This document shows positions 1 through 64,000 of a stretch of DNA of 64,000 nt, piece by piece. The notes below the pieces were generated by a model. The model made no database searches. It was not told where the DNA came from and saw nothing but the letters and a program-made list of their open reading frames with translations. The stretch is from Thermoanaerobaculia bacterium (GTDB lineage Bacteria; Acidobacteriota; Thermoanaerobaculia; UBA5066): the NCBI GenBank assembly GCA_022071945.1, contig JAJVIN010000001.1, positions 310,001 to 374,000 of the forward strand, read 5' to 3'. The position numbers and the translations under genes were made by a program. Each line of letters begins with the position of its first letter. The stretch's first letter is position 1.

Positions 1-2
1 TC

Positions 3-1529
3 AGAGAAAAGGACCCAGCGGGCCATGCCCGCTTCACACAGGCCGTCGCCCACCTCCTCATGGGTCTGGGGGGCGAGACCGAGGAAGACACACGGGAAAG
101 GATCGCCAAGCACGGTCCGATCGCGGATGAGGAGCTCATCGGGGCGCTCGTCACCGTCATGAGGCAGGACGCCGTCAATCACCGCGAGATCCAGGCCGTC
201 GATGGACGGCTCGCCAATGGGATGTCCGTCATGGCCATGGGTGCCCACACGGGCTGCAACACCGTCTTCGGGAGCACGCCTCCGAACAACCCGCACCCCT
301 ACCCGTGGATGAACTCACTCTTCCAGGATGGCGTCACCGTCGCGTGGCTCTTCGGGGAAGCCTTCATCCAGGATCACTCCCGAAGGTCCGTCGTGCCCGA
401 GCGCCTGGCGGACGCCCTGCTCTCGGAGAGCGATGGCCTCCTCGGTCAAGGCCAGCTCTTCGACCTGACTCACTTCAACGATTCCCTGATGACGGACCGC
501 GAGATCTCGGAGCTCCCGAAGGCCTGGGCGATCGGCGGCGACGGCGGCATGGGCGACATCGGCTTCCAGAACGTCTCGAAGGCCGTTTTGCAGAACCGCC
601 CGAACGTGAAGATGCTGATGCTCGACACGCAGGTCTACTCGAACACCGGAGGCCAGAACTCGGACTCGTCGGTGATGACCGGCGGCTTCGACATGAACCA
701 GATCGGCGCCGCCACGCAGGGCAAGCTGATCGAGAAGAAGGGTCTGGCGGAGATCTTCTGCTCGGGCCACGGCTCACCCTTCGTCGCGCAGGTCTCGATG
801 GCAAACGCCCCGAAGCTCTACAAGGCCCTCCTCGATGCCCTCGAGTACCGGGGCACGGCCTTCGTCCAGAGCTTCACCCCCTGCCAGCCCGAGCACGGCG
901 TCGGTGACGACGTGAGCACCACACAGGCACAAAAGGCACGGGACTGCCGTCTCGTTCCCGAATTCACCTTCAACCCGGGCAAGGGCGAGTCGTATCGCGA
1001 GGCCATCGAGCTGAAGGGAAACCCTTCCCACGAGAAGGACTGGTGGGAGACGACCCTGAAGTCGACGGGCGAGAAGGTCAGGTACACCGTGGCCCACTAC
1101 GCCCTCACCGAGGCCCGCTTCCGCCAGCACATCAAGAAGATCACGCCCGAGCAGGCGTCGAACCTGATCCACATCGACGACATGCTCACCCTCGTGACGC
1201 AGGACGACGTCGTCAAGAGGCGGGTCTTCGATCCCTCGCACCGCTCCCACGTGCCCGACTTCGGGGTCTTCATGAAAGCGGAGGACGTCGAAGGCAAGGC
1301 AGCCTACTACTCGCTCTCGCGCCAGCTCGTCCTGCTCTGCGTCGAGCGGCGGAAGGCCTGGCGGCTTCTCCAGAGCAAGGCCGGAATCGAGAACAAGGAA
1401 TACAGGGCCCAGCGTGCTCTCCTCGCCCGGCTGGAAAAGGGCGAGATCACCCTTTCGGACATGCGGCGCGGCGGCGCCATGCTGGTCAAGCAAGAGGCAG
1501 CGGCACCGGCAACCAAGCAAGCCTCGTGA
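3..1529 (+). CDS. 2-oxoacid (pyruvate):ferredoxin oxidoreductase, C-terminal part (5' end outside window)
   Basis: The reading frame is open to the left edge, so only the last ~509 codons are present. The segment GAHTGCNTVFGSTPPN and the TPP-binding stretch GGDGGMGDIGF followed by LMLDTQVYSNTGGQ match the catalytic TPP domain of pyruvate:ferredoxin (flavodoxin) oxidoreductase. That family decarboxylates a 2-oxoacid with CoA and passes electrons to ferredoxin in the cytoplasm. Cysteines for accessory FeS clusters would lie upstream and cannot be checked. About 330 residues follow the TPP motif; the last ~60 are charged and end in a low-complexity tail. The stop overlaps the GTG start of the next gene. 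Substrate (pyruvate or another 2-oxoacid) cannot be fixed from this part. Confidence 0.85.
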   Translation, partial: REKDPAGHARFTQAVAHLLMGLGGETEEDTRERIAKHGPIADEELIGALVTVMRQDAVNHREIQAVDGRLANGMSVMAMGAHTGCNTVFGSTPPNNPHPYPWMNSLFQDGVTVAWLFGEAFIQDHSRRSVVPERLADALLSESDGLLGQGQLFDLTHFNDSLMTDREISELPKAWAIGGDGGMGDIGFQNVSKAVLQNRPNVKMLMLDTQVYSNTGGQNSDSSVMTGGFDMNQIGAATQGKLIEKKGLAEIFCSGHGSPFVAQVSMANAPKLYKALLDALEYRGTAFVQSFTPCQPEHGVGDDVSTTQAQKARDCRLVPEFTFNPGKGESYREAIELKGNPSHEKDWWETTLKSTGEKVRYTVAHYALTEARFRQHIKKITPEQASNLIHIDDMLTLVTQDDVVKRRVFDPSHRSHVPDFGVFMKAEDVEGKAAYYSLSRQLVLLCVERRKAWRLLQSKAGIENKEYRAQRALLARLEKGEITLSDMRRGGAMLVKQEAAAPATKQAS

Positions 1530-2449
1530 GGCCACGCCGGACCAGCTTTCTCGCCAGCCTGGTTCTGATGACTCTCGTCCACCTCGGATGCCACCGGCGG
1601 CCCGAGGTGGACGAGACCTACGCCGCGGACCTCGCGAAGCATCGGGCCGACCGGCTCACCGCTCTCACAGCCGATTCCGGCTGGCTGACCGTGACCGGTC
1701 TCTTCTGGCTCGAGCCCGGAGAGAACGCATTCGGAGCCGAGGGCACAAACCCGATCCTCCTCGCTGGATCCGGAGTGCCGGCCCGTGCCGGGGTGTTCTT
1801 GCTCGGTCCGGACGGGTCTGTCCGGCTTCGTCCAGACCCCGGCGCCACCGTGACCGTCAATGGGTTTCCGCCTTCGGACGCTCCCCTGGCGACCGACAAA
1901 GCCGCTAAGCCCGACAAGATCGGGATCGGGAGCCTGGCGCTCTCCATTCTCGAGCGCGGAGGGCGTCTGGCGGTCAGGGTGCGAGACCCACATAGCCCTG
2001 CCCGCAAGAGCTTCCGGGGAATCCCGTACTTCCCCACCGACCCCGCGTGGCGCGTGACCGCGATATTCGAGACGTACCCCATTCCCAGAGAGGTCGACGT
2101 GCCGTCAGCGCAGGGCCCGCCGCAGAAGATGCTCGCGCCGGGCCGGCTCCGCTTTCATGCGAACGGCCGGGACCTCGTCCTCGAGCCGTACCTGACGCGT
2201 CCGGATTCCCAGGCCTTCTTCATCGTCTTCAGCGACGCGACGGCAGGGAAGGAGACGTACGGCGCCGGGAGATTCCTGGACGCCCCCTTGCCGCGGCCCG
2301 GAACGGCGAGGACCACCCTCGACTTCAACCGGGCCTACAACCCGCCGTGCGCCTTCACGGCATACGCGACGTGCCCGCTCCCGTCCCGGGAGAACTCGTT
2401 GCCCGTGCGGGTCGAGGCTGGAGAAAAGGCCCCATCGACGGGGCACTGA
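1526..2449 (+). CDS. DUF1684 family lipoprotein
   Basis: 307 residues. The GTG start overlaps the upstream stop (GTGA), giving a short positively charged N-terminus, a hydrophobic segment and a lipobox-like LVHLGC at about residues 16-21, so a lipid-anchored envelope protein is likely. The C-terminal DFNRAYNPPCAFTAYATCPL stretch is the signature of DUF1684 proteins, whose biochemical role is not established. An alternative ATG at 1568 would remove the charged N-region and leave a poor signal. Overlap with the oxidoreductase suggests translational coupling, but no functional link is evident. Confidence 0.8.
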   Translation: MRPRRTSFLASLVLMTLVHLGCHRRPEVDETYAADLAKHRADRLTALTADSGWLTVTGLFWLEPGENAFGAEGTNPILLAGSGVPARAGVFLLGPDGSVRLRPDPGATVTVNGFPPSDAPLATDKAAKPDKIGIGSLALSILERGGRLAVRVRDPHSPARKSFRGIPYFPTDPAWRVTAIFETYPIPREVDVPSAQGPPQKMLAPGRLRFHANGRDLVLEPYLTRPDSQAFFIVFSDATAGKETYGAGRFLDAPLPRPGTARTTLDFNRAYNPPCAFTAYATCPLPSRENSLPVRVEAGEKAPSTGH

Positions 2450-2504
2450 TTTCCCAGGCCGCGCCCCCGTGCCCCGAGGGAGCGAAGGAGGAGATACCCG
2501 GGAC

Positions 2505-3296
2505 TCAGCCGGCCTTCGTCGCGAAGAGCCGGAAGGTCCCCTTGTAGGTCTTGAAGTCGATCCGGGGGCCGCCCCCGTTCACCGTGGCGGTGGCCCGGGT
2601 TTCGTGCCGGCTCTCGCTCCGGTTGACGGCAAAGCCCGCCATGTCGATTTCGCCCTTGTGCGAGTCGGCATCGACGCGGAACCGGGCGGAGGCGGGAACG
2701 GCGAGCTCGATTCTGCCCTTGTAGGTTTCGAGCCGGATGTCGCGAACGACAGAAGACATGTCCACCCGCACGTCGCCCTTGTACGTCTCGAGGCGGAGGC
2801 CACCATCCAGGCGAACCACCTCGATCGATCCCTTGTAGGTCGAAAGAACGGCATCCGCGGCGAGGTCCTTGATCTTCGTCTCCGACTTGTAGTCCTTGAT
2901 CTCGAGGCCCGCCGTTTTGGGCATAGAGATGTCGTAGTGGACGAAAGGCCGGGCCGAACAGTCATTCCATCCGAAAGACCACGTCGACGGGATATCCGCG
3001 TAGTCCGACTTGATCCGGACTACGTCCGCGAAGACGGAGACGCCGACTCGCGTCTTCTCGACCGACTCGCTGCTCGAGGAGCACTCCCCGTCGGCGACGA
3101 TCCGGGCCTTGATCCTCGCTTCCGCTCTGTCCCAGGTCGAGATCGTCACCGACCCCTTGTAGGTGTCCAGGACGAGACGGCCGGTGAGCGGGAGGGCAAC
3201 TGTCTTCGTGAACTCCTTCTCGAGCGTGACCGCCGGGGCCGGCAGGGCGAACAGAGCACACCCGAAAGCCGTCAGCAGAAACCGTGTTCTGAACAT
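2505..3296 (-). CDS. exported DUF4097-type beta-repeat protein (adhesin-like)
   Basis: 263 residues starting at ATG 3296, with an N-terminal signal peptide (FLLTAFGCALFALPAPAV). The rest is a repeated short beta motif in which TYKG recurs at least five times (LDTYKGS, LSTYKGS, LETYKGD, LETYKGR, FKTYKGT), plus related DYKSE and DSHKGE units. This is the pattern of DUF4097 proteins, predicted right-handed beta-helix or solenoid envelope proteins of unknown function. The in-frame extension upstream of 3296 runs through repetitive intergenic DNA and is not credible coding sequence. Convergent with the DUF1684 gene. Confidence 0.75.
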   Translation of the reverse strand: MFRTRFLLTAFGCALFALPAPAVTLEKEFTKTVALPLTGRLVLDTYKGSVTISTWDRAEARIKARIVADGECSSSSESVEKTRVGVSVFADVVRIKSDYADIPSTWSFGWNDCSARPFVHYDISMPKTAGLEIKDYKSETKIKDLAADAVLSTYKGSIEVVRLDGGLRLETYKGDVRVDMSSVVRDIRLETYKGRIELAVPASARFRVDADSHKGEIDMAGFAVNRSESRHETRATATVNGGGPRIDFKTYKGTFRLFATKAG

Positions 3297-3350
3297 GGGA
3301 GCCTCCTCCTCGATCTCTTCTCCTCCTGATACGCCGGACCGGCGCGAAAG

Positions 3351-3515
3351 TTCCCGTTCCGAAGGGCAGGCTGGGCCCGCAGGCTCGGGAGGGGTCAGTG
3401 CCGGTTCTCGTTGGCGGGGCCGCAGCATTCGAGATACCCCGGCGGACCCCTCCGGCGCTGAAGCGCCGCCTCCCCTTCGAAAGGGGAGGCACCGGGGGCC
3501 GGGAGCGGCCCTGAA
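3351..3515. repeat. intergenic direct repeat, copy A
   Basis: Matches copy B (3635-3799) over ~150 bp with few differences. The shared core includes GCCGGTTCTCGTTGGCGGGG and ends in GGGAGCGGCCCTGAAG. It contains a 23-bp near-perfect palindrome at 3468-3490 (arms GCCTCCCCTT / AAGGGGAGGC around CGA). The left palindrome seen in copy B is degraded here. Confidence 0.85.
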
Positions 3516-3632
3516 GCTCGCGGCACGCCTGCGGATGGGAAAGAAGAAGAGGAAATGCCTGTCCCTTGTTCTCCTCGAAGGGACGGAAGGGACGAGCTCG
3601 ACTCCGGTCCCCGGAGCCTCCCTACTTCCGGA

Positions 3633-3799
3633 GCCTCCCCTTGCGAAGGGGAGGCCGGGCCCGCAGGCCCGGGAGGGGTCTGCGCCGGTTCTCGTTGGCG
3701 GGGCCGCAGCATTCGAGATACCCCGGTGGACCCCTCCGGCGCTGAAGCGCCGCCTCCCCTTCGAAAGGGGAGGCACCGGGGACCGGGAGCGGCCCTGAA
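3633..3799. repeat. intergenic direct repeat, copy B, bounded by two palindromes
   Basis: Second copy of the 3351-3515 repeat. It is bracketed by palindromes at 3633-3655 (GCCTCCCCTT-GCG-AAGGGGAGGC) and 3752-3774 (same arms around CGA), plus a small CGGCGCTGAAGCGCCG hairpin just before the second. The architecture resembles a REP/BIME or MITE-like interspersed element rather than a terminator, because no T-tract follows. Confidence 0.85.
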
Positions 3800-3863
3800 G
3801 GAGAAGTTCCCATTCCGGCCCCCGCCTCATCAACTGGAGGAGAATCGCCCCCCGGGAGGAACC

Positions 3864-4316
3864 TTGAGCGAGCTCTTCTCACGCACGTTCCACGTCCGCT
3901 GGGGCGACATGGACTTCAACGCCCACATGAGCAACACCGCCTACCTCGACATGGCGGGAGACACCCGGATGCTGTTCTTCCAGGGAGAGGGCTTCCCGAT
4001 GTCCGAGTTCGAGAGGCTGCGCATCGGTCCCGTGATCATGCGAGACGAGATCGACTACTTCCGGGAGTTCCGCCTCCTCGACCCGGTGACCGTCACCCTG
4101 GCCCTCGCCGGGTCCACGGAGGACTTCTCGCGGTTCAGGCTGCGCAACGAGTTCTTCAACGCGGAAAAGAAGCTCGCCGCAAGAGTCACGAGCACGGGCG
4201 CGTGGCTCGACCTCGCCCTGAGGAAGCGAACGGCACCGCCACCGAGCCTGGTGGAAGCCATGAAACGTCTCCTCCGGACCGAGGACTTCGAGGTCCTTCC
4301 CTCGCGATCCATCTGA
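3864..4316 (+). CDS. acyl-CoA thioesterase, hot-dog (4HBT/YbgC-like)
   Basis: 150 residues, about the normal size of a single hot-dog domain. The N-terminal VRWGDMDFNAHMSN corresponds to the WxDxDxxGHxNN catalytic signature of 4HBT thioesterases, with the Asp as probable catalytic residue. These enzymes hydrolyse acyl-CoA thioesters in the cytoplasm. The TTG start at 3864 follows GGGAGGA and keeps the whole motif; the first ATG (3909) would cut through it. The acyl substrate cannot be predicted. Confidence 0.8.
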   Translation: MSELFSRTFHVRWGDMDFNAHMSNTAYLDMAGDTRMLFFQGEGFPMSEFERLRIGPVIMRDEIDYFREFRLLDPVTVTLALAGSTEDFSRFRLRNEFFNAEKKLAARVTSTGAWLDLALRKRTAPPPSLVEAMKRLLRTEDFEVLPSRSI

Positions 4317-4384
4317 GCGCTTCGCGCCCGGCGGCTCGCCTCGAGAGTCCCGCCTGCCCTGTCGCAGAATAGGGCGACATCAGC

Positions 4385-6964
4385 ATGGAATCGCCTACCC
4401 TTCCCACCCTCCCGGCAACTCCGCAGACCGGGAACGGAACGAACCAACCGGGTTCCTGGATCCCGGGAGCCCGGATCGGTCGATACACGCTCGATTCCAG
4501 AGTCGGGCGCGGAGGGATGGGCGAGGTCTGGAGCGCCTGGGACGACCTCCTCGGGCGGCGTGTGGCGCTCAAGCGGCTTCCGGCGGACATCAAGGACGAC
4601 CCGGAACGGCGTGGCCGATTCCTCAGGGAAGCGCGAGCTCTCGCCGCGGTGACGAGTCCGCATGTGGTCGCCCTGTACTCCGCGGAACACCTCACCGAGG
4701 ACGAGCCCTTCGCGGGACCGTTTCTCGTCCTCGAGCTTGTAGAGGGCGAGAGCCTGGAGACGATCCTGAATCGCGGCCCGCTGGGTACCGAGAGGGCTCT
4801 CGACGTCTTCCGGCAGATTGCCCGGGGCCTGGCTGCCGTTCACAAATCCGGAGTCGTCCACCGCGATCTGAAGCCTTCCAACGTCGTCATCCGGCCGGAC
4901 GGGTCGGCCGTCCTCATCGATTTCGGGCTCGCCATCATCGACCAGATGTTTCCAGCCTCGACCCGCCTGACTCAGGAAGGATCCACCGTCGGCACCCCTG
5001 CCTACATGGCCCCCGAACAGGTCCGGGGAGAGCCCGTGACCCCCGCCGCCGACATCTGGTCGGCCGGCATCATCCTGTACGAGATGCTGTCGGGCCGGCT
5101 CCCGTTCACCGGCCGTTCTGCCTTCGAGATCATGGCCTCGATCCTCAGGGACAGTCCGATCCCGATCGAAGAACGGGTTTCAAAGATCCCTGCTTCGCTG
5201 CGACGGCTGATCTCGCTCTGCCTGGAACCCGACCCGGCGCGGCGCCCCGGGACCGGACTCTCCCTTCTCGGCAACATCCCGGAAGAAAAGGTCGCCGTCG
5301 CGGGTTCATCGACGAGACTGCTCGCTCCCCAGGCCCTCGCGGAGGCACGGGCGCACACGGCCCTCGGGAAGCGGTCCGTCCTCGTTCTGGCCCTGGCGGG
5401 ACTGGTCGGTCTCTCCCTCGTGACGCTCGCGGCCGCCCGGATGATGCCCGAGGGGGCCCGGGGCCGCTGGGTCGAGCTCTCCAGGGTGGAGGAGATGGCG
5501 AGAGAGATCTCCTCCCTGGTCTCGACTCCCCAGACATTCGTCGCTTCCGGGACGGGCTGGGTCGACGGGGAAGGACCTGTCCTGTGGGTCAGGAGAGGCC
5601 CGAACAGTTTCCTCCGCTGGCAGGGTCCCACCACACTGTCGTTTCCCTGGCCCCCCACGGAGGGTGAAGAGCGGGTGATCACCGATACCCAGGGGAAGCT
5701 CCTCGCGTGGGAGCGCTGGCCCGCCCTCCCCGCCAGGGAGCCCGGGAGGCTGCTGGAAAAGGTGAAATCGCTGGCGGGAGTTGCCCCGCCTTGGCAAGAG
5801 CTGGTCGCCGCGGGTCCCCCCGAGTTCTCGCGGGGTGAGAAGGTCCGCGTCTTCAGGGACCGCCTCGGGCAAGAGTTCTCACTTTTGAGCTCGAGCGAAG
5901 ACCTTCTCCGATTCGAGAAACGCGGACCTCGCATCGAGTCCGGCGGGTCGAACCTGGCCCCGCCGCACGTGAGTCTCGGACTCCTCGCCCTCACGGCCGT
6001 GCTGGCCGCTCTCGCGGTGTCACGGATCCGGCAGCGCACCTTCGACCTGGCTGGCGCCGTCTTGTTCGGCGTCCTGTGCAGCGCGGTCCAGATGGCGAAA
6101 GTCATCCTGAACCCCGTGACGTTGAAATCGGGGATCTGGATTCCCGTTCTGGTGGAGAGTCTGGGCTTCGGCGTGGTCATCGCGATGACCTACGTGGCGT
6201 TCGAGCCCTCCGTGCGCGCGGCGTGGCCGGGCGCCCTCGTGACGTGGGTACGCCTCGTTCATCTCCGACGGGCCGGGGAAGCCCTTGGCCGTGAGATCCT
6301 GGTGGGCGCGGCGGCAACGGTGCCGCTCGGACTCTGGCTTCTGGCAATGGCCGTCCTTTCGCCCGGATCGGCCGTCGGCGCCGGATGGCAGAACATCCAG
6401 ACCTTCGGACTGGCCGGCCTCGGGATCCGGTTCTTCATCAATCTCGAGCTGATCCAGCAGTCCTTCTTCGCAGCGGCAGCCTCGCTCTTTCTGGCAGCCC
6501 TTCTCTCAAAGTTCCTGCGCATGGCCCCGCTGAGCCTTCTCGCGGGCACCCTGGTTCCCGCAGCCCTGCTCCTCCAGCCCGGGACGAGCCTTCCCGTGTC
6601 GCTCGTGACAGTTTTTCTTTTTGCGTTGCTGGGAACGGCCGCTGTCTACCGGGGAGGTCTCATCTCTCTCGTGACGTTCGCCGGAATCAGCTGCCTCTGC
6701 CTGTCGGCCGCGACCCTGTCAGTGAGCTCGTGGACGTTCTGGCGCGGCATCACCGGTCCCCTGCTGGCCGCCTCGTTCGTAGCCGTCGGGGTGTGGCAGG
6801 CCTGGCCAAGAGACCGCCCACTCGAAGGGCGGTCAGGGCCGGCGAGCCGTCTACCCACACCCTCTTCCTACCAGACGGCCCTTCTCGTCAATCCGGCTCA
6901 TCAGGGGGAGGGCTCGGGGCGAAGCCAGTCTCCCGAGCGCCCGCCCGACTTGGCGAGAAGCTGA
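4385..6964 (+). CDS. membrane Ser/Thr protein kinase with polytopic C-terminal domain
   Basis: 859 residues. Residues ~29-300 form a Hanks-type kinase: glycine loop VGRGGMGEV, catalytic Lys in RVALKRL, catalytic loop HRDLKPSNV, IDFGLA and GTPAYMAPEQ, all intact. A first membrane helix lies near 328-352, followed by a ~170-residue segment that may be extracytoplasmic. A second hydrophobic block from ~530 to 800 has seven to ten probable membrane helices. Single-pass kinases with PASTA or other sensor domains are common; a multi-helix C-terminus is unusual and could sense a lipid or membrane state. The 3' end overlaps the convergent moaC by 64 bp. A PP2C phosphatase gene lies nearby. Confidence 0.9.
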   Translation: MESPTLPTLPATPQTGNGTNQPGSWIPGARIGRYTLDSRVGRGGMGEVWSAWDDLLGRRVALKRLPADIKDDPERRGRFLREARALAAVTSPHVVALYSAEHLTEDEPFAGPFLVLELVEGESLETILNRGPLGTERALDVFRQIARGLAAVHKSGVVHRDLKPSNVVIRPDGSAVLIDFGLAIIDQMFPASTRLTQEGSTVGTPAYMAPEQVRGEPVTPAADIWSAGIILYEMLSGRLPFTGRSAFEIMASILRDSPIPIEERVSKIPASLRRLISLCLEPDPARRPGTGLSLLGNIPEEKVAVAGSSTRLLAPQALAEARAHTALGKRSVLVLALAGLVGLSLVTLAAARMMPEGARGRWVELSRVEEMAREISSLVSTPQTFVASGTGWVDGEGPVLWVRRGPNSFLRWQGPTTLSFPWPPTEGEERVITDTQGKLLAWERWPALPAREPGRLLEKVKSLAGVAPPWQELVAAGPPEFSRGEKVRVFRDRLGQEFSLLSSSEDLLRFEKRGPRIESGGSNLAPPHVSLGLLALTAVLAALAVSRIRQRTFDLAGAVLFGVLCSAVQMAKVILNPVTLKSGIWIPVLVESLGFGVVIAMTYVAFEPSVRAAWPGALVTWVRLVHLRRAGEALGREILVGAAATVPLGLWLLAMAVLSPGSAVGAGWQNIQTFGLAGLGIRFFINLELIQQSFFAAAASLFLAALLSKFLRMAPLSLLAGTLVPAALLLQPGTSLPVSLVTVFLFALLGTAAVYRGGLISLVTFAGISCLCLSAATLSVSSWTFWRGITGPLLAASFVAVGVWQAWPRDRPLEGRSGPASRLPTPSSYQTALLVNPAHQGEGSGRSQSPERPPDLARS

Positions 6965-7395
6965 ATCGTCTCGATCGTGATCCCGCGGGCCGCGGACTTA
7001 CACATGTCGTAGACGGTGAGGGCCGCGACGCTGACCGCGACGAGGGCCTCCATCTCGACGCCGGTACGGGCCTGGCAGCGAGCCGTCGCCACGATGCGGA
7101 GCCGGTCTCCGAGCCACTCGGTCTCGACCTCGACCGCATCGAGCGGGACGGGGTGACACATGGGGATCAGCCCGCTCGTCTTCTTTGCCGCCATGATGCC
7201 CGCGATCCTGGCCGTCTCGATCACGTTGCCCTTCTCGATCGAACCCGTGCTTTTCAACCGGGCAGCCACCTCCGGACCCAGGTTCACGAGGGCCTCGGCC
7301 CTGGCGGCCCTCCTGGTGACGTCCTTGTCTCCGACGTCGACCATCCTCGGCCGGCCGTCCTTGCCCAGATGAGAGAACTCGAGCTCGCCGGACAT
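6901..7395 (-). CDS. moaC: cyclic pyranopterin monophosphate synthase MoaC
   Basis: 164 residues, the usual MoaC length. It converts 3',8-cyclo-7,8-dihydro-GTP to cyclic pyranopterin monophosphate in molybdenum cofactor synthesis. The family motifs MVDVGDKDVTRR, AAKKTSGLIPMCHPVPL and VYDMCKSAARG are present, including the conserved lysines and the DMCK block. The ATG at 7395 has a strong GGAGGGAG ribosome site; the much longer open frame upstream is antisense to the PP2C gene. A molybdopterin enzyme is encoded at 11.8 kb, a likely user of the cofactor, but no other moa gene lies in the window. Confidence 0.95.
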   Translation of the reverse strand: MSGELEFSHLGKDGRPRMVDVGDKDVTRRAARAEALVNLGPEVAARLKSTGSIEKGNVIETARIAGIMAAKKTSGLIPMCHPVPLDAVEVETEWLGDRLRIVATARCQARTGVEMEALVAVSVAALTVYDMCKSAARGITIETIQLLAKSGGRSGDWLRPEPSP

Positions 7396-7540
7396 CTCTC
7401 CCTCCACTCCATTCAGAATCCCCTCGCCGCGCTCCGGGGGCGTTTTCCGGGGTCCTCTCTCGACAGGATACCCGGCGGAGATCCCAGAGGGCACGCTGTC
7501 CAGATGCAAGCGGCTGCCCGATCCTCTAGACTCCGCGATC

Positions 7541-8446
7541 ATGCAGAACGGCCCGGCAGCAGACGCGCCAAGCGGCCCCGTGATCGCGAGAGTCGCGGCT
7601 CTGTCCGACGTGGGCAGGGTCCGGACGAATAACGAGGACGCCTTCGGCGTCACCGAGCTGGGGTCGGGCGAGCCCGTGGCCTTCCCAGGGGGAGCCAGGG
7701 AACGGACTCTGGGAGAGGCTGGGCTCTTGCTCGCCCTGTCTGACGGCATGGGGGGACACAAGGCGGGAGAGGTCGCCAGCAACATGGTGATCACCACCTT
7801 CACCGAGTGCCTCTTGCGAGATTCGCAGAATCGTCCGCTGGAAGAGCGGATCGTCTCTGCGGCCCGGCGCGCCAACAGCGACGTCATGGCGGCCGCCATG
7901 GCATCGGACAAGCACGGCATGGGGGCCACCCTGACGGCCGTGCTCCTGCGCGGAAAATGGGCCCTCATCGCCCAGGTCGGCGACTCCCGGGCTTACCTCC
8001 TGCGCCGGGGCGAGCTCCGGCAGCTGACACACGACCAGAGCCTCACCCAGTTCCTCGTCGACAGCGGCGCCCTCTCGGCCGACCAAGCCAAGAACTCACC
8101 CAGGAAGAACGTGATCTTGCAGGCCATGGGTCACGCGGAGAACCTCCGCGTCGCCACATCGCTCCTGGAACTGCGGCAAGACGACCGGATTCTCCTCTGC
8201 TGCGACGGGGTCTCGAACTCCATGACAGACGAGGAAATTCGTGAAATCTTGAAGGGCCCCGATCCGGACCTCGCGTGCCGGGAACTCGTCAAGCTGGCCA
8301 ATGAGCGCGGCGGCGCGGACAACCTCACGACCATCGTTGCGTGCGTTGATGGACCAGGCCTCGCGCCGCCGGCCGAGGGCGAGTCGATCGACGAGACGCT
8401 CCAGACTCTCCAGGACTTCGGCCCCAATCACGCCTCGCTCAGCTGA
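7541..8446 (+). CDS. PP2C-family Ser/Thr protein phosphatase
   Basis: 301 residues with the PPM/PP2C motifs in order: SDVGRVRTNNEDAFG, LSDGMGGHKAGEVAS (metal-binding Asp and Gly), MGATLTAVLL, VGDSRAYLLR, and the C-terminal GGADNLTTIVACV. It dephosphorylates phospho-Ser/Thr proteins using Mn or Mg and is cytoplasmic (no signal or membrane segment). It is divergent from moaC and sits 0.6 kb from the large membrane kinase, its likely opposing enzyme. A TAGACT box lies 8 nt before the ATG, which could again mean a very short leader. Confidence 0.92.
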   Translation: MQNGPAADAPSGPVIARVAALSDVGRVRTNNEDAFGVTELGSGEPVAFPGGARERTLGEAGLLLALSDGMGGHKAGEVASNMVITTFTECLLRDSQNRPLEERIVSAARRANSDVMAAAMASDKHGMGATLTAVLLRGKWALIAQVGDSRAYLLRRGELRQLTHDQSLTQFLVDSGALSADQAKNSPRKNVILQAMGHAENLRVATSLLELRQDDRILLCCDGVSNSMTDEEIREILKGPDPDLACRELVKLANERGGADNLTTIVACVDGPGLAPPAEGESIDETLQTLQDFGPNHASLS

Positions 8447-8470
8447 CCCCACCGGCCGAGAGGGGCGGAT

Positions 8471-9472
8471 CTAGAGCCAGCCCGATCTCTTGAAACCGCG
8501 GTACAGCAGCAGGCAGACGAGAAACATGAACGCGATGGAGGAGGGGTACCCGAACCTCCAGTGCAGTTCCGGGATGTTCTCGAAGTTCATTCCGTAAAGG
8601 CCCGCGATCATGGTCGGGACGGCGAGGATGGCGGCCCATGCGGCGAGCCTTTTCGTGTCTTCGTTCTGGGCGACTGAAGCCAGGGCCAGGTGAGCCTCGA
8701 GGGCGGTCGACGAGAGCTGCTGGACCGTCTCGATCATCTCCATGATGCGCAGGACGTGGTCGTTGACGTCCCCGAAATACGGACGCGTATCGGGCGGGAC
8801 GACCTCGCATTCGACCCGGGCGAGGTGGTTGGAAACGTCCGCGAGGGGCGAGATCGCCCGTTTCAGCGAGATCAGGTCGCGCATCAGGTTGTACACACGG
8901 TTCGTGGTTTCCTGGCTGAATCGCCCCGCGAAGATGTTCTTCTCGAGGTCCACGAGCTCTTGCTCGAGGGTTTCCACGACCGGGAAGTACTGGTCCACGA
9001 TGAAGTCCATCAGCGCGTGCAAGACGAAGCCGGGTCCGCGAGCCAACAGAGTCGGGGTCGCCTCGCATTTCTGGCGGACCCCGAGGTGGGACTTCAGCGA
9101 CCCGTGCCGGATGCTGACGATGTAGCGCTTTCCGACGAAGACGTGGGTCTCTCCGAACTCCAGCCGTCGGGGCTCCCCGGCGAGCTGCACCGTCCGCAGG
9201 ACGAGGAACACGGAGTCGTCGTAGTTCTCGAGCTTTGTGCGCTGGTGCGCCGAGTGGGCGTCCTCGATCGCGAGGTCGTGGAGCCCGAACGCCTGCTGAA
9301 CTGTCTTCAAGAGCTCTTCCGTCGGCTCGTACAGACCAATCCAGATAAACCAGTCCTCGTGGGCGAGAGCGGCGGGGATATCCGAGACGGGGACCTCCGC
9401 GACCTTCAGACCGCCCCTGTACGCGCGGGAGTTGATGACTCCTGGTTCGGTCTGGACCCCGGCACCGGACAT
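8471..9472 (-). CDS. corA: magnesium/cobalt transporter CorA
   Basis: 333 residues. The C-terminus carries two membrane helices with the diagnostic YGMNFENIPEL (GMN) motif at the first helix exit and a basic tail ending RGFKRSGWL. The N-terminal ~250 residues form the soluble funnel domain. CorA is a pentameric inner-membrane Mg2+ channel. Start ATG 9472 has GGAGG 8 nt upstream and is preferred to the longer frame that begins at 9598. It is tail-to-tail with the PP2C gene, 24 bp apart. Confidence 0.93.
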   Translation of the reverse strand: MSGAGVQTEPGVINSRAYRGGLKVAEVPVSDIPAALAHEDWFIWIGLYEPTEELLKTVQQAFGLHDLAIEDAHSAHQRTKLENYDDSVFLVLRTVQLAGEPRRLEFGETHVFVGKRYIVSIRHGSLKSHLGVRQKCEATPTLLARGPGFVLHALMDFIVDQYFPVVETLEQELVDLEKNIFAGRFSQETTNRVYNLMRDLISLKRAISPLADVSNHLARVECEVVPPDTRPYFGDVNDHVLRIMEMIETVQQLSSTALEAHLALASVAQNEDTKRLAAWAAILAVPTMIAGLYGMNFENIPELHWRFGYPSSIAFMFLVCLLLYRGFKRSGWL

Positions 9473-9651
9473 CGACCCTCCTCCCGCACGCCGATTATAG
9501 GAACGGACCGCGCGAGCCTCGGGGCTCTCGTCGGGCCCCGGTGGGAATCTCCGAGGGGAGGGCGTCTGGCGCTCGTCGACCCCCGGTATCGCTTCCACGG
9601 GGGCATCTGGAACTCATCACACCCACCGCCGCGCCGGACATCAGAAAAGCA

Positions 9652-9675
9652 ATTCCGAGTTTATACCCCCGGAAT
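9652..9675 (-). terminator. weak intrinsic terminator after the 9711-10211 gene
   Basis: Inverted repeat ATTCCG / CGGAAT with a 12-nt loop. On the minus strand it is followed by GCTTTTCTG, a short T-tract, just downstream of the stop at 9711. The stem is only 6 bp, so this is tentative. Confidence 0.35.
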
Positions 9676-9710
9676 CGTTGAGAGTCCAATCAAAACTGAG
9701 GGGCGCCGCC

Positions 9711-10211
9711 CTATCGCCCTCCCGCCGCGCCGGGGCAGTCGGCTCGAGTCATCGGGAAGGGGATCCGGCGTGTCTTGCCGTCACGCGATCCCTCGATCCA
9801 GGCCATCAACGCGGCGGCGCCGTTCTTCTCGTAGCCGATGCGCTGGGGAAAGTCGTGGGCCGGATTTGCAAACAAAACGCTCGAATCACCCAATTCAACC
9901 GACGGAAACGACGCCTTCGACTGCCCGGACGGCCACGCCGTGAAGATCAGCCGGCCCTCCCCCTCGCGGATCTCCATGAATTCCGTCTCGACCACCTTCC
10001 CGTTCTTCAGAGTCCGGCTCATGCCCAGCATCACCCCGCCCGCCGGCGTCATCCAGATCTCCTCGGACGAAACTGGTTCGCCCGTCCTCTCCCAGCACCC
10101 GGCCAACCAGGAGAGGCGAGAGAGCGGCGCGGCTGTGTCGCCCGCCGAGGCGCTGCCCGGGAAGAGGAGACCGAGTCCCGTCAGAAGGATCGCGATGAAG
10201 GGCTTTCTCAT
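9711..10211 (-). CDS. small exported protein, DUF6265-like
   Basis: 166 residues with a clear signal peptide (hydrophobic core IAILLTGLGLLFPGSASA, cleavage near residue 24). The mature part begins with a SWLAGCWERTG block and continues as alternating beta strands ending FANPAHDFPQRIGY, the pattern of the DUF6265 family, a lipocalin-like barrel family of unknown function. Isolated gene, 95 bp from the divergent IMPDH-like gene. Confidence 0.7.
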   Translation of the reverse strand: MRKPFIAILLTGLGLLFPGSASAGDTAAPLSRLSWLAGCWERTGEPVSSEEIWMTPAGGVMLGMSRTLKNGKVVETEFMEIREGEGRLIFTAWPSGQSKASFPSVELGDSSVLFANPAHDFPQRIGYEKNGAAALMAWIEGSRDGKTRRIPFPMTRADCPGAAGGR

Positions 10212-10306
10212 GCCCCGAATCCTCTCATCGAGGTGGCAGAGACGCGAGAAGGCCCCGTGCCTCCCCGGAGGAAGTCCTCGACGCCGCCCCGTGAAAGAAT
10301 TGGCCC

Positions 10307-11758
10307 GTGCTCGATCTCGAACCGCTCTTTTTCGGCAGGACCTTCGACGACTTTCTCTTCCGCCCCCAGCACAGCCCCGTTGCGACCCGAAAGGACGTCG
10401 ATCTCACGATGCCCCTGGTTCCCGGCATGGGCTTGGCCCTTCCGGTCGTGGGCGCCAACATGGACACCGTCGTGGGAGAGGAGATGGGAAAGACCCTGGC
10501 CCTGGAGGGTGCCTTCGGGTTCCTCCACAGAAGCTGCCCCATCGACGTGGAAGCCGCGCGGGTCCGCTACGTCAAGACGCGCCATTCCTACGTGATCGCA
10601 AGCCCCCTGATGCTGCCCCGCCGGGCCACCATCGCCGAGGTCCGGGCCCTCATCGAGAGGCACCGGGCGAGCGGAATCCTGATCGAAGAGACCCCCGGCT
10701 CGGGTGTTCTGGCCGGGATCCTCTCCCAGAGAGACCTTCCCCTCGGGGATTCTGCCGGGCACCGTCTCGTCGAGGAGGTCATGACTCCACGGGCGCGGCT
10801 CGTCGTCAAGTCACCCTCCGTCACGCTCGAGGAGGCGGAACAGACGATGTGGGAGCGCCGCGTCGAGAAGCTCCCCCTCGTCGACGAGGAGAACCGGGTC
10901 CGCGGCCTGGTGACGATGCGCGACCTGCGCCTCTTCAAGAAGAAGCCCTACTCGGTCAAGGACGGCAAGGGCCGGCTCAGGGTTGGGGCCGCCATCGGGG
11001 CGACGGGAGACTTCCTCGAGCGCGCCGAGGCGCTGGTCGCCGCCGAGGCGGACGCCATCCTGATGGACGTCGCGCACGCGGACTCGGACATCGTGGCGCG
11101 GGCCATGCGCCGGTTCCTCGAGAAGTTCCGGGACGTCCCGCTGGTGGTGGGGAACGTGGCAACACGCGAAGGGGCGGCGTTTCTCGCCGAAGAGGGCGCC
11201 GCGGCGGTCAAGGTGGGAGTCGGCCCGGGGCGCGGCTGCCGGACCCGCCTCGAAACCGGCGCCGGAATCCCCCAGCTGCAGGCCATACGCGAGGCCTGGC
11301 TCGGCACGGGCGGGAAGGTCCCCATCATCGCCGACGGCGGTGTGAGGAATGACAAGGACGTCTTCCTCGCCATCGCCTGCGGAGCCTCCACCGTCATGCT
11401 CGGATCCCTGCTCTCGGGAACCGACGAGTCTCCCGGCATCGTCGTCGAGGACCCGGCCACCCGGCAGAAGGTGAAGCTCTACCGCGGCATGACGTCGCCC
11501 GAGGCGGTCGCCGATGGCGCATCGGCCGAGCAGCTCACGGAAGCCCTCAGCACGCCCGCCGAGGGACAGACAGTTCGGATCCCCTACGTCGGCAGCGTCG
11601 TGGGAATCCTCTCCCGGCTCGCCGGCCACCTGAAATCCGCCGTCAGCTACTCCGGCGAGTCCTCGCTCGCCGCGGCCCACCACAAGATCGCGGCCGACCC
11701 GGCCCGGTACCTCGTTCCCCTCTCGCCCGCGTCGCGCTCCGAGTCGTTCGAGAGATAG
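10307..11758 (+). CDS. guaB: IMP dehydrogenase/GMP reductase family protein with CBS pair
   Basis: 483 residues, typical for IMPDH. Residues ~1-95 and ~220-480 form the TIM barrel (VVGANMDTVVGEEM, GVGPGRGC, IIADGGVRNDKDV, LLSGTDESPG, YRGM). Residues ~98-215 hold two CBS domains. IMPDH oxidises IMP to XMP in guanine nucleotide synthesis. The catalytic loop is GPGRGCRTR, keeping the Cys (C311) but not the usual SIC context. The region VRYVKTRHSYVIASPL also recalls the GuaB1/GMP-reductase-like branch, so IMPDH activity is probable rather than certain. The GTG start has no clear ribosome site. Confidence 0.8.
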   Translation: MLDLEPLFFGRTFDDFLFRPQHSPVATRKDVDLTMPLVPGMGLALPVVGANMDTVVGEEMGKTLALEGAFGFLHRSCPIDVEAARVRYVKTRHSYVIASPLMLPRRATIAEVRALIERHRASGILIEETPGSGVLAGILSQRDLPLGDSAGHRLVEEVMTPRARLVVKSPSVTLEEAEQTMWERRVEKLPLVDEENRVRGLVTMRDLRLFKKKPYSVKDGKGRLRVGAAIGATGDFLERAEALVAAEADAILMDVAHADSDIVARAMRRFLEKFRDVPLVVGNVATREGAAFLAEEGAAAVKVGVGPGRGCRTRLETGAGIPQLQAIREAWLGTGGKVPIIADGGVRNDKDVFLAIACGASTVMLGSLLSGTDESPGIVVEDPATRQKVKLYRGMTSPEAVADGASAEQLTEALSTPAEGQTVRIPYVGSVVGILSRLAGHLKSAVSYSGESSLAAAHHKIAADPARYLVPLSPASRSESFER

Positions 11759-11764
11759 GCCGGC

Positions 11765-13807
11765 GTGCCCGTCTTTCTCACCGCCTGCCCCAGGAACTGC
11801 TACAGCACCTGCGCGATGCGGGTGACGGTGGAAGACGGGAGACTCCGGCGGATCGAGAACGTTTCCGAGAACCTGGCCACGCCCGAGGGCCCCTGCCTGA
11901 AGGGGCTCTCGTACGTCGAGCGAGCCCACTCCCCGGACCGGATCACGCATCCGCTCGTCCGCTCGGGACAGGGCTTCTCGGAAGTGACGTGGGACGAAGC
12001 CCTCGACAGGATCTCCGCTTCTCTCACGAGGATTCGCCAGGAACATGGACCCCAGGCCCTCCTCTACTACACGGGCAGCGGAACCAAGGGCCTTCTGAAT
12101 GCGTGCGGTCTGGCCTTCTGGCGCCTTTTCGGAGGCTGCACCACGGCGTACGGCGACCTCTGCTGGCCGGCCGGGCTCGAGGCCACGCGCCTGACCCTTG
12201 GAGCGAACGAACACAACGCTCCGTGGGACCTCCAGAACGCGCGGCTCGTCGTCTTCTGGGGCAAGAACGCCGCCGAGACGAACGTCCACCAGATGGCTCA
12301 CCTTCAGGCCGCGATCGAGAACGGGGCCCGAGTCGTCGTCATCGACCCGCGCAGGACCGAGACGGCCCAGAGAGCGGGTCTCATCCTGCAGCCCCGGCCA
12401 GGTACCGACGGGGTCATCGCCCTGGCCGTTGCCCACTTGCTGTTTCGAGGGAACCTCGTCGACCGCGACTTCCTCGCCACCCACGTCCTGGGAGCCGGCG
12501 CGTACGAGGAGATGGTCCGCGAGTACACGCCCGAGAGGGCAGCACAGATCGCGGAAGTCCCCCGGCGCTCCATCGAAAAGCTCGCCCAGCTTTTCGGAAC
12601 GGTTCACCCCATCACGATCGTGCCCGGGTTCGGCATGCAGCGCTTCACCAACAGCGGGCAGACGATGCGCTCCATCCTGGCTCTCCTTGCCCTGACCGGC
12701 CAGATCGGGAAGCCGGGGGCGGGCTGGATGTACGCCAACCTCCAGACGGCCGTCTTCCACCCCGTCAAGGACCCGATCGACTTCTACCCGCCCGAAAAAC
12801 CAGACGGCGTCGTGCGCGTGGGCATCTCGACTGCCCGCCTCGGCCGCGACATGCTGGCCCTGAAGGACCCGGCCCTGAAGGCGGCATGGGTCGAGCGCGG
12901 AAACCCGATCCCGCAGAACCCCGAGACGCCCCTCGTTCTCGAGGCGTTCAGGAAGCTCGAGTTCCGCGTCGTCGTGGAGGAGTTCCTGACCGACACCGCC
13001 CGCGAGGCCGACGTGGTCTTGCCCGCGAAGAACCTCTTCGAGCAGACGGACGTCATCGGGGCATACTGGCACCCGTACCTTCAGATTCGCGAGAAGGTGC
13101 TCGAGCCGCCGCCAGAGGTTCGGCCAGAGACGGAGATCTATCGTTCCCTGGGCCGTCGGCTCGGACTCAGCGAGGACGTCCTCGCGGCAGCATTGCCCGG
13201 TCCATCGGACGCGGCCGTCGAGGTCTGGCTGGAGAAGAAACTCGAGCCGTTCGGACTCTCCCTGGCCGATCTCAGAAAAGGTCCGGTCCTGGCGCCCGGC
13301 GCCAGAGAGGTCGCGTTTTCCGACCTCAGATTCCCGACGCCGTCGGGAAAGATCGAGCTCATTTCCGAGGAAGCCAGGACGAGGTGGGGGCTCGACGAGC
13401 TCCCCCGCTACACCGAGCCTGTCGAGAGCCCGAAAAGAAGCGACCGCTACCCCTTCCACTTCCTGACACCGAACACGAAGAACCGGATTCACAGTCAGTT
13501 CGGCAACCTCGAGACGATCAGGCGGATGGCTCCCGCGCCGACCGCGGCGCTTCATCCCGAGGATGCGGCCGCTCTCGGGGTCACCGAGGGGACCAGGATC
13601 CGGATCTTCAACGATCGGGGAGAGCTCTTTCTGCCGGCCGTTCTCGACTGGGGTCTGCGCCGCCGGTGTGTCTGTGTTCCCAATGGCTGGTGGATCACCG
13701 ACGGAGGCGCCGTGAACGTCCTGTCCGAGGGCCGGGAGACCGACATGGGCTTCGGCGCGGCGTTTCACGACAACATGGTGGCCGTCGAGAAGGCCGCGTC
13801 CGCATGA
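11765..13807 (+). CDS. molybdopterin oxidoreductase, catalytic subunit (DMSO reductase family)
   Basis: 680 residues. The N-terminal 4Fe-4S motif is CPRNCYSTC (C8, C12, C16) with the fourth Cys in GPCLKG, followed by bis-MGD binding segments and the C-terminal molydopterin dinucleotide-binding domain. C133 in GDLCWPAG is a candidate molybdenum ligand, as in thiosulfate/polysulfide reductase-like enzymes. There is no Tat signal: an in-frame TAG lies 6 nt before the GTG start, so none can have been missed. The enzyme should therefore stay in the cytoplasm. It overlaps the next gene by ATGA. Substrate unknown; the subunit set resembles Dms/Psr/Phs systems. Confidence 0.85.
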   Translation: MPVFLTACPRNCYSTCAMRVTVEDGRLRRIENVSENLATPEGPCLKGLSYVERAHSPDRITHPLVRSGQGFSEVTWDEALDRISASLTRIRQEHGPQALLYYTGSGTKGLLNACGLAFWRLFGGCTTAYGDLCWPAGLEATRLTLGANEHNAPWDLQNARLVVFWGKNAAETNVHQMAHLQAAIENGARVVVIDPRRTETAQRAGLILQPRPGTDGVIALAVAHLLFRGNLVDRDFLATHVLGAGAYEEMVREYTPERAAQIAEVPRRSIEKLAQLFGTVHPITIVPGFGMQRFTNSGQTMRSILALLALTGQIGKPGAGWMYANLQTAVFHPVKDPIDFYPPEKPDGVVRVGISTARLGRDMLALKDPALKAAWVERGNPIPQNPETPLVLEAFRKLEFRVVVEEFLTDTAREADVVLPAKNLFEQTDVIGAYWHPYLQIREKVLEPPPEVRPETEIYRSLGRRLGLSEDVLAAALPGPSDAAVEVWLEKKLEPFGLSLADLRKGPVLAPGAREVAFSDLRFPTPSGKIELISEEARTRWGLDELPRYTEPVESPKRSDRYPFHFLTPNTKNRIHSQFGNLETIRRMAPAPTAALHPEDAAALGVTEGTRIRIFNDRGELFLPAVLDWGLRRRCVCVPNGWWITDGGAVNVLSEGRETDMGFGAAFHDNMVAVEKAASA

Positions 13808-15198
13808 GGGCAGCCTTCGTCTTCGATCAGGATCGCTGCACCGGCTGCGAGGCGTGCCGGATTGCCTGCGGCATCGAGAACGGAGGCGGCCGCGATCTCG
13901 CCTGGCGCCAGATCCACACCCTCAACCCCGCGCACCACCCCGCACTTCCCACGAAGCACCTGAGCCTCGCCTGCAATCACTGCGAGCGCCCGGCCTGCCT
14001 CCTCGGCTGTCCAGCCGCGGCCTACAGACGGGACACGGAGACGGGCGCCGTGCTCCTCGATTCGGACAAGTGCATCGGGTGCCGCTACTGCTCGTGGGTC
14101 TGCCCGTATGACGTGCCTCGCTTTGACGAGGCTCTTGGCGTCATGACGAAGTGCACCTTCTGCTCTCACAGGCTCGCGGAAGGCAAGGCACCAGCCTGCG
14201 CGCAGGCCTGCCCGACGGGCGCTCTTTCCCACTCGGCCCGCCCCGAGACCTCCAAGGAACCCGATCTTCTCGGCTTGCCTTCGCTGGCCTTCGGGCCTGC
14301 CTTGATCGTGAAGCGCTCCGTCGCGTCCGAAACCGAGAAGACGGCGACCCTCTCACACGGAGGAGCGGGACTCCCTCGCGGCGCTCAACCCATTCCCAAG
14401 AGGAAGATCCTCCTGCGCTCCGAGTGGGGACTCGTCGTCTTCACGACCGTCCTGCCCTTCCTCGTGGCCTGGTTCGCGGCGGGGCTCCTCGATCCTTCCT
14501 CCTCGCCGCCAGCTCTGGTCATCGCGGGGGCGGGAGGACTGGCGATGGCCGTCAGCACGCTTCACCTGGGCAAGCCGTTCAGGGCCTGGAGAGCCATCCT
14601 CAACCCGAAGACGTCCTGGCTGTCGCGAGAGATCCTTCTCTCATCGGGCTTTCTCGCGGCGGCCACGCTCGCGCGACTGTTCCCGGTGGAGAGCTCTGGC
14701 ACCCGCTGGCTCGGAATCGGGGCTCTTCTGGCCGGAGTGGGCACGGTCCTCGCCATCGACGCGCTCTACAGGCAGATCCCGGTCCATCCCGTTGCCGGTC
14801 CCCGCTTCGACGCCGCCGAGACCTGGCTGACGGCTCTCTTCTTGGCCGGCATCTTCGCGGGATCCGCCTGGCTGTGGCTCCCTTCCGGCTTCCTGAAGCT
14901 CGCGTTCAGTCTTTCGAGGCGACGCCGATTCGACGATCTGGAGACGGGGACTCCGAGATGGCTCCCCCCGTGGAGAAAGCTGCTGTTGCTCCTGGGGTGC
15001 CTGGCCGTCTCGATGCCCGGATCGGAGCCTCTCAATCATGTCCTGGGAATCGCGCTCGCGACGGCGGGCGAGGTTCTCGACCGGTGCCGGTTCTACCTGG
15101 AGCTCGAACCCGTCAGTCCGGGCCGTATCCTCCATGCGGCCGCGCGGGGGTTCTTGCCCGTGCGGCACGACGTTCACCTCCCAGCAGAAGCTCTCTGA
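13804..15198 (+). CDS. fused FeS electron-transfer and DmsC-like membrane-anchor subunit
   Basis: 464 residues combining two subunits that are normally separate. Residues ~1-175 are a DmsB-like ferredoxin with four cysteine clusters (CTGCEACRIAC, CNHCERPACLLGC, CIGCRYCSWVCP, CTFC...CAQACP), enough for four 4Fe-4S centres. Residues ~200-464 hold seven or eight hydrophobic segments like the DmsC/NrfD-type quinol-oxidising anchor. It would link the quinone pool to the molybdoenzyme encoded just upstream, with which it overlaps by 4 nt. The frame is unbroken across the junction, so this is a real fusion in this sequence. Cluster orientation should be cytoplasmic given the lack of a Tat signal. 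Confidence 0.85.
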   Translation: MRAAFVFDQDRCTGCEACRIACGIENGGGRDLAWRQIHTLNPAHHPALPTKHLSLACNHCERPACLLGCPAAAYRRDTETGAVLLDSDKCIGCRYCSWVCPYDVPRFDEALGVMTKCTFCSHRLAEGKAPACAQACPTGALSHSARPETSKEPDLLGLPSLAFGPALIVKRSVASETEKTATLSHGGAGLPRGAQPIPKRKILLRSEWGLVVFTTVLPFLVAWFAAGLLDPSSSPPALVIAGAGGLAMAVSTLHLGKPFRAWRAILNPKTSWLSREILLSSGFLAAATLARLFPVESSGTRWLGIGALLAGVGTVLAIDALYRQIPVHPVAGPRFDAAETWLTALFLAGIFAGSAWLWLPSGFLKLAFSLSRRRRFDDLETGTPRWLPPWRKLLLLLGCLAVSMPGSEPLNHVLGIALATAGEVLDRCRFYLELEPVSPGRILHAAARGFLPVRHDVHLPAEAL

Positions 15199-15199
15199 A

Positions 15200-17218
15200 A
15201 TGTCAGACACGATGACCAGTTCTTCCCTCCCGCACCCCATTCCGCTCCTCGGACGAGCCCTCGAGAAGCGCCGCGTGTCCCCGGAGTCCGGCGCGCAGCC
15301 GAAGAGGAAGGGCAAGGCTCGTTCACAATCGGGTTCCTTCCTGACCCGCCGGCCCATCCTCCTGGCGCTCGCGTTCTCGGCCGTGGTCTTGGCCCTGACA
15401 GCCGATGAGCGGACTTTCGGCCTGACGACGGACGGACAGATCGTTTCGCGAACGGCTTACTCCATCGCCGAGCTCGGAGAGCTGGGCATCGCCCGCGGCC
15501 ACAAGGTCAACATCGTGCGGCCCGAGGGAGATGCCGTCACGCGATACGGGATCGGAGCCTCGCTCGTGCAGGTGCCCGCGGCTCTCCTCGCGGGATCCTT
15601 CGAGGAGGCGAACGGCCCCGGTTCCTCGCAGACCCTGTTCGTCCTCGGCCAACTCTTCTGGGTTCTGGCCGCGGCGGGCGCGGCCGGCGTCATGGCACAG
15701 AGCCTGGGCAGTTCGGGAGCTTCGGCAGGTCTCGCGATCCTCGTCGCGAGCCTGTCATCTCCGCTTTGGGGCTATGTCTCCTCGGACTTCTCGGAGCCGC
15801 TTCAAGCGGCGGCGGTGGGCTGGTCCTTCGCGTTCGGCTTCCTGGCGGCCGGGGCTGACGACGAGAAGCGTCAGCGAGCGTTCTGCATCGCCGCCGGAGC
15901 CGCCGCGGGAGCCGCCCTTCTCGCGAAATCGATCTTCATCGTCTTGCTTCCCTTCGTTCTTGCGATCTCTGTCGGCTCGTCGCGGTCCGGCCGGCTTCGC
16001 CGAGCCCTCTTCACAGTTTCGGGCTGGATTCCCCTTTCGGCCTCATGGCTCGCCCTCGAGGTCGTCCGGTTCGGACGGCCGTTTGCCTCTTACGAGGGCG
16101 AGCACTTCAGCCACCCTCTTTTCGACGGACTCTGGCGGCTTCTCGTGGGTTCGAACAAGGGTCTCGTCTTCTACTTCCCGCTCGCCCTCTTGGTACCGGC
16201 CGGCCTCGTCCTCTTGTTTCGAAAGAGCCGGACTCAGGCCTTGTGGGTCTTGGGTTTCTGCGGCTTCGTTCTCGCTTCCACCGCGGCGTGGTGGTCCTGG
16301 GACGGCGCGGCGGGATGGGGTCCACGGCTTCTCGTTCCGCTGGTGCCGCTCCTGGCGGCTCTCGCCGTGACGGGTGCGGGCCTCTTGAAGCCCGTTTTCT
16401 TCTGGATCCTTTTCTCGCTCGGTCTCTCGATCAATTTCCTCGGCGCGCTGCAGCCCGACGCGTTGACGACGTGGTACTACAGCATCCTGGCCCCGAAGCC
16501 TCTCTCGAAAGCCGAGGCTGGGCGGTACCCGGACTTCGCCCTCGAGAAGAAGGCCAACGGCGACGACGCCCTCCTGCCTCTTCACCACGTTCACGCCAAC
16601 TCGGCCTTCTCGCCGATTCGCGTTTCCTGGTTTCTTCTGGGGAAGCGGCTGCTGGCGCGAAACCCCGTCGAGGCGATATCCAGGCCGCCGTGGGCCACGA
16701 CCGTGCCGGGACAGGAGGTCGCTCTCTCGCCGGCACGTGCCATCCCGGAGAGCGCCCTGGTCTTCTTTCGAGCTGGCTTTCGGTGGCCCCATCTGGGAAT
16801 GTCGCTTTCGCCCCCCGCTGGCGAGAACGACACGGCTCTGACCTACATCGACTGTCTCTACGACCAGGCCCTCAGGGCTCAAGACATGCGCCGGGCGGAT
16901 CGAGCGGTTCGGTTCGCCTTCGAGCTCTATCGCCGGGTTCCCGGACCGCAGTCTGCCGTGGCGTACATGGAAGGGCTTCGCCTCGAAGGCTCGCACGACG
17001 AGCTCGCCGCCTTCGCGAAGGACCTCCCACCCGAGTGGACGGCGAGTAGCGAGCTCGGGATGGTCCTGGCACTCTCCGCGCGAGATCGCGGAGAGAACGA
17101 GAAGGCGGGAAAATACCTGGCCAGGATCGCGTCCTCCGATCCGCGTCCCGCCTTCAAGAAGCTCTCGGGGCGGCCTCCCACCGAGTGGCCCCCGACTCTG
17201 CGCGAGATCCTGCGGTGA
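15200..17218 (+). CDS. polytopic membrane protein, GT-C glycosyltransferase-like
   Basis: 672 residues. After a polar N-terminus the chain has about ten hydrophobic helices between residues ~45 and 430 with short loops, then a soluble C-terminal ~240 residues. An early TTDGQIVSR loop and the SDFSEPLQAAAVGW segment recall GT-C or mannosyltransferase-like membrane proteins that use polyprenyl-phosphate sugars, but no catalytic signature is certain. The ATG is 1 nt after the stop of the molybdoenzyme anchor gene, so it may be cotranscribed although a functional link is not evident. An ATG at 15212 is an alternative start. Confidence 0.6.
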   Translation: MSDTMTSSSLPHPIPLLGRALEKRRVSPESGAQPKRKGKARSQSGSFLTRRPILLALAFSAVVLALTADERTFGLTTDGQIVSRTAYSIAELGELGIARGHKVNIVRPEGDAVTRYGIGASLVQVPAALLAGSFEEANGPGSSQTLFVLGQLFWVLAAAGAAGVMAQSLGSSGASAGLAILVASLSSPLWGYVSSDFSEPLQAAAVGWSFAFGFLAAGADDEKRQRAFCIAAGAAAGAALLAKSIFIVLLPFVLAISVGSSRSGRLRRALFTVSGWIPLSASWLALEVVRFGRPFASYEGEHFSHPLFDGLWRLLVGSNKGLVFYFPLALLVPAGLVLLFRKSRTQALWVLGFCGFVLASTAAWWSWDGAAGWGPRLLVPLVPLLAALAVTGAGLLKPVFFWILFSLGLSINFLGALQPDALTTWYYSILAPKPLSKAEAGRYPDFALEKKANGDDALLPLHHVHANSAFSPIRVSWFLLGKRLLARNPVEAISRPPWATTVPGQEVALSPARAIPESALVFFRAGFRWPHLGMSLSPPAGENDTALTYIDCLYDQALRAQDMRRADRAVRFAFELYRRVPGPQSAVAYMEGLRLEGSHDELAAFAKDLPPEWTASSELGMVLALSARDRGENEKAGKYLARIASSDPRPAFKKLSGRPPTEWPPTLREILR

Positions 17219-17243
17219 GGCCGGAAGGCAGAAGGGACTCCTT

Positions 17244-20200
17244 TCAGGGCGAAAGCAGAGCGATCCCTTCCTGTTGAATCCGGGCGCGGAGCGGGACGAT
17301 CTCCTTGGCGGAATAGGTGTCGAGCTCGGCGAGAAACGCCGCCAGGCGGGCCTCCGCCCGCTCCAGTCGCGTCAGTTGAGTCGGGGTCGGCGGCGCCCAC
17401 GACGAGGTGATCGCGGAGAACGCCGCCTGGAGATCGTTCGCCACACGGGTCGGGGCCGAAATCCCCCGTTCCTCGGGCGCGGAAAAGAGCTTCCTTTCCA
17501 GGTCCGTCAAGCCTTTCCGGACCGCCGTGATCTCTTTTGTCAGCGGTTCCCCGGCCTTGCGCCGGGCCTCCGGGTCCCTGAGAGTCTCCCCTCTCCGGCG
17601 GAGCCTCTCCTCGACATCCGTCAGGTCGCTTCTCATTCTCCGGATGCGAGTGGCGGCATCGACGGCCTTCTCGGTCGCGGCTCCCGCGCGCTCGATCGTC
17701 TCCCACCGCGTCTTCCAGTCCTCCGGAGTGTTCTTCGAGCGCGGGTCCGGAAGAATCTTCACCTTCGTCTCGGCTTTCAGGTCCTTGTAGCGAATGGAAA
17801 CCGTGTACTCCCCGGGCGGGAGCTCGGGACCCGACCGGAACCACTCGGGGATCTCTCCCCCGTCCGGGGCTCGGGGAAAGCGGCGGAAGGGATCTCGCGC
17901 CAGATCCCAGCTGACGCGGAAGAGCCCGTGACGCGCCGGAGCCTGAAAGCTCCGGACGAGATTCCCGGCCCCGTCCTTCACGGTGAAGGAGAGCCGGGAG
18001 GTGTCACCAGGCCCGCCTTCGCTTCCACCCTGATCCGGCCGTCCCGGCGCCCGGTCCAGGCTGGCCGGGACGCCCTCATCTCCCGCCGCGGGAAGCGAGG
18101 GATCCGAAAGCGAGATCGTGAAGAGCGCCCCGTAGGGCCGGGTCTCCCCCGCGAAGTCGCCTGCACCTGGCCAGTTCGCCCCGTCCCTGGCGGATCGCCA
18201 GTGCTGCTGGGCCGGCAAGGGACCGAAGACCCGCAGAGGGGCGGCGAGGACATCCTCCGAGAGCTCACGGAAGATCCGGATGTCGTCGAGGATGTAAAGG
18301 CCGCGGCCATGGGTCGCAATGACGAGGTCATGGTCACGAGGCTGGATGGCAAGGTCCATGACCGAGGCCGTCGGGATCGCCTTCTTGAGAGGAAGCCAGC
18401 CGGAGCCCCCGTCCAGCGAGACGTGGAGCCCGAGCTCCGTTCCCAGGAACAGGATTTCCTTCTTCACGGGGTCCTCTACGAGAGAGAGCGCATAGCCCTT
18501 GATGGCCGGACTCGTCAGGTTCTTCCATGTCTTGCCGAAGTCATCCGTCCGGTAGACGTAGGTCCCGAAATCCGAACGGCGATGGTTGTCCAGGACCGCG
18601 AAGGCCGTTCCCGGTGCGTGTGCGGACGCCTCGATGGCGGCTACGCAGGCATTCGCCGGGGCTCCCGGAAGGGCTTTCTCCACAGAGGTCCAGGCCTTCC
18701 CCCCATCGCGTGTCACGTGGATCCGGCCGTCATCCGACCCGGCCCAGATCAGCCCCTTCTCGAGAGGGCTCGGAGAAATCGTGACGAGCGTCGTGTAGTT
18801 CTCCGCGTTCGTCGCGTCGATCGTGATGCCGCCGCTCTCCCCGGGCTTCTGCCACTCCGGCCGGTTCGTCGTCAGGTCGGGGCTGATCACGTTCCACGTG
18901 GCGCCGCGATCCGATGATCGATGGACGAACTGACTGCCGAGATACACGACTGCGGGATCGAAGGGGTCGAGCGCGAGCGCGGTGCTCCAGTTGAAACGGA
19001 GCTTGATCTCGGGCGAGGGCGAGAGAGGCTTGGCCTCGCGGCGCTCTCCCGTGACCGTGTCCCAGCGGACGAGGTTTCCGCCCTGCGAGAGCGAATAGCC
19101 CCGTCTCGGATCGTCCCTGTCGGGAAGGGTCTCGAACCCGTCTCCCTGACCGAGGAGAGTCCAGTGATGGTGCTGGATTCCCCCTCTCTGCCAGACGGTC
19201 GAGGGCCCCTTCCACGAGTTGTTGTCCTGCAGGCCGCCGTACACGTTGTAGGGAGTCTCGTTGTCGAGGGCCACGTGGTAGTACTGCGCGAGCGGCAGGG
19301 TTCCCGCGAACCGGAAGGTCTCACCCCGGTCGCGGCTCTCGTAGACGCCCCCATCATTGCCGTCGAGAAGCCGGCGTCCGTCCGCCGGGTCGATCCAGAG
19401 GGCGTGGTGGTCGACATGCACGAGGCTCTTTCCGGTTCCTCGCAACGTCTGGAACGTCTTGCCGCCGTCGTTGGAAACTCGGAGGTCGGTCGCCAGGCTG
19501 TAGACGCGGTTGGGCCACGCCGGGTCGACCCGGATGTCTGCGTAGTAGAAGGGACGGGGATTCACGGATACGGAGTCGTTGACGGTCTCCCACCTGTTTC
19601 CGCCATCTTCTGAGCGCAGGAGCACGCTCTTCTCGGCCTCCACGACGGCGTAGACGAAATTCGGGTGCCCGGCGCAGAAGGCGATCCCCATCCGGCCGAA
19701 CGGCGCCTTCGGGAGTCCCTCGCGCTCGCCGAGCTTTCGCCACGTCTCTCCACCATCGAACGAGACGTGAAGGCCCGAACCCGGCCCCCCCGAGCGGAAC
19801 GTGTGGGGCTGGCGTCTGTAGTCCCAGAGGGCGGCGATGAGGTGGCCGGGGTTCGCCGGATCCATCGCGAGGTCGGCGCACCCCGTCTTCTCGTCCACGT
19901 ACAACACCTTCCGCCAGGTCTTGCCGGAGTCGGCGGTCTTGAAGACGCCCCTCTCGGGGCCGTCGCCCCACGCCGGACCGAGCGCGCAGACGTAGGCCAC
20001 CTCGGGATTGGCAGGGTCGAGGGCGATCCGGTGGATCCTCTCGGATTTTTGGAGGCCCAAGTTCTTCCAGGTCTTGCCGCCGTCCTGAGTCCGGTAGACA
20101 CCGTCTCCGTGCGAAACGCTGTTGCGGGGATTCCCTTCTCCCGTTCCCACCCAGACGACGTCGGGAGTTCGGGGATCGATGGCGACGGCGCCGATGGAGT

Positions 20201-20465
20201 GCACAGGCTGTTCGTCGAAGACGGGCACGAAGGTCAGGCCGCCGTTCGTCGACTTCCAGACTCCGCCGCTGGCCGCGCCCACCCAGACGATTCTGGGATT
20301 CGCGGTGGGCGCATCGATCGCCGTGATCCGGCCGCTCATGGCTGCCGGACCGATGCTGCGCGCTCTCAGACCCTCCAGCCGGACGGGATCGATCGCCGCG
20401 GGGAGACGTGGAGTGGCAAACGAGAGGCCCAGAAGAACGATCGCGCCGCACCGCGAGATGAACAT
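17244..20465 (-). CDS. exported sortilin/VPS10-like BNR beta-propeller protein
   Basis: 1073 residues with a signal peptide (AIVLLGLSFATPRLPAA). Residues ~30-750 contain many Asp-box/BNR repeats (STNGGLTF, TQDGGKTWK, TADSGKTWR, SFDGGETWR, TRDGGKAWT), forming one or two large propellers of the sortilin/VPS10 type. The C-terminus contains a beta domain followed by a charged coiled coil (~residues 930-1010). Such proteins are often labelled glycosyl hydrolase but lack demonstrated activity; surface binding or scaffold roles are plausible. Start ATG 20465 has AGGAG 6 nt upstream; the longer frame crosses a 15-bp tandem repeat. Confidence 0.85.
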   Translation of the reverse strand: MFISRCGAIVLLGLSFATPRLPAAIDPVRLEGLRARSIGPAAMSGRITAIDAPTANPRIVWVGAASGGVWKSTNGGLTFVPVFDEQPVHSIGAVAIDPRTPDVVWVGTGEGNPRNSVSHGDGVYRTQDGGKTWKNLGLQKSERIHRIALDPANPEVAYVCALGPAWGDGPERGVFKTADSGKTWRKVLYVDEKTGCADLAMDPANPGHLIAALWDYRRQPHTFRSGGPGSGLHVSFDGGETWRKLGEREGLPKAPFGRMGIAFCAGHPNFVYAVVEAEKSVLLRSEDGGNRWETVNDSVSVNPRPFYYADIRVDPAWPNRVYSLATDLRVSNDGGKTFQTLRGTGKSLVHVDHHALWIDPADGRRLLDGNDGGVYESRDRGETFRFAGTLPLAQYYHVALDNETPYNVYGGLQDNNSWKGPSTVWQRGGIQHHHWTLLGQGDGFETLPDRDDPRRGYSLSQGGNLVRWDTVTGERREAKPLSPSPEIKLRFNWSTALALDPFDPAVVYLGSQFVHRSSDRGATWNVISPDLTTNRPEWQKPGESGGITIDATNAENYTTLVTISPSPLEKGLIWAGSDDGRIHVTRDGGKAWTSVEKALPGAPANACVAAIEASAHAPGTAFAVLDNHRRSDFGTYVYRTDDFGKTWKNLTSPAIKGYALSLVEDPVKKEILFLGTELGLHVSLDGGSGWLPLKKAIPTASVMDLAIQPRDHDLVIATHGRGLYILDDIRIFRELSEDVLAAPLRVFGPLPAQQHWRSARDGANWPGAGDFAGETRPYGALFTISLSDPSLPAAGDEGVPASLDRAPGRPDQGGSEGGPGDTSRLSFTVKDGAGNLVRSFQAPARHGLFRVSWDLARDPFRRFPRAPDGGEIPEWFRSGPELPPGEYTVSIRYKDLKAETKVKILPDPRSKNTPEDWKTRWETIERAGAATEKAVDAATRIRRMRSDLTDVEERLRRRGETLRDPEARRKAGEPLTKEITAVRKGLTDLERKLFSAPEERGISAPTRVANDLQAAFSAITSSWAPPTPTQLTRLERAEARLAAFLAELDTYSAKEIVPLRARIQQEGIALLSP

Positions 20466-20490
20466 GGAAGCTCCTGGCCGGGATTCCGGC

Positions 20491-20565
20491 ATGAGGCTCA
20501 TGGACATGAGGCTCATCGGCATGAGACCCGTCGACCTGAGGCTCATTGACATGCGCGTCATTGTG
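20491..20565. repeat. 15-bp tandem repeat, five units
   Basis: Units start at 20491, 20506, 20521, 20536 and 20551 with consensus ATGAGGCTCATNGAC. Units 1 and 2 are most alike and 3-5 are diverged. It lies in the 173-bp divergent region between the BNR protein and the UbiB-like kinase, just upstream of the BNR ribosome site. The period is a multiple of three and both strands are open, but the position argues for a regulatory or slippage-derived repeat rather than coding DNA. Confidence 0.8.
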
Positions 20566-20638
20566 CCCCTCCACGGAAAGGTTTGGGGAAGGGGAACTCG
20601 CGTAGCATCCTTCGCGGAATGCGAGACCCGCGACGAAC

Positions 20639-21952
20639 ATGAGTCGGAAAGACCTGATCAGCTCGCCGCTTGCGAGGCTCCTGCGCCTGGGGGGGCTCGC
20701 CGGCCGGGTCGGACTCTCGATGGCGGCCCAGGAGATCGGCGGCCTTCTGGCTCCGAAAAAGCGCCACGAGACGCGCCGCCATCAGAGCCTCCTGAAGAAC
20801 GCGGCCCGCATCGCCGACACCCTGGGCCAGCTCAAGGGAGCGGCGATGAAGGTCGGGCAGATGTTGAGCCTTCACGAGACGATCCTGCCCCCGGAAGTCG
20901 TGGAGGTGCTGCAGGCCCTTCAAAAGCACGCCCCGCCCGTCCCCTTCGAGAGCGTCGAGAAAGAGCTCGAGGCAAGACTCCCGGACCGTGGCCGGATCTT
21001 CGCCGAAATCGAACCGGAGGCCTTCGCCGCCGCGTCGATCGGACAGGTCCACAGGGGACGGCTCCGCGACGGACGCGAGGTGGCCATCAAGATCCAGTAT
21101 CCGGGCATCGACCGGGTGATCGAGGCCGACCTCGCCAATCTGAAGAGGGTCTTGAAGAGCGTCATCGCCCTGGTGGCCGACATCAAGTTCGACCCGATCT
21201 GGCTGGAACTTCGAGACCGGCTCCGGGAAGAGCTCGACTACGAAAGAGAAGCCGCGACGATCGAGCGGATGGCGGAGCTGCATGCAGAGGTTCCGGGGAT
21301 CGTCATCCCGCGTGTCGTCCCCAAGGGAACGGCCAGGACGGTCCTGACGACCGAGCTCGTCGAGGGGCTGCCCGGCAACGAGGCGTGCGACGAATCGATC
21401 GACCAGCGGGTGAGGAATCGCTGGGGGTTGACCCTCTTCGAGTTCCTGCTTCGAGGGCTCTTCACAAACCGGCTCCTGCATGCCGACCCCAACCTCGCGA
21501 ACTTCGCGTTCCTTCCCGACGGCCGGGTCGTCGTCTACGACTTCGGCTGCGTCAAGGAGATCCCGCCACGGCTCCTCTCCGGCTACAAGAAGCTCTGTTC
21601 CGCCGCCCTTTTCGGAAGAGGCGAGGAGATCCCGGGGATCCTCGCGGGCATGGGAGTCCATCGCGCAGACGGATCTCCCTTGCCCGGCGAGATGGTCTTT
21701 CCCTACCTCGACCTCATCATGGAGGTCCTCGAGCCCGGCGACTCGTACCGGTTCGGCGAGGACAGCCGGGTCTACCGGCGTCTCATCGATCTGGCGTGGT
21801 CGAACATCGGGAACGCCTCGGATATACGGTTCCCAAGGGACATCATCTTCATCAACCGGACGGTCGTCGGACACTTCGGCAACCTCTCGAGGCTGAGAGC
21901 TTCCGGACCCTGGCGGGATCGCGTCCTGAGATTCTCGGGCGCCAGGGAGTGA
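20639..21952 (+). CDS. ABC1/AarF/UbiB-family atypical kinase
   Basis: 437 residues. It carries the family's KxGQ motif (KVGQMLSL), the alanine-rich nucleotide loop AAASIGQVH, the lysine in VAIKIQYPG, HADPNLANF and the YDFGCVKE metal motif. UbiB/ADCK-type proteins are ATP-binding and support isoprenoid quinone synthesis or lipid homeostasis at the membrane. No clear C-terminal membrane hairpin, unlike canonical UbiB, so it belongs with the soluble ABC1/ADCK branch. ATG 20639 has no strong ribosome site. Stands alone, 126 bp before glnE. Confidence 0.88.
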   Translation: MSRKDLISSPLARLLRLGGLAGRVGLSMAAQEIGGLLAPKKRHETRRHQSLLKNAARIADTLGQLKGAAMKVGQMLSLHETILPPEVVEVLQALQKHAPPVPFESVEKELEARLPDRGRIFAEIEPEAFAAASIGQVHRGRLRDGREVAIKIQYPGIDRVIEADLANLKRVLKSVIALVADIKFDPIWLELRDRLREELDYEREAATIERMAELHAEVPGIVIPRVVPKGTARTVLTTELVEGLPGNEACDESIDQRVRNRWGLTLFEFLLRGLFTNRLLHADPNLANFAFLPDGRVVVYDFGCVKEIPPRLLSGYKKLCSAALFGRGEEIPGILAGMGVHRADGSPLPGEMVFPYLDLIMEVLEPGDSYRFGEDSRVYRRLIDLAWSNIGNASDIRFPRDIIFINRTVVGHFGNLSRLRASGPWRDRVLRFSGARE

Positions 21953-22078
21953 CCGCTGCAATAGCCGCTGCCTTTCGCGAGAGAATCCGGGAGTGCCAGT
22001 CGTTCACGGCAAACGGCAAGCCGTCCGGCCAGGACCCCGCGGACCGTCGGGGCCGGGGTGGACGAAACGGGAGACTCC

Positions 22079-25000
22079 ATGCGGCGGGGCGTGAGCACGG
22101 AGTGTCGCGAGGTCCTCCTCGGAACCGGTCTTGGCGACGATCGAGTCCGGGAGCTCCTGTCGCCCGCCGGCTTCACCGACTGGCGAGGGGCGGAAAGAGC
22201 TCTGAGGCAGCTCGCAAGAGGGGGCCACACCGCGCAGGTCGCCTCGATCCTGCCGCACTTGCTCGCGACGATCTCGATGGCGGGCGATCCGGATGGGGTT
22301 CTCGTGAACCTCGAGCGGTTTGCCTCCGGAAGTCCGAATCGAGGGGAGCTCTTCCTCTACCTCGAAAAGAACCCGCGGGCGGTCGAGGTCCTCGTGGCTC
22401 TGTTTTCCGGGAGCCAGTTCCTGACCGAGATCCTGCTCCTCTACCCCGAGCTCTTCTCGCGCCTGGCAAACCCGAGGAGTCTGGCCATCGCCAAGAGCGC
22501 CGACCGGCTGACGGCTGAAGCAGAAGCCGCCTCGGAAAGCGGCGGGACTCTCGCGGAGAAGCTCGATGCGCTGAGGAGGTTCCAGCGGCTGGAACTCCTC
22601 AGGATTGGAGTCTCGGACCTCCTCGGACTCTTCGACCTGGCGACCGTCACGGAACAGCTTTCCAACCTCGCGGACGGCCTGGTGCGTGCCTGCCTGTCCG
22701 CCACGGCGTCAGACACCGGGACGGATCTCTCCGGCTTTGCGGTCCTGGCGATGGGCAAGCTCGGCGGCCGCGAGCTGAACTACAGCTCGGACATCGACCT
22801 TCTGTTCCTGGCCCGGTCGGACGTGACGTCGTACTGGCGGCTCGGACGCAAGCTCATCGACGCGCTCGGGGCCGCGACCGGGGAGGGCTTCCTCTACAGG
22901 GTCGACATGCGGCTGCGCCCCTGGGGAGAGGCCGGGGCGCTCGTCACCTCACCCGAGGGCTATGTCTCGTACCTCGACCGGCACGCGAGGCTGTGGGAAA
23001 AGCAGGCTCTGATGAAAGCCCGAACGATCGCGGGTGACGAGACAGTGGGACGGGAGTTTCTCGACAGGATCGCTCCTCTTCTCTTCGGCTCGAGCGTCGA
23101 GACGACCCGAAGCCACGTCCACGCGATGAAGCAGAAGACCGAGAGCGTCCTGCGCCGGCAAGGCCTGGGCCGGCGCGAAGTGAAGCTCGGCGAGGGCTCG
23201 ATTCGCGACATCGAGTTCGTCGCCCAGTTCCTGCAGCTCGCCCATGGCGCCTCTCACCCCGAGATCCGAAGCCCGCGCACCCTCGAGGCCCTGGGACGGC
23301 TGACGTGCGCCGGATTCTTGACCGAGCAGGAGTTCCGGGTGCTCGCGGAGGGGTACCGGTTTCTCCGGACGATCGAGCACCACCTCCAGATCATGCACTA
23401 CCGGCAGACACACATTCTGCCCGACGAACCCGAGGCCCTCGGCCAGCTCGCGCGCCGGCTCGGCTTCACGGGAGAGGGAGCGGGCGCGGAGTTCCTTTCC
23501 CGCTACCAGCAGCACGCGGCCGCCATTCGAGCCATCTACGTTCGCCACCTCGGCTCCGAGAGAAAGGAGAGCGCCATCACACAAGCCGCCATCTCCGCGA
23601 ATCCCCAGATCCGCGAGCACGTGCTGCGGATGGACCCCTCCTACACGACGGCCTTCAGCGACGACGAGATCAAGAAGCACGCGCTGCTGGCCGACGGCCT
23701 GAAGGACGAGAAGCCGGTCGAGGTCGAGGCGATCACGCTCGGCGAAGGCCTGTGGCGCGTGACGATCGTCGGCTACGACTATCCAGGCGAGCTGTCGGTC
23801 ATCTGCGGGCTCCTCTTCGCGTTCGGGTTCAGCATTCACGATGGGAACGTCTTCACCTACGAGCCGGCCGGGAGCTCCCCCGTCACGCCAGGGTCCTACC
23901 CGTACCGGGGAGGAGCGTTCCGGGGAATCGGCGACGAGTTCTCCCCGAGGCGCCGGTTCGTTCCGGCGCCGCGCAGCTACAGGCGCAAGATCGTCGACGT
24001 CTTCACCGTCAAGAGCGAACGGACGGATCGAGACGCCGCGGTCTGGGACCAGTACGCATCGGATCTGCGGATGCTCTTGCGGCTCATGCAGGAAGGCCGG
24101 ACTCGCGAGGCGCGCGGAGTCGTCGCCAAGAGGGCCGCCGCGACCCTCTCCGAGGGGCAGAGCCCGGCATCGACCCTCTACCCCGTCGACGTCGAGATCG
24201 ACAACACGATCTCGGAGCGCTACACGGTCTTGAGGATCGACTCTCTCGACACGGTCGGGTTCCTTTACGAACTGACGAACGCCCTGGCGCTCTCGGACAT
24301 CTACATCGCGCGCGTGACGTGCGAATCCACGGGAAGCCGCCTGCACGACATCCTCTGGGTCGTCGACGCCAACGGCAAGAAGATCACCTCCTTGGAGAAA
24401 CAGAGGGAGCTCCGCGCCGCGACCGTCTTGATCAAGCACTTCACCCATCTCTTGCCCCGCTCCCCCAACCCGGAGTCGGCTCTTCTGCACTTCGGTGAGC
24501 TCGTCACGCAGCTGCTCGGCCGCCGGGACTGGGCCGGGGAGCTCGCTTCGCTCGAGAGGCCGCGAGTCCTCGACGCCGTCGCTCAGATCCTCGGCGTGAG
24601 CGACTTCCTCTGGGACGACTTCCTCAGGATGCAGCACGAGAACCTCTTCCCGGTCGTTCAGGAAGCGGGCGAGGAGGCGAGCCGGAAGAGCCGCGAAAAG
24701 CTGAGGATGGAACTCGAACGGACGCTCGAGCTCGTGAGGGAAGCAGCGGAGCCCGACGGCCTGGCGGAGGCCTGGCGGGTCTCTCTGAATGCATTCAAGG
24801 ACCGCGAGCTCTTCCGGATTGACATGCGGCACATCCTCGGTCAGACGGCGGAATTCGAGGAGTTCTCCGAGGAGTTGACGGAGCTGGCCGAGGTGGTCGT
24901 CGAGGCCGTCGTCGAGATGTGTCTCGAGGAGCTTCGGGGCGTCTATGGCGACCCGGTCCTGGACGATGGACAGCCCTGCCCGCTCTCGGTTCTGGCCCTC

Positions 25001-25828
25001 GGAAAGTGCGGCGGGAAGGAACTGGGCTTCGCGTCGGACATCGAGCTGCTCTTCGTCTACGGCGGGAATGGAAGGACGAGTGGCGGGCATGGCATCACGA
25101 CGGCCGAGTTCTTCGAGAAGCTCGTCCAGTCGTTCGTCTCCTCGATCCGCACCAAGCGGGAGGGGATCTTCGAGATCGACCTCAGGCTGCGCCCGTATGG
25201 CAAGGCCGGGACGATGGCCGTCTCTTTCGACTCGTTCCGGCGGTACTTCGCCCCGCGCGGACCGGCCTGGGCGTACGAGCGCCAGGCGCTCATCAAGCTG
25301 CGTCCGATCGCGGGCGACGCGCCGTTCGGCCAGCAGATCTCGACCCTCAGGGACGAGTTCGTCTACATGGGCGAGCCCTTTGACGTGACGGCCATGCGGG
25401 CGATGAGGGAGCGGCAGCTGCGTCACCTCGTGACACCCGGAACGAGCAACGCGAAGTACTCGCCAGGAGCGCTGGCGGACATCGAGTACCTCATCCAGGG
25501 GCTGCAGATCCGGCACGGGGCGTCGGAGCCGTCGGTGAGAGTGGAGAACACCCGGGCGGCGATGGCGGCTCTTGCCGCCGCTTCTCTCCTCACGGCGGCC
25601 GACCATGCCAAGCTCAGGAAGGCCCACACCTTCTTCCGCTGGCTCATCGACGCCCTCAGGGTCGTCAGAGGAAACGCGATGGACGTGACGGTTCCGGCGT
25701 TCGGGACCGAGGAGTTCGCCTTCCTGGCTCGCAGGCTGCGCTACGGAGGGGATGCGGCGCGGCTCCGAGAAGAGTTCTCGACCTTCACGGCCAACGTTCA
25801 GGAGATGAGCGCGCGGCTTCTGGTGTGA
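22079..25828 (+). CDS. glnE: bifunctional glutamine synthetase adenylyltransferase/deadenylase GlnE with inserted ACT-like region
   Basis: 1249 residues, ~300 longer than typical GlnE (about 950). Two nucleotidyltransferase domains are recognisable: GKLGGRELNYSSDIDLLF near residue 226 (deadenylylase position) and GKCGGKELGFASDIELLF near 974 (adenylyltransferase position, with DxE instead of DxD). Each is followed by the GlnE helical domain (IRDIEFVAQFLQLAHG near 376; ADIEYLIQGLQIRHG near 1130). Between them (~540-770) lie two ACT-like segments, WRVTIVGYDYPGELSVICGL and YTVLRIDSLDTVGFLYELTN, the sensor type found at the C-terminus of GlnD. The ATG at 22079 has GGGAG upstream; GTG 22058 is possible. 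It is convergent with glnA, its expected target. Confidence 0.88.
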   Translation: MRRGVSTECREVLLGTGLGDDRVRELLSPAGFTDWRGAERALRQLARGGHTAQVASILPHLLATISMAGDPDGVLVNLERFASGSPNRGELFLYLEKNPRAVEVLVALFSGSQFLTEILLLYPELFSRLANPRSLAIAKSADRLTAEAEAASESGGTLAEKLDALRRFQRLELLRIGVSDLLGLFDLATVTEQLSNLADGLVRACLSATASDTGTDLSGFAVLAMGKLGGRELNYSSDIDLLFLARSDVTSYWRLGRKLIDALGAATGEGFLYRVDMRLRPWGEAGALVTSPEGYVSYLDRHARLWEKQALMKARTIAGDETVGREFLDRIAPLLFGSSVETTRSHVHAMKQKTESVLRRQGLGRREVKLGEGSIRDIEFVAQFLQLAHGASHPEIRSPRTLEALGRLTCAGFLTEQEFRVLAEGYRFLRTIEHHLQIMHYRQTHILPDEPEALGQLARRLGFTGEGAGAEFLSRYQQHAAAIRAIYVRHLGSERKESAITQAAISANPQIREHVLRMDPSYTTAFSDDEIKKHALLADGLKDEKPVEVEAITLGEGLWRVTIVGYDYPGELSVICGLLFAFGFSIHDGNVFTYEPAGSSPVTPGSYPYRGGAFRGIGDEFSPRRRFVPAPRSYRRKIVDVFTVKSERTDRDAAVWDQYASDLRMLLRLMQEGRTREARGVVAKRAAATLSEGQSPASTLYPVDVEIDNTISERYTVLRIDSLDTVGFLYELTNALALSDIYIARVTCESTGSRLHDILWVVDANGKKITSLEKQRELRAATVLIKHFTHLLPRSPNPESALLHFGELVTQLLGRRDWAGELASLERPRVLDAVAQILGVSDFLWDDFLRMQHENLFPVVQEAGEEASRKSREKLRMELERTLELVREAAEPDGLAEAWRVSLNAFKDRELFRIDMRHILGQTAEFEEFSEELTELAEVVVEAVVEMCLEELRGVYGDPVLDDGQPCPLSVLALGKCGGKELGFASDIELLFVYGGNGRTSGGHGITTAEFFEKLVQSFVSSIRTKREGIFEIDLRLRPYGKAGTMAVSFDSFRRYFAPRGPAWAYERQALIKLRPIAGDAPFGQQISTLRDEFVYMGEPFDVTAMRAMRERQLRHLVTPGTSNAKYSPGALADIEYLIQGLQIRHGASEPSVRVENTRAAMAALAAASLLTAADHAKLRKAHTFFRWLIDALRVVRGNAMDVTVPAFGTEEFAFLARRLRYGGDAARLREEFSTFTANVQEMSARLLV

Positions 25829-25880
25829 GGAAACGGCGGCCGCGGGGCAGCCGTGCGGTCGCGTGGCAGCCGTCCCCTCA

Positions 25881-25957
25881 CCCTCCCCCCCGCCGCGAGC
25901 GGCGCGGGGGAGGGCAAGAGGAAGAGGCCCTCCCCGCCCTTCGGGTGGGAGGAGCCG
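25881..25957. terminator. two GC-rich hairpins between convergent glnE and glnA
   Basis: A long hairpin at 25881-25914 (CCCTCCCCCC / CGGGGGAGGG outer arms, CGCCG / CGGCG inner arms) and a second at about 25927-25957 (GGCCCTCCCCGCCC with GGTGGGAGGAGCC). There is no T-tract. They sit exactly in the 146-bp gap between two converging genes, so a bidirectional transcription-stop role is likely. Confidence 0.5.
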
Positions 25958-25974
25958 CAATCGGGCCCCTGGAA

Positions 25975-27387
25975 CTAGGCGTCGAAGTAGAGGGCGAACT
26001 CCCACGGATGGGGCCGAAGCCGCATGGCGCTGACTTCCGCCGACATCTTGTATTCGATCCAGGTCTCGACGACGTCCTCGGTGAAGACGTCGCCCTTGAG
26101 CAGGAACTCGTGGTCGTTCTTCAGATTGTCGAGGGCCTCGTCGAGGCTGGCCGGCATGCCGGGCACGTCCTTGAGCTCCTCGGGGGTGAGGGAGTAGATG
26201 TCCTTGTCGAGGGGCTCACCCGGCGAGAGCCGCTTCTGGATGCCGTCCAGGCCCGCCATGAGCATCGCGGCGAAACCGAGGTAGCCATTGCACGTCGGAT
26301 CCGGGAAGCGGACCTCGATGCGCTTGGCCTTCGGGCTCGGGCTGTACATCGGGATTCTGACCGCGGCACTGCGGTTGCGGCTCGAGTAGGCGAGGTTGAC
26401 CGGCGCCTCGAAGCCGGGCACGAGACGGCGATAGCTGTTGGTCGTGGGGTTGGTGAAGGCCGCGAGCGCCCCGGCGTGCTTGAGGATCCCGCCGATGTAG
26501 TGCATCGCGAGCTCGCTCATCCCGCCGTAGCCGTCCCCCGCGAAGAGAGGCTCGCCGCCCTTCCAGATGCTCTGGTGAACGTGCATGCCGCTGCCGTTGT
26601 CTCCGAAGATCGGCTTGGGCATGAACGTGACCGTCTTGTTGTGGCGCCGCGCGACGTTCTTGACGATGTACTTGAACCACATCAGGGCGTCGGCCATCCG
26701 GACGAGAGGCAGGAATCGCATGTCGATCTCGGCCTGTCCCGCTGTCGCCACCTCGTGGTGCTGGCGCTCGACCCGGTATCCGACGCTCTCCATCATCAGG
26801 ACCATTTCCGTCCGGATGTCCTGCTGGCTATCCGTCGGTCCGACGGGGAAGTAGCCCTCCTTGTAGCGCGGCTTGTACCCGAGGTTGGGCTTCTCGTCCC
26901 GGCCTGTGTTCCACTGTCCCTCGACGGAGTCGAGGAAGTAGTAGCCCGAGTGCTGGTTCTGCCCGTAGCGGATGTCGTCGAGGATGAAGAACTCCGGCTC
27001 GGGTCCGAAATTCGCGGTGTCGCCGATTCCGGTCGACTTCAGGTAGGCCTCGGCCTTCCGAGCGATGTTGCGGGGATCTCTGGAGTACTCCTCCTTCGTG
27101 ATCGGGTCGACGATGTTGCAGATGAGAGAGAGGGTGCGGTCCTTCATGAAGGGATCCATGACGGCCGTGGCCGGATCCGGCATCACGAGCATGTCGCTGG
27201 CATGGATGGGCTGCCACCCGCGGATCGAGGACCCGTCGAATCCGAGGCCTTCCTCGAACACCGACTCGTCGATCTCGCTTGGCGACGTCGTGAAGTGCTG
27301 CCAGAGGCCGAGGAAGTCGTTGAACTTGAAGTCCACCGCCACGGCGCCCTGCTTCTTCATGAACTCGATCACTTCTTTGGGGGTCAT
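25975..27387 (-). CDS. glnA: glutamine synthetase type I
   Basis: 470 residues, the normal GSI length. It makes glutamine from glutamate, ammonia and ATP as a cytoplasmic dodecamer. Seen motifs: [16 protein letters not shown], the ATP-binding [22 protein letters not shown](V)PG, and [13 protein letters not shown]. Tyr398 in [11 protein letters not shown] lines up with the adenylylated tyrosine of enterobacterial GS, so this enzyme can be a GlnE substrate, and glnE is its convergent neighbour. Transcription probably starts from a sigma-54 promoter ~75 bp upstream. The ribosome site before ATG 27387 is AGGAGAA, near the start. Confidence 0.96.
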
Positions 27388-27463
27388 AACGTCTTGGTTC
27401 TCCTCATCCTTGTGGTTTTGGTCCAGCGAGTGACAGGAAAGAAACCTGCCGCTTCACACCGAG

Positions 27464-27477
27464 GCAACGATCGTGCC
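27464..27477 (-). promoter_or_regulatory. sigma-54 (RpoN) promoter of glnA
   Basis: On the minus strand GGCACGATCGTTGC gives GG at -24 and GC at -12 with exactly 10 nt between, matching TGGCACG-N4-TTGC in every core position except the leading T (C here). Predicted start lies about 12 nt downstream, leaving a leader of ~65 nt to the glnA ATG. Sigma-54 control of glnA is well established in other bacteria. Confidence 0.8.
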
Positions 27478-27543
27478 GCGTGCCTGGTGAATGGGCAGAG
27501 GTCTGTCAACTCATTTACCTTCAGTGACTTTCGCCTTTATAGT

Positions 27544-27587
27544 CTCCATGGGACCTTTCAGCTACGACCAACGTTTCTGCCATGGAG
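27544..27587. promoter_or_regulatory. candidate enhancer inverted repeat upstream of glnA
   Basis: Perfect 8-bp arms CTCCATGG (27544-27551) and CCATGGAG (27580-27587), each containing the palindrome CCATGG, 36 bp centre to centre and ~65-110 bp upstream of the -24 box. That is the usual position for an NtrC-type enhancer, but the sequence is not the classical NtrC site. Confidence 0.35.
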
Positions 27588-27783
27588 TTGCGATGTTCCA
27601 ACAATTCTGTCGCATCTGTGATTACGGGAGACGGTCAGCGAGGACCTCCTTTCGTCAGACGCCTCGTGTAGGGCGAGCGGGTAGGGGATGTTCCAAGGGA
27701 CGCCCGCGCCCTATCGGTCGATTGATTCTGCTCCCGATCCGGGATTCCGGGGCCTGGTGGCGTGTCGAAATCCCTCGCGGGAG

Positions 27784-27868
27784 CGAGGCCTTGCCGAAAG
27801 CGAGGCCTCGCGCAAGTCGAGGCCTCGCCTGAGACGAGGCCTCGCCTGAGACGAGGCCTCCGTCCCCG
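27784..27868. repeat. 17-bp tandem repeat, five units
   Basis: The octamer CGAGGCCT occurs at 27784, 27801, 27818, 27835 and 27852, an exact 17-bp period. Units 3 and 4 are identical (CGAGGCCTCGCCTGAGA). Each core is part of the palindrome CGAGGCCTCG. Positioned just after the porin stop codon. Confidence 0.85.
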
Positions 27869-27901
27869 CACCGGACGAGCCCTCCTTCGGCAAGGGCACG
27901 G

Positions 27902-29113
27902 CTAGAAGAAGTAGAGGGCGTTGAGCAGGATGGTCGCCTGTTCTTTCTTCGGCGCTTCCCCGGCCTTGGCCTCAAAGACGTTCGCGTCCGAGAAGTCGAC
28001 CCTGAGGTCGGATCTGAAGACGAGATTCGGCGTCAGTTTGAACTCGGGCGTCAAGGTGAGGCTCTTGAGGGCCTGGGAGACACCGGTCCGGGCGCCGTCC
28101 TGATCGTCGAAGTACTCGCCCCTGAAGCCGAGAGCGAACGAAGAGGTCAGCCCGACCTTGAGAAAGCCCGCGAGCCCCCAGTAGCTCGCCGTCTCGCCCG
28201 GGACGACGGCTCCCTTTTCCGAGCCGTAGTCGAACTCGAGGGCGATGGTCGCGGTGCCGGACGGCTTGAAGATCGCGACGAGGTCGAAGAGGCTGCGGGG
28301 ATCACTGTTGACGTCCGTCCGCTCCGGGCCCGTCAGGAAGTTGGCCGCCAGCGAGAACTTCGGCGTCGGAGTGAGGCCGAGGGAGAGGCCGATCGTCTTC
28401 GAGGAGTTGTTGTCCTTGGCGTTGTCCCAGCCGTTCACGATCATGAAGCTGCCCGACACCTGGTCGCTGAACGCGTAGGTTGCCTTCAGCCCCGTGTGGG
28501 TGAAGGGCAGGGCATAGCCGAAGAGGAAGCCCCGGGTGGCGTTGTCATTGAAGCCGTCGTACCCGTCGATCAGCTCGTACCCGGCCGGAGTCACGAACTT
28601 GCCGGCGTCGAGCCTGAGGCCGCTGCCGACGGGGGCGATCCAGCTGACGAACGCCTGCTGGAGGTCGAAGTCCTCGGCCTTCCCCGTTGCCGGATCGCGG
28701 AAGAGCCCGCTCGCCGCCGTCATGCGGGGAAGCGACCCGCCGGCCGTCGCGTCGACCCGAAAGCCGGCCTCCCCGGGCTTGGAAACCGCCTTCTGGATCA
28801 CGAGCTCGGCAACATCGAGCTTGATCGTGTTGTCGTCGAAATCGAAGACCCGGAAGGTGTTCAGGCCCGAGGCCGGCTTGTTGAAGTTGTAGGAGTAAGA
28901 GGCCGAGACGAATCCATTGACCGTGATCTCCGAGTACCACGCCTTGGCGGCAGGCGCCTCGGCTGTCGTCCCGGCTGGGGATGTCGCCGCTGGGGATGCC
29001 TGTCCCTCCGTGGAGATTGTCTGTCCCTGAACGGAGGCCGCATGAAGGACGGCGGCTGCCACGGTGAGAAGCGGGATACCGAAGTACCGAAGGGGGTTCA
29101 TCGATCGACTCAT
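27902..29113 (-). CDS. outer-membrane beta-barrel porin (OmpL-like/BBP2 family)
   Basis: 403 residues: signal peptide to about residue 30 (LLTVAAAVLHAASVQGQ), a short Pro/Ala/Thr-rich linker, then alternating strands ending in the aromatic C-terminus NALYFF expected for BAM-assembled barrels. Features such as VNGFVSASYSYNFN near the start, LDAGKFVTPAGYE in the middle and NGWDN match the putative beta-barrel porin-2 (OmpL-like) group. It probably forms a small-solute pore. ATG 29113 has AAGGAGAG 6 nt upstream. Its position after glnA suggests, but does not show, a role with nitrogen compounds. Confidence 0.8.
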   Translation of the reverse strand: MSRSMNPLRYFGIPLLTVAAAVLHAASVQGQTISTEGQASPAATSPAGTTAEAPAAKAWYSEITVNGFVSASYSYNFNKPASGLNTFRVFDFDDNTIKLDVAELVIQKAVSKPGEAGFRVDATAGGSLPRMTAASGLFRDPATGKAEDFDLQQAFVSWIAPVGSGLRLDAGKFVTPAGYELIDGYDGFNDNATRGFLFGYALPFTHTGLKATYAFSDQVSGSFMIVNGWDNAKDNNSSKTIGLSLGLTPTPKFSLAANFLTGPERTDVNSDPRSLFDLVAIFKPSGTATIALEFDYGSEKGAVVPGETASYWGLAGFLKVGLTSSFALGFRGEYFDDQDGARTGVSQALKSLTLTPEFKLTPNLVFRSDLRVDFSDANVFEAKAGEAPKKEQATILLNALYFF

Positions 29114-29581
29114 GGACTCTCCTTACGTCTGGAACCGTCGGGAATTCCGAGGGCCCGGTTGGCCATCCCCCGAGCACGGCTGATGCCGGGGCCGTCGGGA
29201 TGCCCGTCCCAGCCTGCAACATCTTCTTCTGAAACGACTTCTCTTCCGACAGTCGATCGGAGAGCCAGATGTGATGGTGAACGTTTTTGATATGCCATTA
29301 CAGTGTTTTAACAAATTTGTCATATTCATGACAAAGGGACGCCGGGCGTGTTCGACTCCACGATTCCGATCCGGCTCCCGTCTCCACGAGCTGCGGCTTG
29401 GCCCAGGGCTCCGATCCGACATTCACGGCCATAATGCATCGATAGTCTACATATTTGTTAGATCATGTTCTCGGGTTCCTGAGTCGGCGGGAAAGAGCCG
29501 CCGGGGCCGGCAACCACTCCTGATTTCGGATCTCGATGTCCCCTACAGCTTCCGGACTTCCCTCGCAACCTGTTTCTTGCG
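29114..29581. other. 468-bp divergent intergenic region, locally AT-rich
   Basis: Separates the porin gene (-) from the kinase-receiver fusion (+). Positions ~29270-29340 and 29430-29465 are much richer in A/T than the surroundings and hold a perfect 20-bp palindrome (29316-29335) and promoter-like hexamers (on the minus strand TTGTTA, 16 nt, TATCAA). No gene or structured RNA recognised. Confidence 0.6.
29316..29335. promoter_or_regulatory. perfect palindrome, probable operator
   Basis: TTTGTCATATTCATGACAAA: 8-bp arms around ATTC. The TTGTCA...TGACAA layout resembles a CRP/FNR-superfamily or TetR-type operator. It lies ~200 bp before the porin start and ~250 bp before the kinase-receiver gene, so it could control either one. 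Confidence 0.5.
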
Positions 29582-30931
29582 ATGCTCGTAGGGATATCGA
29601 GCTCGGCCGTGTACAGCTGGAAGGACTTTTTCGACGCAGCTCCGAGATACAAGTACTCCCGGACCCTGGGCCGGGGCGGGATGAGCATCGTCTTTCTGGC
29701 GGAAGATCAAGACCTGAACACGGAAGTCGCGGTCAAAGTCCTCTTCTCGCGGGCCGACCAGTTCGACACGGATGACACACTGGCTCGCCTCAAGCTCGAG
29801 GCGCAGATCAACCGCAAGATCCGGCACCCCAACGTGGCTCGGATCTTCGACATCGGCCAGGCGGGCGAGTTCTGGTTCCTGACGATGGAGTACATCCCCG
29901 GACAGGACCTCTCCAAGATCCTCGCCGACCGGGGCTCCATACCGGCGCGCGAGCTCGTCCCCATCATGCGCCAGGTCGCTCTGGGCGTCGGAGCCGCTCA
30001 CAACCTCGGCTTCATCCACCGGGATCTGAAGCCCTCGAACATCATGATCGACACGAACGGAGCGGCCGCGGTTCTGGATTTCGGCGTCGCACGCTCCGTC
30101 ACGGGTTCCGGCAGGACGGGCCCGGGAATCGTTCTGGGCACACCGGCCTTCCTTTCTCCCGAGCAGGCCACCGGTCAGGTCCTCGACGCCAGAAGCGACG
30201 TCTTCTCTCTCGGGACCGTGACGTATGCGGCCGTGACGGGCAAGCTCCCCTTCTGGGCCGACAAGCCGCTCGCGACCGCGATGGCCGTCGCCACCCAGCC
30301 CCCTCCGCTCGAGCCGCTGGAAAGGTGCGGCGCTCCTCAGGAGCTCATCGCCCTCATCTTGCGCTGCCTCGAGAAGGAGCCCTCGAAGAGGTTCGCCGAC
30401 GCCAACGAGCTCGAGACGGGGCTGGCACTCGTCCCCTTCAAGAAAGAGGCGCCCCTGCCGCCCGAGCTCGACGAGTCTCGCCTGATGTCGATCTTCGAGG
30501 AGCGGAGCGAGGAGGCCCTGCTCGACACGACGACGCTCCCGACGCGAACCCCCTGCATTCTCGTCGTCGACGACGATCCCCTCACCCGCAGCCTCCTGAA
30601 GCACCACCTCGAGACGGCGGGCTGCCTCGTCCTGGAGGCCGAGGACGGCATCGCGGCCCTGGAGGCAGTCCAGCACGGGCCGGACCTCATCCTGATGGAC
30701 ATCCGGATGCCGCGGATGGACGGCCTCGACGCCACCCGGATCATCAAGACAACTCCCGTGGGAGCCACCCTGCCCGTCGTGATCATGTCCGTCATCCGTG
30801 ACCGGTCCCGGCTCGCCTTCGCGCTCCAGTGCGGCGCGACCGACTTCATCCCCAAGCCCCTCGACATCACACGGACCCTGGCCACGATCAGCGATCTCCT
30901 CGCCCACAAGGGCCTGCGGCTCTCCGCGTAG
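29582..30931 (+). CDS. Ser/Thr protein kinase fused to a response-regulator receiver domain
   Basis: 449 residues, soluble. Residues ~23-285 are a complete Hanks-type kinase (LGRGGMSIVFLA, VAVKVLF, HRDLKPSNI, LDFGVARS, GTPAFLSPEQ). After a ~35-residue linker, residues ~322-445 are a CheY-like receiver with the acidic pocket VVDDDP, phosphoacceptor Asp373 in LMDIRMPRMDG, and the conserved Lys in FIPKPLD. All catalytic residues of both domains are intact, so a histidine kinase could gate Ser/Thr kinase output. No histidine kinase gene is adjacent. The start is uncertain: ATG 29582 lacks a ribosome site and GTG 29610 is possible. Confidence 0.88.
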   Translation: MLVGISSSAVYSWKDFFDAAPRYKYSRTLGRGGMSIVFLAEDQDLNTEVAVKVLFSRADQFDTDDTLARLKLEAQINRKIRHPNVARIFDIGQAGEFWFLTMEYIPGQDLSKILADRGSIPARELVPIMRQVALGVGAAHNLGFIHRDLKPSNIMIDTNGAAAVLDFGVARSVTGSGRTGPGIVLGTPAFLSPEQATGQVLDARSDVFSLGTVTYAAVTGKLPFWADKPLATAMAVATQPPPLEPLERCGAPQELIALILRCLEKEPSKRFADANELETGLALVPFKKEAPLPPELDESRLMSIFEERSEEALLDTTTLPTRTPCILVVDDDPLTRSLLKHHLETAGCLVLEAEDGIAALEAVQHGPDLILMDIRMPRMDGLDATRIIKTTPVGATLPVVIMSVIRDRSRLAFALQCGATDFIPKPLDITRTLATISDLLAHKGLRLSA

Positions 30932-31012
30932 CGCCAACCCCGACCGGACCGGACTCCGAGACGCCGCGAGCTTCCCGAGGAAAGCCCGGCGCCTCGCCAG
31001 GAACTCTCTCCT

Positions 31013-31702
31013 TCAGAAGGGCCAGGAGTTCTTGAGCCAGTCCAGGGCGTGGCCCCCCAAGAACACCAGGCCGTAGATGATGACCGCGAAGTAGACGAGG
31101 GTCGCCACCAGCCAGAAGAGAGCCACCAGGAGCATTCCCCCGTCTTCTTCGAGCTCGGCAATGCAGGCGAAGAGGATGACGAGGGCAGGCAGCGAGTTGT
31201 TGAGCGGGAGGCCGCCAAACGGAATGGCCATGAGAGCCCCCCCGGTCAGAATGAGGCTTCCGCAGACGCGCTTGCCCCGGATTCCCGTCACCCACGACCT
31301 CATCCGGGGCCGGGTCACGGGAGCGCAGATCTTCAGGATCCTCTCGCATGCCCGGAGCATCGCGACCCAGACCTTCTCGGGAGGGGCGGCCTTCTTCAGC
31401 CTCTCGGGGAGCCAGGGCGTCTCGTGCCCCCGCGCCAGCTGCCACCCGAGAGCCATGAAATTGAGGCCGCCCAGGACGGAAAGCGGTCCGAGAGGAATGG
31501 GCTGGAGAAAGGGCAGCGCCAGGACGATCGAGATGAAGCTGTAGCTCGCCTCCCCGAGTGTGGCGAAGGCCGAGCCGAGAGTCAGCTCGTGCCGGCGAGC
31601 GCGATCCACACACTGCTCGAGCGTCGCGATCAGCACCTGAGTGCGGGTGCCCTCCGGGCGGACGGCCTCCTCGGCCGTTGAGTTCGATTCTCCGTTCGTC
31701 AT
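31013..31702 (-). CDS. ExoD-like exopolysaccharide synthesis membrane protein
   Basis: 229 residues. The pattern is that of ExoD: a hydrophilic N-terminus, SYSFISIVLALPFLQPIPLGP, a G-rich segment, an amphipathic central region with basic residues, and four to five membrane helices in the second half, ending in WLKNSWPF. ExoD is linked to exopolysaccharide production and alkali tolerance in rhizobia but its molecular function is not known. ATG 31702 is chosen because upstream in-frame sequence overlaps the terminator of the next gene; the ribosome site is weak. Confidence 0.75.
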   Translation of the reverse strand: MTNGESNSTAEEAVRPEGTRTQVLIATLEQCVDRARRHELTLGSAFATLGEASYSFISIVLALPFLQPIPLGPLSVLGGLNFMALGWQLARGHETPWLPERLKKAAPPEKVWVAMLRACERILKICAPVTRPRMRSWVTGIRGKRVCGSLILTGGALMAIPFGGLPLNNSLPALVILFACIAELEEDGGMLLVALFWLVATLVYFAVIIYGLVFLGGHALDWLKNSWPF

Positions 31703-31798
31703 CGGGGAAGTCCCTTTCGCGAGCGCGCTCGGCGGAGAACTCCCTCCGACGGAGACGTCCGGTTTGGATTTCACCCTGCTGAAATCGGCCCTCCGGAA

Positions 31799-31827
31799 CG
31801 AAAAAGCCCGGGCACTTGGCCCGGGCG
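31799..31827 (-). terminator. intrinsic terminator of the exported duplicated-domain gene
   Basis: On the minus strand GCCCGGGC-CAAGT-GCCCGGGC followed by TTTTTCG: an 8-bp GC stem with a T-tract, 25 nt after the stop at 31852. The strongest intrinsic terminator seen in the window. Confidence 0.85.
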
Positions 31828-31851
31828 TGTGCTCTTCGTGTCGTGGGGCGG

Positions 31852-32727
31852 TCAGGCGCGGCAGCGTCCGCGCGCGGGGATCCCGGTCTGTGGATCCCGC
31901 AGGGTGAGCTTGAACCCGGAAGTCACATCCTCGAAGGAAACGACGACCCACTCCTCGGCTCCATCGATCGTCACCGGAGCCGCCGTGACCTTCATCTTCG
32001 ATCCCTGCGCGGGCTGGTACCCCGCTGCGGCGAGCGCCCTGTACGGCGACAGATGAAACTCCTTCTCTCCGGCTGCCGTCGTCAGGACGAGTTCGGGCTG
32101 ACCCATTCCGGGCCCGCCGGTGAAGCTCTTGACGGTGCCCTCGATCGTCGCCACCCGCGTCATGTCGGGTCCCGAACCCCCGCAGCGAGGCGCGCCGGTC
32201 TGCCCTTGCCCCAGTCCGGCCGGACCGTTCCCGGCGGCCGGCCCGTTCCCGGATCCCTGTCCACAGAAACCGTGGCCGCCACCCCAGCCGCCCCGGCCCT
32301 TCCACAGAGGCACCCCGTCCGCGGAGCGGAGATTGAGGGTGAGGTTCCTGGTCAGGTTCACCACCTGGGAGACAGCCTGTCCGTTCTCACAGCTCGAGCA
32401 AGCAAAATAGGTGACCTTGACCGAGTCGCCCGACTGGGCGGCGAACCCCAAGGCCGACAGGTACCGGTAAGGCCCGAGGACGAACGTGTAGTCCTTCGCC
32501 CCGTCCCGCAAAACGAGCGAGGGCATGCCGCTGCCGGCGCTTGCCGAGAAGCTCACGACCTGGCCTTGAACGGTCACGGGTGCCGTGACGTCGATCGGAG
32601 ACGTGCCTGTCCCGGGACCCGGGCCATTCTGACCGCCGGGTCCGTTCCCCTGTCCACGGCCCTGCGCAAGAACGGTCGCGGCAGAGAGGAACGTCAGGCT
32701 GAGAAAGGTGATGAGTGTTCTTTTCAT
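31852..32727 (-). CDS. exported protein with internally duplicated domain, probable sigma-54 target
   Basis: 291 residues with signal peptide (LITFLSLTFLSAATVLAQ). A Gly/Pro/Asn/Gln-rich stretch precedes two homologous ~65-residue units at about 48-115 and 195-258. Both read (I/V)xGxVxSF...G..G.P.LVL....(K/E)xFxL(G/S)PYR.L.A.G(F/Y)..Q.G..(V/M)KVT. The units are separated by a glycine-rich linker with GGWGGGHGFCG, and CSSC follows unit 1. Function unknown to me; His/Cys/Gly-rich segments could bind metal. ATG 32727 has AAGGAG. The gene lies directly downstream of a histidine kinase/NtrC-type pair, has a sigma-54-like promoter and its own terminator, so it is probably that system's main output. 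Confidence 0.75.
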   Translation of the reverse strand: MKRTLITFLSLTFLSAATVLAQGRGQGNGPGGQNGPGPGTGTSPIDVTAPVTVQGQVVSFSASAGSGMPSLVLRDGAKDYTFVLGPYRYLSALGFAAQSGDSVKVTYFACSSCENGQAVSQVVNLTRNLTLNLRSADGVPLWKGRGGWGGGHGFCGQGSGNGPAAGNGPAGLGQGQTGAPRCGGSGPDMTRVATIEGTVKSFTGGPGMGQPELVLTTAAGEKEFHLSPYRALAAAGYQPAQGSKMKVTAAPVTIDGAEEWVVVSFEDVTSGFKLTLRDPQTGIPARGRCRA

Positions 32728-32754
32728 TTCGTGACTCCTTCCACCCGAGAGAAA

Positions 32755-32770
32755 CGCACGTCCCCTGCCA
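32755..32770 (-). promoter_or_regulatory. sigma-54 promoter of the exported duplicated-domain gene
   Basis: On the minus strand TGGCAGGGGACGTGCG has GG at -24 and GC at -12 with exactly 10 nt between. It differs from TGGCACG-N4-TTGC at one base in each half. The predicted start falls ~17 nt before the ATG, just ahead of AAGGAG, giving a short well-formed leader. Confidence 0.65.
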
Positions 32771-32842
32771 GACCCCAGCGGCACTCACAACCCAATATTT
32801 TCCAGTAACTTGACCTCGCGCCGGCCCGTCCTGCCCCTGCCG

Positions 32843-32881
32843 TTGCCTGCAGAATCTGCAGCCGGCATGCAGGCAGGTTTG
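32843..32881. promoter_or_regulatory. candidate enhancer (UAS) dyads for the adjacent NtrC-type activator
   Basis: Two nested symmetric elements: TGCCTGCA (32844-32851) inverted as TGCAGGCA (32868-32875), and CTGCAG-AAT-CTGCAG (32847-32861). They lie 75-110 bp upstream of the -24 box and immediately after the activator gene's stop codon, the usual enhancer distance. Confidence 0.55.
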
Positions 32882-32886
32882 CAGCC

Positions 32887-34170
32887 TCAGGAGAGCCCGA
32901 AGCTCCTGAGCCGGTAGTAGAGGGTGCGCACGGAGATTCCGAGGAGCCGGGCGGCTTCCTCCCGGTTGCCCCGGCTCTGCCTGAGGGCTTCCATGATCGC
33001 TTCTCTCTCGCGGAGCTCTTTCGAAAGCTGAGGAGCGGCGCCCCTCTCCGCCCGGTTCGACAGCGAGAGGTCATCAGGACCGATCGTTCCGTCGCCCCGG
33101 ACGATCAGGGCACGCTCCAGGACGTTTCTGAGCTCGCGAACATTGCCCGGCCACCGGTAGGCCTCGAGCGCCCGGACCGCGTCGGGGCTGAGGGCGGTCT
33201 CACGAATCCCGTGCCGGCTCGCGAGCACCTCGAGAAGATGCCTGGCGAGAACGGCAATGTCGCCGGGGCGCTCGCGCAGCGGCGGGAGGTGGATGGTCAC
33301 GACGGCCAGCCGGAAGTAGAGGTCTCCACGGAAGGAACCCCTGTCGCTTTCCGCCAGAAGGTCCCGGTTGGTCGCGGCCACGAGCCGGATGTCGACCGGG
33401 AGATCGCGGCTCCCGCCGAGCCTCCTGGCCGTGCGGTCCTCGAGAACCCTCAGGAGCTTCGCCTGCAGCCCGACGGGCAGTTCGCCGATCTCGTCCAGGA
33501 ACAGCGTTCCCCCACTCGCTTCCTCGAAGCGGCCCGCCCGGGCCTGGTCGGCCCCCGTGAACGCCCCCTTCTCCGTGCCGAAGAGCTCGCTTTCAGCCAG
33601 GCTCTCGGGGAGCGCGGCGCAATTGACGGCCACGAAGGGTCCCGGAGCCCGGGGCGACCGTTCGTGGAGTCTTCTCGCCACGAGCTCCTTGCCGGTTCCA
33701 GACTCTCCGGTGATGAGGACCGCGACGTCTCGCGGCGCGACCCGGTCGACGAGCGCGAGCACGTCCCGCATGGCGTCGGAGCCCGTGACGAACTCGCCGT
33801 TCGTGACCTCCTTCCGGAGGGCCGCGTGAACGGTTTCGAGAAAGGCCTCGGGAGACGGCAACGGCTTCGTGATGTAGTCGGTCGCACCGAGCCGGATGGC
33901 CTCGACAGCCTCGGGAATCGTCCCGTACGCGGTCAGGAGAAGGACGGGCGGAGGAGACGGTAGGCTCTGGACACGCTTGAGGAGCCCGACGCCGTCCAGG
34001 TTCGGCATCCGGCGATCGGACACGACGAGCTCGAACGCGCCCCTCTCGAGGTACCTCAGAGCTTCCAGACCGTCTCGAGCCTCGACGACCCCGTGGCCCG
34101 CGCCCTCGAGGATGTCGCGCAGGAGCCCCCTGAAGGGGGCCTCGTCATCGACGACCAGAATCCGGGCCAT
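32887..34170 (-). CDS. NtrC-type sigma-54-dependent response regulator
   Basis: 427 residues: receiver domain (~1-115, acidic VVDDE, phosphoacceptor Asp52 in VVSDRRMP, Lys in YITKPL), AAA+ domain (~128-355: Walker A GESGTGKE, the sigma-54 contact loop GAFTGA, Walker B LFLDEIGEL, sensor II region WPGNVRELRN) and a C-terminal Fis-type helix-turn-helix (EEAARLLGISVRTLYYRL). All residues needed to activate sigma-54 polymerase are present. The gene overlaps the upstream histidine kinase by 26 nt. It most resembles ZraR/HydG-like envelope regulators. The probable target promoter is 160 bp downstream. Confidence 0.93.
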   Translation of the reverse strand: MARILVVDDEAPFRGLLRDILEGAGHGVVEARDGLEALRYLERGAFELVVSDRRMPNLDGVGLLKRVQSLPSPPPVLLLTAYGTIPEAVEAIRLGATDYITKPLPSPEAFLETVHAALRKEVTNGEFVTGSDAMRDVLALVDRVAPRDVAVLITGESGTGKELVARRLHERSPRAPGPFVAVNCAALPESLAESELFGTEKGAFTGADQARAGRFEEASGGTLFLDEIGELPVGLQAKLLRVLEDRTARRLGGSRDLPVDIRLVAATNRDLLAESDRGSFRGDLYFRLAVVTIHLPPLRERPGDIAVLARHLLEVLASRHGIRETALSPDAVRALEAYRWPGNVRELRNVLERALIVRGDGTIGPDDLSLSNRAERGAAPQLSKELREREAIMEALRQSRGNREEAARLLGISVRTLYYRLRSFGLS

Positions 34171-35383
34171 CTTCCTTGCTCCTTCCGGCCGGGAATCTCA
34201 GATTCGCCACGCAGCCTCCCCCTTCCCTGTCGCCGAGCGAAATCTCGAGCCCGTTGGCTTCCGTCAGGGCCTTGACGATGGCGAGCCCGAGCCCGGTTCC
34301 TTCCGCACGGCTCGTCACGTACGGCTGAAAAAGCTGGGCAATCGGGAGCTGGAGTCCCGGCCCGCGATCCGAGACCAGAAGCTCGGCTCCCCCGCTCGTG
34401 TTCCTGACCGTGACCTCGATCTCGCCCTCTGGATCGAAGGCGCGGGCGTTGGCGAGGAGCTCCTCGAGAATGCTGACGACATTCTCCCTGTCGGCCGTCA
34501 CGGTCACCCGGGGATCCAACTCGAGGCGTGTCTTTCCATCCAGCCGCTCCACGACCTCCCGGGCCAGCGGGACGAGGTCGAACGACTCGGGTTGCCGCTC
34601 GGGGGGCCGCGCGAAGTCGAGAAGCCTCTTGATGAGCCCCTCGATTCGCTCGCTCGACTCCACGATCCTTCGGGCCCGCTCGCGAGCCGGACCCTCGAGC
34701 TGTCCCGCGAGCATCTGGGACGTCCCCTTGATCACGGCGAGCGGGTTGCGGATCTTGTGAGCCAGGCCCGCTCCTGCGAGGGACACCGACTCGAGCCGCC
34801 TCCGCTCGGAGGCCGCGACCGCAAGCTCCTGGCGGGTGACGAGGTTTCGGGCGGCGACGAGGGCCAGAAGGACGAGTCCGGCACCCGCAATCACAGAGGT
34901 CCCGACGACGGTCGCGGCCAGGGTCTGCGCTCCGCCCGCGGCGGATGCTGGATAGATCTTCAGGCGGACAGGCGATCCCATCGGACCGCCCCCACCCCAG
35001 TGGCCCGCACCCATCATGATGGAACGCCACTCCCGCCCGAGAAAGGCGGGCATCTCGACCGCGCTGCCCTTCACGGAACCCGCTGCCGAGACGAGCGCGC
35101 CACGGGCCATGAGCTCCACGCCGGAGACCGCCCCCGAGTTCTCGGAGACGAATCGCCGCAGGACCTCGGCTGCCTCTTCAGGACCACTTTCCCTCAGCGC
35201 CGATTCCAGCTGGTGCCCGAGCCGGAGAAGGACTCCGTCCCGCACGGCCTCGTCCCGCTCGACGAGCACACGGGCCGTCATCACGGCCAGGACGATCATG
35301 CCCAGGGCCAGAAGGGCGGCAGGAATCGTCAGGACCGGAAGGGGCCGCCGGCGAAACACCAGATCATCGTAACTCCTCGCCAC
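34145..35383 (-). CDS. membrane sensor histidine kinase (NtrB/ZraS-like)
   Basis: 412 residues. Membrane helices near 18-38 and 155-180 enclose a ~115-residue periplasmic sensor containing MMGAGHWGGGGPMG, a Met/His/Gly-rich segment that could bind metal. The H-box is GLAHKIRNPLAVIKG with His209, close to NtrB-type HEIRNPL, followed by HATPase motifs (LLANA, DRGPGL, GTGLGLAIVKAL). It should phosphorylate the regulator encoded by the overlapping downstream gene. The GTG start at 35383 has no good ribosome site; no better start keeps the first helix. Confidence 0.88.
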   Translation of the reverse strand: MARSYDDLVFRRRPLPVLTIPAALLALGMIVLAVMTARVLVERDEAVRDGVLLRLGHQLESALRESGPEEAAEVLRRFVSENSGAVSGVELMARGALVSAAGSVKGSAVEMPAFLGREWRSIMMGAGHWGGGGPMGSPVRLKIYPASAAGGAQTLAATVVGTSVIAGAGLVLLALVAARNLVTRQELAVAASERRRLESVSLAGAGLAHKIRNPLAVIKGTSQMLAGQLEGPARERARRIVESSERIEGLIKRLLDFARPPERQPESFDLVPLAREVVERLDGKTRLELDPRVTVTADRENVVSILEELLANARAFDPEGEIEVTVRNTSGGAELLVSDRGPGLQLPIAQLFQPYVTSRAEGTGLGLAIVKALTEANGLEISLGDREGGGCVANLRFPAGRSKEDGPDSGRR

Positions 35384-35422
35384 TCCCGGGCGGGGAATCC
35401 ATGACCTCGGAGGCGCCGGCCT

Positions 35423-36715
35423 CTAACCGGACGAGGCGGAGCCCGCGCCGGAAACGGCGCACCGCAAGAGCGCGTCCCGGCCGGCCATCCCGAGGAGCTT
35501 CCCGTTCGAGTCGACCACGGGAAGCCGCTTCAGACCTCTCTCGAGCATCAGCTTGAAGGCATCCTGGATCGGGGTCTCGGGCGTGACGGTGACGGGATTC
35601 CGGGTCATGATGGAAGCAGCCGTCGCCTTCCGAGCCGTCTCCGTGGATTCCCCGCCGGCGGAGCCGATCCCCAGGGAGCTCGCCAGGAGGCGCCAGAGAC
35701 CCTTCCGCGATTCGGCGAAACGGACGAGGACGTCCCGGTCCGAGATGATGCCCACCAGTCTCCCCTCCGAATCGACCACGGATAGCCTCTGAGCACTGGC
35801 GGCGGCCAACTGCCGCAGGACTTCCTCGATCGAGGCTCCCTCCTCCACGGCACTCGTCCGGGTCTCCAGGACGTCCTTGACGAGCCTGACCCCGCCGATC
35901 CGGATCTCCTCGCGAGCGAGAGCGGCCAGGTCGGGTGCCGTCAGGGTGATGACGCGGATGATGTCGAGCCGCGCGAGCATCCCCACGAGCCGGCCCGCGT
36001 CGTCCGTCACGGGAAGCCGCTTGAGGCCCCTGTCGAGGAGGACTCTGACCGCATGAGGCAGCGGGTCGCCTGCCTTTACGGTGACCACGGGTGACGTCAT
36101 GACGTCCCGGCACACCTTGCCTTCCAGATCCTCCATGAGCCCGGCGGCTGGCTCCGCTCCGAGCTCGGGAAGAAGGCCGAACCGGATGGGAATCCCCCCC
36201 TTCCGGATGAGATCGCCTTGAGTGACGATGCCCACCGGCCTGCCATCGGAATCCACGACCGGCAGACCATGGAACGGCGACTTCAGCAAGATCTCGAGGG
36301 CCTGCCTCACCGAAGTGGCGCCCGTCACCGAAACGGGATGGGGCGTCATCACGTCCGCCGTGGTCAGGTGCCTGGGGACGAGCTGGCTCTCCATGCTATG
36401 AAGGCTCGCCTCGCTCCTTCTCACGAGGACCACGCCCTCGGAAACGAGGGCTTCGACGGCAGGCAGAACCTGATCGAGGAAGCGCTCCGGCAGGACGATC
36501 TCGATCTTCACGGGCAGGGCGAACGACAGCACCTCCAGCGAGGTCGAGGCGACCTCGCCGTTCTCGAAGGACCCGGAGGAACCTCTTTGAACGATGGCGC
36601 GGGCTGGAACCCTTAACGAGGCGATCTTGCGGACGATCTCGGCCGCTGGTGCCTTGCCCTTCCGGCCCGGACGCTCGCTCGTGAAGACCTCGATGACGGC
36701 GTAGGGAACTGGCAC
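35423..36715 (-). CDS. DUF190 domain protein with four CBS domains
   Basis: 430 residues. Residues ~1-110 are a DUF190 domain (VIEVFTSERPGRKGK...RAIVQRG), a PII-like ferredoxin fold. Four CBS motifs follow near 120, 205, 285 and 370 (VMTPHPVSV, VMTSPVVTV, VLETRTSAV, IMTRNPVTV), forming two Bateman modules that usually bind adenine nucleotides. DUF190 and CBS proteins are known neighbours of fluoride channels. The GTG start has GGGAGG 5 nt upstream and lies 13 bp after crcB, so the two are cotranscribed. It may regulate the channel by nucleotide or second-messenger sensing. Confidence 0.85.
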   Translation of the reverse strand: MPVPYAVIEVFTSERPGRKGKAPAAEIVRKIASLRVPARAIVQRGSSGSFENGEVASTSLEVLSFALPVKIEIVLPERFLDQVLPAVEALVSEGVVLVRRSEASLHSMESQLVPRHLTTADVMTPHPVSVTGATSVRQALEILLKSPFHGLPVVDSDGRPVGIVTQGDLIRKGGIPIRFGLLPELGAEPAAGLMEDLEGKVCRDVMTSPVVTVKAGDPLPHAVRVLLDRGLKRLPVTDDAGRLVGMLARLDIIRVITLTAPDLAALAREEIRIGGVRLVKDVLETRTSAVEEGASIEEVLRQLAAASAQRLSVVDSEGRLVGIISDRDVLVRFAESRKGLWRLLASSLGIGSAGGESTETARKATAASIMTRNPVTVTPETPIQDAFKLMLERGLKRLPVVDSNGKLLGMAGRDALLRCAVSGAGSASSG

Positions 36716-36728
36716 GGTGCCTCCCGGT

Positions 36729-37103
36729 CTAGCGGGCCCTGCCCACCCAGATTCCCAGGACGGCGAGCGCCAGCCCGAGAACGTTGTTGAGGAGGATGTT
36801 GAAGAGGGCCGCCGGACGCGATTCCGACAGAGCGAAGTTCACCGTCTCCAGACCGTAGGTGGAGAAGGTCGTCAGGCCCCCCAGGAACCCCGTCATCAAG
36901 AGGAGCCGGGCGCTTGGACCGATGAGGCCGCGCTCGGTGCCGAGAGAAAAGAGGAGACCGATCAGAAAGCAGCCCGCGAGGTTGACGGCCAGCGTGCCCC
37001 AGGGAAACCGGGTACCAAAGGACCTCGCGGCCAAAAGGGAAACACCCCAGCGCGTGACCGATCCGATCCCGCCACCGAGAAACACGAGCGCCAGCTGCGT
37101 CAC
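36729..37103 (-). CDS. crcB: fluoride channel CrcB/FluC
   Basis: 124 residues, four membrane helices, normal Fluc length. It carries the signatures GGGIGSVTRWGVS, the NLAGCFLIG segment on helix 2 and the GFLGGLTTFSTY motif whose Thr/Ser/Phe residues line the fluoride path. Fluc is a dual-topology dimer exporting F- from the cytoplasm. A single copy suggests a homodimer. The GTG start is fixed by an in-frame TGA 18 nt upstream. I could not fit a fluoride riboswitch to the 137-bp leader region. Confidence 0.92.
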   Translation of the reverse strand: MTQLALVFLGGGIGSVTRWGVSLLAARSFGTRFPWGTLAVNLAGCFLIGLLFSLGTERGLIGPSARLLLMTGFLGGLTTFSTYGLETVNFALSESRPAALFNILLNNVLGLALAVLGIWVGRAR

Positions 37104-37186
37104 GAAGGCTGTTTTAGATCATGGGACGGCCCGAGGGAAGGAGAACCTCGCGCTCGCACCCCACCCAGCGGCTGAGCCCGGACCTC

Positions 37187-37242
37187 CGGGCACTGACCTC
37201 AGCGCACTGACCTCAGCGCACTGACCTCAGCGAGCCGATCTC
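37187..37242. repeat. 14-bp tandem repeat, about four units
   Basis: AGCGCACTGACCTC at 37201-37214 and 37215-37228 are identical. A partial unit (GGCACTGACCTC) precedes them and a diverged one (AGCGAGCCGATCTC) follows. The array ends inside the stop codon of the solute-binding protein gene and sits in the leader of crcB. Confidence 0.85.
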
Positions 37243-38770
37243 AGGGCCTTTTCGTTTTGCGCGAGAGGTCCGAGAGAAGCAGCATCCCGTCACTCCGAAA
37301 GCTGATGCCCAGGTCCTTTGGATGGAGTCTCACCGAGCGGACGGTGTAGAGAGGGACCCACGGAATCTCCCTGTCGAGGATCTGGATCGCGCGCTTGAGG
37401 AGGGGGAGGCGAGCGGAGGGCTCCGAGACTCGCGCGGCCTCCTGAATGGCCCGGTCGAAGTCCGGATTCGAGAATCCCGTCCGGTTGTTCAACCCGAGCC
37501 CCTTCTCGACGTCCTTGGTGTGGAAGAAGTTGCGCAGCGGCTCACCCGCGTCCGGCCCGACGACCCAGCTGAAGAGGAAGAGCTGGCTCTCCGTCTCGAT
37601 CTTCCTCCGAAACGCCGGAGACGGCTGAACTCTCACTTCGGCATCGAGGCCGGCTTCCCTCAGCTGCGCCGCCACGGCCCGGGCCACGTGAGCGTTTGGC
37701 TGTGTGGTGTCGAGGGGCACTTTCCGCTCCCCAAGCCCGAGGGACGAAATCAGGGACCGGGCGGCCGACAGGTCCCGTTGCCGGAGCCGGATCTCTGGAT
37801 CGAACCCGAAGACGCCCGAGGGCACGAGCTGTGACGCGGGGAAACCGGCCGCGGGTCCCACCACCTCGAGCAGCGCCGGAATGTCGAGAGCGAGACGGAC
37901 GGCTTCCCGGGCTCGCTTTTCCCAGAAGGGCGAGGGGCGGCCGTCCGGCCCTTTTCGCAGTCCGAAACCCAGGTACTGCAGGGCCCCGCTGAATTCGCTC
38001 GAGAGGGTAAACCGCTTGTCCCCGGCGGCCCACCGGGCTGCTTCCTCGGGCGGGTCGATGACGAGTGTGCCGGGATTCGCCTTGAGGCTCTCGATGGCTT
38101 CAGGCCCGCTCGAGAAGCACTCCCACACGGTGTGCCGGATCTCAGCCGGGGAAGAAGCGGTTGCCTTCAACTCGACCCGCGTGCCCGGAACGAACTGGAC
38201 GACTTCGTACGGCCCCGTCCCGAGATTCCGGCGTCCGGCCGGAGCTGCCGGAGCCTCGCGGGCGATGAGGACGGCGGTGAGCGTTGGCAAGAGAACGCCC
38301 GATCCCTCCGCCGCCGTGATGTCGACGGCTTGCGGACCGTCTGCCTGAACGGACTTGACGGATGCCAGGCTGCCGGCAACCGCCGAGCCCTCCGCGCGCG
38401 CCCGTTCGAAGCTCCGCACGACGTCCGCGGACGTCACGGGAGACCCGTCCGAGAACCGCGCCCCGTCCCTCAGCTGGAACCTCCACACGTCCGGAGACGG
38501 GTTCGACCAGCTCGCGGCCAGAGCCGGCACGGGTTCCCCCGTGCTCCCGGCCCGTACGAGAGGATCGAAGACGTTGACCGCCAGGATCCGGGAGATGAAC
38601 CGTGAATCGGCGTAAGGATCGATCTCTTCAGGCAGGTAGCTCGACAGGACCTTGAGTGTGTCCCGAGCCGGCCCGGCCTGTCTCTCGACGCGGTTGCAGG
38701 CGGCCACTGTGGCGAGCACCGCGAGCAGAAGAAGGATCCCCGAGCCACGGAACGACAGTCTCTCGGTCAT
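37241..38770 (-). CDS. ABC transporter substrate-binding lipoprotein, family 5 (oligopeptide/dipeptide type)
   Basis: 509 residues. Signal peptide with lipobox TVAAC (Cys ~25) indicates a lipid-anchored periplasmic protein. The SBP_bac_5 fold is shown by YLPEEIDPYADSRF, the VFDPLVRAG segment, WRFQLRDGARFSDGSPVTSADV, and the C-terminal PWVPLYTVRSVRLHPKDLG. No permease or ATPase genes are adjacent, so it is an orphan and its ligand (peptide, opine, nickel or other) is unknown. A TAGAAT box lies 12 nt before the ATG. Downstream is crcB after 137 bp. Confidence 0.88.
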   Translation of the reverse strand: MTERLSFRGSGILLLLAVLATVAACNRVERQAGPARDTLKVLSSYLPEEIDPYADSRFISRILAVNVFDPLVRAGSTGEPVPALAASWSNPSPDVWRFQLRDGARFSDGSPVTSADVVRSFERARAEGSAVAGSLASVKSVQADGPQAVDITAAEGSGVLLPTLTAVLIAREAPAAPAGRRNLGTGPYEVVQFVPGTRVELKATASSPAEIRHTVWECFSSGPEAIESLKANPGTLVIDPPEEAARWAAGDKRFTLSSEFSGALQYLGFGLRKGPDGRPSPFWEKRAREAVRLALDIPALLEVVGPAAGFPASQLVPSGVFGFDPEIRLRQRDLSAARSLISSLGLGERKVPLDTTQPNAHVARAVAAQLREAGLDAEVRVQPSPAFRRKIETESQLFLFSWVVGPDAGEPLRNFFHTKDVEKGLGLNNRTGFSNPDFDRAIQEAARVSEPSARLPLLKRAIQILDREIPWVPLYTVRSVRLHPKDLGISFRSDGMLLLSDLSRKTKRP

Positions 38771-38876
38771 CTTTCGGGACTCATTCTAGCGAGCACGAGC
38801 GAAGGCATGCTCCCGGCGTCCTCACTTCGAGAGACGCTGCGGCGCGATCCGCGAGTTCACCGGGTCACAAAGGCAC

Positions 38877-38970
38877 CTTCGTGTCGATCTCCTGGACGCC
38901 CGTCCACCATGGTCCCGTCTGGGTGGTGCTGGTTGACGAATCCCCCGTATCCCTCGATGACGGGGCTGGC
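38877..38970 (-). pseudogene. relic of a class III cyclase gene, paralogous to the 3' end of the 39885-44465 gene
   Basis: Two short segments match the downstream sensor gene. 38877-38908 is ~28/32 identical to the region encoding that protein's last residues (relic WWTGVQEIDTK against GWTGVEAMDTK). 38932-38967 is ~31/35 identical to the cyclase region (relic PVIEGYGGFVNQ against PVIEEYGGFVNQ). About 600 bp that separate these parts in the intact gene are missing, and the two halves are in different frames. This is a decayed internal-deletion copy in the same orientation as the intact gene, with vapBC now between them. Confidence 0.75.
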
Positions 38971-39008
38971 ACTCCGGCGGTCATGCAGGGCCGCCTCACC
39001 GCGTTCCT

Positions 39009-39028
39009 GTCATACAATGATGTATTAC
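39009..39028. promoter_or_regulatory. operator-like inverted repeat before vapBC
   Basis: GTCATACA-ATGA-TGTATTAC, 8-bp arms with one mismatch (perfect inner ATACA/TGTAT), 12 nt before the ribosome site of the ribbon-helix-helix antitoxin. Fits autorepression by the antitoxin. Confidence 0.55.
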
Positions 39029-39040
39029 GGGGAGGAAGAG

Positions 39041-39310
39041 ATGGCGGCATTGACCGTCAGGCTCGATGAGGCCACCGAGGAGGCGCTGCGCCGGCTCGTG
39101 GATGCGTCGGGAAGCACGCGTTCCGGCGTGGTTCGGGCCGCGATCCTGAGGCTCGCGGAGGAAACACGCGTTCGTCCGGGCGAGACTCCGTTCGGGAAGG
39201 TGGCGCACATCCTCGGTTCGGTGAGGGGCATTCCGAAGGACCTCTCCGAGCGAACGGGAGAGCGGTTCTCGGCCCTCGCTTCCGAGAAGCGGCGGAGGCG
39301 GACCCGTTGA
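39041..39310 (+). CDS. ribbon-helix-helix antitoxin (VapB-like)
   Basis: 89 residues. The N-terminal ALTVRLDEATEEALRRLVDAS...RSGVVRAAILRLAEE is a ribbon-helix-helix DNA-binding fold, and the basic C-terminal tail should wrap the toxin. Start ATG 39041 is chosen for GGGGAGGAAGAG directly upstream; an in-frame ATG at 39020 would overlap the operator. The stop overlaps the toxin's TTG start (TTGA), the normal antitoxin-first order. Confidence 0.8.
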   Translation: MAALTVRLDEATEEALRRLVDASGSTRSGVVRAAILRLAEETRVRPGETPFGKVAHILGSVRGIPKDLSERTGERFSALASEKRRRRTR

Positions 39311-39711
39311 TCCTGACGGATGCAGGTCCCCTCGTTGCCCTGATCTCCGCGGACGACCGGAACCATGCGGCCTGCATCGACGCGCTGAGAGCGTTCCGCG
39401 AGCCGATGCTCACAGTCTGGCCGGCTTTCACGGAGGCGATGTACCTTCTGGGAACCTGGCCGCCGGCGCAGGAGGCACTCTGGGAGTTCGTCTCCTCGGG
39501 CGCACTCAGCTTCGCCGCTCTCGACGTGGCAGATGCCCCGCGCATGCGAGCGCTCATGAGGAAGTACCGGGACCTTCCGATGGACCTGGCCGGCGCGGCG
39601 ATCGTGCGTGTCGCCGAGCGAGAGGGCATTCGGCGCGTCTTCACCCTCGATCGCCGCGACTTCTCGGTCTACCGCCCCCTCAGGACCGGCAAACTCGAGG
39701 TCGTGCCATGA
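39307..39711 (+). CDS. PIN-domain ribonuclease toxin (VapC-like)
   Basis: 134 residues, a single PIN domain: Asp5 in LTDAGPL, Glu43 in FTEAMYLL, the Asp in PMDLAGAAIV and the Asp in FTLDRRDF are the four acidic metal ligands. PIN toxins cleave tRNA or rRNA when released from antitoxin. The TTG start overlaps the antitoxin stop by 4 nt. Convergent with the large sensor kinase gene. Confidence 0.82.
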   Translation: MILTDAGPLVALISADDRNHAACIDALRAFREPMLTVWPAFTEAMYLLGTWPPAQEALWEFVSSGALSFAALDVADAPRMRALMRKYRDLPMDLAGAAIVRVAEREGIRRVFTLDRRDFSVYRPLRTGKLEVVP

Positions 39712-39766
39712 CACGTCCGATCGTCGGGTGTCAGGAGGCGCCCGAAGGCTCGACCAGTTCGCCGAT

Positions 39767-39788
39767 CTTGCCGGGTTCCTCCGGCAAG
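39767..39788. terminator. hairpin between vapC and the sensor kinase gene
   Basis: Perfect 8-bp stem CTTGCCGG / CCGGCAAG with a 6-nt loop in the 173-bp convergent gap. No T-tract on either strand, so it is only a possible bidirectional stop. Confidence 0.35.
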
Positions 39789-39884
39789 ATGGCGAAGCAT
39801 GCGCTGACCCAGCGAGCACGAGAGAAGGGACCTCGGATTCGAAAAGTGATCCGGTCCTGAGCACGAGGATGCCGGCGCCTGAGG

Positions 39885-42800
39885 CTACTTCGTGTCCATC
39901 GCCTCAACGCCCGTCCACCCTTCCGGGATCCCGTTCCTTTCGAGCTGCGCGGACCGCTCGAGATACATCCTCGCTGCCCTGTCGTTGCCATCGCGCGCAA
40001 GGACCGATTGAAAGAGCGGCATGGCATCGCGCATCCGGCCTGCCAGGTAGCACGCGAGGGCCTGTTCGAAGTCCGCACGGGTCTTCTCCTTGGCCTCGGC
40101 CACGTCCTCACGGTCTCCCGCGTAGACGTCGAAGACATCCACGGCGCTCGCCCGCCCCCGGACCCGCACCCTTCCCACGAATCGATGTGCAAGAGATTGT
40201 GGACGGGCAAGCTTGGTCCGAGTGTCTCCGCTCATGACGATCGAGACGCCGAAGTGCTTCGTCAGTCCCTCCATGCGGGCGGCGGTGTTGACGGTGTCGG
40301 AGATGACCCCGGTGTCCGTGCGGTTCTGGTCGCCGATGATGCCGAGGATCAGCCGCCCCGTGTGCAGCCCGATCCCGATCCGGATGGGGACTCTCCCCGT
40401 CCGTTCCCGCTCGCGGTTGTAAGCCGCCACTGCCTTTTGCATCTTCACGGCCGCGCCCGCCGCTTCCTCGCCCCGATGTGAAAAGAGCGCCATGATCCCG
40501 TCTCCGTAGTACTGATTGACGAAGCCCCCGTACTCCTCGATGACGGGGCCGACACGCCTGAGATAGGCATTGATGAAGGCGAAGTTGTCGCGGGGCGTCA
40601 TCGTCTCCGCGAGCGTCGTGTAGGACCTTATGTCCGAAAACAGGACTGTCATCTCGGCCTCGCGCTGGTCACCGAGCGACACATCGAGGACCGAATCACG
40701 CCCGAGCCTCTGGAGAAAGGCGTGGGGGACGAACCGCCACATCGCGGAGTTGATGCGCAGGAGCTTCAGGTGAGTCTCGACGCGAGACAGGAGTTCGTCT
40801 CTGGCGAAGGGCTTCGTGACGTAGTCGCTGGCTCCCGACTCGAACCCCGCGACGAGGTCGGAGACCTGGTTTTTCGCCGTGAGGAGAACCACGGGAAGCC
40901 TGTTCGGCGGGTGCGTCTCGCGAATCCTCTTGCAGACCTCGAGTCCCGACATCCTCGGCATCATCACGTCCAAGATCACGAGATCGAACTGGCGTCCCGA
41001 ATCGAGGATCGCGAGGGCCTCGGCTCCATTCCTCGCCGTTGCCACCGAGTACCGCTCGAGTTCGAGGTAGTTGGTGAGGACCCTCAGATTCACGGGCTCG
41101 TCGTCGACCGCGAGGATCCGGGCCCCGTGCGAATCACCTCCGGGCGTCTGCGGGCGGTCCGTAAGTTCATCCGGTGCGAGACGAGTCGACAGGTCCACGA
41201 CGTCTGAGCGCTCGGAACGGGGAGGGGTCCTCATTCCCGCCGCGAGCGGAAGGGTCACGACGAAGCGCGACCCCTTCCCCACTTCTGACTCGACTCGGAT
41301 CCGGCCGCCGTGGAGTTCGACGAGCTGGCGCGTGATTGACAGGCCGAGCCCCGTTCCGCCGTACTCCCTCTCGATCGACCCGTCCGCCTGCTCGAAGGGG
41401 TGGAAGATCCGCTCCCGGGCCTCCTCGGGAATGCCGATTCCGGTGTCGGTCACCGAAATTTCGAGGAAGCCCTCGACTCTCTCCGCGCCGAGTTCGACAG
41501 TTCCCTCCTGGGTGAACTTGATGGCGTTGCCGGCCAGGTTGTGAAGGATCTGCTGAAGACGGCCCTCGTCCGCAAGGACCGCCGGAGCGTCCGGCGGAAT
41601 TCGATTGACGAGCTCGAGCTTCTTGCCTTCGAGAAAGGGCCTGGAGAGCGCGAGGACGACATCGGCGAGAGGTCTGACGTCGACGGCTGTCTTCTTGAGT
41701 TCGAGCTGCCGGTTCTTCAGGCGCGAGAAGTCGAGGATGTCATTGACGAGGTGCGCCAGGCGTCTGCCGCTCGTCACGATCATTCCGAGGTTCTCTTTCG
41801 TGGCGGCGGAGAGTTCGCCCGTTGCACCCGCCAGAAGAGAGTCCGCGATTCCGATGATGCCGATGAGGGGTGTCCGGAGCTCGTGAGAGGTGTTGGCGAG
41901 GAACTCGTCCTTCAGACGGTCCGCGTGCCGGAGGCGGGCGCTGATCTCCCGCTCGCGCGTGACCTTCCGCCTCTGGGAAACGACGAAGAGAGCTGCCGCC
42001 GCGCCCGCTCCGAGGAGGTAGAGCGTGTAGGCCCACCAGGTTCTCCACGGGGCCGGGAGGATCCGGATCGGGATGCGGTCGCCGGTGGAACTCCAGACGC
42101 CCTCGCTGCTCCGGGCCTTCACGTGGAAGACGTAGCGGCCCGGATCGAGATTCGTGTAACTGGCGAAGTGGCGCGAACCCGCATCCACCCAGCCGGCATC
42201 GAAGCCCTCCATCCGGTAAGCGAAGCGGTTGCGTGCGGGATCCGTGAAATCGAGGGCCGCCATCTCGAAGGAGAAGACCGAGTCCCGGTGGGTCAGCCGG
42301 ACTTCGCCCCACCCGGTTGCCGGGCGCTCCAGCAGGGCCGGAGACTCGAATCGCTTCAGCTCGGTCACGACGACCGCAGGCGGCAAGGAGCCTTCTCCGG
42401 GCTGCTCCGGGTTGAAAATATTGAGGCCGTTCTCACCGCCGAAGAGGAGGCTTCCATCGGGACCCGCCGCCCGGGCGGAAGAGAAGACGTTGCCCTGAAG
42501 CCCGTCGTGAACGGTGAAGGTCCGAAACGAGCCCGACCTCTGATCGAGCCGGGCAAGCCCCCGGTTCGTCGAGACCCAGATCCGGCCATGCTGGTCCCCG
42601 AGGATCGCGTGAATCGTCCGGTTGGGCAGACCATCCGGCTCCCGGTACCAGGTCCGGCCGCCCGAGCGCCGGTCGAAGGCACAGAGACCGCCCTGGGTCC
42701 CGATCCAGAGGACTTCGGTGGCTGGATCCTCCCAGAGCGACAGGATGTTCTTTTCCGCGGGAGCCGCGGCTCCGATGCCGTGTCTGAGAATCTGTCCGCC

Positions 42801-44465
42801 GCGCGGATCTCGCGAGAGGAGTCCCTCCGCCTCGGTGCCCATCCAGAGAACCCCGTGACGGTCGACGAGCAGGACCTCGGCCTCACGCTGCCCTTCGTTC
42901 GGCCGGACGAGTTCGAGCCGATCGCCCTTCGGTGCCAGGCGATAGAGACCGGCCCGAGTCCCGACCCAGAGGCCCTCCTCCCGCCCGCTCGCGATCGAGG
43001 TGACTCTCTCGCTCCCGGACACCGGGGTGGACGGCGGGATCTGAACGAAGCCGTTGGAAGCGCGGTCGAACCGGGCGAGGCCGCCGTCCCACGTCCCGAC
43101 CCAGATCTGCCCCTTCCCGTCCCGGTGAAGCGCGTTGACGTTGTCGCTGGGAAGACTCCTGGGATTGGCGGCATCGTGGCGGTAGGAATGGAAGCGTCTC
43201 TGCCCCGCGTCCCTGCGAAGGAGACCCTTCTGCGTTCCCGCCCAGAGCGTCCCTTCCCGATCGACCAGAAGGGCAAAGACGGATCGTTCGGTCAGCTCGT
43301 CAGGTCCGATGTGTCCGAAGCGCTGAGGCCTGGGATCGAGGACTTGAACGCCGCCGCCGCGCGTCCCGATCCAGAGCATTCCCGACCGGTCCTCGCAGAG
43401 TGTCCGGACATCGTCGTGAGCCAAGGCGTTCACCCTGGAGGGGTCCTTTTCCCAGCGCTCGGTCTTGCCGGACTGGGGATCGAGGGCCGTGAGCCCGTCC
43501 CCCGCAAGGCCAACCCACAGAATTCCCTGCCGGTCCTCGAGGATCGTGTTCACGGGTGTTCCCGAGATCCCGTCTATGGAGGAGAACGCCCGGTCCTTTC
43601 CGTCGAATCGAAACAGTCCTCGTGCCGTACCCACCCAGAGGTTTCCCGTTCGGTCCATGAGGAGGGCTCGGACGGGACCGGCCGGTCCCTCCCCATCCGG
43701 AAGCCCCATCCGCTCGACCTTTCCGGTGTCTGGAGCGAGCCGGTCGAGTCCCCGTCCCGTGCCGATCCAGAGGGAACCGTCCTGATCTTGGGCGATCGCC
43801 CAGACTCGAGCGTCACTGAGCGACTGAGGATTTCCCGGATCCGGGGCGAAGGAGTGGATCACTCCGGTTTTCGGGTCGATCACGAAAAGGCCCGTGCTGT
43901 AGGTGCCGGCCCAGACCGCTCCCGAACGGTCCTGATAGAGCGTCTGGATCCTGAGATCGGGCAGCGGTCGGGCAGGCGGAGACGCAGGCGGCGGCTTCGT
44001 TGGGCCGTGTGAGTCCACCCTGTCACGGGAAACGGAAACGGCCGGAACGAATTTCCCCGTGACGGGATCGAGCCGGTCGAGCCCGCTCCCCCAGGAAGCG
44101 ACCCACATCCCGCCTCGGCCGTCGACCACGAGGGCACTGATGTCCGAACCGGAAAGGGCACCCGGGTGTCCTTCCTTGTCCGAAGCGGGCCGCTCGCTCC
44201 TGTAGACCGTCACGCCGTTGCCGTCGTACCGGTTCAGCCCATCCTGCGTGGCGATCCAGATGAAGCCGGTCGCATCCTGCCTGATCGCGTAGACGGAAGA
44301 GTGAGACAGGCCCTCCTCGATGCCGATGCGTCTGAGAGGCCGTTCGGTCAGGCCCTCGGCCTCCACAACACGGAGGGTTAGGAGAGCCGCCGCCGCCAGC
44401 AGCCACGGGAGTCCCGCTCGCATTCCTTGCAGCCACGACGAGCTCTTCGGCTGGCGTCTCTTCAT
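39885..44465 (-). CDS. giant sensor: beta-propeller, Y_Y_Y, histidine kinase, receiver, class III nucleotide cyclase
   Basis: 1526 residues. A signal/anchor helix (~17-35) is followed by about fourteen two-component-regulator propeller repeats (e.g. GFIWIATQDGLNRYDG) to ~690, a Y_Y_Y Ig-like domain, and a membrane helix near 775-795. Then come a HisKA domain with His861 in SHELRTPL, HATPase (GTGLGLSI), a receiver with Asp1166 in VILDVMMP, and a cyclase with metal Asp1278 in LFSDIRSY and YGDGIMALF. The adenine-specifying Lys position appears as Gln (NQYYGDG). A short TPR-like tail ends the protein. Periplasmic sensing could therefore yield both phosphotransfer and cyclic nucleotide. The start is uncertain (ATG 44465 or 44513), with no ribosome site. 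Confidence 0.88.
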   Translation of the reverse strand: MKRRQPKSSSWLQGMRAGLPWLLAAAALLTLRVVEAEGLTERPLRRIGIEEGLSHSSVYAIRQDATGFIWIATQDGLNRYDGNGVTVYRSERPASDKEGHPGALSGSDISALVVDGRGGMWVASWGSGLDRLDPVTGKFVPAVSVSRDRVDSHGPTKPPPASPPARPLPDLRIQTLYQDRSGAVWAGTYSTGLFVIDPKTGVIHSFAPDPGNPQSLSDARVWAIAQDQDGSLWIGTGRGLDRLAPDTGKVERMGLPDGEGPAGPVRALLMDRTGNLWVGTARGLFRFDGKDRAFSSIDGISGTPVNTILEDRQGILWVGLAGDGLTALDPQSGKTERWEKDPSRVNALAHDDVRTLCEDRSGMLWIGTRGGGVQVLDPRPQRFGHIGPDELTERSVFALLVDREGTLWAGTQKGLLRRDAGQRRFHSYRHDAANPRSLPSDNVNALHRDGKGQIWVGTWDGGLARFDRASNGFVQIPPSTPVSGSERVTSIASGREEGLWVGTRAGLYRLAPKGDRLELVRPNEGQREAEVLLVDRHGVLWMGTEAEGLLSRDPRGGQILRHGIGAAAPAEKNILSLWEDPATEVLWIGTQGGLCAFDRRSGGRTWYREPDGLPNRTIHAILGDQHGRIWVSTNRGLARLDQRSGSFRTFTVHDGLQGNVFSSARAAGPDGSLLFGGENGLNIFNPEQPGEGSLPPAVVVTELKRFESPALLERPATGWGEVRLTHRDSVFSFEMAALDFTDPARNRFAYRMEGFDAGWVDAGSRHFASYTNLDPGRYVFHVKARSSEGVWSSTGDRIPIRILPAPWRTWWAYTLYLLGAGAAAALFVVSQRRKVTREREISARLRHADRLKDEFLANTSHELRTPLIGIIGIADSLLAGATGELSAATKENLGMIVTSGRRLAHLVNDILDFSRLKNRQLELKKTAVDVRPLADVVLALSRPFLEGKKLELVNRIPPDAPAVLADEGRLQQILHNLAGNAIKFTQEGTVELGAERVEGFLEISVTDTGIGIPEEARERIFHPFEQADGSIEREYGGTGLGLSITRQLVELHGGRIRVESEVGKGSRFVVTLPLAAGMRTPPRSERSDVVDLSTRLAPDELTDRPQTPGGDSHGARILAVDDEPVNLRVLTNYLELERYSVATARNGAEALAILDSGRQFDLVILDVMMPRMSGLEVCKRIRETHPPNRLPVVLLTAKNQVSDLVAGFESGASDYVTKPFARDELLSRVETHLKLLRINSAMWRFVPHAFLQRLGRDSVLDVSLGDQREAEMTVLFSDIRSYTTLAETMTPRDNFAFINAYLRRVGPVIEEYGGFVNQYYGDGIMALFSHRGEEAAGAAVKMQKAVAAYNRERERTGRVPIRIGIGLHTGRLILGIIGDQNRTDTGVISDTVNTAARMEGLTKHFGVSIVMSGDTRTKLARPQSLAHRFVGRVRVRGRASAVDVFDVYAGDREDVAEAKEKTRADFEQALACYLAGRMRDAMPLFQSVLARDGNDRAARMYLERSAQLERNGIPEGWTGVEAMDTK

Positions 44466-44544
44466 CGCGAGAAAGGAGGTTACATCGAGGTCTTGCCCCG
44501 AGTCCGCCCGCATCGGCAGGCGGCGCCAGAACCTCCGGCCGAAC

Positions 44545-44955
44545 CTATCGAGGGGGCCCAGGTTCGCTCAGGACCGGAACGATGTCCGTCCGGCTGAAAT
44601 CCTTTCCCACAAAAAGGAGGGGCTCGCCGCTGGTTCTTGCCAGCGCATACGAGAAACAGTCGCCGAAGTTCAGTCCCGCTGAGTGGCGCCCCTTGCCGAA
44701 TCGGCGGAAGGCCGCGCGAGCGGTCTCGAGCTGACCGGCGTCGAAGGCCACGATGTCTATCTGGGCCTTGTGGAGGAGCAGGTCGAGTTCCCGTCCTCCA
44801 GGTTCGCCGAATCGGGCCTCCACGACGATCATGGCCTCGAGAGCGGACGCCGCTGATACGAGCCGGGTCGGGTCGCTCGCAAGCGCCAACTCCACAGCCT
44901 CCGCTCCGGCTTCGTCCAGAAGGATGGTCAGCAAGGCGCTCGTGTCGATCACCAT
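44545..44955 (-). CDS. PIN-domain ribonuclease toxin (VapC-like), second locus
   Basis: 136 residues: Asp4 in VIDTSALL, Glu40 in ALEAMIV, Asp in LNFGDCFSYALA and Asp in FVGKDFSRTDI give the PIN acidic site; GRHSAGLNFGDC is typical of the VapC30/FitB-like group. The ATG shares one base with the antitoxin stop (TGATG). It lies 79 bp upstream of the sensor kinase gene in the same direction. Confidence 0.85.
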   Translation of the reverse strand: MVIDTSALLTILLDEAGAEAVELALASDPTRLVSAASALEAMIVVEARFGEPGGRELDLLLHKAQIDIVAFDAGQLETARAAFRRFGKGRHSAGLNFGDCFSYALARTSGEPLLFVGKDFSRTDIVPVLSEPGPPR

Positions 44956-45209
44956 CAGCGCGGCACGCCGTGCTCGTCGTAGCCCAGAATCACATCCGGC
45001 TCTCGGTCGTCGAGAACGGGCAATCGGGAACAGCGCTTCCGGATGCTCGCCAGTTCCGCCTTCAGATCCAGGGGAGCGATTCGCCCACGCTGGCGCCGAA
45101 GACGCTCCTCGAGCGCGATCCGGATGCTCTCCGTGATCGATTCACCCGTGATCTCCGCGAGTTCACGCGCCAGCCGGTCCACCGCGTCATTCTTGATGTT
45201 CAGCGGCAT
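44955..45209 (-). CDS. VapB-type antitoxin (PSK family), second locus
   Basis: 84 residues. MPLNIKNDAVDRLARELAEITGESITESI is the characteristic N-terminus of the Rv0623/PSK-like VapB antitoxins, with an acidic C-terminal toxin-binding tail. Start ATG 45209 follows GGGGAG with 7-nt spacing; the ATG at 45224 has no ribosome site. Confidence 0.82.
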   Translation of the reverse strand: MPLNIKNDAVDRLARELAEITGESITESIRIALEERLRRQRGRIAPLDLKAELASIRKRCSRLPVLDDREPDVILGYDEHGVPR

Positions 45210-45265
45210 AAAGAAACTCCCCATCCAGGAAGATTCTATCCCGGCTCCAGATTCCGAAGGCAGAA

Positions 45266-45297
45266 GGAAAAGGGCTCGCCTTCCCGGTCGCGAGCCC
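45266..45297 (-). terminator. intrinsic terminator after the FeoB-like gene
   Basis: On the minus strand GGGCTCGC / GCGAGCCC, an 8-bp stem with a 10-nt loop, followed by TTTTCC. It lies 60 nt after the stop at 45360. Confidence 0.65.
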
Positions 45298-45359
45298 CGC
45301 GGCCCCCCAGCGCGGATCGGGCAGAATCCCCACCACGGGCTGGCCCGAGACCGGGCCGG

Positions 45360-47045
45360 TCAGCTCAGGATCCGCGCGATGCTCGAGCCGGCCACGAGGG
45401 CGCATCCCCACCCGATCGCCGCGCTCGTGACGAGAGCCGTGACCGCCTGACGCGCCGCGAGAACCAGCGAGGCCCGAAGGCCCAGCTCCCGCCGCACGGT
45501 GAAGAGCGTGACGAGACAGGCCGTCAACGTGCTCGCGAGCCACACCAGCGTGAAGACCTCCCCGGCGGAACGCTCCCGCAGCCAGCTTCCCTCTCCCTGG
45601 TTCAGCGTGAGAAGGCCGTCCTTGCGCAGGATGGAGAAAACCACGCCCGGTGCCGCCTCGCCCGGGAGGTTGAAGGCCCTCATGAGAGGCGCCGCTCTGG
45701 CCGAGATCGAGTCGAGAACTCCCAGGTGAGCCAGGATCGCGGCCCCCACGCAGATGAACAGGAAGATGGGCATCGCCTGGAGAAGGAACTGTCTCAGAAC
45801 GGCCCGAATCCTCCACCAGACCGCTCGTGACCCGGGGCGCTGGAGGAAGGAGTGGCGCGCGGGGAGCACCGGACCTTCCGGCGTACGCCGGCCGCTCCAC
45901 AGCCGCGTGTGCGCGGCGCCCACGAGGAAGAGGAGAAGGAGGTAAGGAACGAAGAGTCCCGGCCGCCCGCTGGAACCAAAGATCGACAGCGAAGCTCCGA
46001 TCTGGTAGCTGCACGCACTTCCGAGGCCGATCATGGCGACACACGAGTGCCGGGTCCGGAGAGAGCAGGCACGGCTCTGGAAGACGGCAACCACGTTGCA
46101 CCCATATCCGGTCAGGACCGGAATCAGGTCCCGGCCTGAGAGGCCAACCCGGCGGAGCCACGGATCGAGCGAGCGGGTCATTCGGTCGTTCAAACCCGTT
46201 TCCTCCGCGATGGCCGTCGCGATGCCGATGAAGAGAACCACCGGAAAGGCCCACAGGAACGAGTACCAGCCGAGCGTGAGAAGACCGTAGCCGCCCGTGA
46301 GGATGGCCGCCAGGATGGACGGGAGAACGGGTACCAGGGCCGCCTTCGCCGGTTCGATCGCCCAGGCATCGACCAGCGGCTGGAGCCGGGAAGCCAGCTG
46401 ATAAGCCCCCCAGACCGGAACCCCGAACATCGCCAGAACGATCAGGACCGAGATCCAGGGACCCGCGATGGGATGCTCCAGGATCGTTCTTTCGGGCTCG
46501 GGGAGATGCAGCGGGGGCGGCGGTTCGGGGGTCCTCGTGGCGACCTCCGAGGACTGCTCGATGGCCTCGAGAACGGCGCTTCGGCTCTCCGCGGCGAGAT
46601 TCCGGGCATCGATGGCCACGGCCGGAATTCCGAGCTGCTGACGGTAGTGGAGCGCGATCCGTCGTATGTCATCGGGCGCCTTGTCGGCGAACGTCACCGC
46701 CAGCGCGGCGCGCCGGGATCCGATGTTGATGCGTTCCAGGAGCCCCTCGAGCTCTCTTCGCAACCCGGTTCCCCTCGCGACGAGGAGAACCGTGTCCGAC
46801 GCTTCGAGTCGCGACAGGGCCAGCCGGGTCGTCTCGCTGTCTTCATCCTCCCGGATCCCGGGGGTGTCGACCATGTTCCAGCCCGTCTCCGCGAGCCTGG
46901 CGCTCCTGCAGACCACCGTCGACCCGCGGAAGTTCGCCTCGTCGCCGGTCTCGCAACCGGTCAACCCCCTGAAGAGGGCCGACTTGCCCGCGGACTCAAA
47001 CCCGACGAGGACGAGACTTCTGTCGGTGCCACGCCCCGTGCTCAT
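45360..47045 (-). CDS. FeoB-like GTPase-coupled metal transporter
   Basis: 561 residues, shorter than typical FeoB (~700-770). An N-terminal G domain has G1 GFESAGKS and G3 DTPG. The G4 position reads TFADK rather than NxxD with Asn, so guanine recognition may differ. About eight membrane helices follow with two Gate-like segments; GYGCNVVAVFQSRAC and GSACSYQIGAS match the FeoB pore cysteine motifs. FeoB imports Fe2+ across the inner membrane. No feoA is adjacent. ATG 47045 avoids overlap with the divergent ABC gene. Metal specificity is uncertain. Confidence 0.8.
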   Translation of the reverse strand: MSTGRGTDRSLVLVGFESAGKSALFRGLTGCETGDEANFRGSTVVCRSARLAETGWNMVDTPGIREDEDSETTRLALSRLEASDTVLLVARGTGLRRELEGLLERINIGSRRAALAVTFADKAPDDIRRIALHYRQQLGIPAVAIDARNLAAESRSAVLEAIEQSSEVATRTPEPPPPLHLPEPERTILEHPIAGPWISVLIVLAMFGVPVWGAYQLASRLQPLVDAWAIEPAKAALVPVLPSILAAILTGGYGLLTLGWYSFLWAFPVVLFIGIATAIAEETGLNDRMTRSLDPWLRRVGLSGRDLIPVLTGYGCNVVAVFQSRACSLRTRHSCVAMIGLGSACSYQIGASLSIFGSSGRPGLFVPYLLLLFLVGAAHTRLWSGRRTPEGPVLPARHSFLQRPGSRAVWWRIRAVLRQFLLQAMPIFLFICVGAAILAHLGVLDSISARAAPLMRAFNLPGEAAPGVVFSILRKDGLLTLNQGEGSWLRERSAGEVFTLVWLASTLTACLVTLFTVRRELGLRASLVLAARQAVTALVTSAAIGWGCALVAGSSIARILS

Positions 47046-47106
47046 GACGCCGAATTGTTGCACCTTCGATGAACCCGGGCACCCTGTTTGCCCGTATAGG
47101 TAGGCG

Positions 47107-47883
47107 ATGGCTGAAGGTGTCACTGCCCTGACCCCTCGACGCGGCCCGCCGCCTCCGGCCGGGACTCCCGCCGGCACGATGCTCCGCCTCAGGAGCATCC
47201 ACAAGAGCTACAGGATGGGTGAAAACACCCTCCACGTGCTCAAGGGCATCGATCTCGACATCGAGGCCGGAGAGCTCGTGTCGATCATGGGCGCCTCGGG
47301 CTCGGGAAAGTCCACCCTCCTGAACGTCCTCGGCATTCTGGACACCTATGACAGCGGCGAATACGTCCTCGACGGCCAGCTCATCCAGAACCTCTCGGAA
47401 GCACGAGCCGCGGTCCTGAGGAGCCGGCTCCTGGGCTTCGTCTTCCAGTCCTTCAATCTGATCCCCTTCAAGACGGCCGTGGAGAACGTGGCCTTGCCTC
47501 TCTACTACCAGGGCGTTGCGCGGCGGGAACGGAACAGGCTGGCGGAGGAATACCTCGACCGGGTCGGTCTCCTCGATCGCGCCGGACACCTCCCCAGGGA
47601 GCTTTCCGGCGGCCAGCAGCAGCGGGTCGCGATCGCTCGAGCCCTGATCGCCCGGCCGAAGGTCATCCTGGCGGACGAACCGACGGGTGCCCTCGACTCT
47701 CAGACCTCGCTCGAACTGATGGAAGTCCTCCGTCAGATCAACGCGTCGGGTGTGACCATGTTGATCGTCACGCACGAGCGCGACATCGCGGCCTTGACGG
47801 ATCGGACCATCCGGCTGAGGGACGGACTCATCGACGGCGATAGGGCCCCCGCTCCGGCCGCCTCCGGGGGTCCTCATGCTTGA
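47107..47883 (+). CDS. ABC transporter ATPase, MacB/LolD type
   Basis: 258 residues: Walker [11 protein letters not shown]-loop [11 protein letters not shown], signature [15 protein letters not shown], Walker [10 protein letters not shown] and the H-loop VTHER. It energises type VII (mechanotransmission) ABC systems. The first ~25 residues before [11 protein letters not shown] are extra and poorly conserved in appearance; ATG 47185 could be the real start. It overlaps the first permease by 8 nt and heads a four-gene exporter operon. Confidence 0.92.
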
Positions 47884-49108
47884 CCTCGATACCTGGCAGG
47901 AGATTCTCGACACCGTCCGGAAGAACAAGCTCCGGACGCTCCTGACAGGCTTCAGCGTGGCGTGGGGGATCCTGATCCTCGTCGTCCTCCTGGGGTCGGG
48001 TGCGGGTCTGACTCACGGCGTGGAGTACGGCTTCAGGGACGATGCAACCAACAGCATCTGGATGCGCAGCGGGCAGACGAGCGTGCCCTGGAAGGGGCTG
48101 CGCCCGGGCCGGGCGGTCCAGTTCACGAACGAGGACTACGACGTCGTCAGAAGCGGCGTCGCGGGCGTCGAGCACCTCACCTCGCGCTTCTACATCCGGG
48201 GCAACCTGACCGTCGCCTACGGCTCGGAGACCTCGAGCTTCGACGTCCGCTGCGTTCATCCCGACCACCTCCACCTCGAGAGAACCATCATCACCGAAGG
48301 GCGGTTTCTCAATCCGCCGGACCTCGAGGAGTTCCGGAAAGTGGCCGTCATCGGCGTCCGGATCAAGGACCAGCTCTTCAAGAACGGTCCCGCCCTCGGC
48401 GAGTACATCAAGGTCAACGGCGTTCCCTTTCGTGTCGTCGGGGTCTTCACTGACGAGGGGGGCGAGGGCGAGATGGAGCGGATCTACCTGCCGATCTCGA
48501 CGGCGCAACGGACGTTCGGGGGCGCCAACCGGGTCGCCATGATCATGATGACGGTCGGGAACGCCTCCGTCGCCGAGAGTCAGTCCATCGCCAGGGAAGT
48601 CCGCCACCGGATGGCGGAGCGCCACGACTTCGACCCCGACGACCCGCGCGCCATCACGATCTCCAATGCGGTCGAGGCCTTCCAGAGATTCGTCAACCTG
48701 ATGGGCGGCATCCGGGCGTTCGTCTGGGTGATTGGTGTCGGGACGCTCCTCGCGGGCGTCGTGGGCGTCTCCAACATCATGCTGATCGCCGTCAAGGAGC
48801 GGACGAAGGAGATCGGAATCAGGAAGGCGCTCGGAGCGACTCCCCTTTCCGTGATGGGTCTCGTGATGCAGGAGGCGATTCTCGTGACGGCGATCGCGGG
48901 CTATTTCGGCCTCACCGGCGGCGTCGCGGTCCTCGAGCTGATGTCGCGCAACCTGACCGACTCGGACTTCTTCAGAAACCCCGAAGTCGACCTCTGGGTG
49001 GCGGTCTCGGCCACCCTGCTGCTGATCCTCGCCGGTGCCGTCGCGGGCTTCTTCCCGGCCCGGCGCGCGGCGGCGATCCGGCCGGTGGATGCTCTGCGGG
49101 ACGAGTGA
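47876..49108 (+). CDS. MacB-like ABC permease, first
   Basis: 410 residues with the MacB/FtsX topology: helix 1 near residues 23-45 (FSVAWGILILVVLLG), a large periplasmic MacB_PCD domain (~48-275), and helices near 285, 335 and 375. The coupling segment KERTKEIGIRKALGA identifies the family. It pairs with the upstream ATPase to move substrate or pull on a periplasmic adaptor. ATG lies within the ATPase coding end; the next permease starts 12 bp after its stop. Confidence 0.9.
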   Translation: MLDLDTWQEILDTVRKNKLRTLLTGFSVAWGILILVVLLGSGAGLTHGVEYGFRDDATNSIWMRSGQTSVPWKGLRPGRAVQFTNEDYDVVRSGVAGVEHLTSRFYIRGNLTVAYGSETSSFDVRCVHPDHLHLERTIITEGRFLNPPDLEEFRKVAVIGVRIKDQLFKNGPALGEYIKVNGVPFRVVGVFTDEGGEGEMERIYLPISTAQRTFGGANRVAMIMMTVGNASVAESQSIAREVRHRMAERHDFDPDDPRAITISNAVEAFQRFVNLMGGIRAFVWVIGVGTLLAGVVGVSNIMLIAVKERTKEIGIRKALGATPLSVMGLVMQEAILVTAIAGYFGLTGGVAVLELMSRNLTDSDFFRNPEVDLWVAVSATLLLILAGAVAGFFPARRAAAIRPVDALRDE

Positions 49109-49120
49109 GACGGACGCGCG

Positions 49121-50389
49121 ATGCACTTTCTCTTCGACCTCGATCACTGGCAAGAGATCAAGATCGCGCTCCTGCGGAACCGCTTGCGAACGGCCCTGAC
49201 GGCCTTCGGCGTGTTCTGGGGCATCTTCCTTCTGATGGTCATGCTCGGCTCCGGGACGGGGCTTCGAAATGGCACGATGCAGGAGTTCTCCGGGAGCGCG
49301 ACGAACAGCTTCTTCGTCTGGACGCAGAGGACGCAGCGGCCGTTCGCGGGCTTCCCCGCGGGGCGGAGGTTGCAGCTGACGACGGCCGACGTGCAGGCGA
49401 TCCGCGACGAGGTCCCCGAAGCCGAGGTCGTCGCGCCGCGGAATCAGCTTCGTGGATTCGGGGGCGGGAACAACGTGACGCGTGGGCGGCGCGCGGGCGC
49501 CTTCAGCGTCATGGGGGACTACCCGGAGATCATGAGGATCCAGTCCTTCAAGCTCGAGAAGGGACGATTCCTGAACCCGCCAGACCTGGCGGAAGGCCGC
49601 AAGGTCGCCGTGATCGGGACGAGGGTCCTCGAGGTCCTCTTCTCACGCGGCGAGGAGCCTGTCGGACAGTCGATCGTGATCAACGGCATCTACTTCCAGG
49701 TCGTCGGCGTCTTCCGGTCTGCCAGAACGGGAGACGCCGCGGACCGCGACGCCCAGACGATCTTCGTCCCGTTCACGGCCTTCCAGCGAGCCTTCAACTT
49801 CGGAGACCGCGTGGGGTGGCTCGCGATCATCTCCCGCGAGAACGTCCCCGCCTCGGTCGCGGAGGAAAAGGTGCTCTCGCTGCTCCGGTCGCGGCACAAG
49901 GTCGCGCCGGACGACCGCCGGGCCTTCGGACACTGGAACCTGGAGAAGGAGTTCAAGGCCGTCCAGGGTCTCTTCCAGGGGATCCAGCTCCTCGTCTGGC
50001 TCGTCGGTGTCGGGACGCTCGCGGCGGGCGTCATCGGCGTCTCGAACATCATGCTCATCATCGTCAAGGAGCGGACCAAGGAGATCGGCATCCGCAGGGC
50101 CGTCGGGGCCAGGCCCGTGGCCGTGGCCGGCCAGATCGTCTCCGAGGCCGTGATCCTCACAGGCATCTCCGGCTACCTGGGGCTCGTCTGTGGAATCGCC
50201 GTCATGGAAGGCGTCAGACGGCTCCTGCCCCCGGGCGGCGCCGGGACGATGTTTTTGAACCCGGACGTTGGAGTCCCGGAAGCGCTCTCGGCACTGGCGA
50301 TCTTGATTGCCGCGGGTGTTCTCGCGGGGCTCGCTCCCGCTCAACGTGCTCTCGCAATCAGTCCCACCGTCGCCCTGCGGTCGGAATGA
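49121..50389 (+). CDS. MacB-like ABC permease, second
   Basis: 422 residues, same fold as the preceding permease (helix 1 GVFWGIFLLMVMLGSGTG, periplasmic domain, KERTKEIGIRRAVGA before helix 2), but clearly diverged in the periplasmic part. Two different permeases sharing one ATPase suggest a heterodimeric transporter instead of the MacB homodimer. ATG 49121 fits the operon spacing of 12 bp. Confidence 0.9.
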   Translation: MHFLFDLDHWQEIKIALLRNRLRTALTAFGVFWGIFLLMVMLGSGTGLRNGTMQEFSGSATNSFFVWTQRTQRPFAGFPAGRRLQLTTADVQAIRDEVPEAEVVAPRNQLRGFGGGNNVTRGRRAGAFSVMGDYPEIMRIQSFKLEKGRFLNPPDLAEGRKVAVIGTRVLEVLFSRGEEPVGQSIVINGIYFQVVGVFRSARTGDAADRDAQTIFVPFTAFQRAFNFGDRVGWLAIISRENVPASVAEEKVLSLLRSRHKVAPDDRRAFGHWNLEKEFKAVQGLFQGIQLLVWLVGVGTLAAGVIGVSNIMLIIVKERTKEIGIRRAVGARPVAVAGQIVSEAVILTGISGYLGLVCGIAVMEGVRRLLPPGGAGTMFLNPDVGVPEALSALAILIAAGVLAGLAPAQRALAISPTVALRSE

Positions 50390-50429
50390 AACGAGAACGA
50401 CCCGATTCGCAGCACAGGAAAGGCCCGGA

Positions 50430-51533
50430 ATGATGAAGAAGATCCTCTCGTTCGCTCTCGTGACCCTCGTCCTCGCCCTCTTCGCGGGGACGGTCTACTT
50501 CCTGTGGGCGAAATCCCGGCGGCCGAAGACCGTCTACGAGACGGAGTCACCGAAAGTCGCGACCATCATCAAGAAGGCCGTCTCGACCGGATCCGTCGTC
50601 CCGAGGAAAGAAGTCGCCATCAAGCCTCGCGTCTCGGGCATCGTCGAGGAAGTCCTGGTTGAGGCCGGACAGAAGGTCAAGGAGGGCGATCTCATCGCCC
50701 GCATCCGCCTCGTCCCGGACATGGTCAATCTCAACAACGCCCAGAGCCGTGTGGCCAAGGCCGAGATCGGTCTGGCGGCCGCGGAGAAGGACTTCAAGAG
50801 GAACCAGCCCCTTGCGCGAGACGGGACGATCTCGGCCGGCGCCTTTCTCCCGTTCGAGACGGCCTTTTCCAACGCCCGGGCGGAACTCGAGGCCGCAAAG
50901 GCGAACCTCGATTTGATCGAGAAGGGAATCTCCCGGGTCTCCGGATCGAGCTCGAACACACTCGTTCGCTCGACGATCACCGGGACCATCCTCGAGGTCC
51001 CGGTGAAGGCGGGCAACTCGGTCATCGAGACGAACACGTTCAACGAGGGGACCACGATTGCCACCGTGGCGGACATGGACGACATGGTGTTCCTGGGCCG
51101 GGTGGACGAGTCCGAGGTCGGCAAGCTGAAGCAGGGAATGAAGCTTCTTCTGACGATCGGCGCGGTCGAGGGCAAGAAGCCCGAGGCGACGCTCGAGCAC
51201 ATCGCGCCAAAGGGAGTCGAGAAGGACGGCGCGATCCAGTTCGAGATCCGGGCGGCGCTGCCCCCGCAGAAGGACGTCACCATCCGCGCCAACTACAGCG
51301 CCAATGCCGACATCGTCCTCGACAAGCGAGACGAGGTTCTGGCGATCAACGAGAGCCTCCTGCGGTTCGAGGGGGGAAAGAGGTTCGTCGAAGTCGAGAC
51401 CGCCCCGCAGGTCTTCGAGAAGCGCCCCGTGGAAACCGGACTGTCGGACGGAATCCAGGTCGAGGTGCTCTCGGGGTTGACGGCGAAGGACCGGCTGAAG
51501 AAGGACGCCGCGCGGCCCGCGACATCCGGATAG
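50430..51533 (+). CDS. periplasmic adaptor (HlyD/MacA-type membrane fusion protein)
   Basis: 367 residues. An N-terminal membrane anchor (LVTLVLALFAGTVYFLWA) is followed by a beta-barrel/lipoyl arrangement: GSVVPRKEVAIKPRVSGIVEEV, a coiled-coil hairpin (~95-175), and GTILEVPVKAGNSV as the second lipoyl half. It joins the inner-membrane permeases to an outer-membrane channel; no tolC-like gene is in the window. The ATG at 50430 (MMKK) follows AGGAAAGG and lies 40 bp after the second permease. Confidence 0.9.
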   Translation: MMKKILSFALVTLVLALFAGTVYFLWAKSRRPKTVYETESPKVATIIKKAVSTGSVVPRKEVAIKPRVSGIVEEVLVEAGQKVKEGDLIARIRLVPDMVNLNNAQSRVAKAEIGLAAAEKDFKRNQPLARDGTISAGAFLPFETAFSNARAELEAAKANLDLIEKGISRVSGSSSNTLVRSTITGTILEVPVKAGNSVIETNTFNEGTTIATVADMDDMVFLGRVDESEVGKLKQGMKLLLTIGAVEGKKPEATLEHIAPKGVEKDGAIQFEIRAALPPQKDVTIRANYSANADIVLDKRDEVLAINESLLRFEGGKRFVEVETAPQVFEKRPVETGLSDGIQVEVLSGLTAKDRLKKDAARPATSG

Positions 51534-51600
51534 AACGTCCCGTCGTCGGCTCGCGACCCCGGAATCGCTCCATCGTTGAGAACCGCGCAGGGATCCGGCT

Positions 51601-52407
51601 CTACTCCACCCCGTAGTCGACTTCCATATGCCGCACCTTCCAGGCCGCCAGCGCCACGAGACCCACTGCAAGAACGAGCGGCGCCGGAATCGCCAGCCAG
51701 ACGGGAACGGGCTCGCCGATGACGGCGATGAAGCCCTCGTCGACCGTCACCGGCGACAGCGACAGCAGGTAGTGGATGAGACCGAGCCTCTTGAGCACTT
51801 CGGGCAGGACGAAGTTGATGTGCTCCCAGCCCCAGATCGCGATCGCCGGCACGATCGGGTTCTTCACCCACTGGCCGAGAACCAGGAACACGGCGCCATA
51901 GCCCGCGCACGCGAGAAGACAGACCCCGAAGTAGGCCGCCGCGTGTCCCACTCCGCCCGCTCCCAGGGCCGCCGTCAGGCTTCCCGTTCCTTGCCCGTAC
52001 AGGAGCACGAAATACGAAAGGACCGAGAACCCGCCGAAGGCGGCCCCGGTCAGAACGAGCCCCGCGAGGTACTTCCCGAGAACGATGACCTCTCGTCGGA
52101 CCGGAGAGAGGAAGAGGAAATGGAGCGTCTTTGCGATCTGTTCGCCCCGTATCAGGCTGCCGAAGACATAGACACACCCCAGGTAGAGGGTGACCTGGAG
52201 GATGAGGTTCTGAAAGAGGATCGCAAAGTCGTGCTCGACACGGCCCCCCGGGATCGGCTGTCTGCGAATCGTCACCACGAGCGTCATCAGCACGAGCGGA
52301 AGGACGGCGAAGAAAAACGCCGTCAGTCCGTCGCGGCCGAAGAACAGCCGCCGAAGCTCGAGGAAAGCGACGGCCCCGAGTTGTTTCCACCGCTTCTCCC
52401 TGCTCAT
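51601..52407 (-). CDS. ABC-2 type transporter permease, distal
   Basis: 268 residues with six probable membrane helices; FLFLSPVRREVIVLGKYLAG and the YVFGSLIRGEQI segment fit ABC-2/heme-exporter-like (CcmB-like) permeases. It is the last gene of a six-gene operon and overlaps the ATPase stop by 4 nt (ATGA). Its partner is the ATPase immediately upstream. Substrate unknown. Confidence 0.85.
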   Translation of the reverse strand: MSREKRWKQLGAVAFLELRRLFFGRDGLTAFFFAVLPLVLMTLVVTIRRQPIPGGRVEHDFAILFQNLILQVTLYLGCVYVFGSLIRGEQIAKTLHFLFLSPVRREVIVLGKYLAGLVLTGAAFGGFSVLSYFVLLYGQGTGSLTAALGAGGVGHAAAYFGVCLLACAGYGAVFLVLGQWVKNPIVPAIAIWGWEHINFVLPEVLKRLGLIHYLLSLSPVTVDEGFIAVIGEPVPVWLAIPAPLVLAVGLVALAAWKVRHMEVDYGVE

Positions 52408-53357
52408 GACACGGTTTCTCCCTCGATCAGGTAGCGGTACACGGCCTTCACGTCGTCGTCGGCCGGAGTGACCGTCTCGATCAGAACGGCTCCCCCTGTC
52501 ACCGCCTCGTTCAGCGCCAGGAAGAACTTCTCGGGTGTCCTCGTGCGAGCGAGGAGCCCGCCCCCATCCTCGTGCAATTCCACCTCGCTGACGAGCCCGG
52601 AAGAAAAGAGGCGGGCCGCCAGGACGCCCGGCAGGTCGCACCTCACGAGAACCTGCATGGGCCTCTCGGCGACCTCCTCCCGCAATCCGTGAGACTCCCC
52701 TTCCGCCACCACGTAGCCCGACTTCACGAGCACCACGCGGTCGGCGAGGAGATCCACCTCGTGCAGGATGTGACTCGAGATGACCACGTGCCGCCCCTCG
52801 GCGGCGAGCGTCCGGAAGAGATCGATCACCTCCGCCCGCGCCATCGGATCCAGACCGTTCAGGGGCTCGTCGAGAAGCAGAACCCGAGGCTCGTGGGCGA
52901 TGGCCGCCGCGAGCCTGAGCCGCTGCTTCATCCCCTTGCTGTACGAGGCGACCTTTCGGCTCGAGGCTTCGACGAGCCCGGCCCGAAAGAGGGCCTTTTC
53001 GGCCCGCGCGCGGGCGCTTGCGGTCCCGTCGCCTCGAAGCGAGAGCAGGCCCTCGAGAAAACCCCGTCCCGTCGCACCCGGCGGGAACGCCTCGAAGGAC
53101 GTGCAGTAGCCCACCGTCTCGAACATCCGCTCCGGGTCCGTTGGAGGGACCCCGAGGACGCTGACCGTCCCGCGCGTCGGCCGGATGAGGCCCGTCGCGA
53201 GATTCATCAGCGTTGTCTTTCCGGAACCGTTCGGACCGACGAGACCCGTGATGCCTGCCGGGATCGAGAGGCTCACCCGGTCGACGCCCAGCACCTCTCC
53301 ATAGAACTTGGAGACCTCGTGAAAGACGATCTCGTTCTGCCCGCTCGCCTCCCTCAC
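52404..53357 (-). CDS. ABC transporter ATPase, distal pair
   Basis: 317 residues: Walker A GPNGSGKTT, signature YSKGMKQRLRLAAAI, Walker B VLLLDEPLNG, H-loop SSHIL. The C-terminal ~100 residues are the extension common in ABC-2 drug/polysaccharide ATPases. The GTG start overlaps the upstream permease stop (GTGA). Pairs with the 51601-52407 permease. Confidence 0.9.
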   Translation of the reverse strand: MREASGQNEIVFHEVSKFYGEVLGVDRVSLSIPAGITGLVGPNGSGKTTLMNLATGLIRPTRGTVSVLGVPPTDPERMFETVGYCTSFEAFPPGATGRGFLEGLLSLRGDGTASARARAEKALFRAGLVEASSRKVASYSKGMKQRLRLAAAIAHEPRVLLLDEPLNGLDPMARAEVIDLFRTLAAEGRHVVISSHILHEVDLLADRVVLVKSGYVVAEGESHGLREEVAERPMQVLVRCDLPGVLAARLFSSGLVSEVELHEDGGGLLARTRTPEKFFLALNEAVTGGAVLIETVTPADDDVKAVYRYLIEGETVS

Positions 53358-54217
53358 CGGACCACCTCGAAGGCCCGGAGCTTGCGGTGCAGGGCCAGAA
53401 GAGCGAGGGCCGAGGCCGACAGGAGCGCCAACCAGGCGCCCGTAAGCGGCAGTCCGCCCGAGCGGACCGCGATTCCGAAGAACCCTTCCAGGACCCTTCC
53501 CCACGCCGCTCCCAGGTCGAGCAAGCGTCCGAGCTCGGTCTCGAGGAGCCGGCCCAGGATCCGCCCGATCGCGGCCGGAATGACCGCGCCCGCAAAGAGC
53601 AGAGCCCGCGCGATGGAAGGGTTGCGCACCCAGGCCGAGATCGCCATCGCGACGAGCGAAAGCAGGACGACGAGGAGAAGCGAGGCCGCCACGATGGACC
53701 CCGCAATCGAGATGTTCGTAAATCCCCACGATCCGGGCGAAAGCGAGGCCTCGAGAAGGAAGACGACCAGAAGCGGCAGCCACGTGATCGCTGACAGGAG
53801 CAAGACGAGGACGAGGAGCTTGCCGGCCACGTACTGCCAGCGGTTGATCGGACGGGAAAGGTAGAGCGGCAGGGCGCCGTTCACGAGATCGGGCGACACG
53901 ATCGAGGGACAGACGAAGAGGGTCAGGGCGAACGCGAAGTAGGACTGCGTCAGGAGAAGGAACCCGAAGAACCTCTCGTCGATCGGAAACGAAAGGCCGT
54001 TTGCCAGGGGTGTCCGGGCCAGGGCGGCCAGATTGTGCTTGAGCCAGACCACCAGGAGGGCCCCCACCGGCACGATGAAAGAGGCAGTGAAGAGGCCGGT
54101 CACGAGCTTGGCCTTGAAGACCTCGCGGTAGGCATACCGTGGAAGGACGAGAAGCCGTGCGAGGGCCGATGTCGGGGCTCCCACGTAGGGACGGAAGTTG
54201 CGAGCGCGAACCGTCAC
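53354..54217 (-). CDS. ABC-2 type transporter permease, proximal
   Basis: 287 residues, six probable membrane helices; the LYLSRPINRWQYVAGKLL segment is typical of ABC-2 permeases between helices 2 and 3. The GTG start immediately follows the TAG of the upstream ATPase gene, so translation is coupled. Confidence 0.85.
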   Translation of the reverse strand: MTVRARNFRPYVGAPTSALARLLVLPRYAYREVFKAKLVTGLFTASFIVPVGALLVVWLKHNLAALARTPLANGLSFPIDERFFGFLLLTQSYFAFALTLFVCPSIVSPDLVNGALPLYLSRPINRWQYVAGKLLVLVLLLSAITWLPLLVVFLLEASLSPGSWGFTNISIAGSIVAASLLLVVLLSLVAMAISAWVRNPSIARALLFAGAVIPAAIGRILGRLLETELGRLLDLGAAWGRVLEGFFGIAVRSGGLPLTGAWLALLSASALALLALHRKLRAFEVVR

Positions 54218-55132
54218 CTAGCCCTCCATCGCCCTGAGGAAGATCTCCTCGAGCGAGTCTCTCTGGTACGTCAGGTGGCGCAGCTGAACACCTTGTTCGG
54301 AAGCGAGGCGGTAGAGATCCCTCGGACCCACACCTTCTGGCAGGAGGACCTTGACGCGCCTCCTGATCCCCGGAGCGACCGAGCAGCCGAGCCCCGCCAG
54401 CGCGTCCGTGAAGGAGCCGTTGCCTCCCGCCGTCTCGAGCTCGATCAACCGGCGGTTCGCTTTCCGTTCTGCCTCGAGGTTGCAGAGAGCGGCGACCCGC
54501 CCGTCCTTGAGGATCAAGACCTCGTCGCAGCACTCCTCGACGTCTCTCAGGAGATGAGAGGAGAGGATGATCCGGATTTCTCCGGAGTCCCGGATCTCTT
54601 GGATGAACCGGAGCATCCTCTGCCGCCCGGGAGGGTCGAGCCCGTTCGTCGGCTCATCCAGGAAGAGAACCCGCGGGCCGTGCGCGATGGCCTGCGCGAG
54701 CTTGACGAGCTGCTTCATTCCCAGGGAGTAGGTCTCGAGCGTGCGGTAACGCACTTCTCCGAGCCCGACCGAGAAGAGCGCCTCGTGAGCCCTCTCGAGG
54801 GCCTGGGCCGGCGGCAGCCCCGAGAGCTCGGCAAACTGCGCGACGTACCGCACGCCCGAGATCCCGGCGATGAAGGCGTCGTTCTCGGGCATGTACCCGA
54901 CCGCGCGCCGCACGTCCCGGCTCTGCCGGACCACGTCGAAACCCGCAAGGCGGGCCGATCCCGCCGAGGGCGGGAAGAACCCGAGGAGCGTGTGCAAGAG
55001 CGTCGTCTTACCCGCTCCGTTCGGTCCCAGAAGACCGATCGAACGCCCCGAGAGCGTGCCCCGCAAGTCGCGGAGCACGTCTCTCTTGCCGAGCCTGACC
55101 GACAGGCCCGAAAGCTCCAGAAAAGCGCTCAT
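54218..55132 (-). CDS. ABC transporter ATPase, proximal pair
   Basis: 304 residues with Walker [10 protein letters not shown], signature [15 protein letters not shown], Walker [11 protein letters not shown] and SSHLL. The C-terminal domain ends in [12 protein letters not shown], the usual ABC-2 ATPase tail. ATG overlaps the anti-sigma stop by 4 nt. Works with the permease that follows. Confidence 0.9.
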
Positions 55133-57681
55133 CGCCTCTCGGTTCCGGGGCGAGTCACGGCACTCGTCCCGGCCGCGACGGAAACGAGATCCGTCAGGCC
55201 GGCCCCCGACGACCCGAAGGTGATTTCCGAGGGTCCCGCCCACGCCCAGGCCAGCGACGCGCCCTCCTTTCGGAGCTCGGCCAGGGCCGAGTTCTGAGAG
55301 GGAGCGACCGAGCTGGCGATGGAAGCAAAAAGGCTTCCGACGTCCTGGAAGGCCAGCATCGAGAAATCGAGAGGCCCATCCTTCGGCATCAGCGCCCGGA
55401 CCTTCGGGGACGTGAGCAGCACATCGCCCGTCCGGTGAACCTCCGCCGCCTTCAGGACGAGGGCCTTTCGGGGCGCGAGCACAACGTACCCATCCACGAA
55501 CGCGTACTGTAGCGGAGTGGAGCCGGAGTCGAATCTGACGCCGTGGATCGTGAGGCCCGACGCCTCCTCGGAAACGAGCTTCATCCCAGACTTCCCCCGC
55601 TTTCTCTGGGCGGCGTCCATGAGCGTGACGAGCCGCTCGAGCGTTGCCTGAAGCCTCGGCGCATCGTAGACCTCGATGACGGCCTTCCAGCCGGGCGAGG
55701 GGACGACGGGGCCATCGACCGCGAGGGCGACATCCCCGCCGAGAGTGGCCGCGAGGTCCTCGCGGATCCGAATGCCGTACTCGGACTCGACGGCCGCCAG
55801 CCGTGACGGGAAGTTCGGAGACTCGGCGGTCACCATCGTGATCACGTCGTCCACGAGAAGGGCTGGATCACGCGTGACGAGGGCCAGGGCACCCGTCGCG
55901 CTCGAGGAGACAAACGAGAGGGCCCCCATCGGCGCGGGCGAAGCGAGCCAGGCGGCGATCCCACTCCTCTCCGAGCGGAAGGTCAAGCTGGCCCGGCTCA
56001 TCGATTCCTCACCGGTCGACCGCATCCTCAAGATCGCGTACTCGGCGTCGAGAACGCCGCTCCGCCGCAGGAACTCGACGTCGCCTTCGGGCCTCTCGGC
56101 CCGAGACAGGAGCGCCTGCAGGTCGGCGCCGATCAGGAGGTCGACTCCTTCCCGGTACGCCTCGGAAAGGCGGGCGTGGAACGAAGAACCAGCAAAGCCC
56201 GGCTTGCCGATCGCCGCGAGAGCTTCTGGATCGAGGGACGCGGCGACCCTGTCGTTTTCGATCCAGACGATGAGGGTTTCTCCGCGGGCCGCGGGGAGAC
56301 CCGCGGCGCTGTCGATGATCAAGACCTTCTGCACGACCCCTGTCCGCGCCAGCTGGGACTCGAGGAAGTCGCGGAAACCCGGACGCGCCAGGGTGGTCAG
56401 CACGAGGGGCGAACCCGGCTTGCCCTCCGCGTTCAAGAGGACGGAAAGAGCGATCTCCTCCCCGAGGTAAGAGCCCCAGGTGCGCAGCGCCTCCACGAGC
56501 CGGGCCACCTCGGCCTGGCGCTGGGGAGCGCCCGGCCCCTGAGCCCACCAGGAAGCGAGGACAGGGTTCGCGGCGAGCCGCGGCGCCAGCTTCTCGTAAA
56601 ACGTCGCGAGCGTCTCCGAAACGTTCGGAATCGCCGCGTAGACGGCGGTCTTTGCAGGCATCGCATCCAAGAGCTCGGTCGAGTGCCTCCCAGCCCAGGA
56701 GCCCGTTGTGAGAGACATCTCGCGCTTCACGCGGGAGATCTCTCCCGAAAGCTCCAGGAACGCGGCTCGATCCCGGCTCCAGCTGAAGTCCTCCTCGATC
56801 GCGACACGCTCGGTCACCGCGTTCGTCACGGCCTGATCGCCCCGGTGGAGGACCTTCTCTTTCTTCCCATCGTCGACGCGGACCTCGCCTTCGAGGACCG
56901 AGACACGCGCACCCCTCGTGCCCTGAGAGACGGCGAAGACCGTTCCCGTGACCGAGACGAGGCAGTCCGGCGTTTTCACGAAGAGGTGGCCGTCCCGCTG
57001 CTTGGCGGCCTGAACGATCACCCGGCCCCGCGAAAGGTCGATGGTCGTTCCCCTCAGGCCCTTGCGAACCGCGATCTCGGACCGTTCCGCCATCTCCACG
57101 CGCGACCCGTCCGGCAGCCGCACGACCGCTCCCGCCGAGCGGCCGGTCCGGATCGACTTCCCGGCTGGAATGACGGCGCCGGAAGCGACCGCCTTCTGAT
57201 CCGCCGGAGAGAAGAGGAACCCGTCGAGGGAATCGACCGTGGCGACCGGACCCGTCGCCGAGTACGAGTTGAGGAAGATGTAAGCCCCGGCGCCGGCCGC
57301 GAGAACCAGGACGGCCGCCATCGCGAGAATGGGCGAAAGCGGCCGCGAGCGGGGGGCCTCTCCGGCCCCGAGACTCGCGCGGGCCGGACTTCCTGATTTC
57401 GCGGTGTTGAGGGCCCGGCGGCAGGGTACACAGGACCGCGTGTGATCCTTGACCAGGAGGGCTCGACCCGGCGAGAGCGTTCCCGCGATGAGGGCGGGGA
57501 TGAGGGACTGGATGTCCGCACAGCCGCGGAGGACCGCGGGAGCGTCATCGACGGGAGCCGCGCTCCCGCTGGGGTCGCCCAGCTTCTCGGAGACCCTGCC
57601 CATCGCGGCGTTTTGGGCGGAAGGCTCGGGACTCTGGGCCTTCATGGAGGCAAGGGCTTTTTCGAGGATGTCGTCTTTCAT
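55129..57681 (-). CDS. membrane anti-sigma factor with FecR domain and DUF3352-like periplasmic region
   Basis: 850 residues. A cytoplasmic N-terminus has the zinc-binding anti-sigma motif HTRSCVPC (Hx3Cx2C, ~residues 80-87). One membrane helix ([18 protein letters not shown]) lies near 120-138. A FecR domain (~150-280: [20 protein letters not shown] ... GTVFAVSQG) is followed by a ~550-residue periplasmic part resembling DUF3352 proteins. It should hold the ECF sigma factor encoded just upstream (ATGA overlap) and release it on an envelope signal. The large distal domain is unusual for an anti-sigma factor. Confidence 0.85.
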
Positions 57682-58265
57682 AGCTGACCTCCGGCGGTCG
57701 CGGTGAGCTCTTTTTTCAGCTGGGTACGGGCGCGAAAGTACTGGACGGCGACGACGGCCGCGGAGGAATCGAGAAGCCGGGCGATCTCCCGGTTCGGCAG
57801 ATCCTCGAGGGCTCGCAGGACGAAGACCTCGGCGACGCGGGGTGCCAGGCGTCCGATCGCCTGACGGAGTCTCCCCCTGAGCTCCCGGGCGGCGAGAGCC
57901 TCATCGGCCGGAGTATCCCGGGCGGGCGGCTCGGCGCCGCGTTCCTCCAGAGGGGTCGTTCCCGCGGCCGACAGACGCGACCGGACGAGATCGAGGGCCC
58001 CGTTCACGGCCGCGCGATGGAGATAGGCCCTGGGTTCAGGTCCAATCGAGGCGGCGTCCGGCCGGGCCGCGAGGCGCAGAAAGACGGTCTGAAGAACGTC
58101 TTCGGCGTCCACGGCGTTCCCGGTGACGCGGAACGCCGTCCGGAAGACCAGGGGCCCATGCTCCACAAAGAGCCTCTCGAGGGCGTCCGGGGCGTCCGGG
58201 GGACGGGTTTTGGGGGCGGGAAGGGCCGAAATCACGGGAGCCTCCTTCGTGGGGTCGTCAACCAT
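57678..58265 (-). CDS. ECF-type RNA polymerase sigma factor
   Basis: 195 residues. Region 2 (LERLFVEHGPLVFRTAFRVTG, DAEDVLQTVFLRL) and region 4 (RLAPRVAEVFVLRALEDLPN, EIARLLDSSAAVVAVQYFRA) are both recognisable. ECF sigma factors direct polymerase to GAAC/CGTC-like promoters. ATG 58265 follows GGGAGG. It overlaps the anti-sigma gene by ATGA and heads the operon, implying it autoregulates the two ABC transporters. Confidence 0.88.
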   Translation of the reverse strand: MVDDPTKEAPVISALPAPKTRPPDAPDALERLFVEHGPLVFRTAFRVTGNAVDAEDVLQTVFLRLAARPDAASIGPEPRAYLHRAAVNGALDLVRSRLSAAGTTPLEERGAEPPARDTPADEALAARELRGRLRQAIGRLAPRVAEVFVLRALEDLPNREIARLLDSSAAVVAVQYFRARTQLKKELTATAGGQL

Positions 58266-58318
58266 GAAACGGTCCTCCCTCGGTTTTCTTAACAGGGCGC
58301 GAGAGTACCTCTGTCTTC

Positions 58319-58343
58319 GACGATTCCCTCTCCCACGGTTGAG
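58319..58343 (-). promoter_or_regulatory. possible ECF-type promoter of the sigma/anti-sigma/ABC operon
   Basis: On the minus strand CTCAAC, 15 nt, CGTC, with a second AACC just upstream. The layout resembles AAC-N15-16-CGTC promoters used by ECF factors, about 50 nt before the sigma gene. Low confidence because the motifs are short. Confidence 0.3.
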
Positions 58344-58349
58344 TGGTTC

Positions 58350-58781
58350 TCAGGGCAACAGGACTTGAACGGCCTCCTGGCTCGGAGCGATGACCGAGAG
58401 CCGAGTGTCGAAGGTGACGAGCCGGGCCTGGCTCTCGCTCGCGAGAAAAGAGAGATACGCATCCGTGACCTGCTGGTGTCCCTGAAGCCGCCGCGCATGG
58501 ACTTCGAAATCCGCTCCGGCAAGAGAGGGAAGTCTCTCCAGGAATTCATGCCGGGGGTGACTCACCATCGAACGGAGGAGGCGAGCCGCCTCATGGGGAG
58601 TTCTCGCATGCCGGCTGAACGCCGGGTTGGATGAGAGCCGTACGAAGCCGAGCTGGGTCACAGCGCAGGTGAGCCATCGCCCTGAAAGTGAAGCGAACCA
58701 CCGGCGCGCCGCTTCGTGGAATTGGTGGTTCGGCCACGCGAGCGCGAGGAGGACATTCGTGTCTGGAAGGGCCCGAGTCAC
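58350..58781 (-). CDS. PIN-domain ribonuclease toxin (VapC-like), third locus
   Basis: 143 residues. LPDTNVLLALAW supplies the first Asp (D7), and VTDAYLSFLA and LVTFDTRLS the C-terminal acidic residues. TQLGFVRLSSNPAF is typical of the TIGR00028 group, which has Gln where most VapC have Glu. ATG overlaps the antitoxin stop by 4 nt. Confidence 0.82.
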   Translation of the reverse strand: MTRALPDTNVLLALAWPNHQFHEAARRWFASLSGRWLTCAVTQLGFVRLSSNPAFSRHARTPHEAARLLRSMVSHPRHEFLERLPSLAGADFEVHARRLQGHQQVTDAYLSFLASESQARLVTFDTRLSVIAPSQEAVQVLLP

Positions 58782-59011
58782 TCCGTGCCTTCCTTGGCCA
58801 TGAGCTCGGAGGCTCGAGAACCGGGGATGACCTCCGCATCTGGGGGCACGGCGAAGACGGGAAGTCCATCGGGCATCTGAATCGGCTGGTCCGGCCTGAG
58901 CCCTCGGCGCGCCAGGTCAGTGAGCACCTCGCCCAGGGAACGGCCCGATCCATCGGCGAGCGTCTTCGCCGCGGCGTACACGTCATCCGCGAGAGTGACG
59001 GTCGTTCTCAT
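58778..59011 (-). CDS. ribbon-helix-helix antitoxin (VapB-like), third locus
   Basis: 77 residues. MRTTVTLADDVYAAAKTLADGSGRSLGEVLTDL (read in parts MRTTVTLADDVY and RSLGEVLTDLARRGL) is a ribbon-helix-helix, with a Pro-rich acidic tail for toxin binding. ATG 59011 is preferred because it lies 6 nt from a good -10 box and has no ribosome site, implying a leaderless mRNA. Confidence 0.82.
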   Translation of the reverse strand: MRTTVTLADDVYAAAKTLADGSGRSLGEVLTDLARRGLRPDQPIQMPDGLPVFAVPPDAEVIPGSRASELMAKEGTE

Positions 59012-59017
59012 ATTGAT

Positions 59018-59046
59018 ACAGTAGTGCGCTGATACGCTGATGTCAA
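59018..59046 (-). promoter_or_regulatory. sigma-70-type promoter giving a leaderless vapB transcript
   Basis: On the minus strand TTGACA (59046-59041), 17-nt spacer, TACTGT (59023-59018). The predicted start is at or next to the A of the antitoxin ATG (6 nt between -10 and ATG). Confidence 0.65.
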
Positions 59047-59078
59047 AGGAGGACCGGCACGGGCTGTCCAGATACGCG

Positions 59079-59114
59079 AAGGCCGGTCCGGGAGACATCC
59101 CCCGGACCGGCCTT
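59079..59114 (-). terminator. strong hairpin after the ornithine aminotransferase gene
   Basis: Perfect 14-bp stem AAGGCCGGTCCGGG / CCCGGACCGGCCTT with an 8-nt loop, 18 nt after the stop at 59132. The only U-rich element is the stem end, so efficiency may depend on Rho or stem strength. Confidence 0.65.
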
Positions 59115-59131
59115 CTTGGAAGATCTGATTC

Positions 59132-60343
59132 TCAGGCCAGGACGGCTTCGAGCTGGTCGACCGCCCAGTCGATCTGTTCTCTCGTGATGACGAGGGGCGG
59201 AGCGAGGCGGATCGTGTAGGTGTGGGTGTCCTTGCAGAGCATCCCGCGGTCCTTCAGCTTGTAGCAGTACGGACGCGCGGGGCCCGCGGCCTCGGTGAGC
59301 TCGACGCCCGCCCAGAGGCCCTTGATCCGGACTTCCTTCACCTTGTCCGTCTTCATCCGCTTCAGACGAGCCTCGAAGTAGACCCCGAGCTCGGCCGCTC
59401 TCTCGACCATCCTCTCCTCGACGAGGACGTCGAGGGCGGCCGAGGCCACGGCGCAGGCGAGAGGATTCCCCCCGTACGTCGAGCCGTGGATTCCGGGCGT
59501 GAAGACGTTCATGACTTCGTTACTGGCCAGAAAAGCGCTCACCGGGTAGAAGCCGCCGGAGAGGGCCTTGCCGATGGTCACGCCATCGGGGCGGATCCCT
59601 TCGTGCTCGAAGGCGAACAGCTTCCCGGTGCGTCCGAGCCCCGACTGGATCTCGTCGAGAACGAGGAGGCAGTTGTGGCGGTTCGCCAGCTCACGCAGAC
59701 CCTTCAGGTATCCGGCGGGCGGAATGACGACGCCACCCTCGCCCTGGATCGGCTCCACGAAGATCGCGGCCGTGTTCGGGGTGATCGCGTCCTCGACCGC
59801 CTTCAGGCTGCCGTAGTCGACGATCTTGAACCCGGGCGTGAAGGGACCGAAACGGCTCGTGGAATCGGGATCGGTCGAAAAGCCGACGATGGTCGTCGTC
59901 CGGCCGTGGAAGTTCCCCTCGGCCACGATGATCTCGGCCTGCCCGTAGGGGACGCCCTTCACGTCATAGGCCCACTTGCGCATGGCCTTGATCGCCGTCT
60001 CGACCGCCTCGGCTCCGCTGTTCATCAGGAGTGCCTTGTCAAAGCCCGTGAGCGTGCAGAGCTTCTCGAGAAGCGGCGGGAACTGGTCATTGCGGAACGC
60101 GCGGCTCGTCAGCGCCAGCTGACGGATCTGGACGATCATCGCCTCGGCGATGCGCGGGTGGTTGTGCCCCTGGTTGACGGCCGAGTACGCCGCGAGGAAG
60201 TCCATGTACTTCTTCCCCTCGACGTCGGTGAGAAAGACCCCCTCGCCCTTCGTGCAGACGACGTCGAGAGGGTGGTAGTTGTGGGCGCCGAAGCGATCCT
60301 CGAGCTCGATGAGGGTCTCTGAACGGGACGTGACTTCCGCCAT
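59132..60343 (-). CDS. rocD: ornithine aminotransferase (ornithine:oxo-acid transaminase)
   Basis: 403 residues, class III PLP aminotransferase of normal length. Lys259 in VTIGKALSGGFYPVSA is the PLP lysine; LVLDEIQSGLGRTGK holds the PLP-contacting Asp; NSGAEAVETAIK binds the phosphate. Together with HNYHPLDVVCTKGEG at the N-terminus this matches RocD, which converts ornithine and 2-oxoglutarate to glutamate semialdehyde and glutamate. ATG 60343 lies 17 nt after the stop of the upstream P-loop gene, so the two form an operon. Gives an arginine/ornithine catabolic setting. Confidence 0.92.
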   Translation of the reverse strand: MAEVTSRSETLIELEDRFGAHNYHPLDVVCTKGEGVFLTDVEGKKYMDFLAAYSAVNQGHNHPRIAEAMIVQIRQLALTSRAFRNDQFPPLLEKLCTLTGFDKALLMNSGAEAVETAIKAMRKWAYDVKGVPYGQAEIIVAEGNFHGRTTTIVGFSTDPDSTSRFGPFTPGFKIVDYGSLKAVEDAITPNTAAIFVEPIQGEGGVVIPPAGYLKGLRELANRHNCLLVLDEIQSGLGRTGKLFAFEHEGIRPDGVTIGKALSGGFYPVSAFLASNEVMNVFTPGIHGSTYGGNPLACAVASAALDVLVEERMVERAAELGVYFEARLKRMKTDKVKEVRIKGLWAGVELTEAAGPARPYCYKLKDRGMLCKDTHTYTIRLAPPLVITREQIDWAVDQLEAVLA

Positions 60344-60359
60344 TGCGCTCACCACGGGC

Positions 60360-61700
60360 TCACGCTCCACACAGGGTTCCGACTTCGAGGGCGGAAGCGA
60401 CGGCTGCCTCGAGCTGGCCCGGCTCCACTTCGGCGAGGTCGTAGGTGGCCCTGACGATCGGCTTGGAGACCGACAGGACCCTCGTGATGTCGATCGGCGT
60501 CGCGGAGAGGACGACGTCGCAGGGCGTCGCCTCGATGGTGGCGGCCAGATCCTGGACCTGCTTTTCGCCATAGCCCATCGCGGGCAGGATTCCCTTCGCG
60601 TTCGGGTACTTGGCGTAGGTCGCGGCAATCGAAGCGACCGCGTAGGGGGACGGGTCGACGATCTCCGCCACGTTCGCCTTCCTCGCCGCCACGACACCCG
60701 CGCCGTAGGACATGGAGCCGTGCGTGAGGGTCGGTCCATCCTCGATGACGAGGACGCGCTTGCCCGCGACCATCTCGGGCTTTCTCACCGTGACGGGCGA
60801 GTTGGCGCGGATGACCTTCGCCCCGGGGTTGAGCCTTCGCGCGTTCTCCTCGACCGCCTGGATCTTTTCCTCCAGGGCGCTGTCGCACTTGTTGATGACG
60901 ATGACCTTCGCGCGGCGGAAGTTCGCCTCGCCCGGGTGATACGTCAGTTCGTGGCCGGCGCGGTGCGGGTCGGCGATCACGATGTGCAGGGCGCACTCGT
61001 AGAACGGCAGGTCGTTGTTCCCGCCGTCCCAGAGGATGACGTCCGCTTCTTTCTCGGCCTGCCGGATGATCTTCTCGTAGTCGACGCCGGCATAGACGAC
61101 AAAGCCGTTGTCGATGTGGGGCTCGTACTCCTCGCGCTCCTCGATCGTGCACTTGTGAAGGTCGAGGTCCGCGTAGGTCGCGAAGCGCTGGCACGCCTGG
61201 GCCGCCAGGTCGCCGTAGGGCATCGGGTGGCGGATCGCGACGACCTTCTTGCCGAGCTTCTTCAGGACGTTGCTGATGTAGCGCGTCGTCTGGCTCTTGC
61301 CGGCACCAGTCCGCACCGCCGTGATCGCCACGACCGGCTTTTCAGACTTCAGCATCGTGTGCGCCGCCGAGAGGAGCTTGTAGTCGGCCCCGGCCGCGAT
61401 GCAGAGGCTGGCCAGGTGCATCACGTGCTCGTGCGTGACGTCCGAGTAGGAGAAGACGCACTCGTCGACCTTCTCGCGCTTGATGATGTCAACCAGTTCC
61501 GCCTCGTCGAGGATGGGAATGCCCTCGGGATAGAGAGAGCCCGCGAGAGCCGCGGGATAGCGGCGGCCGGCGATGTCGGGAATCTGGGCGGCCGTGAAGG
61601 CCACCACCTTGTAGGCGGGGTTGTCGCGATAGACGGTATTGAAGTTGTGAAAATCGCGGCCTGCGGCCCCGATGATGAGGGTGCGAGTCGGCTGAGTCAT
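60360..61700 (-). CDS. cyclic 2,3-diphosphoglycerate synthase-like P-loop protein
   Basis: 446 residues. The N-terminus TLIIGAAGRDFHNFN starts a Rossmann-like part (~1-125); a P-loop TGAGKS is in AVRTGAGKSQTTRYIS (~128-140), followed by VILWDGGNNDLPF and VINKCDSAL, the last resembling a G4 NKxD motif. These mark the COG2403/cDPGS family, whose studied archaeal members make cyclic 2,3-diphosphoglycerate. The bacterial members are of unknown role. Coupling to rocD suggests an amino-acid-linked function here. ATG 61700 follows AAGGAG. Confidence 0.8.
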   Translation of the reverse strand: MTQPTRTLIIGAAGRDFHNFNTVYRDNPAYKVVAFTAAQIPDIAGRRYPAALAGSLYPEGIPILDEAELVDIIKREKVDECVFSYSDVTHEHVMHLASLCIAAGADYKLLSAAHTMLKSEKPVVAITAVRTGAGKSQTTRYISNVLKKLGKKVVAIRHPMPYGDLAAQACQRFATYADLDLHKCTIEEREEYEPHIDNGFVVYAGVDYEKIIRQAEKEADVILWDGGNNDLPFYECALHIVIADPHRAGHELTYHPGEANFRRAKVIVINKCDSALEEKIQAVEENARRLNPGAKVIRANSPVTVRKPEMVAGKRVLVIEDGPTLTHGSMSYGAGVVAARKANVAEIVDPSPYAVASIAATYAKYPNAKGILPAMGYGEKQVQDLAATIEATPCDVVLSATPIDITRVLSVSKPIVRATYDLAEVEPGQLEAAVASALEVGTLCGA

Positions 61701-61854
61701 GCGGGTCTCCTTCCCAGTGCGTTGCCGGAGAAAACATCGAGTCTCGCGGATGTCGAACGATCCGCGGTGCGGTAGGGATCGGGGATCAGAGGAGCCAGGA
61801 ACGGTTCCGCGGCTTCCTTGACGCCGGAGCCTTCCGGAAGGAAGGGGATCCGCG

Positions 61855-62589
61855 TCATCGGGAGCGCTCTCCCGCGGCGAGGGCGAGGGGCTCGGCGAGA
61901 GCGCGAGCCGGAGTCTCCTCATCCAGGGTCGCCGTCAGGTGCCGGACCGTCTCTTCGAGGTGGACCCGGATCGCGGCCTCGGCGGCGTCCGGGTCGTGGC
62001 GCGAGAGCGCCTCGAGGATCGCCTCGTGCTCGGCGATGTCGTCCGTGTCCCGGTCCGGCAGCGGTGTCGCGGCCGTCTTCCTGAAGCTGTCGAGGAGCAT
62101 GGCGGGGAAGGCTGTCCAGAGCTGTTCCAGCAACCGGATCAGATACGGCCGCCGGCTCGCCTTGAAGATGACCGTGTGGAACTGGCGGTTGAGGTCCCGG
62201 TACTCGGCGAGATGCTTGGGGGCCAGCCGCCTCTTCATCTTCGCGGCGAGCTGCCGGAGCGTCCCGAGCTCGTCGGCCGTGATCTCCGTCGCGGCGGCCC
62301 GGATCGCCAGGGCCTCGATGGCGGCGCGGGCCGCGTAAACATCCCGCACGTCGGCAAGGGTGAGAGAACTGATCCTCACGCCGCGGTACGGCTCGTGGAC
62401 CACGAGCCCCTCGGCGGCCAGCTCCCGGAACGCCTCGCGCACCGGCATCTGGCTGACGCCCATCTCACGCGCGATCTGTTCCTGCCTCAGCCACGTCCCG
62501 GGCGTGAGCCGCCCTTCCAGGATCCCCCTGCGAAGGCGGTCCGCGACGAGGCGGCGAAGCTGCCGGGCTGCGGGAAGCGTGTCGCTCAT
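61855..62589 (-). CDS. GntR-family transcriptional regulator (FadR/FCD subgroup)
   Basis: 244 residues. The N-terminal winged helix (LRRGILEGRLTPGTWLRQ, IAREMGVSQMPVREAFRELA) is followed by an all-helical FCD ligand-binding domain with the metal-type residues DLNRQFHTVIF and EHEAILEAL. FCD regulators bind small carboxylates, often with a metal. ATG 62589 lies 7 nt after a TATGAT -10 box; the ATG at 62601 falls inside that box. It probably controls the rocD operon (155 bp downstream, same direction) and itself. Confidence 0.88.
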   Translation of the reverse strand: MSDTLPAARQLRRLVADRLRRGILEGRLTPGTWLRQEQIAREMGVSQMPVREAFRELAAEGLVVHEPYRGVRISSLTLADVRDVYAARAAIEALAIRAAATEITADELGTLRQLAAKMKRRLAPKHLAEYRDLNRQFHTVIFKASRRPYLIRLLEQLWTAFPAMLLDSFRKTAATPLPDRDTDDIAEHEAILEALSRHDPDAAEAAIRVHLEETVRHLTATLDEETPARALAEPLALAAGERSR

Positions 62590-62596
62590 GCCGGCG

Positions 62597-62625
62597 ATCA
62601 TATTGGATCTAATATCCGATCTCAA
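62597..62625 (-). promoter_or_regulatory. sigma-70-type promoter giving a leaderless gntR transcript
   Basis: On the minus strand TTGAGA (62625-62620), 17-nt spacer, TATGAT (62602-62597), then 7 nt to ATG 62589. One of the best sigma-70 matches in the window. Confidence 0.7.
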
Positions 62626-62642
62626 GGGAAATTAGATCCAAT
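62602..62642. promoter_or_regulatory. GntR operator: perfect 12-bp inverted repeat
   Basis: ATTGGATCTAAT (62602-62613) and ATTAGATCCAAT (62631-62642), exact reverse complements 29 bp centre to centre. One arm covers the -10/spacer and the other lies upstream of the -35, so bound regulator would block the promoter. Confidence 0.75.
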
Positions 62643-62719
62643 TTCTCTCGAACTTCGCCTGCCCCTGCACCGCACGCGCCGAAGACACGTCGTCCCGAGT
62701 CGTCCGAGTGGAGCCCCCC

Positions 62720-63931
62720 TCAGCCGGGGTCGCTGACGCGGTAGATCATCGCGAGGCCCTTGACGCCGCCTTGACGGAGCTTCCGGAACAGGGCGAGAGC
62801 CTCCGAAAAAGTCTCGAAGCGGCCCGTCAGGACACAGTGCCGGACCCCCAGCGCGCCCGGCTCGCTCGAGGCGACGAAGACCGGCTCGGGCGAGCGGCTC
62901 TTCCACTCGATCGTCGCGACCGAGGCGAGACCGCGATCCTGGTACGAATCGAGAAGCACCGAGTAGACCGGCTGCTTGCCGGCCCAGTCCCGGGTTTTGA
63001 ATCCCGCTGCCGCCGACGGCTCGGGCATCTCCTTTTTCGACCCGGGCTGGAGCGCTTCCCAGATCGCGCTCGAGGCGGTCGGAGCCGGGCGCTGCTCGAA
63101 CAACTCGGAGGGCGGGACGAGCGTGACCTGCGCCATCGGGGAAGGCGGGGCCGCGAGATAAAAGTCGCCGATCACGTCCGAAAAGATCCACGGCCGCTGC
63201 CGGCCCCCCGATGCCGAAAAGACGCGAGCCTTGACCTCGTCGAAGACCTGGGTCGCCTTCACGCCCCGCTTGCGAAGAGCCTCGACGAGGTACTTCGTGA
63301 AGAGGCCGTTCGATTCCCCAGGGTTGTCCGAAGCCGTCTTCCCCGGCCCCGTCGCCAGGACGATCAGCGTCCCCTGGCCGCCCTCCATGGCGGCCAGCCC
63401 CGTCATCCCGGAACGGGTGGTCTTGAAGGGATTGTCCCGGCAGGCATCGATCACGAGGATGCTGAGGGCCGGCTTCGCCGCCTCCATCCGCTCCCGGATC
63501 ATCTCGATCGAGAGCCCTCGCTCCTTCGCCGAGATCTCGTCGTCCGCCTGAAAGTCGACCGGGACCACGTAGTTGACGTTCTCGATCTGGATCCCGTGCC
63601 CCGAGTAATAGAAAAACGCCGTGTCGCCAGGAGAGATCTGAGAGGTGAACCGGCGAATGGCGCGCTCGGAATCGGCCCGCGCGAGATTCTCGAACTGCGA
63701 CACCGAGAAGCCGATCTCGCGCAGGACCGCCGCGACAGAACGAGAGTCGTTGACGGCGTTTCTGAGCGGAATCCCCGGATAGAGGTTGTTGCCGATCGCC
63801 AGGGCGATGCGCCTCGAGGAAGAGCCCGCGGACTGGGGCAGCGGGGGAAGCCGCCGCTCCCCCGTCTGGGCCAGCAGGGAAAGCGCAAGAAGACCGGCGA
63901 GGACACCACAGAGCTTCGGAAGGGACCGCAC
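62720..63931 (-). CDS. secreted caspase-like (C14/metacaspase) protease
   Basis: 403 residues with signal peptide (LCGVLAGLLALSLLAQ). Residues ~40-260 are a caspase p20-type fold starting RRIALAIGNNLYP, with His112 in YYSGHGIQ and Cys164 in VIDACRDNPF as the catalytic dyad; both are present. The C-terminal ~140 residues have an unrecognised domain. Such bacterial orthocaspase/metacaspase-like enzymes usually cut after Arg/Lys; export to the periplasm is uncommon but recurrent. The GTG start at 63931 is 6 nt after a TATAAA box. Confidence 0.88.
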   Translation of the reverse strand: MRSLPKLCGVLAGLLALSLLAQTGERRLPPLPQSAGSSSRRIALAIGNNLYPGIPLRNAVNDSRSVAAVLREIGFSVSQFENLARADSERAIRRFTSQISPGDTAFFYYSGHGIQIENVNYVVPVDFQADDEISAKERGLSIEMIRERMEAAKPALSILVIDACRDNPFKTTRSGMTGLAAMEGGQGTLIVLATGPGKTASDNPGESNGLFTKYLVEALRKRGVKATQVFDEVKARVFSASGGRQRPWIFSDVIGDFYLAAPPSPMAQVTLVPPSELFEQRPAPTASSAIWEALQPGSKKEMPEPSAAAGFKTRDWAGKQPVYSVLLDSYQDRGLASVATIEWKSRSPEPVFVASSEPGALGVRHCVLTGRFETFSEALALFRKLRQGGVKGLAMIYRVSDPG

Positions 63932-63937
63932 CCGCCG

Positions 63938-63943
63938 TTTATA
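63938..63943 (-). promoter_or_regulatory. -10 box of a leaderless caspase transcript
   Basis: TATAAA on the minus strand, preceded by TAGG and 6 nt before the GTG start. No convincing -35 at 17-nt spacing, and no ribosome site. Confidence 0.5.
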
Positions 63944-64000
63944 CCTAATCCCGTTGGCTCTTCGGGAGGGACGCTCCGTCTCCCCAACGAGCCGGCGGCC

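Follow-up and report, generated by a model that had tools for sequence, protein, structure and literature searches.

The window—the whole 64,000-nucleotide stretch analysed here, from the genome of a Thermoanaerobaculia bacterium—carries a gene for GlnE, the adenylylating and deadenylylating enzyme of glutamine synthetase (GS), in which a pair of ACT domains lies between the two catalytic halves (Table 1). We refer to the protein as GlnE-ACT. A reading of the DNA made from its letters only had described an unbroken frame of 1249 residues with two GlnE nucleotidyltransferase motifs, and this holds: the frame has no stops, and Pfam identifies in it GlnE domains (9e-100) and GlnD_UR_UTase domains, two of each, PF03710 occurring twice in one chain with PF08335 after each. 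A longer version starting from a GTG at 22058 is possible. The protein exceeds the curated GlnE cut-off of NCBIfam (PRK11072/NF008292; 564 versus 487 bits). A scan for promoters and terminators gave nothing above chance. Directly upstream, on the same strand, is a gene for a UbiB/ABC1-type atypical kinase (20639–21952) whose matches fall far below the UbiB cut-off; a similar gene occurs near glnE-ACT in only one relative locus.

Table 1. Features of the glnE-ACT locus (positions in the window)
Feature	Position	Strand	Basis or remark
glnE-ACT CDS	22079..25828	+	1249 aa; ATG start; ribosome-binding-like GGGAG a few bases upstream
AT-N nucleotidyltransferase domain (PF03710), expected deadenylylase half	22388..23062	+	Pfam; sequence match to 3k7d, 1v4a
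AT-N catalytic motif DID (D238, D240)	22790..22798	+	invariant, 61/61
GlnD_UR_UTase helical domain (PF08335), N half	23123..23536	+	Pfam
Connector before ACT1	23552..23716	+	around H..RMD.SY...F...EI..HA aligns with pre-ACT1 segment of GlnD
ACT1, residues 547-671	23717..24091	+	internal low-pLDDT loop; D567 61/61, G570 60/61
ACT2, residues 700-794	24176..24460	+	D724, T725, G727, F728, L729, Y730 each 61/61
AT-C nucleotidyltransferase domain (PF03710), expected adenylylase half	24575..25339	+	Pfam
AT-C catalytic motif DIE (D987, E989)	25037..25045	+	invariant, 61/61; DxD in E. coli and canonical GlnE read
Second GlnD_UR_UTase domain	25409..25819	+	domain match
glnA, type I glutamine synthetase, convergent neighbour, presumed substrate	25975..27387	-	model match
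Tyr398 codon of GlnA, matching E. coli adenylylation site Tyr397	26194..26196	-	sequence

In its general plan GlnE-ACT resembles the canonical GlnE of E. coli (1v4a, 3k7d). Both have two homologous nucleotidyltransferase halves with PF08335, at 32% pairwise identity, and share the AT-N motif SSDIDL; both halves of GlnE-ACT match 1v4a and 3k7d by sequence. Canonical GlnE has no ACT domains, only a short central regulatory linker, whereas GlnE-ACT carries the ACT pair in this linker, and its two active sites are further apart: the spacing is 704–755, versus 528 in E. coli GlnE and 476–609 in canonical relatives. In the E. coli enzyme the linker site is the central regulatory domain (PMC12409994).

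The insert is some 290 residues long, and its elements—connector, ACT1, linker, ACT2—follow one another as they do in the C-terminal sensor of GlnD. Residues 499–781 align to positions 609–844 of the GlnD model TIGR01693, which are its ACT–ACT end. A profile built from 61 insert sequences aligns collinearly with actual GlnD proteins, and the alignment extends to the connector before ACT1; against PDB sequences its ACT matches were weak only. ACT2 exceeds the cut-off of PF24931, the model for plant ACR9 (30.5 versus 27 bits), and PF01842 stays below its own on the insert (15.5 versus 27 bits). When residues 492–830 were modelled by AlphaFold with 60 relatives, two confident ACT folds were predicted (pLDDT 85.9, pTM 0.85). 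The ACT range of 530–780 proposed in the sequence-only reading is correct. Most of the top structural matches to the predicted insert are ACT proteins. They include aspartate kinase (Z 10.5), threonine deaminase (8.9), the mycobacterial large, 180-kDa glutamate dehydrogenase (8.6) and the arginine sensor CASTOR1 (7.3), in which an ACT pair or an ACT-like regulatory domain is matched; part of the list has an unspecific Z. The scores from Foldseek by itself were modest, with the mycobacterial glutamate dehydrogenase first. This dehydrogenase and CASTOR1 are different enzymes or receptors, and their likeness to the insert is known at the level of the fold.

Could the ACT-like segments have arisen by chance? 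The match to the GlnD model, the predicted folds and the conservation of the insert across phyla rule this out, as does the fact that ACT2 is conserved like a catalytic half (mean column identity 0.73, versus 0.71 for AT-C). Judged by homology and predicted structure, then, the insert is an ACT pair, and its collinearity with the sensor of GlnD is most simply explained if the GlnE linker contains a complete GlnD sensor module. GlnD also has a nucleotidyltransferase domain and PF08335 in front of its ACT pair, but GlnE-ACT differs from it in lacking the HD (uridylyl-removing) domain, in continuing beyond the ACT pair with a second nucleotidyltransferase half, and in scoring far below the TIGR01693 cut-off (94 versus 519 bits). 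The ACT repeats of plant ACR9 and ACR11 are close to those of GlnD, too, but unlike GlnE-ACT the plant proteins are free-standing ACT repeats with no catalytic domain. ACR proteins have been proposed as glutamine sensors linked to GS2/GLN2 (PMC3173338).

The residues on which function might depend are strongly conserved. All 61 aligned GlnE-ACT sequences have D.D in AT-N and D.E in AT-C, the latter as had been noticed at the outset for the window protein, and D.E recurs in a divergent copy from genus g18 and in two copies from the window's own family. Every canonical GlnE copy that we read has D.D in AT-C (SSDLDL in E. coli). This departure from DxD counts against the interpretation developed below. 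The nucleotidyltransferase superfamily tolerates glutamate in its D-x-[D/E] acidic pair, as in kanamycin nucleotidyltransferase, and such a pair is present in both halves of GlnE-ACT. In the ACT loops, the D..G motif has one exception in 122 (both ACTs of the 61 sequences): D567 and D724 are invariant, as is G727, and G570 is found in 60 of 61. Glycine at this place is a known mark of the ligand site in ACT domains (PMC3173338).

The convergent neighbour of glnE-ACT is glnA, and the association is not peculiar to the window. Of the relatives whose flanks reach at least 2.5 kb on both sides (n=40), 22 have glnA within the locus, across phyla. The motif around the target tyrosine in the linked GlnA is generally DKDLYDLPPEE, and every linked copy covering the site retains the tyrosine, the one exception being L077, a diverged paralogue. 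GlnE-ACT is therefore presumed, from sequence, to adenylylate and deadenylylate glutamine synthetase.

Peptide patterns taken from the window protein, which favour close relatives, were first run against about 85,000 species genomes and found 69 relatives at 47–61% identity. Most are from Anaerolineae; KSB1, Calditrichaeota and Fraserbacteria are also represented, along with single MAGs labelled Planctomycetaceae, Spirochaetales and Nitrospinota. The insert is present in 37 of 150 genomes of the class to which Anaerolinea thermolimosa belongs. In the window's own phylum it occurs at full strength in 15 of 396 sampled genomes, 14 of them from a single genus and the other being that of the window, and two further genomes of the window's family, G051 and G053, also encode GlnE-ACT. 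In the tree the window copy groups with those of G051 and G053 inside the Anaerolineae part, and this nesting suggests that the window lineage acquired GlnE-ACT horizontally. The copies of genus g18, from the same class as the window, are only 35% identical and form a deep branch. When the halves are analysed as separate sequences, each GlnE-ACT half forms its own clade with 100% support, apart from canonical GlnE, in a tree that does not resolve the root. A plasmid search gave only ordinary GlnE among the matches listed (n=5), and these served as outgroups. In openly available papers, a literature search found none on ACT domains in GlnE; GlnE-ACT is a conserved variant of GlnE that is apparently undescribed.

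In E. coli, GS is adenylylated by AT-C and freed of its AMP by AT-N, the choice between the two halves falling to PII or PII-UMP (PMC12409994). It is GlnD that reads glutamine (PMC4285133; PMC3173338), and its ACT domains are regarded as the sensor (PMC3173338). What has become of these partners where GlnE carries ACT domains of its own? Full-length GlnD is missing in 47 of 50 GlnE-ACT genomes, several of which are draft MAGs; the 47 include Leptolinea sp. HRD-7, whose genome is complete, and the cultured Anaerolinea thermolimosa and Leptolinea tardivitalis. In 19 of the 50 no PII match is found, and many others have only weak, distant PII-like matches. Three genomes (G005, G034 and G044) have GlnD and PII alongside GlnE-ACT. 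At Anaerolineae PII loci (L094–L099) the T-loop reads GRQGGI..RGGSYQVDMLPR, with a tyrosine at the Tyr51 position even though the genomes are without GlnD. As a control we looked at 46 genomes of the window's phylum that have canonical GlnE: 29 of these, too, lack GlnD. Ordinary GlnE without GlnD is thus common in the phylum, where GlnE can dispense with GlnD for other reasons, and so the loss of GlnD alone is no proof that ACT domains have replaced it; we rejected it as sole evidence for a bypass. Nevertheless, GlnD is present in 5 of 61 GlnE-ACT genomes versus 17 of 46 with canonical GlnE (Fisher p 5e-4, uncorrected for relatedness). Loss of GlnD is enriched with GlnE-ACT, but not exclusive to it.

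The host of the window, whose genome is 96% complete, does have a full-length glnD, and a simple statement that the gene is absent has to be rejected. The gene is an open frame (L010:1453-4368; G000 contig C40:38515-41049, minus) in which both ACT domains are kept. Its nucleotidyltransferase motif reads FSSVGL where others have SDVDL or SDLDL (DxD to SxG), and its HD motif reads LLHVIGK instead of LLHDIGK (HD to HV). A sequencing error is unlikely, as both catalytic centres are hit. The host GlnD is thus a candidate pseudoenzyme, which may survive as a glutamine-binding regulator, and its presence does not refute a bypass. There are four PII matches in the host, two of them too divergent to align at the T-loop. 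The other two, one linked to amtB (T-loop YRGTTVK) and one to metal-transport genes, have no tyrosine at the Tyr51 position. An intact glnD/glnB pair, which the sequence-only reading had named, together with PII-dependent GlnE activity, as evidence against its proposal, was therefore not found in the host: the E. coli-type partnership of a catalytic GlnD with a Tyr51 PII is broken on the side of GlnD and, among the PIIs aligned, on that of PII.

Its relatives differ. The sister genus represented by G051 has an intact GlnD, a PII with Tyr51 (YRGSEY) and GlnE-ACT on one contig, which means that the two systems can coexist. This contig, C117, encodes two types of PII (L149 and L160), one with Tyr51 and the other amtB-linked and without it, and it offers a ready-made comparison for the host. 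G053, from the same family, has GlnE-ACT but no GlnD, and no Tyr51 among the PIIs aligned. Genus g18 has no GlnD, and its PII gene, without Tyr51, adjoins amtB and glnE-ACT.

We think it probable, at roughly 60%, that GlnE-ACT is a GS adenylylase/deadenylylase that works independently of PII uridylylation, its own ACT pair gating it in response to an amino acid, most likely glutamine. On this reading the whole C-terminal sensor of GlnD would have been taken into the linker between the GlnE catalytic halves, and the amino acid would bind there. High glutamine would favour AT-C and so the adenylylation of Tyr398 on the adjacent GlnA, inactivating it; low glutamine would release AT-N, instead, and GlnA would be deadenylylated. 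Where an unmodifiable PII survives, it may add an input from 2-oxoglutarate and ATP. That the ligand is glutamine, that its binding switches the halves, and in which direction, we infer. Given that GlnE contains a GlnD sensor and that the relay is dead or absent, the most economical arrangement would be one in which glutamine gates the enzyme directly, and the occurrence of the hybrid in several phyla, mostly without GlnD, makes it probable that GlnE-ACT reads glutamine itself. Jiang, Mayo and Ninfa are said to have found in 2007 that E. coli GlnE responds to glutamine without any ACT domains; if so, the novelty here lies in a GlnD module within GlnE and in a lost relay, rather than in direct sensing as such. 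The original proposal, of an enzyme that senses glutamine directly and dispenses with the uridylylation cascade, thus stands in part. The architecture is confirmed, and the idea of a bypass of PII uridylylation is well supported, with a dead GlnD in the host, no Tyr51 in its aligned PIIs and 47 genomes without full-length GlnD; glutamine binding by the ACT pair, and control of activity through it, are the proposed part. Two cautions apply: GlnD loss is not exclusive to GlnE-ACT, and G051 keeps both systems.

Other arrangements have to be weighed. PII might remain the main controller, acting unmodified by way of 2-oxoglutarate and ATP/ADP, with the ACT pair serving as an accessory input or docking platform. 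The gene order in g18 fits this, as do the amtB-linked PII of the host and the persistence of canonical GlnE in many genomes without GlnD. It is harder to reconcile with the carriers that have no detectable PII or only distant matches to it, and with an ACT pair conserved as much as the catalytic half, and we regard it as rather unlikely. Somewhat less likely still, in our view, is that the switch is direct but that the ACT pair senses another amino acid or nitrogen metabolite. ACT domains as a class take many different amino acids as ligands, the proteins nearest to the insert in structure sense lysine/threonine, isoleucine and arginine, and the ACT2 loop reads DTxGFLYE where most GlnD proteins have the form DRPGLL. 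Yet the insert matches the GlnD sensor in both order and extent, down to the connector before ACT1, and the enzyme to which it is joined appears to act on the very protein that makes glutamine.

A hybrid of this kind might also substitute for GlnD, modifying PII instead of, or besides, glutamine synthetase; it does, after all, join a GlnD-like sensor to nucleotidyltransferase halves, and in some genomes PII genes are nearby. We consider this very improbable. Both halves match GlnE, above the NCBIfam cut-off, and not GlnD; there is no HD domain; the linked glnA retains its target tyrosine; and PII is undetectable in 19 of the 50 carriers and without Tyr51 in the host copies that could be aligned.

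The GlnD–PII–GlnE double cycle is a classic example of metabolic signal transduction, and a GlnD sensor in a conserved GlnE, where GlnD itself is lost or broken, suggests that the cascade can collapse into a single allosteric protein. We would give even odds to the broadest form of this idea, according to which a widespread one-protein circuit for GS—sensor, adenylylase and deadenylylase together—replaces GlnD–PII–GlnE, and would have reached the window lineage horizontally while the old cascade there decayed: one genus still has it intact, in the host it is dead, and another has lost it. GlnE-ACT would then be a minimal system for the control of GS adenylylation by glutamine without PII, and it would offer a reason for the persistence of GlnE in phyla short of GlnD, such as Chloroflexota. 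Elsewhere in the window are two further signalling genes. One (29582–30931, plus strand) encodes a serine/threonine protein kinase that has a response-regulator receiver domain fused at its C-terminus. The other (39885–44513, minus strand) encodes a hybrid sensor of 1542 aa that combines a two-component-regulator propeller, Y_Y_Y, histidine kinase and receiver domains with a C-terminal adenylate/guanylate cyclase domain.
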